A DNA stretch of 44,041 nt, taken from Gemmatimonadota bacterium (GTDB lineage: Bacteria > Gemmatimonadota > Gemmatimonadetes > Gemmatimonadales > GWC2-71-9). The position numbers were made by a program, and so were the translations under genes. The DNA is taken from the NCBI GenBank assembly GCA_003223395.1, contig QHUZ01000033.1, forward strand, positions 1 through 44,041, given 5' to 3'. The stretch's first letter is position 1. Each line of letters begins with the position of its first letter. Positions 1 to 44,041 of the stretch are shown piece by piece. The notes under the pieces are model-generated. The model worked only from the letters and a program-made list of their open reading frames with translations, searched no databases and was not told the origin of the DNA.

Positions 1-814
1 CGCCGTCCTGATCATCGTGCCGGGCCTGCTGATCGCGGGCCTCTTGATCAACCAGGCGCAGGAAATCACGCAGACGGTGCTGCAGAGCCCGATCATCGAG
101 CGGATCCGCGGTCTGCAGATTCGCGGTATTCCGTTGGGCCCCCGTTTGGCCGAGGCGGGTGGGCAGATTGTGGCGGCCATCGGTTCGAGCGCATTCGGTC
201 TCGTCGGCACCGCCACGCGCCTGACGTTGAACCTCACGATCTCCTTTTTCGGCCTGTACTACGTCCTGAAGCATCCCGGGGATATGTTGCTCGACGCCCG
301 TCCCTACATCCCTTTCTCCGACGCGAACACCGAGAACCTTGGCAAGCGATTCAAGGACGTGACGGTGTCGACGGTGATCGGCACCGGCGTCGTTGCCGCG
401 CTCCAGGGTGCGCTGCTCGGCCTCGCGTTCGCGGTCGCCGGGCTGCCGAACGGTCTGTTCTGGGCCGTGGTCACGATGGCGTTCGCGATCCTGCCCGTCG
501 TGGGCAGCGGGATGATCTGGGGACCGGCGGCCGTCGTGCTGATCATGCAGGGCCGAGCGCTGGCGGGGGTGCTGCTGATCGTTTGGGGTGTGCTCGTTGT
601 GGGGAGCGTCGACAACTTCATCCGGCCGCTGATCTATCGCCGCTTCTCCGCGATCCACCCGCTGATCACCCTGATCGGCGCGATCGGTGGGGTCAGCTAC
701 TTCGGACTGCTCGGCCTGCTCGTCGGCCCCCTGGCGTTGAGCTATTTCTTCGAGCTGATCCGGATGTATCGCGAGGAGTACCTCGAGCAGGAGGTGGCGA
801 AGTCGCGTAAATGA
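1..814 (+). CDS. AI-2E family (PerM/YdiK-type) membrane transporter, 5'-truncated by window edge
   Basis: The reading frame is open from base 2, so the gene begins outside the window; about 270 C-terminal residues are visible. They are very hydrophobic, with several transmembrane stretches, including a Gly/Leu/Val-rich segment near residues 125-190. The conserved C-terminal block with IRPLIYRRFSAIHPL followed by GGVSYFGLLGLLVGPL is typical of the AI-2E/PerM exporter family (PF01594). Members are polytopic inner-membrane proteins; the substrate varies and cannot be told from sequence. The protein ends in a short charged cytoplasmic tail. No partner gene is close by: the next 190 bp are repeats and a possible cassette remnant. 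Confidence 0.88.
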   Translation, partial: AVLIIVPGLLIAGLLINQAQEITQTVLQSPIIERIRGLQIRGIPLGPRLAEAGGQIVAAIGSSAFGLVGTATRLTLNLTISFFGLYYVLKHPGDMLLDARPYIPFSDANTENLGKRFKDVTVSTVIGTGVVAALQGALLGLAFAVAGLPNGLFWAVVTMAFAILPVVGSGMIWGPAAVVLIMQGRALAGVLLIVWGVLVVGSVDNFIRPLIYRRFSAIHPLITLIGAIGGVSYFGLLGLLVGPLALSYFFELIRMYREEYLEQEVAKSRK

Positions 815-846
815 CGGACTGACGGCCGCGACGGCCGGACGGCCCC
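812..846. repeat. GACGGCC-type short tandem repeat
   Basis: Just after the permease stop codon the sequence reads as degenerate tandem copies of a 7-9 nt unit built on GACGGCC. The same core recurs in other arrays in this window (20035-20072 and 30731-30762). It is too GC-rich and lacks the T-tract for a confident terminator call, but it could form weak stems. Confidence 0.55.
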
Positions 847-865
847 GCCGAGGGACCGCTGCGAT

Positions 866-964
866 ATGCCACTCTACAACGCTCTGCTCGATGAACTCGA
901 CGGGATTCCTGGAACGTGGCACGAGCAGGTGCTAAGGGCGGGGTCCGGTGCGCGTGCTGTCTAA
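866..964 (+). CDS. possible 32-aa peptide ORF
   Basis: An ATG-initiated frame of 32 codons (begins MPLYNALLDELDG) ends at a TAA that lies inside the attC-like motif at 959-988. Stop codons overlapping the attC 5' core are usual for integron gene cassettes, so this could be the tail of a former cassette gene. There is no good ribosome binding site, no recognisable domain and no support beyond position. It may be non-coding. Confidence 0.2.
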   Translation: MPLYNALLDELDGIPGTWHEQVLRAGSGARAV

Positions 965-988
965 CAAGCGCTTGAAGCTGACGGCCGC
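959..988 (+). other. half attC-like site (integron cassette recombination-site remnant)
   Basis: The segment starts GTCTAACAAGCGCTTGAAGC and continues TGACGGCCGC. This matches the usual left half (R''/L'' side) of integron attC sites of the TCTAACAA...TTGAAGC...GACGGC type. I cannot find the matching right half (GCGGC...GCTTAA...GTTAGAC) downstream, so it is a truncated site or a chance match. It sits 18 bp before a small lipoprotein gene, where a cassette ORF would start. Confidence 0.4.
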
Positions 989-1006
989 TTCCTACAAGGC
1001 AATGCA

Positions 1007-1498
1007 ATGACTCACCGGTTCCGCATCTCCTGCGTTTCGATTGTAATGATCGCGCTCCCGCTCTTTGGTTGCGAACCGCGGCCCCGCGGCCTCAATGACT
1101 TCGTGGGCGCTTGGTCCGCAGAGTTCTCGCACCGTCCCCTCACGCAGGTTGTGTACGGCACCATTGTCTTCGATAGCGTCGCGACGCTGCCACGCGGCGA
1201 GCTCCGTCTTTTGGGGACCCTCCACTTGGATTCGGCGAGGGAACACGGGCAGAAGGACCTGATCGTCGCGCTGCTTGGCGGCCCTGATGGTTGCCTGCAG
1301 TTGTCGGGACCTGTGATCGCCTACGAGAGGAGTGACGCTATTCTAGAGATCGATTTCACGCCTGGAGCGGCCGACTGTGGACTGGTAAGTCAGGTGTCAG
1401 CGGCGACGCTGACGGGACGCTGGCAAGAACCGTCGTTTGTGGGGACGCGCGCCCAAGGAGAACTCCGGCTACTGAAGCTGACGGCGCGCGTAGATTGA
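1007..1498 (+). CDS. small predicted lipoprotein of unknown function
   Basis: A 163-residue product with a short basic N-terminus, a hydrophobic core (residues 8-19) and a lipobox-like LFGC at about residues 19-22. This indicates export and lipidation at the cell envelope. The mature part is rich in short beta-prone stretches (VVYGTIVFDSVATLPRGELRLLGTLHLD) and contains two further cysteines, but I recognise no named family. Secreted beta-strand-rich lipoproteins like this are common orphan genes in environmental bacteria. The ATG at 1007 is chosen because it places the signal peptide correctly. The pseudogene at 1502 follows after 3 nt. Confidence 0.6.
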   Translation: MTHRFRISCVSIVMIALPLFGCEPRPRGLNDFVGAWSAEFSHRPLTQVVYGTIVFDSVATLPRGELRLLGTLHLDSAREHGQKDLIVALLGGPDGCLQLSGPVIAYERSDAILEIDFTPGAADCGLVSQVSAATLTGRWQEPSFVGTRAQGELRLLKLTARVD

Positions 1499-1501
1499 GG
1501 A

Positions 1502-2498
1502 GTGAATTCTTCCTCGCAACGCGCCCGCGCCCTAGCCGCAATCACCCTCCTCATTGCTGCATCAGCCTCGGCGCAGGGCTCGTCCGCGTCCGACAGTGCG
1601 ATGACGCTCAACCGCGCCGGAGACCGGGCAGGTGCAGCGGACTTGGCGCGTCGCTCCCTCGCCTCGACACAGCGCGGATCCCGCGCCGAAACCTGTCGCC
1701 TGCGGGTAATGCTCGCCTACGCGGAAATGCAGCTTGCCCATCGAGACACCGCCAACGCCCTGCTCTCCAAAGCCGATTCTACCTGCGAAGCCACCACCGC
1801 CAAGATGGAGATGGCACACGATCTGGCGTCGTTGCATCAAGACCTGGCCAGCCGCGCCGGGCCACGCGCGTCGCCGAGCGCCGATGGATCGTGGGCAACG
1901 GCCGATCCTCGCAATCTCGGTCTCGATGTTCTCGCGCTCGAACGGCATTTGCGTATCTGCGAGAGGACCGGGGCGGACGCCTGCCTGGTGGTGTATCGCG
2001 ATACGATCGTCCAAGAGTGGTATTCACCACGCTATCGCGAACCGATGTACGCGATGTCGTCCACAAAGTCGATACCCGCCGTGTTAGTTGGTATGCTCCT
2101 GGACGAGCGAAGGCTGGGGAGCGTCGACGACCGCGTCTGCACCTACATTCGCAGCTGGTGCGACGGTATTCGAGGTCATGTCACCGTACGCCATCTCCTC
2201 AGCATGACTTCAGGGCTTCCCCGGATGTACGCAAATGGTGTTGGTTACACGAGTGACAAGGACGAATTCGTCGAGGATTTGATTCCGACGAATGAGCCGG
2301 GCACTTCGTGGGCGTACAGCCATGAAGGGGCACAACGCCATGCACGTCCATCTCGATACCGATGTGCACATCCTGCCGGATCTCGCTTTGGTGGTGGTTC
2401 GAATGCAGACAAGGCCTTTTGCCGGCGTGCCTGAGGGGACGTACGAGCGCGAAGCTGTTCCTCTATATAGAGAATTCGTGGCGCGTGATGCTCGGTGA
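1502..2498 (+). pseudogene. serine hydrolase (beta-lactamase/PBP4-like), internally deleted and frameshifted
   Basis: A GTG start gives a signal peptide (LAAITLLIAASASAQG) and a helical, TPR-like region, then a beta-lactamase-related domain. That domain shows the nucleophile motif SSTK (SxxK) in AMSSTKSIP and the blocks HLLSMTSGLPR and WAYSHEGAQ, where families usually have YxN. Immediately after YSHEGAQ the frame diverges into Arg/Ala-rich nonsense ending at 2434. The expected C-terminal strand (HVHLDTDVHILPDLALVVVRMQ) resumes in another frame (about 2331-2498). The roughly 60-100 residues normally between these blocks, including the KTG-like motif, are missing. I infer a deletion that also shifted the frame; the product is almost certainly not an active hydrolase. 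Confidence 0.75.
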
Positions 2499-3078
2499 CA
2501 AGCGCGATCCGTTAGGCGGCCCCATTTCATTGGTGCGAAGGGTTGTGCTCGGCTCGGCACTAGCATGTGCAGGTACTGCGTGCGCGACCTCGCCGAGCTC
2601 GACCGGCCGGCACGTCTGGACGATGCAGTCGTCTGAGAGTGGCCGGGTCGTGCATCTCGACTCGGCCGTCGTCGGAGAATGGCAGATCTGTTTTTGGTAT
2701 GACAGCCTCACTCTCCAAACGCGTCACCCCCGTCCCAACCCGCACTGCGGTGCCTTACGCGTCACGGGGCAGGCGGCGCAGTTCGTGGCAGTCGACGCGT
2801 CGTTCTCTGGCTTCATCGTCCGCTTCTCACGATCTACTGTCCCGCCGTGCGCACGGACCGGCTTGCCGAACGAGAGACAAGGTACGCTCATCCCAGACTT
2901 TTACGGTGTGTCGGTCCATCTGGAGCTGCCGGCCTTCCAGTTCTGGTCTGGGGAATCTGATTACGTGGCAGCCACTGGCAGCGTGCGCGGTGACTCGCTC
3001 GTGGGTAAATGGATGAGCCGTGATAGTACATGCGCTGGTGATGGCGACGAATTGTTCGTGATGTCGCCGCGACATTAG
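2488..3078 (+). CDS. small predicted exported protein or lipoprotein
   Basis: About 196 residues from ATG 2488. GTG 2533 is an equally plausible start that puts the hydrophobic segment VVLGSALACAGTACATS at the N-terminus. That segment looks like a signal peptide with a cysteine suitable for lipidation, although neither candidate lipobox is ideal. The mature part has paired cysteines (ICFWYD, PHCGALRV, PPCARTG, STCAGDGDE) and beta-strand-like blocks, and ends in a block GDSLVGKWMSRDSTCAGDGDE recalling small lipocalin-like orphan lipoproteins. No family assignment is possible. The N-terminus overlaps the end of the decayed serine hydrolase by 11 bp if the first start is used. Confidence 0.45.
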   Translation: MLGDKRDPLGGPISLVRRVVLGSALACAGTACATSPSSTGRHVWTMQSSESGRVVHLDSAVVGEWQICFWYDSLTLQTRHPRPNPHCGALRVTGQAAQFVAVDASFSGFIVRFSRSTVPPCARTGLPNERQGTLIPDFYGVSVHLELPAFQFWSGESDYVAATGSVRGDSLVGKWMSRDSTCAGDGDELFVMSPRH

Positions 3079-3178
3079 AATGTCTGTAGGTGTTGACCTG
3101 TATGGGGGCATCGCCCTCTTCCGCTCTTCCGTCCGTCGCCCGATTTTGGGGCACCACTCAGGATCCCTCGGAGGTCCT

Positions 3179-3631
3179 ATGCGCATCCTCACCGTCCCGG
3201 CGTGCCTCGTGCTCATGGCCGCCCCACTGCACTCCCAGGCCACGCCAAGCGCGCGGCACTGGGGCCTGGCCCCCGCGGTCTTCCCCCCGGGCGCGAGGAT
3301 GGCCGTGGTGAGCGGTGACCCCGGTAAGGCGGGGCCGTTCACAGTCGAGCTGGCCTTCCCAGCCGGCTACAAGATCCCGCCGCACTTCCATCCCACCACC
3401 GAGACGGTCACGGTCAAGAAAGGGACCCTCCTCGTCGGCATGGGCGATACGTTCGATGCCTCGAAGACCAAGCCGATGCAGGCTGGCGACTCGGGGTCCA
3501 TCCCGGCCAACGCGCACCACTTCGCCGCCGCCAAGGGTGCGACCTTCATTACGGTGAGCGCGATGGGTCCATTTGCCATGACGTACGTCCACCCAGCCGA
3601 CCATCCTCAAAAGCCGGCCGCCAAGCCGTAG
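3179..3631 (+). CDS. secreted cupin-domain protein
   Basis: The start is fixed by a strong ribosome site (GGAGGT) 6 nt before ATG 3179 and by a clean signal peptide (MRILTVPACLVLMAAPLHSQA). The 150-residue product is a single cupin. Motif 1 is PPHFHPTTETVTVKKGTLL, giving two His and one Glu metal ligands; motif 2 includes PANAHHFAAAKGATFI with further His. Such proteins bind a divalent metal and act as small enzymes or sensors in the periplasm; the substrate is unknown. Similar cupins are often annotated as DUF4437 or general cupins. The gene appears monocistronic. Confidence 0.75.
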   Translation: MRILTVPACLVLMAAPLHSQATPSARHWGLAPAVFPPGARMAVVSGDPGKAGPFTVELAFPAGYKIPPHFHPTTETVTVKKGTLLVGMGDTFDASKTKPMQAGDSGSIPANAHHFAAAKGATFITVSAMGPFAMTYVHPADHPQKPAAKP

Positions 3632-3742
3632 CCTGTGTGCATCGAAGTCATGGTCAGAACCCGCGGGGCAGTCCGCATGATTCCGTAGAGGAGTGATAGA
3701 ATTCCATCTGGAGATCACTCGAATCTGGGGCAAGGACGCCAC

Positions 3743-3988
3743 ATGGAACCTGCTGTCTTTCTCGCTGCACTCCTCATATTCGTAGGGATCCCCGCATTCA
3801 CCGTCCTCAGGATCGCGCGGCTTCGTGCCGCTCGCGGTCAACCATCAGAAGACACGACCGCGCGGCTCGAGGAGCTCGAGAGCCGCGTACAAGAGCTCGA
3901 GCAACAGCAAGCCGAAGTTCAGGAACGGCTCGATTTTGCGGAACGTATGCTCAGCAAGGCACGGGAAGAGCGGCGCATTGGCGGCTAG
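3743..3988 (+). CDS. small single-pass membrane protein with coiled coil (PspB-like shape)
   Basis: An 81-residue protein: one N-terminal membrane span (residues 4-23), a short basic linker, then a strongly heptad-patterned helix (ARLEELESRVQELEQQQAEVQERLDFAERML). The size and order match phage-shock protein B and similar envelope-stress adaptors, but identity is too low to name it. AAGGA lies 7 nt before the ATG. The next gene probably starts at a TTG inside its last codons (3978), so the two are likely translationally coupled. Confidence 0.62.
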   Translation: MEPAVFLAALLIFVGIPAFTVLRIARLRAARGQPSEDTTARLEELESRVQELEQQQAEVQERLDFAERMLSKAREERRIGG

Positions 3989-4625
3989 TCGGCTGGTTGC
4001 GCTCGCGCTGTGTGCCGCCGCAAGCGGCGATGTCCTCAGCGCGCAGAGCCGACTCGGCGTCTTTGCCGCGGATACGAACGTCGGGCGCGCAACAGGTTCC
4101 ACGTCTTACGACCCGCAGCAGCAGGCGTATGTGATCGCGGGCTCGGGTCAAAACATGTGGGATACCCGCGACGATTTTCATTTCGTCTGGAAACGGGTCA
4201 GCGGCAACTTCATCGTCTCCACGCGGGCACGCTTCCTGGGCACGGGCGTCGAGGCGCATCGGAAGATCGGCTGGACGATTCGGCCATCGCTCGAACCAGG
4301 CAGCGCCCATGTGACCGCGGCGCTGCACGGCAATGGCTTGATGTCGCTCCAGTTCCGTCGCAAGCCCGGCGCGATAACGGAAGAGGAGAAGTCGGCGGAC
4401 AGCTTGCCGGACGGGGCCATCATCCGGCTCGAGCGGCGCGATGGCGTCTATGTCCTGTCGGTGGCGCAAGTCGGCGACACGTTCGTCACGCAGCGACTCG
4501 CCGGCGTTACACTCCCGGATACCGTCTACGTCGGTCTGTTCGTGTGCTCGCACAACGCCACCGTCACCGAGCGCGCCGCATTTCGCAACGTCCACATCGC
4601 GAGGCCGACGAGGCAGTCGCGGTAA
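3978..4625 (+). CDS. exported protein with concanavalin-like (DUF1349/laminin-G-like) domain
   Basis: The likely start is TTG 3978, which gives a signal peptide (AASRLVALALCAAASGDVLSAQ) and overlaps the upstream gene by 11 bp. The frame remains open further upstream without a better start. The mature domain (about 190 residues) has the pattern GSGQNMWDTRDDFHFVWKRVSGNFIVSTRARF, then HRKIGWTIRPSLEPGSAHVTAALHGNG and a closing VYVGLFVCSHN. This is the beta-sandwich layout of DUF1349/DUF1080-type domains that often precede TolB-like propellers. Here the domain stands alone. Carbohydrate or surface binding is an inference. Confidence 0.6.
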   Translation: MAASRLVALALCAAASGDVLSAQSRLGVFAADTNVGRATGSTSYDPQQQAYVIAGSGQNMWDTRDDFHFVWKRVSGNFIVSTRARFLGTGVEAHRKIGWTIRPSLEPGSAHVTAALHGNGLMSLQFRRKPGAITEEEKSADSLPDGAIIRLERRDGVYVLSVAQVGDTFVTQRLAGVTLPDTVYVGLFVCSHNATVTERAAFRNVHIARPTRQSR

Positions 4626-4710
4626 CGTGGTTACGCACGTGAACGCATTCTTGCTGGCGGCTGAGGCCGGCACCATAACAACCCCCTACGTTTGACACTG
4701 GGAGGACTCG

Positions 4711-4896
4711 ATGCCCACTCGTCTGCGAGTCTTCTACTCGCTGCTGACAGGTGCGCTGCTCTTCATTCCGGTCGTCGCGCTCTACAGTGAGCTGGCGAAG
4801 CGCTCCGACATCTGGTGGACGCCGCCTCCGAGCGCCCTGTCGTTCGCCACCGGGCGCCTTGCCTATCGTGGTGAGCGCCCAGCGGTCACGCCCTGA
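4711..4896 (+). CDS. 61-aa small membrane protein, probably C-terminally truncated
   Basis: A good GGGAGGA site 6 nt upstream supports the ATG. The protein has one transmembrane segment (about residues 9-26) followed by SELAKRSDIWWTPPPSALSF, then a short tail without structure. The WWTP block resembles the start of longer orphan membrane proteins, and the abrupt ending directly before a gene fragment suggests truncation. Function unknown. Confidence 0.45.
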   Translation: MPTRLRVFYSLLTGALLFIPVVALYSELAKRSDIWWTPPPSALSFATGRLAYRGERPAVTP

Positions 4897-5112
4897 GAAA
4901 GGCACCTACGCCTCTCCGTGAAAGAGCCGGCCAAGCTGGACATCCACGGACAGTCCGGCCCGAACGCGGGACGCACGATCCCCGCGATCTTCGAAGTCTC
5001 CGACGAGCAGCTCACCATCGGCTATCAGCTCGGCGCGGGAGAACGCCCGAGCGAATTCGCGTCGGCGAGAGGCGAGCAGATTCTGATCGTCAACTACAAA
5101 CGCGTGCACTGA
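4897..5112 (+). pseudogene. C-terminal fragment of a TIGR03067-domain protein
   Basis: From about 4918 the frame encodes PAKLDIHGQSGPNAGRTIP, then IFEVSDEQLTIGYQLG and RPSEFASARGEQILIVNYKR. This is the characteristic C-terminal half of the TIGR03067 family (pattern PK-IDL...G..L.GIYE..GD.LKICY...G..RP..F). The N-terminal half is missing and no proper start exists. The preceding codons KGTYASP look homologous but lie in another frame (4898-4918), implying a one-base indel. I read this as a decayed gene. Confidence 0.6.
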
Positions 5113-5134
5113 GCGCTCTAGGCTCAGCGCCGAG

Positions 5135-6427
5135 TCAGGGACGGCTCCGCCAATACAGAAACGCCGGGATTCCAAGTCCGATGAGCCCGGCGCCAATCGC
5201 CGCGTTGCGGGGGTTGGAAATGATGGAGCTGAAGACGACGTACGCCGCGGCGAGAACGAAAATAGCAACCGTCACGGGATAGGCGGGAACGCGAAAGCCA
5301 GGCGTTGAACTCTGATCACGTTGTCGGTAGACGAAAAGTGCCGCCGCCGTCAAGCCAAAGAAGATCCAGTCCCCGAACGTTACGAAATCCACGAGCTGCC
5401 CGAACGTTCCCGTCAGGGTCAACAGCACGGCGAAGGCGGCGAGGGCGACGATGGCAATCGTCGGTGTCTGGTACGCGGGATGCAGGACGGCGAAGCGACG
5501 AAAGAACACGCCGTCGGCGGCCATCGCCTGCAGCACGCGCGGCGTCACGAGAATCACGAGGTTCAGAAATCCAAACGTGGAAATCGCGATCCCCGCCGCG
5601 ATGACCTTCCCGCCGACCGGACCCAGCAACGCCTCCATCGTGTCCGCCGCCGGAGCGGTGCTTTGCGCCAGGCCCTCGATGCCGAGCACCCGCAGATAGG
5701 CGACGTTGGTGAGCAGGTACACGGTCACCACGATCGCGACGCCCCACAGCAGCGCTTTTGGCAGGTTTTTTTCCGGATCGACGATCTCTTCGGCGATGAA
5801 ATTCGTTTGTTGCCAACCGCCGTACGTAAACAGGATGGGTACGAGCGCAGGGCCAAGGGCGGCGAGGTGAGGCGGCGGCGAAGGGGCGGCGAGGGGCGGC
5901 GAGGGCGCTGCGAGGAGCACACCCGCGCCGACGAGCACCGTCAAACCCGCGAGCTTGAGAACAGTGAAGATGTTCTGTGTCACTGCAGCTGGTCGCACCC
6001 CGACATAATTGATAGCCGTTAGGAAGACGATTGCTGCGACGGCGAGCGGTACGGAGTACGTGTGCGCCAGCCCCGCCAGCGCCAGCGTGTAGTCGGCGAA
6101 CGTCACCGCCACGGCGGCGATCGCGCCCGTCGCGATGACCAGCACCAGCGTCCAGCCGTACAGAAATGCCGGCAGCGGGCCGAACGTCTCGCGCAGGTAG
6201 ACGTACCCGCCGCCGGCGCGAGGACGCCGCTGGCCGAGCTCGCCCCAGCAAAACGCGCCGATCAATGCGACAACGCCACCGATGACCCACGCCACCAATA
6301 CCAGCCCCGGTGAGCGCAGCCGCTCGGCGACGGTAGCAGGCGTACGGAAAATCCCGCCACCGATGATGCCGCCCACCACGGCCATCGTGCCGGAGAACAG
6401 GCCCAGACGACGAGCGTAGGATGTCAT
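5135..6427 (-). CDS. APC-superfamily amino acid permease
   Basis: A roughly 430-residue, 12-helix membrane protein. Its first helix carries the APC signature GTMAVVGGIIGGGIFRTPA (an unwound glycine-rich helix 1), and helix 6-7 has FTYGGWQQTNFIAEEIVDPEKNLPKAL, the usual substrate-site and loop block of this superfamily. It probably imports an amino acid or related amine in symport; the substrate is not predictable. I prefer ATG 6427 (MTSYARRLGLFSGT) over an in-frame ATG at 6457 that lies inside a palindromic repeat. It is divergent from the iorAB-like genes. Confidence 0.87.
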   Translation of the reverse strand: MTSYARRLGLFSGTMAVVGGIIGGGIFRTPATVAERLRSPGLVLVAWVIGGVVALIGAFCWGELGQRRPRAGGGYVYLRETFGPLPAFLYGWTLVLVIATGAIAAVAVTFADYTLALAGLAHTYSVPLAVAAIVFLTAINYVGVRPAAVTQNIFTVLKLAGLTVLVGAGVLLAAPSPPLAAPSPPPHLAALGPALVPILFTYGGWQQTNFIAEEIVDPEKNLPKALLWGVAIVVTVYLLTNVAYLRVLGIEGLAQSTAPAADTMEALLGPVGGKVIAAGIAISTFGFLNLVILVTPRVLQAMAADGVFFRRFAVLHPAYQTPTIAIVALAAFAVLLTLTGTFGQLVDFVTFGDWIFFGLTAAALFVYRQRDQSSTPGFRVPAYPVTVAIFVLAAAYVVFSSIISNPRNAAIGAGLIGLGIPAFLYWRSRP

Positions 6428-6442
6428 TGAGGTGGGAATAAT

Positions 6443-6470
6443 GTAGGGGCGCAGCATGCTGCGCCCCTAC
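6443..6470. repeat. 28-bp perfect palindromic dispersed repeat (GTAGGGGCGCAGCA and its complement)
   Basis: The element is the 14-mer GTAGGGGCGCAGCA followed directly by its exact reverse complement. A 26/28 match lies at 11513-11540 inside the sigma factor gene. It falls between the divergent permease and iorAB-like genes and reaches into the permease leader. In form it is a REP-like palindrome; mobility is inferred from the second copy only. Confidence 0.85.
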
Positions 6471-6551
6471 CCCACGCTACCATACGCCTGACTAGCGTCT
6501 TTCGGCTCCGGCCGCCACGTTACACGCGACTCTCCTCTTCGAGATCAGCCT

Positions 6552-7007
6552 ATGCCCGCCTACTCTCTCCTGGTGAATGGCCGCCGCCGTACTGTCGAGG
6601 TCGCCGCGAGCACGCCGCTGCTCTGGGTGCTGCGCGACAATCTCGGACTCACGGGGACAAAGTTTGGATGCGGCATCGCTCAGTGCGGTGCCTGCACCGT
6701 GCACCTGGGCGGTGACGCGGTGCGATCGTGCGTGCTCCCCGTTTCCGCGGTCGGCACACGGCCCGTCATCACGATCGAAGGCCTGAGTCCCACATCCACG
6801 CACCGCGTGCAGAAGGCATGGATCGCCGAGGACGTGCCACAGTGCGGCTACTGCCAGTCGGGGCAGCTCATGGCCGCGGCGGCACTGCTGCGCCGCACGG
6901 CGCAGCCGACGGACGCCGACATCGATGCGGCGATGAGCAACATCTGCCGCTGCGGAACCTACCAGCGGATCCGGGCCGCGATCCACCGCGCGGCGAAGGA
7001 GGCCTGA
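6552..7007 (+). CDS. iorA: (2Fe-2S)-binding small subunit of IorAB-type molybdenum hydroxylase
   Basis: A 151-residue protein with the two-cluster layout of xanthine-oxidase-family small subunits. A plant-ferredoxin-like motif [13 protein letters not shown] at about residues 38-50 is followed by a helical C-domain with [10 protein letters not shown] (about 98-107) and [11 protein letters not shown] (about 135-145). It passes electrons from the molybdenum subunit encoded next. It has no FAD-subunit partner here, which favours the isoquinoline 1-oxidoreductase/aldehyde-oxidase type, where electrons leave to a cytochrome or another acceptor. Its TGA overlaps the ATG of the large subunit (TGATG), and the AAGGAGG for that gene lies in its last codons. 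Confidence 0.85.
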
Positions 7008-9109
7008 TGCAACGGCGCGACTTTCTTCAGGTGGCGGGGACGATTGGCGCTGGGCTGGTCATTGGATTTCGGATCCCCAACCGGCGTGGCGTGGCGCCGT
7101 TTGCGCCCAACGCGTGGCTGCGTATCGGCACCGACGACAGCGTCCTGGTGATTGTGGACCGCTCGGAGATGGGTCAGGGCGTCACCACCTCGCTGCCGAT
7201 GTTATTGGCCGAGGAGCTCGAAGCGGACTGGACGAAGATTCGATTCGAGTTTGCCCCGGCCGATAAGGCCTACATCAATCAGCTCTTCGGCATTCAAGGC
7301 ACCGGCGGCAGCTCGAGTGTGCGCGCGGCCTGGAAGCCGCTGCGCGTGGCGGGCGCGCAGGCGCGCACCATGTTGATCGCGGCGGCCGCGCAGACGTGGG
7401 GGGTGGAGCCGGCGAGCTGCCGCGCCGAAGCTGGCGCGGTGATTCACGCCGCGACCCACCGGCGGCTCACATACGGCGCGCTGGCGCAGCGAGCGGCGGC
7501 GCTTCCCGTGCCCGCGGACGTGCCGCTCAAGGATCCGAAGGACTGGCGCCTCGCCGGTAAGCCGACGAAGCGCCTCGACACGCGCTTCAAGGTGAACGGC
7601 ACGGCTCAGTTCGGCATCGATGTCCGCGTGCCCGGGATGCTGACCGCGGTAGTGGCACGCAGCCCGGTGTTCGGTGGCAAGGTCAGCAGCTTTGATGCGA
7701 CCGCCGCGAACGCCATCCCCGGTGTCCGGCACGTCGTGCAGATCTCGAGCGGCGTCGCCGTGGTCGGCGATGGCTATTGGCCGGCGAAACAGGGTCGCGA
7801 TGCCCTGAAGGTCTCCTGGGATGAGGGCCCGGTTGCGCAGGTCTCCAGCGCGAGCATCTCCAGCCTGTTCGCCCAACGCGCCACGCAAGACGGCGCCGTC
7901 GCTCGCCACGACGGCGACGCAGTCGCCGCGCTGGCCGGCGCAGCACAGCGCGTCGAGGCCGTCTACGAAATGCCGTTCCTCGCGCACGCCACGATGGAGC
8001 CGATGAATTGCACCGCGCACGTCCGTACCGGTGCCGTGGACATCTGGGCGCCGACGCAGAACCAGACGGGCGTTCAGATGATCGGCGGCCAAATCGGTGG
8101 GGTACCGCCGGAGAAAGTCGCTGTGCACACGACCTATTTGGGCGGTGGGTTCGGCCGGCGCTTCGAACTGGACTTCATCATAGAGGCGCTCGAGACCTCG
8201 AAGGCGGCGGGATCCCCCGTCAAAGTGATCTGGTCGCGCGAGGACGACATCCAGCACGCGCAATACCGGCCCGCCAACTATCACCAATTGCGCGCGGGAC
8301 TCGATGCGAGCGGCCGACCGGTCGCATGGACGCATCGCATCGTCGCGCCATCGATCATGGCTCGGATGTTTCCGCAGACCGTCAAGAACGGTCTCGATGG
8401 GGAAGCGGTCGAGGGCGGCGTCGGGTTGCCGTACGCCGTCCCCAACGTGCATGTCGACTATCAGCTCACCGACACGGGCATCCCGGTCGGCTTCTGGCGC
8501 TCGGTGAACAACTCGTTCAATGCGTTCGCCGTGGAGGGGTTCATCGACGAGCTCGCGGCGGCCGCGAAACAGGACCCGTACGAGTATCGCCGCACGCTCC
8601 TCGCGAACGCCCCGCGCGATCGCGGTGTGCTCGAGTTGGCGGCGACCAAGGCCGGATGGGGCACGCCGTTGCCCGCGGGACGCGGCCGCGGCATCGCCGT
8701 GTACAAATCGTTCGAATCATTTGCGGCCCAGGTTGCGGAGGTGTCGGTGTCGCCGGCGGGAGACGTGCGCGTGGATCGCGTCGTCTGCGCAATCGACTGC
8801 GGCATGCACGTGAATCCCAGTACGATCGAGGCACAGATGCAGGGCGGCATCGTGTATGGGCTGACGGCGGCGTTGAACGGCGCGATCACGATCGAGAACG
8901 GGCGCGTGACGCAGAGTAACTTCCACGACTATCGGATGCTGCGGCTGGCCGAGATGCCGGTCGTGGAGGTGTACATCGTGCCGAGCAACGAGGCGCCGGG
9001 AGGCGTCGGGGAGCCCGGGACTCCTCCCATCGCCCCCGCGGTCTGCAACGCGATCTTCGCCGCGACGGGGAAAAGAATTCGGAAGCTGCCGATTGGGAAG
9101 GTGACCTAA
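7007..9109 (+). CDS. iorB: IorB-type molybdopterin large subunit, Tat-exported
   Basis: A 700-residue xanthine-dehydrogenase-family catalytic subunit. The N-terminus [21 protein letters not shown] has a twin-arginine motif (RRDFL) and hydrophobic stretch, so the complex probably works in the periplasm. Cofactor blocks include GGGFGRRFE (about residue 380), the SFAAQ/CGMHVNP/GGIVYGL region and the near C-terminal [16 protein letters not shown] with the likely catalytic Glu. The IorB-like order and export signal differ from the cytoplasmic XDH encoded at 19175. The substrate (N-heterocycle or aldehyde) cannot be assigned. AAGGAGG precedes the start by 4-5 nt. Confidence 0.85.
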
Positions 9110-9113
9110 CAGC

Positions 9114-9170
9114 GCCGTCAGCCGTCTGCCGTCAGCAGGCACTGATGGCAGATGGCTGATGGCAGATGGC
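9114..9170. repeat. inverted heptamer array (GCCGTCA/T x3, then GATGGCA/T x4)
   Basis: Three 7-nt units GCCGTCA, GCCGTCT, GCCGTCA are followed after 9 nt by GATGGCA, GATGGCT, GATGGCA, GATGGC, which are the complementary type of the same unit (GCCATCN). The two arms can pair imperfectly. The array lies between the convergent stop codons of iorB and the EEP lipoprotein, so it may also end transcription in both directions. Its unit pattern (A, T, A as last base) is the same as in the array at 28740-28813. Confidence 0.75.
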
Positions 9171-9172
9171 CA

Positions 9173-10267
9173 CTATTTCAACGCCGCAACCAATCCGGCA
9201 TGATCCGACGGCCAGATCGGATAGGCCGGTCCGGGCAACCGATCCGCCGGTACGTCGCCGACGCGATCGATGCTCCCCTGCACGGTGCCGTCGTCGCGCG
9301 CAAACCCGCGCGTCCAGACGTAGTCGATCCGCTGATCGAAGTTCGCGACCTGATCCGACAGATCGGCAACGTGGCAGCAGGTCAACCCCGCGGCACCCAC
9401 ACCCGGATGTATCGCGGTCCACGTATCCGTATAGCCCGCGCCCGCGAGCACGCCGTACATCGGCGAACCAGGTCGGTCGTTCAAGTCGCCCATGAGCACG
9501 ACGCGCTCGCTCGAGCCGAGCGCCGCGACCATCTCTCCCACCTGCGCGGCGCGAATTTGCTCGAGCAATCCCGGCGGTGCACCCGCGAGATTGGCTTCGG
9601 TGTGCGCGCTCGCAAACGTGTACGACCGGCCGTCGATGGTCGTACGGGCAAACACCCAGCCGCGAATCAGTACGACGCCGTCCGCGACCTGCCCCAAATT
9701 GACCGAGAAGTCCTGGCCGCCGGCGTCGTTGAGCGTGACGCGATCCGCATCGATCAGCAGCGCATCATGATCCCTGAGGCGAACCAGCCCTGAGACCAGG
9801 TTGACGTTGATGTTGTCGGACGTGGCAGCGACCTGATAATGGAGACCGCGCGCCGCCAGCGCGGCCTGCAGCAGAGCCAGGAAGTCCTGGTCTACGACGA
9901 CCGGCACACCCAACGGGCGCAGATCGATATTGATCTGCGACACCTCCTGCAGTCCCACGGCGTGCGGCCGCGCCCGCGCGATCCGATCGGCGATCGCTTC
10001 GGCGCGCGCAGGAAAATCGGTCTTGCCGACCGTTTGGATCGCGAACAGCAGCGCCGGGAAATCATCGCCCGGATCGGGAGTGCCCAGGGCGCGGATCACG
10101 AGATCCACGTCGGCGCCGACGTAGAGGTTCTGCGTCATGACGCTGATCTCGCTCGAGGGGGCACTGACGCGCTGTTCGGTGAGCCAGTTCCCCGAGCCGA
10201 CCGGCTCCTGACACGCGGTAGCCAGCACGATCGCTGCAGCTGCGGGAAGATACAGGCGCTTCATCAT
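9173..10267 (-). CDS. endonuclease/exonuclease/phosphatase (EEP) fold lipoprotein
   Basis: A 364-residue protein with a lipoprotein signal (LAAAAIVLATAC-type, Cys near residue 19) and a complete-looking EEP hydrolase domain. Motifs in order: MTQNLYVG (Asn ligand), GLQEVSQI (Glu metal ligand), SAHTEAN (His), LMGDLNDRPGSP (Asp/Asn pair), FDQRIDYVW and WPSDHAGLVA (catalytic His with Asp). Such extracytoplasmic EEP proteins are nucleases, sphingomyelinase-like phosphodiesterases or phosphatases. A nuclease role would suit a cell that lives on nucleobases, but this is inference. It follows the FecR gene on the same strand after 74 nt and could be regulated by that sigma/FecR pair. Confidence 0.8.
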   Translation of the reverse strand: MMKRLYLPAAAAIVLATACQEPVGSGNWLTEQRVSAPSSEISVMTQNLYVGADVDLVIRALGTPDPGDDFPALLFAIQTVGKTDFPARAEAIADRIARARPHAVGLQEVSQINIDLRPLGVPVVVDQDFLALLQAALAARGLHYQVAATSDNINVNLVSGLVRLRDHDALLIDADRVTLNDAGGQDFSVNLGQVADGVVLIRGWVFARTTIDGRSYTFASAHTEANLAGAPPGLLEQIRAAQVGEMVAALGSSERVVLMGDLNDRPGSPMYGVLAGAGYTDTWTAIHPGVGAAGLTCCHVADLSDQVANFDQRIDYVWTRGFARDDGTVQGSIDRVGDVPADRLPGPAYPIWPSDHAGLVAALK

Positions 10268-10341
10268 AATACGGGACTCCGGGTTGAAGACTGAACGTCG
10301 TGATCGACGTAGCAGCTTGGCCGGGGCCCGTCAAGCGTGCG

Positions 10342-11328
10342 TCAAGGTTTGGCCAGACCGGTGCGAGGATCGATCTCGCGCACGCCCCGCAATACCATCA
10401 TGCGGAAATGAATGCGCTGAATCTTCGTCCAATAGCCTTCCAGCGCGCGGGACTCGAGCGCGATCGCAGCACGCCGCGTGACGCCGGGCGGCGGCGGTAC
10501 GAGCGCCGCGAGCCGATCGTACACGACGCCGCGCAGCGCCGGATCGACGCGCTGCAGCACATGCCAGAGCGAGAGCGCATCCTGCGGACGCGCGAGCGCG
10601 AGCACCGTACGAATCGCGCGCGCGCGCGTGCCCCGCTGCGCGAAGTCGAACGCGATCAAGGCGCGCACGAACGGTGCCGGCGCGCCCTCCACATACGGAA
10701 TGCCGGGTCCCGTGGTGGGGCGGATTTGCATCAACGCGCCCAGGAGTACACGCGAAGCGTGAGACCCGGTCTGGAACTCGACTTCACCCGCGGTGACGTA
10801 CAGCAAGCCGTTGCCAAGGGAATCCGTTTCGAGCGTGTAGGCACAGCCGAGGTCGATCGCCGTGCCGGCCGGCGTCTCGACGAAAAAGAGGCGCGGCACC
10901 GCGTCGACTTTGGCGTCGATCGTGCCGCGCGCCAGCGCCAGGCGGTGCTCGTTCGCTTTGGCGACGACGAGCTGCACGCGCGTGTCCGGCCGCACTTCGA
11001 CCTGCCCGATCCGTCCGACGGCGATGAGCGCGCGCGAGGAGTCGTCGGTCTGCAGCCAGTCACCCACCCGCAGCCGGCCCGACGCCGCGAGCCGCGTCGT
11101 GCCGATCAGCGGCCGGCCCGCCAGTGCGGTGACGTCCCAGGCACTGCGCTCCGCCCGGGCGATCAGCAGAAACACGAGCACCGCGGCCAACGCGAGCGGC
11201 ACCCAGTACCAGCGCCGCCACGCTCCCGACCGTGCCAGCCGAGCCTCGATACCCGGCCACAAATCGCGTGGCGGCTCGATGCTCTTCGGCAGCCGGCTGA
11301 CGGCGTCGTGCAGCTCCTGTTCGTTCAT
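10342..11328 (-). CDS. FecR-type transmembrane protein, probable anti-sigma factor or sigma regulator
   Basis: A 328-residue protein with a short cytoplasmic N-terminus, one membrane span at about residues 42-60 (WVPLALAAVLVFLLIA) and a FecR-like periplasmic domain (about 85-200: LRVGDWLQTDDSSRALIAVGRIGQVEVRPDT, then LARGTIDAKV and FFVETPAGTAIDLGCAYTLE). The C-terminal 100 residues are helical and unassigned. It overlaps the ECF sigma gene by 4 nt (ATGA), so it very likely controls that sigma factor, in the manner of sigma/FecR surface-signalling pairs. No TonB receptor is in the window. Confidence 0.82.
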   Translation of the reverse strand: MNEQELHDAVSRLPKSIEPPRDLWPGIEARLARSGAWRRWYWVPLALAAVLVFLLIARAERSAWDVTALAGRPLIGTTRLAASGRLRVGDWLQTDDSSRALIAVGRIGQVEVRPDTRVQLVVAKANEHRLALARGTIDAKVDAVPRLFFVETPAGTAIDLGCAYTLETDSLGNGLLYVTAGEVEFQTGSHASRVLLGALMQIRPTTGPGIPYVEGAPAPFVRALIAFDFAQRGTRARAIRTVLALARPQDALSLWHVLQRVDPALRGVVYDRLAALVPPPPGVTRRAAIALESRALEGYWTKIQRIHFRMMVLRGVREIDPRTGLAKP

Positions 11329-11843
11329 CGCTCCAGCTTCTCCCGTAATAGTCGCCGGGCGCGAAACAGCTGCGCTTTGGACGTGCCCTCCGCTATGCCC
11401 ACAAGCTGCGCGATTTCGCCGTGACCGTAGCCCTCGATGTCATACAGCACGAAGACCTCCCGCGCTCCGTCCGGCAGCTCGGCGATCGCCCGCTCGAGGT
11501 CGATGTTCAGATGGAGGGGCGCCGCATGCTGCGCCCCTACCACCGTGTCCGGATCCTCCGCCGACATCACCCGCCGCTCCCGCCTGCCGGTCGTGCGGCG
11601 TTCGTTCAGGACCACATTGACGGCCAGGCGGTGCAGCCAGGAACTGAAGGCGCTATCACCGCGGAACGAGCGCAGCTTGTCCCACAGCCGCACGAACACA
11701 TCCTGGGTGCGCTCTTCGGCGTCGCGTCCGTCGCCCGTGAGACGGAGACACAGCGCGTAGACCCGGCCGGCGTGCTGGCGGTACAGCTCCCGAAAGGCGG
11801 TCTGGTCGCCAGCCTGGGCGCGGGCGACGAGATCGTCCGACAC
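11325..11843 (-). CDS. ECF-family RNA polymerase sigma factor
   Basis: A 172-residue group 4 sigma factor starting at GTG 11843. Region 2 covers about residues 20-90 (AFRELYRQHAGRVYALCLRLTGD, AEERTQDVFVRLWDKLRSFRG, FSSWLHRLAVNVVLNERR) and region 4 about 118-170 (AIAELPDGAREVFVLYDIEGYGHGEIAQLVGI, GTSKAQLFRARRLLREKL). The linker contains VGAQHAAPL, which is exactly a copy of a dispersed palindromic repeat read in frame (see 11513-11540). The FecR-like partner overlaps its stop codon by 4 nt. The target regulon is not visible. Confidence 0.9.
   Translation of the reverse strand: MSDDLVARAQAGDQTAFRELYRQHAGRVYALCLRLTGDGRDAEERTQDVFVRLWDKLRSFRGDSAFSSWLHRLAVNVVLNERRTTGRRERRVMSAEDPDTVVGAQHAAPLHLNIDLERAIAELPDGAREVFVLYDIEGYGHGEIAQLVGIAEGTSKAQLFRARRLLREKLER
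11513..11540. repeat. second copy of the 28-bp palindromic repeat, inside the sigma gene
   Basis: This matches the element at 6443-6470 at 26 of 28 positions and retains the central GCATGC. On the minus strand it is read in frame as V-G-A-Q-H-A-A-P-L in the linker between sigma regions 2 and 4. At 28 bp plus two flanking bases (30 nt, 10 codons) an insertion could preserve frame. Confidence 0.85.
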
Positions 11844-11897
11844 GGTACTAAGACGCCGTTGGGTGCTGCAACGTTTGGACGAGAATCCCGCTGGCGC

Positions 11898-13664
11898 TCA
11901 CGGCAGCCGGACGCCGCCGAGCAACTGCCGCAGCCGCTGCTCGAGGTTTTTCTGGAGCTCGTCGATCCGCGTGCGCTGCTGGGCGACCTGGGCCTGCGCC
12001 TGCGCCTGGACCTCGTTCACGCGCACGCGCACCGGACCCACCTTAGGGTCGACCAGCGCGTCCACGCGATCGTGGACCTGCCGCTCCGCGGCGGCGACCT
12101 GTTCGCCGAGCACCGCGCGCAGGCGGGACGCGATCGCCTGATCGAGATTCGAGCGCACGGCGAGGTCAGGATGATGCAGCGCGCCCGAGAGCCGCGCCTC
12201 GACGTCGAGATTCGAGATGCCGGAGACGGCCTGCCAGATCAGACCGCCGATCGTGCTGTTCGTGAAACCGGAGTCGCGCGTCCACCGCACGTTCGTCGAG
12301 CGGATGGCGAACCGCGCCCGAATGGTGTCGCCGTTCAACGTGAAGCCGAGCTGCGAGGTGCCGGCGCCCGGATCGAGCGTGAGCGGCACGCCGGGGACGT
12401 CGAAAGCGGGCAGCGTGATGCCGCCGACACTTGCGCCCGCGGTGTCGACCGGAATGGCGCGCACATGATTGAGCGTCGCGCCCGCGGCGAGCTGCGGTCC
12501 GCTGGCCTGGAAGGCCGTAGGCCGGCCATACAATGCCGGATCGCTCGTCAACCCGGTCAACCGGCCGGCGTAGCGCTGCGGCTGTTCCGACGTCGGGTGC
12601 AGCAGGAACGAGAGCTCGGCAGTCCGGACCAGAAACGCCGGCAGCGCGCGCTCTTTGGGAAAACGCACGTCTTCGCCCGCGCGCCGCACGCGGCTCGGGC
12701 CGGTCGTGGCGCGGGGCAGCAGCCCGGGCGGCATGTAGCGACGCGCCAGCTGCACGTAGTAGAGGACGCGCTCGAACGGCTTGAGGGCGGCCGGCGCAAA
12801 CAGCGCGGCCCCGATCTCCGGTGCATCAAGGCTCGGCAACTTCAGGAGGCTGCGCGCGAACGCGTAGTCGCGCCGCCGCAAGCTGTCGAGCCCGGCGAGC
12901 CCCGCCTGCAGTTCGGCGACGCCCGTCCTGACGCCCCGGTCCAGCGCCGTCACGCGGTCGCGCGCGCGCTTGAGACGGTCGATCGCCTGACGCGCAGCGT
13001 TGAGGGCCGCGAGATCGGTGGCGCGCGCATGCCGCAGCGTCTCGAGCGCCGCGCTCGCGGAATCGAGCGTCGGAGCGAGACGCAGCGAATCGAACGCCGC
13101 CCGCCAGGCGCGGCGGGACGAGTCCGCCCGCGCGCCCAGCGCGGTGGCGGCGGGAATCGTGGACAGCCGCCGCGGATCGAGCGAGTCGATGCTGACCTTC
13201 CCGGTCGCTAGCTGCAGCACCGGGATCTGGAATTGGCTGGCCCAGTCGCGCGTCTCGGCGAGTACGCGACCCGCGATACCGTCGCCCGATGTCGCGGCCG
13301 CGCGGCCGTCCGTCGCGCGCGGCGTGCCGAAGCGGAGCCCGTTCGCCGCGATGCGATTGATGATGAGTTTCTCTTCGGTGAGCGGCACGACATCGATGTC
13401 CGCGACCAATTCGTCCGCCTGCAGGAGGTTCTTGAATGCCTCGTGCGGGCTGGCGATCGTGAGGCCACTGATCAGGACTTTCCCGTGGCGCAGGTCGAGA
13501 TGGAGCCGCTGGATCTCGACCTGTGCGCCCAGGATCTGCGTGCCCACCTTCTGCGATTCCCGCCGTGCGATCGTGTCGGCGAACAGCCACCACAGGATTC
13601 CGGCGATGACGAAGAGCACGAGCAACGGCCCGATCGCGCGCCAGCGGAAGATTTTGACCTTCAT
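11898..13664 (-). CDS. TIGR03545 family envelope protein (AsmA-like architecture)
   Basis: A 588-residue protein with one N-terminal membrane span (residues 10-27, PLLVLFVIAGILWWLFA). It then has an AsmA/chorein-like start (VEIQRLHLDLRHGKVLISGLTI, then ADELVADIDVVPLTEEKLIIN, RIAANGLRFGTPR). The middle (about 100-260) is long, helical and Arg/Ala-rich; a beta-rich region follows; the C-terminus (about 500-588) is a coiled coil (VNEVQAQAQAQVAQQRTRIDELQKNLEQRL). The length and partner match the uncharacterised TIGR03545 family. The ATG at 13664 overlaps the stop of the TIGR03546 gene (4 nt), so they are translationally coupled. A role in lipid movement between membranes is inference from the AsmA-like pattern. 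Confidence 0.8.
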   Translation of the reverse strand: MKVKIFRWRAIGPLLVLFVIAGILWWLFADTIARRESQKVGTQILGAQVEIQRLHLDLRHGKVLISGLTIASPHEAFKNLLQADELVADIDVVPLTEEKLIINRIAANGLRFGTPRATDGRAAATSGDGIAGRVLAETRDWASQFQIPVLQLATGKVSIDSLDPRRLSTIPAATALGARADSSRRAWRAAFDSLRLAPTLDSASAALETLRHARATDLAALNAARQAIDRLKRARDRVTALDRGVRTGVAELQAGLAGLDSLRRRDYAFARSLLKLPSLDAPEIGAALFAPAALKPFERVLYYVQLARRYMPPGLLPRATTGPSRVRRAGEDVRFPKERALPAFLVRTAELSFLLHPTSEQPQRYAGRLTGLTSDPALYGRPTAFQASGPQLAAGATLNHVRAIPVDTAGASVGGITLPAFDVPGVPLTLDPGAGTSQLGFTLNGDTIRARFAIRSTNVRWTRDSGFTNSTIGGLIWQAVSGISNLDVEARLSGALHHPDLAVRSNLDQAIASRLRAVLGEQVAAAERQVHDRVDALVDPKVGPVRVRVNEVQAQAQAQVAQQRTRIDELQKNLEQRLRQLLGGVRLP

Positions 13665-14176
13665 GGCCGGAACATCTTGTAGACGTTGTAGGCCTTGGAC
13701 GCCGTCAAGGCGCGATAGAACTTCGACTGTCGCACGCGCTCGCCGACGGTCACGCGATAGCGGACCACCGCCCAGCGTGTGAGCAAGAAGAGCGGCACCG
13801 CAAAGAGCAGGGCGAACACGACGCTGCCGAGCACGACGGTGTTGTTGAAGTTGGTGAGCGGGACGATCGGCGTGTTGTAGAGGGACGTCCACAGGCCGCG
13901 CAGCGATTCGGCCAGAAGCAGCTGGTGGCCGATCCAGTCGAATAGCGGATCGAGCAGGAAACCAATCGGGACAAACAGCGCCCAGCCGAGCATGCCGGCG
14001 GCGAACGACACGTTCAGCAACACCAGCGCCGCAAAGATGACCGCGTTGTGGAGATTCAGGAGCGGCGTCAGGCCGAGACAGGAACCCAGCACGATTCCCG
14101 CGGCGAGCTGCCCCTCCGTGCCCTCGGAGTGCAGCGCGCCGAACAGCGATTGGATCAGCTTGATCAATGCGAACAT
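13661..14176 (-). CDS. TIGR03546 family membrane protein (DUF2062-like)
   Basis: A 171-residue inner-membrane protein with about four spans. Its start (FALIKLIQSLFGALHSEGTEGQLAAGIVLG) and the block GLTPLLNLHNAVIFAALVLLNVSFAAG fit the TIGR03546 family, which is typically encoded next to TIGR03545. Its first codons overlap the 3' end of uraD by 13 nt and its stop overlaps the TIGR03545 start by 4 nt. The continuous overlaps from uraH to TIGR03545 suggest one transcript and coupled translation. The function is unknown; a membrane platform for the AsmA-like partner is a reasonable hypothesis. Confidence 0.82.
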   Translation of the reverse strand: MFALIKLIQSLFGALHSEGTEGQLAAGIVLGSCLGLTPLLNLHNAVIFAALVLLNVSFAAGMLGWALFVPIGFLLDPLFDWIGHQLLLAESLRGLWTSLYNTPIVPLTNFNNTVVLGSVVFALLFAVPLFLLTRWAVVRYRVTVGERVRQSKFYRALTASKAYNVYKMFRP

Positions 14177-14625
14177 GGGCGTTTCAGCCGGTCCTCAGCA
14201 ATCGCCAGAATCTCCCGCAGCGCTGTGCGCCGCTCCTCCTCGCGCGAGCCCCGCAGCCGCGCCTCGAGGATCGGCACGATGGCCTCTTTCGATCGCCGGT
14301 TGACGAAGACGACAAAGCGAAACCCGAACTTCTGCTCGTATGCTTCGTTGAGCGTCGCCAGGCGTTTCAGGACCTCCGGCGGCGTCGTGTCGCGGTCGTA
14401 GCCCTGCTCCTTGAAAGACAGCGCCGACACCTTGTCCCGACGTTCGCCGATGCGCGGATGCGCATTGATGACAGCGATCTGCTCTGCTTCCGAGAGTTCC
14501 TTCACGATGGCCCGGGCGCGTGCGAGTATCGCGGCACCGCTGGGGAACGGCTCCTCCGCGCGAAGCCGATCCAACAATGGACCCGCGTGCTCGAATAGGT
14601 TCAACTGCCTCGGTAGCTCGAGCAC
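14164..14625 (-). CDS. uraD: 2-oxo-4-hydroxy-4-carboxy-5-ureidoimidazoline (OHCU) decarboxylase
   Basis: Catalyses the third step of urate breakdown, decarboxylating OHCU to S-allantoin in the cytosol. The protein (153 residues from GTG 14625) shows the family block INAHPRIGERRDKVSALSFKEQG, where the His and Arg belong to the active site, followed by NEAYEQKFGFRFVVFVNRRSKEAIVPILEARL. A TTG at 14604, with GAGG just upstream and a TTGA overlap with the uraH stop, is an alternative start; GTG 14625 overlaps uraH by 25 nt. The next gene (TIGR03546) starts 13 nt inside its 3' end. No uricase is in the window, so that step must be encoded elsewhere or replaced by an unrelated enzyme. Confidence 0.88.
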   Translation of the reverse strand: MLELPRQLNLFEHAGPLLDRLRAEEPFPSGAAILARARAIVKELSEAEQIAVINAHPRIGERRDKVSALSFKEQGYDRDTTPPEVLKRLATLNEAYEQKFGFRFVVFVNRRSKEAIVPILEARLRGSREEERRTALREILAIAEDRLKRPCSH

Positions 14626-14951
14626 GCAAACGGTGACATCAAGAGGGGGATGTGGTAGCGGCGGTTGGTATCGGTGATCTCGAAGTCCAGCGTCGCGCGC
14701 TGGAGGAACGCCGCGGTCCCTTTCTTCTTATAGTAGGCGCCCACGTCGAATGACAGCCGGTACGTCCCCGCGGTCAGAGCTCCGTCGCCCAGTGCCCCGA
14801 TTCGTCCGTCCGCATCCGTCTCTCGGGTTCCCTGCGATACGGGCTCCTTGCCATCGAGGCGCCACAGCGTCACCGCGACGCCGGCGGCGGGCTCGCCGCG
14901 CGTGGTATCGAGGACGTGCGTCGAAATCGTCGGACGGTTAGTGTTGGACAT
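14601..14951 (-). CDS. uraH: 5-hydroxyisourate hydrolase (transthyretin-like)
   Basis: Hydrolyses 5-hydroxyisourate to OHCU, the second step after urate oxidation. The 116-residue protein has the diagnostic N-terminal block ISTHVLDTTRGEPAAGV (catalytic His) and ends in the signature tetrapeptide YRGS. There is no signal peptide, so it is cytoplasmic. Its ATG (14951-14949) shares the CATG tetranucleotide with the ATG (14950) of the divergent DUF3830 gene, so there is no intergenic promoter space at all. The downstream gene is uraD, overlapping its 3' end. Confidence 0.9.
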   Translation of the reverse strand: MSNTNRPTISTHVLDTTRGEPAAGVAVTLWRLDGKEPVSQGTRETDADGRIGALGDGALTAGTYRLSFDVGAYYKKKGTAAFLQRATLDFEITDTNRRYHIPLLMSPFACSSYRGS

Positions 14952-15360
14952 GCTCAAGATCCGCGTGGGAAGCCTGACGTTTACGGCACGGCTGGAAGAG
15001 AACGCCGCACCCAAAACGGTGGCCGTGATTCGCAAAATGCTGCCGCTCAAGTCCAAGATAGTCCACTGCCGCTGGAGCGGCGAGTCGACGTGGATTCCCA
15101 TGGGCGAGCGCAAACTTGGACTCGATTTCGAGAACCATACCAGCCATCCCGCCCCCGGCATGCTTCTCCTGTACCCGGGAGGAATTAGCGAGACCGAACT
15201 GCTCTTCCCTTATGGATCCACGATGTTCGCAAGCAAAGTGGGACAACTGGCAGGAAATCATTTCGCGACGATCACTCAGGGGCAGGAACAACTTCCCGAG
15301 ATCGGCAGGCTCACGCTGTGGGAGGGAGCGCAGGAGATCGTCATAGAAGAAGTGCGGTGA
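14950..15360 (+). CDS. DUF3830 (cyclophilin-like) protein
   Basis: A 136-residue protein with the compact beta-barrel pattern of DUF3830/TM1367-like cyclophilin folds: LTFTARLEENAAPKTVAVIRKMLPLKSKIVHCRWSG, WIPMGE, a conserved PAPGMLLLYPGG and a terminal GRLTLWEGAQEIVIEE. The biochemical role of the family is not established. Here it is the first gene of an allantoin operon, and its TGA overlaps the allantoinase GTG (GTGA). A role linked to ureide hydrolysis, such as a chaperone or racemase-like helper, is inference. ATG 14950 shares CATG with the uraH start; GTG 14941 is an alternative start. Confidence 0.78.
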   Translation: MLKIRVGSLTFTARLEENAAPKTVAVIRKMLPLKSKIVHCRWSGESTWIPMGERKLGLDFENHTSHPAPGMLLLYPGGISETELLFPYGSTMFASKVGQLAGNHFATITQGQEQLPEIGRLTLWEGAQEIVIEEVR

Positions 15361-16709
15361 CCACACTCGTCATTCGCGGAGGCACCGTAGTCCTGCCGAC
15401 GGGCCAACGACCAGCGGACATCGCGGTCGAGAATGGCGTGATATCCGCCATCGGCTCTGAGGTCCGTGACCAGGGCGAAATCATCGATGCAACCGGCCTA
15501 GTTGTCCTCCCAGGCGTGGTCGACGCACATGTCCATTTCAACGAGCCCGGTCGCGCCGACTGGGAAGGATGGGAAGCCGGCACGCGCGGCGCGGCAGCGG
15601 GCGGCGTTACCACGGTGCTCGAGATGCCCCTGAACGCGCACCCGCCGACCACCACGCCAGCAGCCTTCGACGAAAAAGTCGCGGTCGCAAGCCAGAAAGC
15701 CCTGGTGGACTTCGGCCTGTGGGGCGGCCTGGTGCCCGAGAACCTCGGCGACCTCGAAGCGCTCCACGACCGTGGCGTCGTCGGCTTCAAAGCCTTCATG
15801 AGCGACAGCGGCATCGACGACTTTCATCGCGTGTCCGATGGCGTGCTGGCGATCGGCCTGAAGACCGCCGCGCGGCTCAACGCGATCGTCGGCGTACACG
15901 CCGAAAGCCAGGAGATGCTCGCATCCCACGGCGCGCCGAATCCGCTCGCATGGTGTGGCGCCCGGCCGGCCGCCGCTGAAGTCGCCGCGATCCGCCGCCT
16001 GCTCGTCTGCATGCGCGGCGCCGGCACAGGCGTGCGCGCACACGTCGTCCACGTCAGCTGCGTCGAGGGATTAGCGGAGGTGAACGAGGCGCGCCGCAAG
16101 GGCGTGGCGATCACCGCCGAGACCTGCCCGCACTATCTCGCATTTACTGAAGACGACTTCGAGCGCATCGGCCCGCCGCTGAAGTGCGCGCCGCCGATCC
16201 GCGACGCCGCAACCCGCGAGGCCCTGTGGGACGAAGTGCTCGCCGGTCGCGTCGATCTGATCGCCTCAGATCACTCGCCCTGCCCTGCCGCCGACAAGCA
16301 CAAGGGTGAGCACGACATCTGGCAGGCCTGGGGTGGTGTCGCGGGCATTCAGGCCACGCTTCCGGTCCTGCTCACGGATGGCTTGCACGACCGCGGGCTT
16401 TCGTTCGAGCGGATCGCCCACATGACCGCCACCGCGCCCGCGCAACTCTTCGGCTTATACCCGCGCAAAGGCGCGATCGCCGTCGGAGCCGATGCAGACC
16501 TTGCACTCGTCGATCCCGGGCAGCGGTGGACCTTCGCGCCGGAGCAACTCCAGACCCGGAGTGGGGTGAGCGCCTACCTTGGCCGAGCATTCACGGGCAG
16601 GGTCGTGCGGACGATCGTGCGGGGGAAGACCGTTTTCGGTGATGGCGAAGTGATCGGCCGGCCCGGAGGGGGACAATTCGTGCGGCCCCCGGGCGCCCGG
16701 CCGCACTAG
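15357..16709 (+). CDS. allB: allantoinase
   Basis: Hydrolyses allantoin to allantoate in the cytosol. The 450-residue amidohydrolase starts at GTG 15357 within a GTGA overlap. Metal-site motifs in order: DAHVHFNEPGRADWEGWE, where Glu and GRADWEG are the allantoinase signature (about residues 57-75); GFKAFMSDSGID with the Lys that is usually carboxylated (about 143); VHAES (about 180); HVVHVSCVEG (about 230); and SDHSPC (about 305). The length is normal for AllB. The genes on either side are DUF3830 and an allantoate amidohydrolase, which confirms the pathway. Confidence 0.93.
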   Translation: MTTLVIRGGTVVLPTGQRPADIAVENGVISAIGSEVRDQGEIIDATGLVVLPGVVDAHVHFNEPGRADWEGWEAGTRGAAAGGVTTVLEMPLNAHPPTTTPAAFDEKVAVASQKALVDFGLWGGLVPENLGDLEALHDRGVVGFKAFMSDSGIDDFHRVSDGVLAIGLKTAARLNAIVGVHAESQEMLASHGAPNPLAWCGARPAAAEVAAIRRLLVCMRGAGTGVRAHVVHVSCVEGLAEVNEARRKGVAITAETCPHYLAFTEDDFERIGPPLKCAPPIRDAATREALWDEVLAGRVDLIASDHSPCPAADKHKGEHDIWQAWGGVAGIQATLPVLLTDGLHDRGLSFERIAHMTATAPAQLFGLYPRKGAIAVGADADLALVDPGQRWTFAPEQLQTRSGVSAYLGRAFTGRVVRTIVRGKTVFGDGEVIGRPGGGQFVRPPGARPH

Positions 16710-16711
16710 CC

Positions 16712-16735
16712 ACATATCAATGATTATGGATATGT
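16712..16735. promoter_or_regulatory. AT-rich inverted repeat directly before allC (ACATATC-N10-GATATGT)
   Basis: A perfect 7-bp inverted repeat, ACATATC and GATATGT, with a 10-nt centre, ends 3 nt before the allC ATG. It is strikingly AT-rich in this GC-rich context. It could be an operator or a translational hairpin blocking ribosome access, as no good Shine-Dalgarno is seen. Function inferred from position only. Confidence 0.4.
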
Positions 16736-16738
16736 CGA

Positions 16739-17935
16739 ATGGGGATTGACCCCGCGTTGCTCGAGCGACGGCTCGACGAGCTCTACGTGATCGGCGCCGA
16801 GCCCGATGGTGGAGCGTACCGGCCTCTGTATGGCCCTGCGTGGGCGACCGCGGTCGAACGCGTTGAACGCTGGTTGAAAGACGCCGGACTCAGGACTCGA
16901 CGGGATGCGGTCGGAAACCTGTGGGGTCGAGCGGAAGGCACTGATGGAGGAAAGAGCATCGTTACCGGCTCGCACATCGACACGGTGCGCCACGGCGGCC
17001 GGCTCGACGGCGCACTCGGCATCGTCGCCGGGCTGACGGCCGTCGAGTCGCTGCTCAAAGCCAAGGGAAAACCGCGTCGCACGCTCGAGGTCGTCGCGAT
17101 CTGCGAGGAAGAAGGCTCTCGCTTCGCGACGAACTTCTGGGGGTCTCGAGCGATCACAGGCACAATCGATTCCGCAGACCCCGAAATCGCCGCCGCAATG
17201 CGTGAGCGCGGTCTCGATCCCGCGCGGATCGCCACGGCCGCGCGCGACGACATCGACACATTCGTCGAGCTGCACATCGAGCAGGGCGCGGTTCTCGAAT
17301 CCTCTGGAACGCCACTCGCCGTCGTAAGCGCGATCGTGGGCACGGCGCAGCTCGAGGTGACGGTGAGCGGTCAGCCCGACCATGCCGGGACGACGCCGAT
17401 GGACCTGCGGCGCGACGCGCTCGCGGGGGCAGCCGCGATGCTCCATGCCATCGAGTCGATCGCGAAATCCCTCGGCAAACCAGCCGTCGCGACCGTCGGC
17501 AAGCTCGCCGTCGAACCCGATCAGATCAACGTCGTCCCGGGCATGGTGGTCTTCACGATCGACCTGCGGCATTCCGACCTGGGCGGACGGCGCGCGCTCG
17601 AGGAGCGCATTCGCTCGCTCTGCACCACGATCTCCCAGGAGCGGCGACTCGGCATCGCGATTCGCACGCTGCAGGAAAAACCACCCGTGGCGATGCACCC
17701 CGATGTGCGGGCGCTGCTCGCGCGGGCGGCGAAGGAGTGCGGCGTGCAGGCGACCGAGATGGTGAGCGGGGCCGGGCATGACGCCCAGATTCTGGCGGCG
17801 CGGTGCAAGGTGGGGATGTTATTTGTGCCGAGCATCGGCGGACGTTCGCATTGTCCCGAAGAAGCAACGAGTCCCAAGCATTTGGAGCTCGGGACCAGGG
17901 TCCTAACGAAATCTCTAGAAATGTTGGCGTACTGA
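16739..17935 (+). CDS. allC: allantoate amidohydrolase (M20 family)
   Basis: A 398-residue binuclear metal amidase of the AllC/N-carbamoyl-amino-acid hydrolase family. It has GSHIDTVRHGGRLDGALGI (first metal ligands His and Asp, about residues 80-98), EEEGSRF (about 122), HIEQGAVLE (about 178), the dimerisation lid block GQPDHAGTTPMDLRRDAL (about 212-230) and GAGHDAQILA (about 343). It converts allantoate to ureidoglycine/ureidoglycolate plus ammonia and CO2. The neighbouring allantoinase makes allantoate the best substrate guess, though beta-ureidopropionase or carbamoyl-amino-acid activity cannot be excluded from sequence. Confidence 0.85.
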   Translation: MGIDPALLERRLDELYVIGAEPDGGAYRPLYGPAWATAVERVERWLKDAGLRTRRDAVGNLWGRAEGTDGGKSIVTGSHIDTVRHGGRLDGALGIVAGLTAVESLLKAKGKPRRTLEVVAICEEEGSRFATNFWGSRAITGTIDSADPEIAAAMRERGLDPARIATAARDDIDTFVELHIEQGAVLESSGTPLAVVSAIVGTAQLEVTVSGQPDHAGTTPMDLRRDALAGAAAMLHAIESIAKSLGKPAVATVGKLAVEPDQINVVPGMVVFTIDLRHSDLGGRRALEERIRSLCTTISQERRLGIAIRTLQEKPPVAMHPDVRALLARAAKECGVQATEMVSGAGHDAQILAARCKVGMLFVPSIGGRSHCPEEATSPKHLELGTRVLTKSLEMLAY

Positions 17936-17938
17936 GGC

Positions 17939-17978
17939 TATCCGTGCCCTAAAGGGCCGGCGCTTCAGCCCACGGATA
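17939..17978. terminator. possible bidirectional terminator hairpin between allC and the xdh operon
   Basis: Arms TATCCGTG (17939-17946) and CACGGATA (17971-17978) pair perfectly and enclose a smaller GCCCTAAAGGGC stem. The element lies between two convergent stop codons, with the right arm in the last codons of the minus-strand gene. There is no T-tract. A factor-independent function is therefore uncertain. Confidence 0.45.
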
Positions 17979-18756
17979 ACAGCTCCCGAAGCACGTTCTG
18001 GGTAACCGTGCGGCGATAGTCGGCGGTGGATCGCACGTCGTCGATCGGCCGGATGTCGTCCGCGACCGCAGCGATAGCGCCATCAACATCCCCTCGCTCA
18101 AGTGCCGCTTCGGCGCCGCGGGCGCGCAGCGGGACCTCGGCCACCGAGCCGATCGCAATGCGCGCCGGCTTCCGGCTGACCGCCATCATGACCTTCGAAA
18201 TCGCCTGTGCCGCGCGCGTGCCGACTTTCCGGAATACCACGTCCCGGCCCTGCGGAAAGCGCACCGCCGTGATCAGCTCGTCGGGCTGCAGCGCGGTCTT
18301 GCGGTAGCCGGTGAAAAACTGATCGATGGGAATCGAGCGCCGGTCCGTGACGACGACCGCGTCGTACGCGAGCAGTATCGGCAGAGTGTCCCCCGCCGGC
18401 GACGCGTTGGCGAGGTTGCCGCCGAGCGTGCCGCGGTTCTGGATCTGCGCGGCGCCGATGGTGCGCGCCGCTGCGACCAGTGCGGGCACGTGCCGGTGCG
18501 CCTCGCGCGACCGAATGATTCCCGTGTACGACTCCGCAGCGCCGATTTCGAGCATCCCGCTGTGGCGTCGCACGCCCTTCAGCTCAGCAAGTGACCAAAT
18601 ATCGAGCACGGCCCTCGGCTGGGGCCGCAGCGTGCGCGCGTGGAGCATGACCATGAGATCGGTGCCGCCTGCAAGCGGACGGCATCCCGGAGTGGTTCGG
18701 TACAACCGCACGGCGTCCTGTAGGTCCTTGGGGCAGAGGAATGTCACTTCGTGCAT
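17965..18756 (-). CDS. xdhB: xanthine dehydrogenase FAD-binding subunit
   Basis: A 263-residue medium subunit of the xanthine oxidase family. The FAD-binding motifs are present: PLAGGTDLMVM (about residues 28-38) and TIGAAQIQNRGTLGGNLANASPAGDTLP (about 95-122). It relays electrons from the iron-sulfur subunit to NAD+. The ATG at 18756 lies 13 nt inside the 3' end of the iron-sulfur subunit gene. It is the last gene of the three-gene minus-strand operon, which faces the allantoin operon. Together the three subunits oxidise hypoxanthine/xanthine to urate, feeding the ureide genes. Confidence 0.88.
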   Translation of the reverse strand: MHEVTFLCPKDLQDAVRLYRTTPGCRPLAGGTDLMVMLHARTLRPQPRAVLDIWSLAELKGVRRHSGMLEIGAAESYTGIIRSREAHRHVPALVAAARTIGAAQIQNRGTLGGNLANASPAGDTLPILLAYDAVVVTDRRSIPIDQFFTGYRKTALQPDELITAVRFPQGRDVVFRKVGTRAAQAISKVMMAVSRKPARIAIGSVAEVPLRARGAEAALERGDVDGAIAAVADDIRPIDDVRSTADYRRTVTQNVLRELLSVG

Positions 18757-19190
18757 GACAAAACCGCGTCGATGATCTTCGTGTAACCCGTACAGCGACA
18801 CAGATTCCCGGCGAGCCCTTCTCGCACGTCGTCCGCAGTCAGTTGTCTTGACTGCTGTACCAAGACGTGGGCCGCGAGCAACATTCCGGGCGTACAGATC
18901 CCGCATTGCGCCGCCCCGTGTTCGATGAAGGCCTGCTGCAGAGCCGTCAGTCGTCCGCCATCCGCCAGTCCCTCGACCGTTGTGACCTCGCGGCCCTCAA
19001 CCTGGCCGACGGCGATCAGGCAGCTGTCGACGACCTCGCCGTCGATCAGCACGGAGCACGCACCGCACTCCCCTTCACCACAACCCTCTTTGGTGCCGGT
19101 GAGGTGGAGGTCCTCTCGCAATGCGTCAAGCAAACGGCGTGTACCAACGACGTCGAGCGAAACCGTTCTTCCGTTCAGCGTGAAGCGCAT
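18744..19190 (-). CDS. xdhC: xanthine dehydrogenase (2Fe-2S) subunit
   Basis: A 148-residue small subunit with the plant-type ferredoxin motif GCGEGECGACSVLID (about residues 37-51) and the helical second-cluster motifs CGICTPGML (about 97-105) and NLCRCTGYTKI (about 130-140). CTPGM rather than the CQSGQ form found in the iorA-like protein distinguishes the two hydroxylases of this window. It starts 16 nt inside the end of the molybdenum subunit gene and overlaps the FAD subunit gene by 13 nt. Symbol usage for the subunits varies between species. Confidence 0.88.
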   Translation of the reverse strand: MRFTLNGRTVSLDVVGTRRLLDALREDLHLTGTKEGCGEGECGACSVLIDGEVVDSCLIAVGQVEGREVTTVEGLADGGRLTALQQAFIEHGAAQCGICTPGMLLAAHVLVQQSRQLTADDVREGLAGNLCRCTGYTKIIDAVLSCTK

Positions 19191-21295
19191 GCGGCCAATA
19201 CCTTCTCGGGCGTCGCGGGGATCTCATCCAGCCACACCCCCGTCGCGTCGTGGATCGCGGCGATGATCGCAGGGGCCGGGCCATCCATCGGGAGCTCCCC
19301 GATCCCTTTGGCCCCAAAGGGCCCTCGCGAGTACGGATTCTCGACCAGGATCGTACGAATCCGCGGCGCGTCGAGCGCGGTGGGAATCAGGTAAGTGGCG
19401 AGCCGGTCGTTCTGGTAGCCCCCGTCCTGCATCTTGATCTCTTCGATCGTCGCCCAGCCGACCGCCTGGAGACAGCCGCCCTCGATCTGCCCCTCCGCCA
19501 TCACCGGATGGAGCGCCTTGCCGCAATCGACGGCGGTGATCAGGTCGCTCACGCGCACCTCGCCGGTCGTCATGTCCACGTCCACGTCCGCGATCGTGCA
19601 CGCCCAGGCATAGACCGGGTACGCGTCGCCCCGGTAGGTCGTCTCGTCCCAGTGAATCGAGTCGGGCTGGATGTATGACTTCTCGACGCGGAGCGGCGCC
19701 TTCTCCCGTTTCAGCCGTTCCTTGACCTCCGTGGCGGCGTCCTGCACCAGGCGTCCCACGATCATCGCCGTCCGCGAGGCGACAGTGGGGCCGGAATCGG
19801 GAACGAGCGACGTGTCCTGCGGGGCAAGGTCTACCTTGTCCATCCCGACACCCAATGCATCCGCGGCAAGCTGACAAAAAATGGTCTTCGTCCCCTGGCC
19901 GATCTCAGTCGACGCGGTGAGGATGCGGAAGGTCCCGTCGGCCAGCGCTTCAAACGCGATTGTGCCCTGTAGCTTCTTTTCGCCACTCCCCGTGAAACCA
20001 GATCCGTGGAAGACCAGCGAGAGACCGCGACCGCGTCGGACGGTCGGACGGTCGGACGGCCGGACGGCCGGCGCGTTTTTGAGCGCCGCATCCAGAACCA
20101 ACTCCGAGCCTACGCTCTCCGAGAGCACCTGCCCCGTCGCCGTCGTGTCGCCGAGGCGCAGCATCCATTTGCGCCGGAGATCGACGCTCGACACGCCCAG
20201 CCGCTCGGCCACGTGCTCCACCATCAACTCCGCGGCGAACAGCGACTGGGGCGCGCCGAAACCGCGGAACGCCCCGTTCGGCGGCGTGTTCGTCGCGACC
20301 GCCCGCGCCCGGATGCGGACATTGGGACAGGAATACGCGCCCGCGGCGTGGATCGCCGCGCGCGACAGCACCACAGGTGTCAGCGTGCAATATGCCCCGC
20401 CATCCAGCACGATCTCGATGTCCTGAAAGACCAGTGTTCCATCCTCTTTGACGCCCGTGCGGTGTCGGATGACTCCTGGATGACGCTTGGTGGTCGCCGC
20501 CAGGTCCTCATGGCGGTCGTAGATCAGTCGGACTGGCCGCCCCGCCTTGCGGGCGAGCAACGCGGCATGAACCGCCACGATCGAGGGGTACTCCTCCTTG
20601 CCACCAAACCCGCCGCCCGTCTCCGCCTGGACCACCACGGCTTGCTGATCGCTGAGCTTCAGCGCTCGCTTCAAGGCGCGATGGACGTAGTAGGGGCACT
20701 GCAGCGAGCCGATGACCCGGATGGTGCCGTCTGCTTCAGGGAACGCGATTGCGCCTTGCGGCTCGATATACAACTGCTCCTGCAATCCAACGCGAAACTC
20801 ACGTTCCACGACGAGATCCGCCTCCCGCTGCGCGGACGCCACATCCCCCTTCGCTATGTCGACCGTGCTGAAGACTTCGGTGGCGCTCCCGATGTCGGAG
20901 ACCGGGGTGGCGAGCTCGTACTCGATGTGGATATGACTGGCCGCGTCCTCCAGCGTGGCCCGGTCAGGCGCGGCCAGCAGGAGGATCGGCTCCTCCTTGT
21001 GCCTGATCTCGCCCCCGTTCGGGGCCAGAACCGGCTGGTCATCCCGGATCAGCTGGACGACGTTCTCCCCCGGGATGTCGTCCGCGCTCACCACGACGAC
21101 GCGCGACCAGTCGAAGGCGGGGTCCAACGTGAGCGAGCGGATCGCGCCGCGCGCGATCGTGGACCGAATGGTCCGGCCGTACCAGGCCCCCGGCACGGCG
21201 ATGTCGTCGGTGTAGCGTGCGCGCCCCGTCACCTTATCGGCACCCTCGCGACGGGGAACGGAGCGGCCGACGGCCGTGAGGGGAGCGGTACACAT
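19175..21295 (-). CDS. xdhA: xanthine dehydrogenase molybdopterin-binding subunit
   Basis: A 706-residue catalytic subunit. It begins with the standard GRSVPRREGADKVTGRARYTDD and has no signal peptide, so it is cytoplasmic. Cofactor blocks: GGGFGGKEEYPS (about residue 235), NGAFRGFGAPQS (about 345, carrying the substrate-orienting Arg), an ASTEIGQGTKT block (about 480) and the C-terminal GPFGAKGIGELPMDG with the catalytic Glu (about 670). Oddly, an octamer tandem repeat at 20035-20072 is translated as AVRPSDRPTVRRGRG in a surface linker near residue 410. The gene heads the xdh operon; its leader is the structured intergenic region 21296-21658. Confidence 0.9.
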   Translation of the reverse strand: MCTAPLTAVGRSVPRREGADKVTGRARYTDDIAVPGAWYGRTIRSTIARGAIRSLTLDPAFDWSRVVVVSADDIPGENVVQLIRDDQPVLAPNGGEIRHKEEPILLLAAPDRATLEDAASHIHIEYELATPVSDIGSATEVFSTVDIAKGDVASAQREADLVVEREFRVGLQEQLYIEPQGAIAFPEADGTIRVIGSLQCPYYVHRALKRALKLSDQQAVVVQAETGGGFGGKEEYPSIVAVHAALLARKAGRPVRLIYDRHEDLAATTKRHPGVIRHRTGVKEDGTLVFQDIEIVLDGGAYCTLTPVVLSRAAIHAAGAYSCPNVRIRARAVATNTPPNGAFRGFGAPQSLFAAELMVEHVAERLGVSSVDLRRKWMLRLGDTTATGQVLSESVGSELVLDAALKNAPAVRPSDRPTVRRGRGLSLVFHGSGFTGSGEKKLQGTIAFEALADGTFRILTASTEIGQGTKTIFCQLAADALGVGMDKVDLAPQDTSLVPDSGPTVASRTAMIVGRLVQDAATEVKERLKREKAPLRVEKSYIQPDSIHWDETTYRGDAYPVYAWACTIADVDVDMTTGEVRVSDLITAVDCGKALHPVMAEGQIEGGCLQAVGWATIEEIKMQDGGYQNDRLATYLIPTALDAPRIRTILVENPYSRGPFGAKGIGELPMDGPAPAIIAAIHDATGVWLDEIPATPEKVLAACASR
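20035..20072. repeat. in-frame octamer tandem repeat (GTCGGACG, about 4.5 copies) inside xdhA
   Basis: Three perfect GTCGGACG units are followed by GCCGGACG and a partial copy. Read on the minus strand they encode the low-complexity linker RPSDRPTVRR. Because the unit is 8 nt, gain or loss of one or two units would shift the xdhA frame, whereas three would not. Confidence 0.85.
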
Positions 21296-21658
21296 GTGCG
21301 GTAATATTGCCACAGAATGCGCCGCACCGGGCGGGCGACCGGCACCCGCCCGTGCCGCAAAAACGGCGTCGTCCACCGGGGCTCGACATTACCCGGATGG
21401 CATGAGGGTTGCAAATGCAAAACCGGCAGAAGCAGGATGCCGATGTCGGGGGGAAAAAGCCGGCAAAGGCGGAGCCGGGTAAACACTGGCACCGCGCCGG
21501 CTGCCGCAGCGGCCGTGCACGGCCGCTGCGGACCCTCCTCACCAGCGGAGAGGCATAAGGGGCGGCTGGGAACCGCCGCGCGTCATCGCGCAGCATCCCG
21601 GCTCGCCCCGCTTCTTTCCCGGGCACTTGGCCGCAGCCGGAGCGCTACATTGCCGATC
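21296..21658. other. 363-bp divergent intergenic region with several inverted repeats; candidate structured RNA or regulatory region
   Basis: No gene is supported here. On the plus strand a nested fold is visible: CGACAT (21384-21389) pairs with ATGTCG (21443-21448), inside it GGCAT with ATGCC, and inside that GGTT with AACC around TTGCAAATGCAA. A CCGGC/GCCGG stem follows, then a 28-bp perfect palindrome (CCGCAGCGGCCG, loop TGCA; 21504-21531), then GGCGG...CCGCC and GCGCG...CGCGC stems. It separates the divergent xdhA and aceB. The order of hairpins resembles a structured 5' leader for aceB, but it does not match any riboswitch consensus I know. Confidence 0.5.
21646..21658 (+). promoter_or_regulatory. 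candidate -10 element (TACATT) 7 nt before aceB ATG
   Basis: TACATT (21646-21651) fits the TAnnnT -10 pattern and stands 7 nt before the ATG, with no Shine-Dalgarno between. A transcript starting there would be leaderless. The -35 region is unclear. The same spacing occurs upstream of the genes at 24570 and 41038. Confidence 0.35.
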
Positions 21659-23222
<1,564 letters not shown>

Positions 23223-23239
<17 letters not shown>

Positions 23240-24539
23240 CGCTCAGAAGCGGAGCGGTGGGAGTAAGCGAGAATTCGTCGAGGAGCTCGATCTCCGGTGG
23301 CACAACGACCGGCGCTGGCAGGGGATCACGCGCAGCTACACCCCGGAAGACGTGTACCGGCTCCGCGGCACGCTCCCGATCGAGTACACGCTCGCGAGTC
23401 ATGGTGCGGCGCGCCTGTGGAAACTGCTGCGCGAAGAGCCCTACGTCGCCGTGCTGTCGGCCGTCACGGGAAACCAGGCGGTGCAGGAAGTCCGCGCCGG
23501 GCTCAAGGCGATCTACATCAGCGGCTGGCAAGTCGCGGCGGACGCCAACTGCGCGCTGACCATGTACCCCGACCAGAGCCTGTACCCCTCCGACAGCGTA
23601 CCCAACCTGATCTGCCGGATTCAGAATGCGCTGCGGCGCGCCGACGAAATCCATCACATGAACGGCGACCATTCCATCGACTGGCACGTACCGCTGGTCG
23701 CCGATGCCGAGGCGGGGTTCGGCGGCGTGCTCAACGCCTATGAGCTGATGAAGCTGATGATCGCCGCCGGCGCCGCCGGCGTGCACTTCGAGGATCAGCT
23801 GTCGTCGGTGAAGAAATGCGGCCATCTGGGCGGCAAGGTGCTCGTCCCCACGAGTGAGTTCATCGCCAAGCTGATCGCCGCGCGCCTCGCCGCGGACGTG
23901 TGCGGCGTGGAAACGATGCTCATCGCCCGCACCGATGCGAATAGCGCCGGATTGCTGACGAGCGATATCGACGAGTACGACCGCCGCTGGTGCACCGGTG
24001 AGCACTCGCCGGAAGGCTTCTTGGTCATTCGAGACGGCGTGGAAGCGGCGATCGCGCGCGCCCGCGCGTACGCGCCCTATGCCGATATGCTTTGGTTCGA
24101 GACGGCGAAGCCGGATCTCGCCGAGGCGCGGCAGTTCGCCGAGGCGATTCACAAAGAGTATCCCGGCAAACTGCTCGCCTACAATTGCTCGCCGTCGTTC
24201 AACTGGAAGCGCCACCTCAGCGACACGCAGCTCGCGGGATTTCAGCGAGAGCTGGGCGCCATGGGCTACAAATTCCAGTTCGTCACCCTGTCCGGCTTCC
24301 ACGCGCTGAATCACAGCATGTTTACGCTGGCGCAGGACTACAAGGAGCGCGGGATGGCGGCGTATGCCGACCTGCAATCGCGGGAGTTCGCGGCGGAGGC
24401 GGGCGGCTACGAGGCCGTGAAGCATCAGGAGTTCGTTGGTGTGGGCTACTTCGACGAAATCACACAAATCGTCCACGGCGGCCGCAGCTCGACCGTCGCG
24501 CTGGAGGGGTCGACCGAGAAGGCTCAGTTCGTGAGTTGA
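23223..24539 (+). CDS. aceA: isocitrate lyase
   Basis: Splits isocitrate to glyoxylate and succinate. The 438-residue protein has the active-site loop [17 protein letters not shown] (about residues 198-215, catalytic Cys), the [11 protein letters not shown] block (about 99-109), the metal-binding [10 protein letters not shown] (about 158-167), [11 protein letters not shown] (about 237) and the CSPSFNWK block (about 320). The length equals the usual bacterial enzyme. Its start lies 17 nt inside aceB, so the two glyoxylate-shunt enzymes are co-translated. The stop codon overlaps a TTGACA that may be the -35 of the next gene. Confidence 0.95.
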
Positions 24540-24569
24540 CAACCCCTTAGCCGCGCCTAGGCTAAGGGG
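24536..24569 (+). promoter_or_regulatory. candidate leaderless promoter overlapping a 10-bp hairpin before mmsA
   Basis: TTGACA (24536-24541), a 16-nt spacer and TAGGCT (24558-24563) make a plausible -35/-10 pair, with the mmsA ATG 6 nt further on. The same DNA forms a perfect hairpin, CCCCTTAGCC (24543-24552) and GGCTAAGGGG (24560-24569), whose 3' arm touches the ATG. The AAGGGG is too close to serve as a normal ribosome site. Confidence 0.5.
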
Positions 24570-26015
24570 ATGAAAACCCTTCGTAACTACATCGGCGGCG
24601 CGTGGGTCAGTCCGACCGCCGCCGATTATCTGGAGCTCACCAACCCCGCCACTGGCGAGCAGCTCGGCAAGGTGCCGCTCTCCGGCGCACGGGACGTGGA
24701 TGCCGCGGTCGCAGCGGCCCAGGCCGCATTCCTCAAGTGGCGCCAAGTGCCGCCTGTGGTGCGCGCGCGCTACCTCTTCAAGCTGAAGTACCTGATGGAA
24801 GAGCACTTCGACGAGATCGCGACGACGGTCACGCGCGAGCATGGCAAGACGCTCGCTGAGGCGCGAGGGTCGGTGCGCCGCGGCATCGAGAACGTCGAGC
24901 ACGCCTGCGGGATTCCGGCCTTGATGATGGGCAAGACGCTCGAGGACGTCGCCAGCGGCATCGACTGCGAGTACGTGCGACAGCCGCTGGGCGTCTTTGC
25001 CGCCGTCACGCCATTCAACTTCCCGGCGATGGTGCCCTGCTGGTTCTGGCCCTACGCCATCGCCACGGGGAACACGTTCATCCTCAAGCCCAGCGAGCAG
25101 GTCCCGTTCTCATCCACCCGCATCCTCGAGCTGGCTCAGGAAGCCGGCCTCCCCGCCGGCGTCCTGAACATGGTGCACGGCGCGAAAGAGGTTGTGAACG
25201 CGCTGCTCGCCCACCCCGGCATCGCCGGCATCTCGTTCGTCGGGTCGTCACCGGTCGCGAAATACGTCTATCAAGAAGGGGCGAAGCACGGCAAGCGCGT
25301 GCAGGCGCTCGGCGGCGCCAAGAATCACGTCATCGTCATGCCTGACGCCGATATGGACCGCGCCGTCGCCAACATCAGCGAGTCACTGTTCGGCTGCGCC
25401 GGCCAGCGCTGCCTGGCAGGCAGCGTCGTCGTCGCCGCCGGGAAAGCATACGAGCCGTTCCGCGACAAACTCCTGAGCGCAGCGAAGGATCTACGCCTCG
25501 GCTACGGGCTCGAGCCCGACGTCAGCATGGGTCCCGTCATCTCGGCAAAGCACAAGGAGAAAGTGCTCTCGTACGTCGAGGCGGGGCGCAAAGAAGGCGC
25601 GACGCTGCTGCTCGACGGGCGCGCGACGAAAGTCGAGAAACATCCACGCGGCCACTTTGTCGGGCCGACCGTCTTCGATGGCGTCCAGCCCGACATGACG
25701 ATCGGGAAGGAAGAGATCTTCGGCCCGGTGGCCTCCGTGACGCATGTGAGCAACCTGGACGAGGGGATCGAGATGGTGCAGCGGTCCGGGTTCGCCAACG
25801 CGACGTCGATCTTCACGCAGAGCGGCAAGGCCGCGCGCGAGTTTCGTTATCGGGTCGGGGTCAGCATGATCGGCGTGAACATCGGGGTGGCCGCGCCGAT
25901 GGCGTTTTTCCCGTTTGGTGGCACCAAGGGTTCGTTCTTTGGGGATCTCAAGGCTCACGGGCAAGACTCGATTGAGTTCTATACCGACAAAAAAGTCGTG
26001 ATCTCGAGGTGGTGA
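24570..26015 (+). CDS. mmsA: CoA-acylating (methyl)malonate-semialdehyde dehydrogenase
   Basis: A 481-residue aldehyde dehydrogenase of the MmsA/IolA type, which oxidises malonate semialdehyde to acetyl-CoA and methylmalonate semialdehyde to propionyl-CoA with loss of CO2. Seen are YIGGAWV at the start, [20 protein letters not shown] (about residues 146-165, the MmsA signature), [12 protein letters not shown] (about 227), the catalytic Cys in [10 protein letters not shown] (about 278) and [10 protein letters not shown] (about 380). It lies directly upstream of beta-ureidopropionase, so its natural substrates are probably the products of uracil and thymine breakdown. The stop overlaps the next start (TGATG). 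Confidence 0.93.
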
Positions 26016-26884
26016 TGCGAAAAGTCGTCGGCGGGCTCATCCAAATGTCGAATCCGATCAACGACCCGAACGCCTCCGTCGCCAAGATCAGCCAGGCAAT
26101 GGAGGAGAAGCACCTTCCTTATATAGAGGAAGCAGGCAAGAAGGGCGTGCAAATCCTCTGCTTGCAGGAAGTCTTCAACGGCCCCTACTTCTGCCCCAGT
26201 CAGGACGCCAAGTGGTGCGACATCGCCGAGCCGATCCCCGGTCCGACGATCGAGCGAATGCAGAAGCTCGCGAAGAAGCACGAGATGGTGATGATCGTGC
26301 CGATCTACGAGCGCGAGATGGCGGGCGTCTATTACAACACCGCGGCCGTGATCGACGCCGACGGCAGTTACCTCGGCAAGTACCGCAAGAACCACATCCC
26401 GCATACCGCCGGCTTCTGGGAGAAGTTCTTCTTCAAGCCCGGCAACCTCGGCTATCCGGTCTTCAAGACCCGCTACGCGACGATTGGCGTCTACATCTGC
26501 TATGACCGCCACTTCCCCGAAGGCGCTCGACTCCTCGGCCTGCACGGTGCGGAAATCGTGTTCAATCCGTCGGCGACGGTGAAGGGCCTGTCGCAATACC
26601 TCTGGAAGCTCGAGCAGCCCGCGCACGCGGTGGCGAACGGCTACTTCATGGGGTGTATCAATCGGGTCGGCGTCGAGGCGCCGTGGAACGTCGGCCAGTT
26701 CTACGGCTCGAGCTACTTCGTGGATCCACGCGGCAACTTCCTGGCGCAAGGCAGCGAGGACAAGGACGAGCTCGTCGTCGCCGAGATGGACCTCGACATG
26801 ATCGAGGAGGTGCGGCGGACGTGGCAGTTCTTCCGCGACCGCCGCCCCGAGACGTACGACGACATGGTCAGGCAGCTGCCCTGA
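26015..26884 (+). CDS. beta-ureidopropionase (nitrilase superfamily)
   Basis: Hydrolyses N-carbamoyl-beta-alanine to beta-alanine, CO2 and ammonia, the last ring-derived step of reductive pyrimidine breakdown. The 289-residue nitrilase-fold enzyme has the catalytic triad in CLQEVFNGPYF (Glu, about residue 47), KYRKNHIPH (Lys, about 124) and GVYICYDRHFPEGAR (Cys, about 162). The YDRHFPEG and FWEKFFFKPGN blocks are typical of the beta-ureidopropionase/N-carbamoylputrescine branch. ATG 26015 (TGATG overlap with mmsA, GAGGTGG upstream) is chosen over two in-frame GTGs just before it. Confidence 0.88.
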   Translation: MRKVVGGLIQMSNPINDPNASVAKISQAMEEKHLPYIEEAGKKGVQILCLQEVFNGPYFCPSQDAKWCDIAEPIPGPTIERMQKLAKKHEMVMIVPIYEREMAGVYYNTAAVIDADGSYLGKYRKNHIPHTAGFWEKFFFKPGNLGYPVFKTRYATIGVYICYDRHFPEGARLLGLHGAEIVFNPSATVKGLSQYLWKLEQPAHAVANGYFMGCINRVGVEAPWNVGQFYGSSYFVDPRGNFLAQGSEDKDELVVAEMDLDMIEEVRRTWQFFRDRRPETYDDMVRQLP

Positions 26885-27364
26885 ATGCTGATTCTGCTGC
26901 GCGCGCTGGTCTATGCGACGCTGTTCATCGCGTTCTTCCTCGTTGTGCTGCCGCAACGCATTCTCGGGGTAAGCGGATACTGGGGCGGTTCGCCTGGTGG
27001 CGTTGAGCTCGCCGGCACCATCCTTGTGATCCTGGGATTCGCGCTGGTTGGGTGGTGCCTCGTCACGTTTGCATTCGTCGGGAAGGGAACGGCCGCGCCG
27101 TTTGATCCACCGCGCAGGCTCGTAGTCGCTGGCCCGTACCGGTTCGTGCGAAATCCGATATACATCGGTGCCGTCGTGACAATGCTGGGTGCTGCGATGG
27201 TGTTGTGGTCTGGCTGGCTGGTCCTCTACGCGTTTGTGGTCCTCATCGTTACGCATCTGCTGGTGATCCTCTACGAGGAGCCTCATCTGCGTCGCGTGTT
27301 CGGCCAGCCCTACGAGGATTATCTGCGCACCGTGCACCGCTGGATTCCGACATGGCGCTCCTGA
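26885..27364 (+). CDS. ICMT/PEMT-like integral membrane methyltransferase family protein
   Basis: A 159-residue protein with about four membrane spans and the C-terminal SAM-binding signature of isoprenylcysteine carboxyl methyltransferase-like proteins: GPYRFVRNPIYIGAVV (about residues 83-98) and EEPHLRRVFGQPYEDYLRTV (about 131-150). It probably methylates a lipid or small amphipathic substrate in the inner membrane. The ATG directly follows the beta-ureidopropionase stop, and its 3' end overlaps dihydropyrimidinase by 13 nt, so it is embedded in the pyrimidine operon. No pathway role is known there. Confidence 0.82.
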   Translation: MLILLRALVYATLFIAFFLVVLPQRILGVSGYWGGSPGGVELAGTILVILGFALVGWCLVTFAFVGKGTAAPFDPPRRLVVAGPYRFVRNPIYIGAVVTMLGAAMVLWSGWLVLYAFVVLIVTHLLVILYEEPHLRRVFGQPYEDYLRTVHRWIPTWRS

Positions 27365-28740
27365 TCCACGGCGGGCGCATCATTACGCCCACGGAAGACT
27401 TCACGGGCGACATCTACGCCGAAAACGAGACGATCTCGCGGATCGAGCCGCACATCGATCCAAAGCTGGTGGCGCCGGGAGCAGCAGTCGTCGACGCGCG
27501 CGGGAAGTACGTCTTCCCCGGGTTCATCGACCCGCACGTCCACATCTACTTGCCGTTCATGGGCACCTACGCCGCGGATGACTATGAGTCGGCGAGCAAG
27601 GCGGCCCTCGTGGGTGGAACGACGACATTGATCGAAATGATTTGCCCCGGGGCGGGAGATCAGCCGATCGAGGCGTTTGAGCTGTGGCGGTCGAAGGCCC
27701 AGAAGCTTGCCGCGGTAGACTACACGTTCCACATGTCGGTCGTTCGGTTCGAGGAGCACATTCGCGACCAGTTTCGCGAGATCGTGAAGGCTGGGGTCGC
27801 GTCCTTCAAAGTCTTTCTCGCCTACAAGGGCGCCCTGAATCTCTCCGACGAACACCTGTTCGCCGCCATGAAGCTCGCGAAAGAGCTGGGCGTCATCGTG
27901 ACCGCGCACTGCGAGAACGCCGACGCGATCGATGCCCTCCAGAAATCACTGCTCGCCGCGGGGAAGACCGGCCCCGAGTGGCACGGGCCGTCGCGCCCGC
28001 CCATCGTCGAGGCCGACGGCGTCCATCATCTCTGTACGTTCGCCGAGCTGCTGGGCACCCACGTCTACATCGTCCACACGTCGTGTGCGGCGGCGCTCGG
28101 CCAGGCGCTCGCGGCCCGGCAGCGGGGCGTCAATGTCTGGGTCGAGTCGGTGATCCCGCATTTCGTGCTGGACGAGACCTACGTCGAGCGCGGGAAGTTC
28201 GAAGGCGCCAAGTACGTGATGTCGCCACCGCTCCGGGCGAAGGCGAACCAGGACGTGCTGTGGAACGCGGTCAAGACGCGGCAGATCAGCACGATCGCCA
28301 CCGATCATGCTCCCTTCCGGTTTGCCGATCAGAAGAAAATGGGGACGGACGCGTTCACGAAGATCCCCAACGGCATCCCGTCCGTGCAGGAACGGGTTGA
28401 CCTGGTCCACACCTGCGGCGTCGCCGCGGGCCGGCTGGGGCTCCAGGCGATGGTGGATGCCTGCTCGACGCAGGCCGCGCACCTCTTCGGGCTCTATCCC
28501 AAAAAGGGCGCCATCCAGCTCGGCAGCGATGCGGACCTTGTCGTGTATGACCCGAGCTATCGCGGCACGTTTTCGCAGGAATGCAGTTACTCGAACGTCG
28601 ATTACAACGCATATGAGGGGTGGGAGCAGCGGGGGCGGGCATCCGTTGTGACGGTAAGAGGTCGGATTCAGGCTCGGGATGGCGAATTTGTGGGAACGAT
28701 TGGTCGGGGTCAGTTCCTGAAGAGAGATCCATCACATTGA
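27352..28740 (+). CDS. hydA: dihydropyrimidinase
   Basis: Opens the dihydrouracil/dihydrothymine ring to the N-carbamoyl-beta-amino acid. The 462-residue amidohydrolase has DPHVHIYLPFMGTYAADDYESASKAALVGGTTTLIEM (His ligands, about residues 60-95; this block identifies the family), SFKVFLAYKG (the carboxylated Lys, about 150), AHCENADAI (about 183), HTSCAAAL (about 240) and ATDHAPFRFADQK (Asp ligand, about 318) with IPNGIPSVQERV. Its start lies 13 nt inside the methyltransferase gene. Hydantoinase activity is a possible side reaction. Confidence 0.92.
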   Translation: MALLIHGGRIITPTEDFTGDIYAENETISRIEPHIDPKLVAPGAAVVDARGKYVFPGFIDPHVHIYLPFMGTYAADDYESASKAALVGGTTTLIEMICPGAGDQPIEAFELWRSKAQKLAAVDYTFHMSVVRFEEHIRDQFREIVKAGVASFKVFLAYKGALNLSDEHLFAAMKLAKELGVIVTAHCENADAIDALQKSLLAAGKTGPEWHGPSRPPIVEADGVHHLCTFAELLGTHVYIVHTSCAAALGQALAARQRGVNVWVESVIPHFVLDETYVERGKFEGAKYVMSPPLRAKANQDVLWNAVKTRQISTIATDHAPFRFADQKKMGTDAFTKIPNGIPSVQERVDLVHTCGVAAGRLGLQAMVDACSTQAAHLFGLYPKKGAIQLGSDADLVVYDPSYRGTFSQECSYSNVDYNAYEGWEQRGRASVVTVRGRIQARDGEFVGTIGRGQFLKRDPSH

Positions 28741-28813
28741 TAGGTGTCAGGTGTCTGGTGTCAGGTCCTCACCTGAGCCAGACTCGCCCTGACACCGGAC
28801 ACCTGGCACCTAT
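28740..28813. terminator. long inverted heptamer-repeat hairpin
   Basis: The left arm (28740-28765) is built from GGTGTCA, GGTGTCT, GGTGTCA units and the right arm (28788-28813) is its reverse complement with two mismatches, giving a 26-bp stem. A second stem (CAGGT/ACCTG) lies in the middle. It separates hydA from the aminotransferase gene and may attenuate transcription or protect mRNA ends. The unit pattern repeats that of 9114-9170. Confidence 0.65.
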
Positions 28814-28827
28814 CCTGGAGAGCGAAA

Positions 28828-30114
28828 GTGGATTCACAAGCCGTACGCGCGAAGCACAAAGAGTTCCTCTTCCCCTGCGTCGCCAACTACTACGCAGAAC
28901 CGGTCGTCATCACCGAGGCGCACGGCTCGACCGTGAAGGATCTGGACGGCCGGGAGTATCTCGATTTCTTCGGCGGCATTTTGACCGCGGGGATCGGTCA
29001 TTCCCACCCCGATTTCGTGAAGCGCATTCAGGATCAGGTCGCGCGACTCGTCCACACGTCGAGCGTCTACCCGACTGTCGAGCAAGTCACCGTGGCGGAG
29101 CGGCTCACGCAGATCACCCCCGGCAAGCTCAAGAAGAGCTTTTTCACGACGAGCGGTACGGAAGCGGACGAAACCGCGATCATGTTGGCGAAGATCTACA
29201 CGGGCCAACAGGAGATCATCGCCCTGCGGCACAGCTACGCGGGCCGCAGCCAGGGCGCGATCGCAATCACGGGCCAACAGCCGTGGCGCGTGTTGCCGAC
29301 CCAGATCGCGGGCGTCAAGCACGCCTTGTCGCCGTACTGCTACCGCTGCCCGCTGGGGCTCGAGTATCCCGACTGCGGGATCCGCTGCGCGCAGGACATC
29401 GAAGACTTGATCCGGACGACCACGACGGGCCGCCCCGCCGCGTTCATGGCCGAGCCGATCCAGGGCGCGGGCGGATTCATCACCCCACCCAAGGAGTATT
29501 TCGAGATCGCCGTCGGCATCATTCGCAAGTACGGCGCCGTCTTCATCTGCGACGAAGTGCAGACCGGTTGGGGACGCACCGGCGACACGTGGTGTGGCAT
29601 CGAACACTGGGGCGTCGAGCCGGACATCATGACGTTCGCGAAATCGATCGCGAACGGTTTTCCGGTCGGCGCCACGATCGCGACGGAACAAGTCGCGAAC
29701 GCGTTTACGGGTCTCTCGCTCTCGACATTCGGCGGCAATCCCATCTCCATGGCCGCGGTTGACGTGACGCTGGAGGTCATGCAACGCGAGAACACCCCGA
29801 AACGCTCCGCCGAGCGGGGCAAACAGCTGCGCGACGCCCTCGAGGAGTTCAAGCAGCGCTTCGCGTTTATCGGGGATGTGCGAGGGATGGGGCTGATGCA
29901 GGGCATCGAATTCGTCGAAGACCGCAAGACCAAGGAGCCGTCGCCCAGGAAAACGACGGCGTTCCTGGAAGCGGCCAAGCGACAAGGGCTGCTCCTCGGC
30001 AAGGGCGGCCTGTACGGCAACGTGATCCGCATCGCGCCCTCGCTGCTGATCAGCAAGGCCGAGATCGACGATGGCTGCAAGCGGATGGAGCGCGCTCTCG
30101 CCGAGGCTCAATGA
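28828..30114 (+). CDS. class III aminotransferase (AGXT2-like; probable beta-alanine/alanine:glyoxylate or pyruvate aminotransferase)
   Basis: A 428-residue PLP enzyme starting at GTG 28828 (GGAGAG upstream). It has the class III blocks TSGTEADETAIMLAK (about residues 109-123), FICDEVQTGWGRTGDTW (about 239-255, the PLP Asp) and MTFAKSIANGFPVGA (about 269-283, the Schiff-base Lys). It resembles the mitochondrial alanine:glyoxylate aminotransferase 2 branch, which also accepts beta-aminoisobutyrate and beta-alanine-like donors. In this operon it most likely turns beta-alanine into malonate semialdehyde for MmsA. It carries an unusual four-cysteine loop (C171, C174, C183, C187). The stop overlaps the permease start (ATGA). 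Confidence 0.87.
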   Translation: MDSQAVRAKHKEFLFPCVANYYAEPVVITEAHGSTVKDLDGREYLDFFGGILTAGIGHSHPDFVKRIQDQVARLVHTSSVYPTVEQVTVAERLTQITPGKLKKSFFTTSGTEADETAIMLAKIYTGQQEIIALRHSYAGRSQGAIAITGQQPWRVLPTQIAGVKHALSPYCYRCPLGLEYPDCGIRCAQDIEDLIRTTTTGRPAAFMAEPIQGAGGFITPPKEYFEIAVGIIRKYGAVFICDEVQTGWGRTGDTWCGIEHWGVEPDIMTFAKSIANGFPVGATIATEQVANAFTGLSLSTFGGNPISMAAVDVTLEVMQRENTPKRSAERGKQLRDALEEFKQRFAFIGDVRGMGLMQGIEFVEDRKTKEPSPRKTTAFLEAAKRQGLLLGKGGLYGNVIRIAPSLLISKAEIDDGCKRMERALAEAQ

Positions 30115-31568
30115 CGCTCGCGAATGAGGACCTCCTTCCGGTGGCGCCAGACCGGCGCACCTGGAACTGGTGGCACATCGCGTCGCTCTGGATCGGGATG
30201 GCGATCTGCATTCCCACGTACACGCTTGCCTCCGGTTTGATGGCCTCGGGCTGGACGTGGCAGGCAGCGGTCGGCGCCGTCATCCTCGGCAACGTGGTCG
30301 TCCTGATACCGATCGCGCTCAACTCGCACGCCGGCACGCGCTACGGGATCCCCTTCCCTGTGCTGGCGCGTGCCTCGTTCGGCGTGTTGGGCGCGAACCT
30401 TCCGGCGCTGCTGCGGAGCCTCGTCGCGTGCGGCTGGTTCGGGATTCAAACGTGGATCGGCGGCTGGGCGATCTACAAGCTCATCGAGGCCATGTGGCCC
30501 GGCATCGCGACGCTGCCGCACCTGCTACCCGCGTTCGTGGGTCTCAACACCGGCGAGTTTCTCTGCTTCATGTTGTTCTGGGCGATGAACGTCTGGATCG
30601 TCTTGCGGGGAATGGATTCGATCAAGTTTCTGGAGACCTGGGGCTCACCATTTTTGCTCGCCGTCGGAGTTGCGTTGTTCGTCTGGGCGGCGGTTCGCGC
30701 GGGCGGTCTTGGTCCCATGCTTACGAATCCGACGGCCGGACGGCCTGACGGCCCGACGGCCGGAAGTGTGTGGGGGGCAGGACTGACTTCCGCCGTGGCG
30801 TTCTGGGGAACCATGGCCCTCTCGATCCCCGATTTCTCGCGCTATGCCCGCTCCCAGCGCGATCAGCTTGTGGGCCAGGCCGTGGGGCTGCCGGCCACGA
30901 TGGCGCTATTCGCGTTCATCGGCGCCGCAGTCACCAACGCAACCGTCGTGATCTTCGGGACCCGGATCGCCGATCCGGTGGCGCTGCTGGCGCGCATCGG
31001 CGGACCGCTGATGATCATGCTCTCGATGGCGGGGCTCATCATCGCGACGCTCACGACGAACATCGCCGCCAACATCGTCGCACCGGCGAATGGCTTCTCG
31101 AACCTCGCGCCGCACAAGATCACCTTCAAGCAGGGGGCGATGATCACGGCCGTCATCGGCATTCTGATGATGCCGTGGCGGCTCTACAACGACGCCGCCG
31201 CCTACATTTTCACGTGGCTGATAGGGTACGGGGCACTGCTCGGTCCCGTCGCGGGGATCATGATCACCGACTACTTCGTCGTGCGCCGCGGTGCGCTGAT
31301 CGTGAACGACCTCTACAGGCGCCACGGCGCCTACGAGTACTCCCGCGGCTTCAACTGGGTGGCGATCGGGGCGCTCGCGCTCGGTGTGCTGCCCAGCCTT
31401 CCGGGCTTCGTCGCCGCGCTCCGCGGCGTCCCCGAGACCGGTGTCTTCGGCACGATCTACAATTGGGCGTGGTTTGTCGGTTTCCTGCTTTCGGCGCTCA
31501 TCTATGTCATCGGAATGCAGGTGGGGGCAGGGAGCAGGGAGCAGGGAGCGGTCGGTGCCACAACCTGA
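30111..31568 (+). CDS. NCS1-family nucleobase (cytosine/uracil/allantoin) permease
   Basis: A 485-residue, 12-helix sodium- or proton-coupled symporter. Features: NWWHIASLWIGMAICIPTYTLASGL (helix 1), the GTRYGIPFPVLARASFGVLGANLPALLRSLVACGWFGIQTWIGG block (helices 2-3, the NCS1 signature), FWGTMALSIPDFSRYA and TTNIAANIVAPANGFSNL. It probably imports uracil, thymine, dihydropyrimidines, allantoin or hydantoins. Two simple repeats are translated in it: an octamer array giving TAGRPDGPTAG between helices 5 and 6 (30731-30762) and a heptamer array giving AGSREQGAVG at the C-terminus (31527-31549). Confidence 0.9.
   Translation: MTLANEDLLPVAPDRRTWNWWHIASLWIGMAICIPTYTLASGLMASGWTWQAAVGAVILGNVVVLIPIALNSHAGTRYGIPFPVLARASFGVLGANLPALLRSLVACGWFGIQTWIGGWAIYKLIEAMWPGIATLPHLLPAFVGLNTGEFLCFMLFWAMNVWIVLRGMDSIKFLETWGSPFLLAVGVALFVWAAVRAGGLGPMLTNPTAGRPDGPTAGSVWGAGLTSAVAFWGTMALSIPDFSRYARSQRDQLVGQAVGLPATMALFAFIGAAVTNATVVIFGTRIADPVALLARIGGPLMIMLSMAGLIIATLTTNIAANIVAPANGFSNLAPHKITFKQGAMITAVIGILMMPWRLYNDAAAYIFTWLIGYGALLGPVAGIMITDYFVVRRGALIVNDLYRRHGAYEYSRGFNWVAIGALALGVLPSLPGFVAALRGVPETGVFGTIYNWAWFVGFLLSALIYVIGMQVGAGSREQGAVGATT
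30731..30762. repeat. in-frame octamer tandem repeat (GACGGCCN x4) in the permease gene
   Basis: Four successive 8-nt units, GACGGCCG, GACGGCCT, GACGGCCC, GACGGCCG, encode part of a cytoplasmic or periplasmic loop. As in xdhA, a change of one unit would break the reading frame. Confidence 0.85.
31527..31549. repeat. heptamer tandem repeat (GCAGGGA x3) at the permease/preT junction
   Basis: Three perfect GCAGGGA units and a partial fourth lie in the last codons of the permease. The final GGGAGC is placed 6-7 nt before the preT GTG (31555) and looks like its ribosome binding site, so the repeat supplies a translation signal. Confidence 0.8.
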
Positions 31569-32796
31569 GTTTCGGCTCTCCGACGAGCAGCTCGAGCGGA
31601 ACTTCGCCGACATCGCGCCGCCGCTCACGACCGACGCGGCGCTGCTCGAGGCGAACCAGTGCCTGTTCTGTCACGATGCGCCGTGTACGATCGCCTGCCC
31701 CACGCACATCGACGTTCCCGCCTTCATCAAGAAGATCGCGACCGGCAACCTGCGTGGCTCGGCGCGCGTCATTCTCGAGGTAAACCCGTTCGGCCACTCG
31801 TGCGCGCGCGCCTGCCCGGTAGAAGTGCTGTGCGAAGGCGCGTGCGTCCTGAACGACCGCGATGAGCAGCCGATCAAAATCGCGCTGCTGCAACGCCACG
31901 CGACCGACTACGTGTTGGAGCACAAGGTCAAACTCTTCAAGGCGGGAAAGCCAACGGGCAAGCGCGTTGCCATTGTCGGCGCCGGACCCGCGGGCCTCTC
32001 GTGCGCCCGAAATCTTCGCATCATGGGACACGCCGTGACTGTGTTCGAGAGTCGTTCTCAACCAGGTGGACTAAACACCTACGGGATCGCGGAATACAAG
32101 TTGAAAGCCGATGTGGCGCTGGCAGAGGTCCAGGACATTCTCGACCTCGGTGTCGAGCTCAAGACCGGTGTCACGATCGAATCGATCGATCAGCTCCTGA
32201 CGCAGTACGACGCCGTCTTCGTAGGCGTGGGTCTCGGCAACACGAAGAAGCTCGGCATTCCCGGCGAGGACCTGCCGGGCGTCCTCGATGCCATCACTTT
32301 CATCGAGCATCTAAAAACCCATCCCTATCGGGAGACGGATGTCGGCAGGCACGTGGTAGTGATCGGAGCTGGAAACACGGCGATTGATGCTGTCACTCAG
32401 GCTAAGCGCCTCGGCGCCGCGGCGGCGACGATCGTGTATCGCCGCAGCGAAGCGGACATGCCGTGCTATCACTACGAATACGAGCTCGCCAAGCGCGACG
32501 GCTGCGGCTTCCGCTTTCAGGCGGCACCGCAGCGCATCATCAGCAACGGCTCAGGAGGGGTCTCGGGGCTCGAGGTTCGGACCGACGGCGGGAGCGAGAC
32601 GATTCCGTGCGATATGGTTATCGTCGCGATTGGACAGGGACCCCGCGAAGCGCTGAAGATCCCAGAGCATCCGAAAGTGTTTGTGGGCGGTGATTGCGCA
32701 AATGGCGGAGCGGAGATCGTGAATGCCGCAGCAGATGGCGTGGCGGCGGCGAAGCGGATTCATGAAATGCTGACGGGAGGGGATGCTAATGGCTGA
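31555..32796 (+). CDS. preT: dihydropyrimidine dehydrogenase, NAD(P)H/FAD subunit PreT
   Basis: The smaller subunit of NAD-dependent dihydropyrimidine dehydrogenase, which reduces uracil and thymine. The 413-residue protein begins with a ferredoxin-like Cys-rich domain (CLFCHDAPCTIACPTHIDVPAF, about residues 35-56; CARACPVEVLCEGACV, about 82-97), binding 4Fe-4S clusters as in GltD. The FAD site GAGPAGLSCARNLR (about 142-155) and the NAD(P) site VVIGAGNTAIDAV (about 264-276) follow. GTG 31555 is the likely start; the upstream permease overlaps it by 14 nt. The 3' end overlaps preA by 8 nt. Confidence 0.92.
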   Translation: MPQPEFRLSDEQLERNFADIAPPLTTDAALLEANQCLFCHDAPCTIACPTHIDVPAFIKKIATGNLRGSARVILEVNPFGHSCARACPVEVLCEGACVLNDRDEQPIKIALLQRHATDYVLEHKVKLFKAGKPTGKRVAIVGAGPAGLSCARNLRIMGHAVTVFESRSQPGGLNTYGIAEYKLKADVALAEVQDILDLGVELKTGVTIESIDQLLTQYDAVFVGVGLGNTKKLGIPGEDLPGVLDAITFIEHLKTHPYRETDVGRHVVVIGAGNTAIDAVTQAKRLGAAAATIVYRRSEADMPCYHYEYELAKRDGCGFRFQAAPQRIISNGSGGVSGLEVRTDGGSETIPCDMVIVAIGQGPREALKIPEHPKVFVGGDCANGGAEIVNAAADGVAAAKRIHEMLTGGDANG

Positions 32797-34102
32797 TCTC
32801 AGAACCAACTTCACGGGCGTCGAGAGTCCAAATCCCTTCTGGCTGGCCTCCGGCCCCCCCACCAACACGTACGGCCAAGTCGCCAAAGCGTTCGATCAAG
32901 GCTGGGGCGGCGCGGTCTGGAAGACCATCGGCGAGCCGATCATCAACGTCTTCTCGCGCTACGGCTCCGTTGACCTCGGCCAGAACCGCATGATGGGGTT
33001 CAACAACATCGAGCTGATCAGCGACCGGCCGATCGCCGAAAACCTCAAGGAGATCGCCGAGGTCAAGCGCAACTATCCGAAGCACGCGGTGATCGCATCG
33101 CTGATGGTCGAATCGAAACAGAAGGCATGGCACGAGATGGTCAAGCAGACCGAGGACACGGGGGCTGACGGCATCGAGCTGAATTTCGGCTGTCCGCACG
33201 GCATGAGCGAGCGCGGGATGGGCAGCGCGGTGGGCCAGGTCCCCGATTACACCTGCCAGATCGTCGAATGGGTGAAGGAAGTCGCCACGATTCCGGTGAT
33301 CGTGAAGCTCACGCCCAACGTCACCGACATCACGTACATCGCGCGCGCGGCCGTCAAAGGCGGCGCCGATGCGCTGTCGCTGATCAACACGATCAATTCG
33401 ATCGTGGGCGTGGATCTCACGACCTTCGAGCCGCAGCCCTCCGTCGCCGGCAAGTCGAGCCACGGCGGCTACTGCGGACCGGCGGTAAAGCCCATCGCGC
33501 TGCATCTCGTGTCGGCGGTCGCCGGCGATCCAAGCGTGAAGATCCCGATCTCCGGCATCGGCGGCATCGCGTCCTGGCGCGACGCGGCGGAGTTCATCGC
33601 GCTCGGCGCCGGCTCGCTGCAGGTCTGCACGGCGGTGATGCACTACGGTTTCCGCATCGTGGAAGACCTGATCGACGGGCTGTCGAACTGGATGGACGAG
33701 CGCGGGCACCGCTCGCTCGCGGACATCCGGGGTCGCGCGCTGCCGCGTGTCGCCAAGTGGGAAGACCTCGATTTGAACTACCACCTGCTCGCGCACATCG
33801 ATCAGGAGAAGTGCATCAAGTGCGAGCTGTGCTGGACCGCGTGCGAAGATGGGGCGCATCAGGCGATTCGGCGGCTGCCGCGCGACAATGGCGGGCCGGT
33901 TGTCGAGATCATCGACGAAGCGTGCGTTGGGTGCAATCTCTGTGCGGCGGTCTGCCCTGTGCAGGACTGCATCACGATGCAGAAAGTGCCGAATGACTAT
34001 CCGGCGGTGAGTTGGAAGGAATACGCTGCGGGGAAGGGCAAGCTGGCGCCGCGCTCTGAGCAATTCCACACGGCGACCTGGAGTCCCAGCACGAAGCACT
34101 AA
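32789..34102 (+). CDS. preA: dihydropyrimidine dehydrogenase catalytic subunit PreA
   Basis: A 437-residue catalytic subunit with an FMN TIM-barrel related to dihydroorotate dehydrogenase, plus a C-terminal ferredoxin domain. Seen are NPFWLASGPPTNTY (start of barrel), ELNFGCPHGMSERGMGSAVGQ (about residues 130-152, including the catalytic Cys region), KLTPNVTDI, PISGIGGIASWRDAAEF (FMN phosphate site, about 252-268) and two 4Fe-4S motifs CIKCELCWTAC and CVGCNLCAAVCP (about 347-393). ATG 32789 is preferred because GGGAGGGG lies 6 nt upstream; another ATG at 32783 has no spacing. It is the last gene of the plus-strand run. Confidence 0.94.
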   Translation: MADLRTNFTGVESPNPFWLASGPPTNTYGQVAKAFDQGWGGAVWKTIGEPIINVFSRYGSVDLGQNRMMGFNNIELISDRPIAENLKEIAEVKRNYPKHAVIASLMVESKQKAWHEMVKQTEDTGADGIELNFGCPHGMSERGMGSAVGQVPDYTCQIVEWVKEVATIPVIVKLTPNVTDITYIARAAVKGGADALSLINTINSIVGVDLTTFEPQPSVAGKSSHGGYCGPAVKPIALHLVSAVAGDPSVKIPISGIGGIASWRDAAEFIALGAGSLQVCTAVMHYGFRIVEDLIDGLSNWMDERGHRSLADIRGRALPRVAKWEDLDLNYHLLAHIDQEKCIKCELCWTACEDGAHQAIRRLPRDNGGPVVEIIDEACVGCNLCAAVCPVQDCITMQKVPNDYPAVSWKEYAAGKGKLAPRSEQFHTATWSPSTKH

Positions 34103-34148
34103 CCACTTTCCCCTCTCTCTTCCTCTTTTCCTCGCACAAGGGCGCGCT

Positions 34149-34291
34149 TGTCATCCTGAGCGGAGCGCGCGGAACGCGCGCGGAGCGAAGGACCTGCTTT
34201 GCCGGAGCCGGCGCGGCCGGAGCCGGCGCCTCCCCCAAAAAGCAGGTCCTCGCTACGCACCCGCTCCGCGGGTGCTACGCTCAGGATGACA
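34149..34291. repeat. imperfect long palindrome, MITE-like (TGTCATCCTGAGCG ends)
   Basis: The element begins TGTCATCCTGAGCG and ends CGCTCAGGATGACA; the arms also share GCGAAGGACCTGCTTT and its complement AAAGCAGGTCCTCGC, with GC-rich small hairpins between. It lies between the convergent preA and ABC transporter genes. The TGTCATCCTGAGCG-type terminal repeat is widespread as a dispersed intergenic element in many bacterial genomes. It may act as a two-way transcription stop. Pyrimidine-only (34110-34133) and purine-only (34312-34343) tracts flank it. Confidence 0.75.
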
Positions 34292-34345
34292 TGCTCGGGT
34301 TTTTGGACAGCAAGAAAAGGAAGGAAAAGAAAAGAAAGAAGGGTT

Positions 34346-36190
34346 CTAAAGCCGTCCCGGCGGCGCGAGCGGAGGCATCGTAACTCCGGCTTCGGGCTCC
34401 GGAGTAAAATCCTCTCCCGGATTGATGAAGCGATCACGCTCGAAATTGTACTGCTTGTCGTACAGTTGTTTGTACCGACCATTCGCAACCAGCAGCTCCT
34501 CGTGCGTCCCCCGCTCTACGATCTCTCCGTGCTCGAGCACCAGAATCTGATCGGCGCTCCGAATCGTCGAGAGCCGGTGCGCAATCACAAACGTCGTCCG
34601 CCCGCGCCGTAGCGCCCGGAGCCCGTCCTGGATCTTGGCTTCGCTCTCGGAATCGAGGCTCGAGGTCGCCTCATCGAGCACCAGAATCCGGGGATCGGCG
34701 AGAATCGCGCGGGCGATCGAGATGCGCTGCCGCTGCCCACCGGACAGCTTGACGCCGCGCTCGCCGACCACCGTGTCGTACTTCTCATCGAACTGCTCGA
34801 CGAATTCGTCGCAGTGCGCGATGCGCGCCACCGCCTCGATCTCCGCCCGCGTCGCGTGCGGCCGCGCGAACGCAATGTTCTCAGCGATCGTCCCATCGAA
34901 CAGGAAGTTGTCCTGGAGCACGACGCCGAGCTGGGTGCGGTAGTCGGCCAGCGGCACGGTCGCCAGATCGCGCCCATCCACGAGCACCCTGCCCTTCTCG
35001 GGCCGGTGGAACGCCAGCACCAGCCCGACGAGCGTACTCTTGCCCGATCCCGACGACCCCACGAGCGCGGTGGTCGAGCCGGGTCGCGCATGGAACGAGA
35101 CGTCCTTGAGCACCGGCACGCCGGGCTTGTAGGCGAATGTGACGTGCTCGAACGCGACGTCGCCGCGCACCGGGCCGAGCGGCGCGCGCTGCGCGTCTTC
35201 GGCGTCTTCGGTCGTCATCCGGCGCAGCTCGTAGATCCGGTCGAGCCCGGCGAACGCTTCGGTGATTTGCGTGCCGATCGACGCGATGTTGATCAGGGGC
35301 AGCGCGACCAGGCCGACGAAGATGATGTATTGCGCGAGCTGACCGAGCGTCATCGTATGGGTCAGCACCGCCCGCCCTCCAACCAGAATCATGATGACCG
35401 AGATCGCACCGATCACGAGCTGGGCGAACGCTCCCACACTGGAGACGCCGGTCATCGTCGTCGCCACGTTGCGGAACAGTTTGTGGGCGCCGCGCGCGAA
35501 CACGAGCCGCTCGCCCCGCTCGGATCGATACGCTTTGACGATCCGAATTCCCCCCAGCGTTTCAGCGAGCCGGCCGGTCACGTCGGCGTTGAGCTTGCCG
35601 CGCTCGCGGAACAGGGGCCGCAGCTTGGAGAACGCGTACGCCATGCCGCCGCCGAACATGGCGAGCACGAGAATCGAGAGCGAGGTGAGCTTCCAGTTCA
35701 GCCAAAAGAGGACGCCGAGCGCGATTGTGCCCGTGACGAATCCGCCAAGTAGCTGCACGAGCCCCGTGCCGACCAGATTGCGGATCCCCTCGGCATCGGT
35801 CATGATCCGCGAAATGAGGATGCCGGTTTTCGTAGAGTCGAAGTACGCAATCGGCAGGCGCAACACGAAAGCCTGGATGGATTTGCGCATGTCGGTGATG
35901 GCGCGTTGGGCGGCCACGCCGAGGATCTGAGAGAGGCCGAACGAACTCACCGATTGCACTACGGTCGCCGCCCCGACGGCCCCCGCGATGATGCCGAGGA
36001 GGTCGGCGCGCTGCTGCCCGATGACGCCATCGATGATGTAGCGCGACGACCACGGCAGCACGAGGCCCGCGAGCCGGTTGATGAGCATCAACGCGAGACC
36101 GAGAGCGAGCCGGCTGCGGTGCTGCCAGACCAGCAGCCGCGCTTCGCGCCAGGCGTTGGCGTAATTGGGTTTGGGTTTCTTGTCCGCCAC
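34346..36190 (-). CDS. ABC exporter half-transporter (MsbA/MDR-type)
   Basis: A 614-residue fusion of a six-helix membrane domain (about residues 25-320) and an ATPase domain (about 350-590). ATPase motifs: GSSGSGKST (Walker A), VVLQDNFLFDGTIAENI (Q-loop), KLSGGQRQRISIARAIL (signature), ILVLDEATSSLD (Walker B) and VIAHRLSTI (H-loop). It probably works as a homodimer that exports a lipid or drug. GTG 36190 (VADKKPKPNY) is my preferred start; the frame is open 23 codons further but without clear signals. It faces away from the large signalling gene at about 36324. Confidence 0.9.
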   Translation of the reverse strand: MADKKPKPNYANAWREARLLVWQHRSRLALGLALMLINRLAGLVLPWSSRYIIDGVIGQQRADLLGIIAGAVGAATVVQSVSSFGLSQILGVAAQRAITDMRKSIQAFVLRLPIAYFDSTKTGILISRIMTDAEGIRNLVGTGLVQLLGGFVTGTIALGVLFWLNWKLTSLSILVLAMFGGGMAYAFSKLRPLFRERGKLNADVTGRLAETLGGIRIVKAYRSERGERLVFARGAHKLFRNVATTMTGVSSVGAFAQLVIGAISVIMILVGGRAVLTHTMTLGQLAQYIIFVGLVALPLINIASIGTQITEAFAGLDRIYELRRMTTEDAEDAQRAPLGPVRGDVAFEHVTFAYKPGVPVLKDVSFHARPGSTTALVGSSGSGKSTLVGLVLAFHRPEKGRVLVDGRDLATVPLADYRTQLGVVLQDNFLFDGTIAENIAFARPHATRAEIEAVARIAHCDEFVEQFDEKYDTVVGERGVKLSGGQRQRISIARAILADPRILVLDEATSSLDSESEAKIQDGLRALRRGRTTFVIAHRLSTIRSADQILVLEHGEIVERGTHEELLVANGRYKQLYDKQYNFERDRFINPGEDFTPEPEAGVTMPPLAPPGRL

Positions 36191-36323
36191 GGCGAGAAGG
36201 TTACCCAATCCCAATTCGTCGCACCACCTAGCACGTGGGCGCGCGGGGCGTGACACCACTCACACGCGTTGATTTGACGGGCGCCTTAGCTTCAAGTAGC
36301 ATCGTCGGCTGCGAGAGGCCACC

Positions 36324-40402
<4,079 letters not shown>

Positions 40403-40406
<4 letters not shown>

Positions 40407-41038
40407 CGCACCGCGACGCCTCGGACCAGGAGTCCCGTCGTTGAGACGCGCACCTCGTGGGTGGCGCCACCCGGCGCTGTTGCCCCAATGAATGTCGCCG
40501 AACCGTACTCGGCATCCACGAACGGCCGCAGGATCCAGTAGCGGCGCGCCAGATCGAACGCGTCGAACGGCTTGTTCGCGGCCAGCGAATACACTGTGCG
40601 CTCCTTCGTCTGTTCGTCGGTGAGCGCCTGATACCGTCCCGCAATACGATCGAGCTCATACACCGTTTCGAGGCCGAGCAGCGTCCCGATCGGCCGCCAC
40701 TTCAGGACGTGTGCATCGACATACACGGCGTCGCCGGCAAGATCGAACATGTGCAGGCTGCTATCGGGTAACGTCACGGTCGCGCGGAACCGCTGCTTGC
40801 CGAGCGGCTCGGTCTTGATCGTCGCCGCGAGTGCCTCCTGCGTGAACGCCCGATACCCGCGAATCCCGACCGTAATCGCGCCGAGCAGCATGCTGGACGT
40901 GAGGAATAGCGCCGCCGCAAGAAAGCCAACGAGGGAGCTTAGCCGGCGGCGGTTCCGCCACGCGGATGCCGAGACGTAGATCAGCGCCACCGCGAGAAGC
41001 GTGAACGCGACCATGACCAGTCGCACAATGCCAGTCAT
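40403..41038 (-). CDS. two-helix membrane protein with extracytoplasmic domain, unknown function
   Basis: A 211-residue protein with two N-terminal membrane spans (about residues 5-23 and 35-57) and a soluble domain of about 150 residues (LGKQRFRATVTLPDSSLHMFDLAGDAVYVDAHVLKWRPIGTLLG and a final EVRVSTTGLLVRG). Similar proteins are sometimes labelled cation/multidrug efflux pump, which does not fit a two-helix protein. Its TAA and the TAG of the CheB/CheR gene overlap within TTAG. Upstream, TAACGT lies 7 nt before the ATG with no ribosome site, a possible leaderless start. Confidence 0.6.
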
Positions 41039-41051
41039 ACCCTACACGTTA
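41039..41051 (-). promoter_or_regulatory. candidate -10 element (TAACGT) 7 nt before the ATG at 41038
   Basis: Read on the minus strand, TAACGT fits TAnnnT and is separated from the ATG by GTAGGGT. The -35 is not convincing. Listed because the same layout is seen before aceB and mmsA. Confidence 0.3.
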
Positions 41052-41120
41052 CGTGTCACCTGCCTCTGGCGCGAATTCGGCCTCTATATCACCTTGTCGG
41101 CTCACCGAACACCAAAGGCC

Positions 41121-41393
41121 ATGAAGCGCTCCAACTGGATCACGATAGCGGTCGTCGCGGCGGTGATTGCGCTCTTCTTCTATATGTCCACGGCCCGCGC
41201 CAACCAGGAATGCACCGTCTGCGTGGAGTTTCAGGGACGCTCCAACTGCGCCACCGCGGCGGGAGCCACGGTCGCGGAGGCTACCCAAACGGCGCACAGC
41301 ACGGCGTGTGGACCGGTGGCGAGGGGCATGAACGAGACGATCGCGTGCGGGAACCGGGTTCCAGTATCCGTGCAGTGCGGCCGGCGCAGGTAG
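41121..41393 (+). CDS. 90-aa anchored or exported protein with six cysteines
   Basis: The product has one N-terminal hydrophobic segment (ITIAVVAAVIALFFYMSTA, residues 7-25), then a small domain with six cysteines (ECTVC, SNCAT, TACGP, IACGN, VQCG), which probably form three disulfides outside the cytoplasm. It is adjacent to the genes for a small unknown protein and PilT, and its TAG is followed directly by the GTG of the next gene. No family recognised; a role at the envelope is inferred. Confidence 0.6.
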   Translation: MKRSNWITIAVVAAVIALFFYMSTARANQECTVCVEFQGRSNCATAAGATVAEATQTAHSTACGPVARGMNETIACGNRVPVSVQCGRRR

Positions 41394-41867
41394 GTGGCCG
41401 ATTTCGCGATGCCCCGCGTCGCCGTTCCGGCGATCTTGTTACTGGCGGGCGGAGGCAAGCGCGAGGGCGAAGTTTACGTCATGGAGCGTGTGTCCCAGCA
41501 CGCCGGCCCCGAGACCCCGCTCGATATGCTGAATCGCCCGGAAGCGTTCTTTCCGTTTCGCCCCAAGAAGGACGGTGAGGGCGTGTTGCTGGTCGCCAAG
41601 GCACGGACCGTGACCTTGACGGTCCCGCGACCCCAGGGGGAGGACTCCGTCCGACTCTCCGCCGCCAAGAAATCCACTTTGGAAATCACGCTGGCGGACG
41701 GGTCCACATTGAGCGGGTGGGCGACCCTCGAGCTGCCACAGCACCACTCGCGCGTCCTCGACTATCTCAATGCCGTGGCCGAGCCGTTCTTTACCATCGC
41801 AACCAGCGATGGGGTGCTGCATCTCGTCAACCGCGCACACGTCCTGTACGCGCGCCCGGAGGACTGA
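41394..41867 (+). CDS. conserved-looking protein of unknown function upstream of pilT (DUF6812-like)
   Basis: A 157-residue protein from GTG 41394; ATG 41409 is an alternative start. The C-terminal half has the order ITLADGSTLSGWATLELPQHHSRVLDYLN, then FFTIATSDGVLHLVNRAHVLYARPED. This resembles small domains in which a beta-barrel ends in a LVNR/K..I motif (DUF6812-type; recollection, not verified). It is 3 nt before pilT and likely co-translated, so a role with the twitching motor is plausible but unproven. Confidence 0.55.
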   Translation: MADFAMPRVAVPAILLLAGGGKREGEVYVMERVSQHAGPETPLDMLNRPEAFFPFRPKKDGEGVLLVAKARTVTLTVPRPQGEDSVRLSAAKKSTLEITLADGSTLSGWATLELPQHHSRVLDYLNAVAEPFFTIATSDGVLHLVNRAHVLYARPED

Positions 41868-41870
41868 GGC

Positions 41871-43505
41871 ATGGCGGCACGGCTCGATCCATTTGTCGAT
41901 GTGATGCTGCGCGAGCGCGCCGACCAGCTGTATTTGCTGCCGGACGAGCCGGTCACGCTGGTGAAAGACGGCAAGCCGCGCAAAGTCTCCAAGCAGCCGC
42001 TCACCGATCAGCACATCTACGCCCTGATGGTCGAGGTCGCCCCGCCCGAGGCGGCGGACAAGATCGATCAGCACTCGGAGACCGAATTCGACTACGCCGC
42101 CGGGAACGGGTTGGTGCGCGTCCGAATCGTGCCCGAGGCGGGCCGGCTCACCGCGGTGATTTCGGCGATTCGCCGGTTGACGCAGGAAGAAGTCGCCGCG
42201 GCGGCTGCGCAGTCATCACGCCCGGAAACGACCGGCAAACGCCCGGCAGTAAACCCGGCGGCGCCCGCGCCCGCCCCTGCGGCAAAGCCGTCGGCGCCGG
42301 CAGCCCCGAAGGCGCCGCGGGCATCCGTCATCGCTGCCGCCCCCATGGTCGACAGTCCCGTGGCGGCGCCGGGCGAGCTGCCGGGCGAGTTCGCGTCGTC
42401 CGAGTTCCAGGCGGCCGAGCAGAAGCTCGGTAAGCTGCTACGCGCCCTCGTGCAGTCGAGCAGCTCGGATCTGCATCTCCGCGTCGGCGAGCCGCCGCTG
42501 TTCCGCACGCACGGCGAGATCAAGCGGCAGACCGGCACGGCGGTCAGCGTGAACGACCTCGAGCTGTTGGTGCTGTCCATCATGCCGGAGCGCAACCGCG
42601 GCGAATGGAAGGAAACGGGCGACACCGATTTCGCCTATGAGATCTCGGGCCTGGCACGCTTCCGCGTCAACGCGGCCCGCGATCGCAAAGGCCCCGTGGC
42701 CGTCTTCCGCGTGATCCCCGCCAAAGTCGTGACCGTCGAGGAAATGGGGCTCTCGGACGAGGTGCAGAGGCTCTGCTACCTCAAGAAAGGGCTGGTGCTG
42801 GTCACCGGCCCCACCGGCTCGGGAAAATCGACGACGCTGTGCGCGTTGATCGACCTCGTCAACCGCTCCCGCACCGATCACATCATCACGATCGAAGATC
42901 CGATCGAGTTCGTGCACGAGAACAAGAAGTGTCTCATCACGCAACGCCAGGTCCACGTGCACACTGATAGTTTCAAATCGGCGCTGCGCGCGGCGCTGCG
43001 CGAGGATCCCGATATCGTGCTGGTCGGCGAGATGCGCGACCTGGAGACGATCGCCATCGCGATCGAGACGGCGGAGACGGGACATCTCGTGTTCGGGACG
43101 CTGCACACGACGACCGCGTCGTCGACCGTCGACCGCATCATCGATCAGTTCCCCGCCGACCGCCAGGCGCAGATCCGCGTGATGCTGTCGGAATCGCTGA
43201 AAGGCGTGATCTCGCAAACGCTGTGCAAGAAAAACGGGGGGGGCCGGGTCGCAGCACGTGAGATCCTGCTCACGACGCCGGCCATCTCGAACCTGATCCG
43301 CGAGGGCAAGACGTTCCAGATCCCGTCGATCATTCAGACGAGCCGCAAGCTCGGCATGAATACACTGAACGACGCGCTGGTCGAGCTCGTCGAGAAGAAG
43401 GTGATCGAGCCCGACGAGGCCTACATGCGCTCGGTCGAGAAGTCCGGGCTCGCCGCGTCCCTGAAGGCCAAGGGGTTCAAGCTCACACTTATGCCGGAGG
43501 TCTGA
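41871..43505 (+). CDS. pilT: PilT-type twitching motility ATPase with duplicated N-terminal domain
   Basis: The C-terminal 360 residues are a standard PilT: N-domain (SDLHLRVGEPPLFRTHGEI, about residues 198-216), Walker A GPTGSGKST (about 312-320), Asp box ITIEDPIEFVH, Walker B-like DPDIVLVGEMRD with EMRDLETI, and the His box HLVFGTLHTTTA. It powers retraction of type IV pili at the inner membrane. Unusually, residues 1-100 look like a second, degenerate copy of the N-domain (DQLYLLPDEPVTLVKDGKP... LTDQHIYALM... ETEFDYAAGNGLVRVRIV), joined by a Pro/Ala-rich linker (about 120-165). The length of 544 compares with about 345-370 for typical PilT. The N-terminal duplication is seen; its effect is unknown. 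Confidence 0.88.
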   Translation: MAARLDPFVDVMLRERADQLYLLPDEPVTLVKDGKPRKVSKQPLTDQHIYALMVEVAPPEAADKIDQHSETEFDYAAGNGLVRVRIVPEAGRLTAVISAIRRLTQEEVAAAAAQSSRPETTGKRPAVNPAAPAPAPAAKPSAPAAPKAPRASVIAAAPMVDSPVAAPGELPGEFASSEFQAAEQKLGKLLRALVQSSSSDLHLRVGEPPLFRTHGEIKRQTGTAVSVNDLELLVLSIMPERNRGEWKETGDTDFAYEISGLARFRVNAARDRKGPVAVFRVIPAKVVTVEEMGLSDEVQRLCYLKKGLVLVTGPTGSGKSTTLCALIDLVNRSRTDHIITIEDPIEFVHENKKCLITQRQVHVHTDSFKSALRAALREDPDIVLVGEMRDLETIAIAIETAETGHLVFGTLHTTTASSTVDRIIDQFPADRQAQIRVMLSESLKGVISQTLCKKNGGGRVAAREILLTTPAISNLIREGKTFQIPSIIQTSRKLGMNTLNDALVELVEKKVIEPDEAYMRSVEKSGLAASLKAKGFKLTLMPEV

Positions 43506-43507
43506 TT

Positions 43508-44041
43508 ATGAGCCGCCTCAACCCGCTTCGCCTGATCGTTCCCGCGGCCCTCGTGGTCGTGGCCGCGTGCCAGGACACCATCACGCCGACGGCGCCGGTC
43601 GCCGCTCGCGTCACGCCAAGCGCCTACGCGCCCCAACAGGTCCAACGCTGGTTTGACCTGATGGCTCGCGAGGGGCTGGCGCTGCCCGGAACCGTCCTCG
43701 CCGATTACGATGAGACCACGAACCGGGTGGTCGTCGGGGTCGAGCACGCTGCCGCCCGCGCCAACATGCGCGCCCTCGCCGCGCGTCTCGGTGTGCCGGC
43801 GGAAGTGCTCGTCATCCGGCAGATGGAACCCATCCGCTTGGTCCAAACGCTCCGCGACCGCGTCGATCCGCGCATCGGCGGGATCCAGATCCACTTCGGG
43901 AATTTCCTCTGCTCGATGGGCTTCAACGCGGTGGACGGGACACAGGCATCGTTCGTCACCGCCTCGCACTGCACCAACAAGCAGGGAGGCGTCGAGGGCA
44001 CGGTCTACTATCAGCCGTTGCAGAGCGTGGACGGCGTCTCG
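43508..44041 (+). CDS. secreted trypsin-like serine peptidase lipoprotein, 3'-truncated by window edge
   Basis: The first 178 residues are visible. A lipoprotein signal (LIVPAALVVVAAC, Cys at about residue 21) is followed by a prodomain-like region (QQVQRWFDLMAREGL to RMEPIRL, about 45-115), then the start of a chymotrypsin-fold domain with GNFLCSMGF and the catalytic-His motif FVTASHCTN at about residue 152. The order is that of alpha-lytic-protease-like S1 enzymes with an inhibitory propeptide. The Asp and Ser of the triad lie outside the window. It starts 2 nt after the pilT stop. Confidence 0.8.
   Translation, partial: MSRLNPLRLIVPAALVVVAACQDTITPTAPVAARVTPSAYAPQQVQRWFDLMAREGLALPGTVLADYDETTNRVVVGVEHAAARANMRALAARLGVPAEVLVIRQMEPIRLVQTLRDRVDPRIGGIQIHFGNFLCSMGFNAVDGTQASFVTASHCTNKQGGVEGTVYYQPLQSVDGVS

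Follow-up and report, generated by a model that had tools for sequence, protein, structure and literature searches.

Why should two uncharacterized envelope proteins be encoded in an overlapping chain with cytosolic enzymes of ureide breakdown? This question is raised by a locus in a 44,041-nucleotide stretch of DNA from a Gemmatimonadota bacterium (contig QHUZ01000033.1, assembly GCA_003223395.1), which is referred to here as the window. The overlapping chain uraH-uraD-TIGR03546-TIGR03545 described in the earlier note was confirmed (Table 1). The uraH and uraD genes overlap by 25 nt when uraD is given a GTG start or by 4 nt (TTGA) when it is given a TTG start, the overlap between uraD and the TIGR03546 gene is 13 nt, and that between the TIGR03546 and TIGR03545 genes is 4 nt (ATGA). 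The two envelope proteins pass the curated NCBIfam cut-offs of their families (136.3 versus 79.45 bits for TIGR03546 and 187.1 versus 173.35 bits for TIGR03545), and the TIGR03545 family is represented by a single copy in the genome. The remainder of the window is occupied by a large island of genes for the breakdown of purines and pyrimidines.

Table 1. Genes of the locus and predicted elements of the two proteins of the pair, in window coordinates
Feature	Coordinates	Strand	Basis or remark
uraH (5-hydroxyisourate hydrolase)	14601..14951	(-)	TIGR02962 117 bits, cut-off 87.45; outside the module
uraD (OHCU decarboxylase)	14164..14625	(-)	PF09349 132 bits; GTG start at 14625; outside the module
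TIGR03546 / DUF2062 polytopic membrane protein, 171 aa	13661..14176	(-)	136.3 bits
Putative repeat motif 1, PLLNLHNAVIFA (residues 38-49), at helix break	14030..14065	(-)	Model and profile comparison
Putative repeat motif 2, PLTNFNNTVVLG (residues 106-117), at helix break	13826..13861	(-)	Model and profile comparison
TIGR03545 protein, 588 aa	11898..13664	(-)	187.1 bits
Predicted membrane-anchor helix (residues 8-45)	13530..13643	(-)	AlphaFold2 model; cationic N-terminus
Predicted first beta block, four strands (residues 49-112)	13329..13520	(-)	Model; AsmA/DUF748 N-terminal homology
Predicted helical insert (residues 130-310)	12735..13277	(-)	AlphaFold2 model
Predicted second beta block, about 11 strands (residues 344-505)	12150..12635	(-)	Model, VIA match, hydrophobicity alternation
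Predicted C-terminal helix, 76 residues (residues 506-581)	11922..12149	(-)	AlphaFold2 model
ECF sigma factor	11325..11843	(-)	54 nt downstream of TIGR03545
FecR-like putative anti-sigma factor	10342..11328	(-)	PF04773 22.7 bits, just under cut-off 24

Linkage of the pair to uraHD

The chain would be explained if the TIGR03546-TIGR03545 pair worked in ureide catabolism, say as an envelope anchor or exporter serving purine breakdown, and if its co-translation with uraHD reflected this role. The same-strand overlapping genes of the window and of several congeners speak for this explanation, as does the surrounding breakdown island. The link to uraD was checked in 41 relatives and in 75 named loci obtained from a TIGR03546 profile search. 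Among the 41 relatives, uraD is present in all ten genomes of the window's genus. TIGR03545 is found in nine genomes of other genera, none of which has uraD nearby; seven of these lack uraD entirely (G013, G014, G015, G022, G025, G026, and G034), and two (G019 and G020) contain both uraD and the pair, but on different contigs. Within the set of 75 named loci, uraHD adjoin the pair in loci from the window's genus only, and no locus from outside the genus with uraHD beside the pair was found.

The arrangement also varies between members of the genus. The spacing between uraD and the TIGR03546 gene is a 22-nt overlap in G004, 0 nt in G002 and G009, and a 13-nt gap in G001. Two congeners, G003 and G008, have an intervening amidase gene (PF01425); in G007, where uraD and TIGR03546 are at the ends of two contigs, this amidase extends over both ends. 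An amidase with 73% identity directly precedes the TIGR03546 gene in L080 too. L080 belongs to the sister lineage in the TIGR03545 tree, and its pair is not flanked by uraHD.

Based on the pairs in other genera that have no uraD nearby and on the amidase that precedes TIGR03546 in congeners and in L080, functional coupling to uraHD was rejected, and a role for the pair in ureide catabolism is highly improbable. The translational coupling proposed in the earlier note fares no better, as the order is confined to one genus, the overlap is variable in length, and the amidase interrupts the order in three congeners. The search for a conserved uraHD-TIGR03546-TIGR03545 order that the same note had suggested showed linkage in this genus only, though not in this genome only.

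The simplest reading of these arrangements, by parsimony, is that the older order would have been amidase-TIGR03546-TIGR03545-sigma factor-FecR, that purine genes would later have been placed upstream of the pair in the window's genus, and that some species, that of the window included, would have lost the amidase, bringing uraD into contact with TIGR03546. The contact with uraHD would then be only a local accident of gene order, with the purine genes lying outside the mechanism. This removes the puzzle: beyond local gene order, nothing ties the pair to the ureide enzymes. On its other side, the ECF sigma factor is also a neighbor at five loci from other genera, and the sigma factor and FecR neighbors are confined to one Gemmatimonadota clade. 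Other clades have different genes beside the pair; visual inspection showed, for example, one for the alpha subunit of NAD(P) transhydrogenase. No neighbor universal to the pair was seen among the loci compared.

Conservation, pairing, and fusion

The 75 named loci were gathered with the TIGR03546 profile alone, and TIGR03545 was not used as a query. TIGR03545 lies directly after TIGR03546 in 72 of the 72 loci that hold both genes; in the remaining three loci, the contig ends at TIGR03546. The overlap is exactly 4 nt in 27 of 62 measurable pairs, and nearly all others fall within about 15 nt. These loci span about ten phylum-level groups, including Gemmatimonadota, Zixiibacteriota, Balneolota, Ignavibacteriota, Thermodesulfobacteriota, Nitrospirota, Planctomycetota, and Pseudomonadota, together with metagenome-assembled genomes labelled FCB group and Bacillota.

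At four loci, a single open reading frame matches both families (L097, 737 aa; L120, 760 aa; L130, 766 aa; and L133, 765 aa). L130 and L133 form one clade, and L097 and L120 are placed elsewhere in the tree, with the unfused L080 and L084. The fused reading frames thus fall in two distinct regions of the tree, which indicates that fusion occurred at least twice. When two genes are fused, this is generally a good sign that their products act in one complex. The invariant adjacency and the four fusions thus support the proposal of the earlier note that TIGR03546 is the membrane partner of TIGR03545, in what appears to be an obligate relationship, and from them we infer that the two proteins form a physical complex.

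The ends that meet in these fusions also bear on the likely topology. The mean net charge is +6.9 for the C-terminal tail of TIGR03546 and +3.0 for the N-terminus of TIGR03545; because both are positive, both should be cytoplasmic. The natural fusions join the C-terminal tail of TIGR03546 to the N-terminus of TIGR03545, in agreement with this predicted topology.

Predicted architecture of TIGR03545 and TIGR03546

Residues 8-122 of the window's TIGR03545 protein match DUF748 (E 3.9e-7) with a score of 28.9 versus a gathering score of 50, so that the match is sub-threshold. Across the family, DUF748 matches are found in 57 of 63 members and AsmA matches in 19 of 63. Scores over the gathering score are reached by L131 and L142 (AsmA) and by L134 (DUF748), and these over-threshold matches always cover the membrane helix and the first strands. 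An AsmA-like N-terminal module is therefore recognizable at the level of the family, the window protein taken alone being below threshold. A profile comparison with E. coli AsmA alone gave a weak result (E 0.0087, probability 4.6%). DUF748 is counted in the AsmA-like clan, proteins of which have been implicated in phospholipid transport (PMC10900882), and homology to Chorein-N lipid transfer domains has been described for the N-termini of AsmA and TamB (PMC6791001). TamB is also encoded in the genome (137.7 bits, 1468-codon frame), which would bring the number of its AsmA-type systems to at least two, the pair included.

An AlphaFold2 model of TIGR03545 was built from 63 sequences (pLDDT 86.8, pTM 0.68). 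The features read earlier from the window protein, namely an N-terminal anchor, AsmA-like blocks, and a coiled coil at the C-terminus, proved real, on the evidence of the DUF748 match and of helix 8-45, strands 49-112, and helix 506-581 in the model. A Foldseek search with this model returned no solved relative with an E value under 0.001; in this and the other structural searches, a family absent from the searched set could still be related. Using VIA-align, the helical insert and C-terminal helix matched three-helix bundles (Z 12.9), and most VIA matches were helical bundles that covered the helical parts alone. The sole solved long match over both beta blocks was LPD-3 (9cap; Z 6.9, 248 aligned residues, rmsd 9.5 Å), in which model residues 29-512 align with chain residues 43-510. 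This match supports the AsmA-like reading short of proof, as a Z score below 8 may reflect a chance arrangement.

Alternation of hydrophobicity in the predicted strands was above that in helix windows (0.32 versus 0.20 +/- 0.04), being strong in the second beta block and weak in the first four strands (0.06-0.19). A continuous beta groove with a hydrophobic lining may be present, the observations that bear on it being about 15 model strands, the LPD-3 match, and this moderate alternation. The predicted length of such a groove would be ~70 Å (about 15 strands at about 4.8 Å each), which by strand count is too short for a continuous groove across the periplasm; the description of TIGR03545 in the earlier note as periplasm-spanning is unsupported in this sense. 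By itself such a groove would probably not bridge the periplasm, although two predicted helices, of 56 and 76 residues, might extend how far the protein reaches. A fold without an AsmA- or chorein-type groove together with a gene order unique to this genome had been named as the outcome that would tell against the earlier reading. This combination was not found as worded, the gene order coming close in being unique to the genus.

The long helical parts (residues 130-310 and 506-581) and the short beta part would also suit an AsmA-like protein that acts in outer-membrane protein assembly or envelope tethering, as a TamB-like scaffold or a coiled-coil strut, rather than in lipid transport. A role for TamB in outer-membrane protein assembly has been reported (PMC11014939). 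Such a function is unlikely for TIGR03545, given that in the inspected loci we noticed no gene for an Omp85-type partner next to the pair and that its invariable partner is a polytopic protein of the inner membrane.

That partner, TIGR03546, matches DUF2062 (PF09835) in the window at 31.4 bits, over the gathering score of 27.4, and DUF2062 is matched by 67 of 67 TIGR03546 members at a threshold of E 0.01. The model of TIGR03546 is all helical (pLDDT 90), with helix breaks at TPLLN and TNFNN. When the two halves of the protein were compared by hhalign, precisely the pair PLLNLHNAVIFA and PLTNFNNTVVLG was recovered (P 0.019), and 1 of 300 column shuffles scored as well. These results are no more than suggestive of an internal repeat, and they hint at a two-fold pseudo-symmetric membrane protein. 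Two-fold pseudo-symmetry is a feature of many transporters and scramblases. Going by its architecture and the company it keeps, TIGR03546 might be a scramblase. A Foldseek search with the TIGR03546 model gave no solved relative with an E value under 0.001, and the VIA search gave nothing over Z 3.8. A relation of TIGR03546 to DedA was looked for as well and none was found: there was no signal against E. coli DedA (E 0.35), and the VTT domain in Pfam was matched by none of 67 members. The genome contains a second DUF2062 match (C59), in a different 801-aa protein; it is below the cut-off and probably due to chance.

Other DUF2062 genes have a bearing on what the cargo might be. At L193, a distant DUF2062 protein is fused to a GT2 glycosyltransferase and encoded beside a lipid A acyltransferase gene, a connection of DUF2062 with lipids and the envelope that also speaks for a lipid-handling pair. 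At L191, the ABC-transporter genes found about 2 kb from a gamma-proteobacterial DUF2062 gene include one for an FtsX/MacB-type permease (LolC/E-like). Both neighborhoods would fit a cargo that is an isoprenoid-linked or glycolipid precursor instead of bulk phospholipid, with DUF2062 handling lipid-linked sugars and TIGR03545 receiving them. We regard this as quite unlikely for the pair, because L193 and L191 are distant DUF2062 members and not TIGR03546, and because no glycosyltransferase gene recurs beside the pair.

A candidate lipid-handling complex and its relation to known systems

With slightly better than even confidence, we propose that TIGR03546 and TIGR03545 together make up a self-contained, lipid-handling complex of two components in the inner membrane, mostly in diderm bacteria. 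In this complex, TIGR03546 would be the polytopic base, of DUF2062 type and with pseudo-repeated halves. TIGR03545 would be a short AsmA-like protein in which a membrane helix and chorein-N/AsmA-like strands are combined with a helical insert, another beta block, and a long helix at the C-terminus. Both proteins would be made together, as one polypeptide in some species. By way of the base, lipid would reach the foot of the beta groove, moving either within the inner membrane or across it; TIGR03545 would take the lipid from the base and present it towards the periplasm or the outer membrane, with its helices acting as a stalk or lid. As regards the lipid-transfer-type protein on a TIGR03546 base that the earlier note had envisaged, the AsmA-like start and the obligate partner stand, and lipid transfer itself is what we infer. 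A more specific version of this mechanism, possible but doubtful, is that a DUF2062 protein uses two symmetric re-entrant halves to scramble or flip lipid straight into the AsmA-like groove, in a bacterial counterpart of a scramblase beneath a bridge-like lipid transfer protein, and that the fusions mark the two proteins as one unit.

As an AsmA-like system whose membrane partner is inseparable from it, the pair is a real and widespread variant, and it is apparently unstudied. The open-access literature yielded no paper on DUF2062 together with AsmA, and TIGR03545 and TIGR03546 are named in a single open-access paper, on ortholog clustering. In the literature examined, no AsmA-like protein was described as having a dedicated partner in the inner membrane. 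For the question of how lipid exits the inner membrane into AsmA-like grooves, this inseparable, sometimes fused pair of a polytopic and an AsmA-like protein offers a compact system for testing the lipid entry step.

Three groups of known proteins resemble the pair in part. With bridge-like lipid transfer proteins (VPS13, ATG2, and LPD-3/BLTP1), it would share the idea of a groove protein on a membrane-embedded partner, and the N-terminal part of LPD-3 matches both beta blocks of TIGR03545. TIGR03545 differs from these proteins in being bacterial and far shorter, with a weak structural score, and for TIGR03546, as a putative scramblase, no relation to DedA was found. Among DUF2062 proteins, TIGR03546 is a separate subfamily that is always followed by TIGR03545, whereas other DUF2062 proteins stand alone or carry a glycosyltransferase fusion. 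The third group is that of the AsmA-like proteins (AsmA PF05170, DUF748 PF05359, YhdP, TamB, and YdbH), to which the N-terminal helix and first strands of most TIGR03545 members match by sequence. The window protein, at 588 aa, is close in size to E. coli AsmA (617 aa), and small AsmA-like proteins thought to be too short to span the periplasm exist, such as PA2708 (PMC10900882). Unlike these AsmA-like proteins, TIGR03545 has a beta part that is predicted to be split by a 180-residue helical insert, ends in a predicted 76-residue helix, and comes with an obligate polytopic partner gene to which it is sometimes fused.

Genes around the TIGR03546–TIGR03545 pair

The large purine/pyrimidine and glyoxylate island in the window includes uraHD and genes for xanthine dehydrogenase subunits, allantoinase, and an allantoate deiminase-type hydrolase. 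The island also holds genes for malate synthase, isocitrate lyase, and a purine/allantoin permease, together with an amidohydrolase and a dihydroorotate/dihydropyrimidine dehydrogenase-like protein. The start codons of uraH and the divergent DUF3830 gene overlap in a single, shared CATG, so that there is no intergenic promoter region between them. This head-to-head arrangement was also found in nearly all of the congeners examined. The gene for the likely lipoprotein is likewise present in several congeners.

Features of the window and of one locus from another genome (L193)
Feature	Position	Remark
Likely lipoprotein with endonuclease/exonuclease/phosphatase domain	9173-10267	Downstream of the ECF sigma factor and FecR-like genes
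Large purine/pyrimidine and glyoxylate island	5135-34102	Window
Start-codon overlap of uraH (-) and DUF3830 gene (+)	14949-14952	Divergent, head to head
Single protein combining CheB and CheR with several PAS domains, a histidine kinase, and a response regulator	36408-40406	1332 aa
Homologue of the small membrane-type protein gene of L084/L080	40415-41038	52% identity
DUF2062 domain fused to GT2 glycosyltransferase, then lipid A acyltransferase-family gene	L193:1718-3851	

The pair and a DUF2062 fusion in other genomes

At one locus (L084), the pair is immediately preceded by a gene for a small membrane-type protein; at another (L080), this gene is upstream of both the amidase gene and the pair. 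Its homologue in the window is ∼26 kb from the pair. In L074, approximately residues 88-153 are missing from TIGR03545, and in L071 and L092 a frameshift divides the gene; these irregularities could be assembly errors or decay. The genome with the DUF2062–glycosyltransferase fusion, which the acyltransferase-family gene follows, belongs to the Desulfobulbales.
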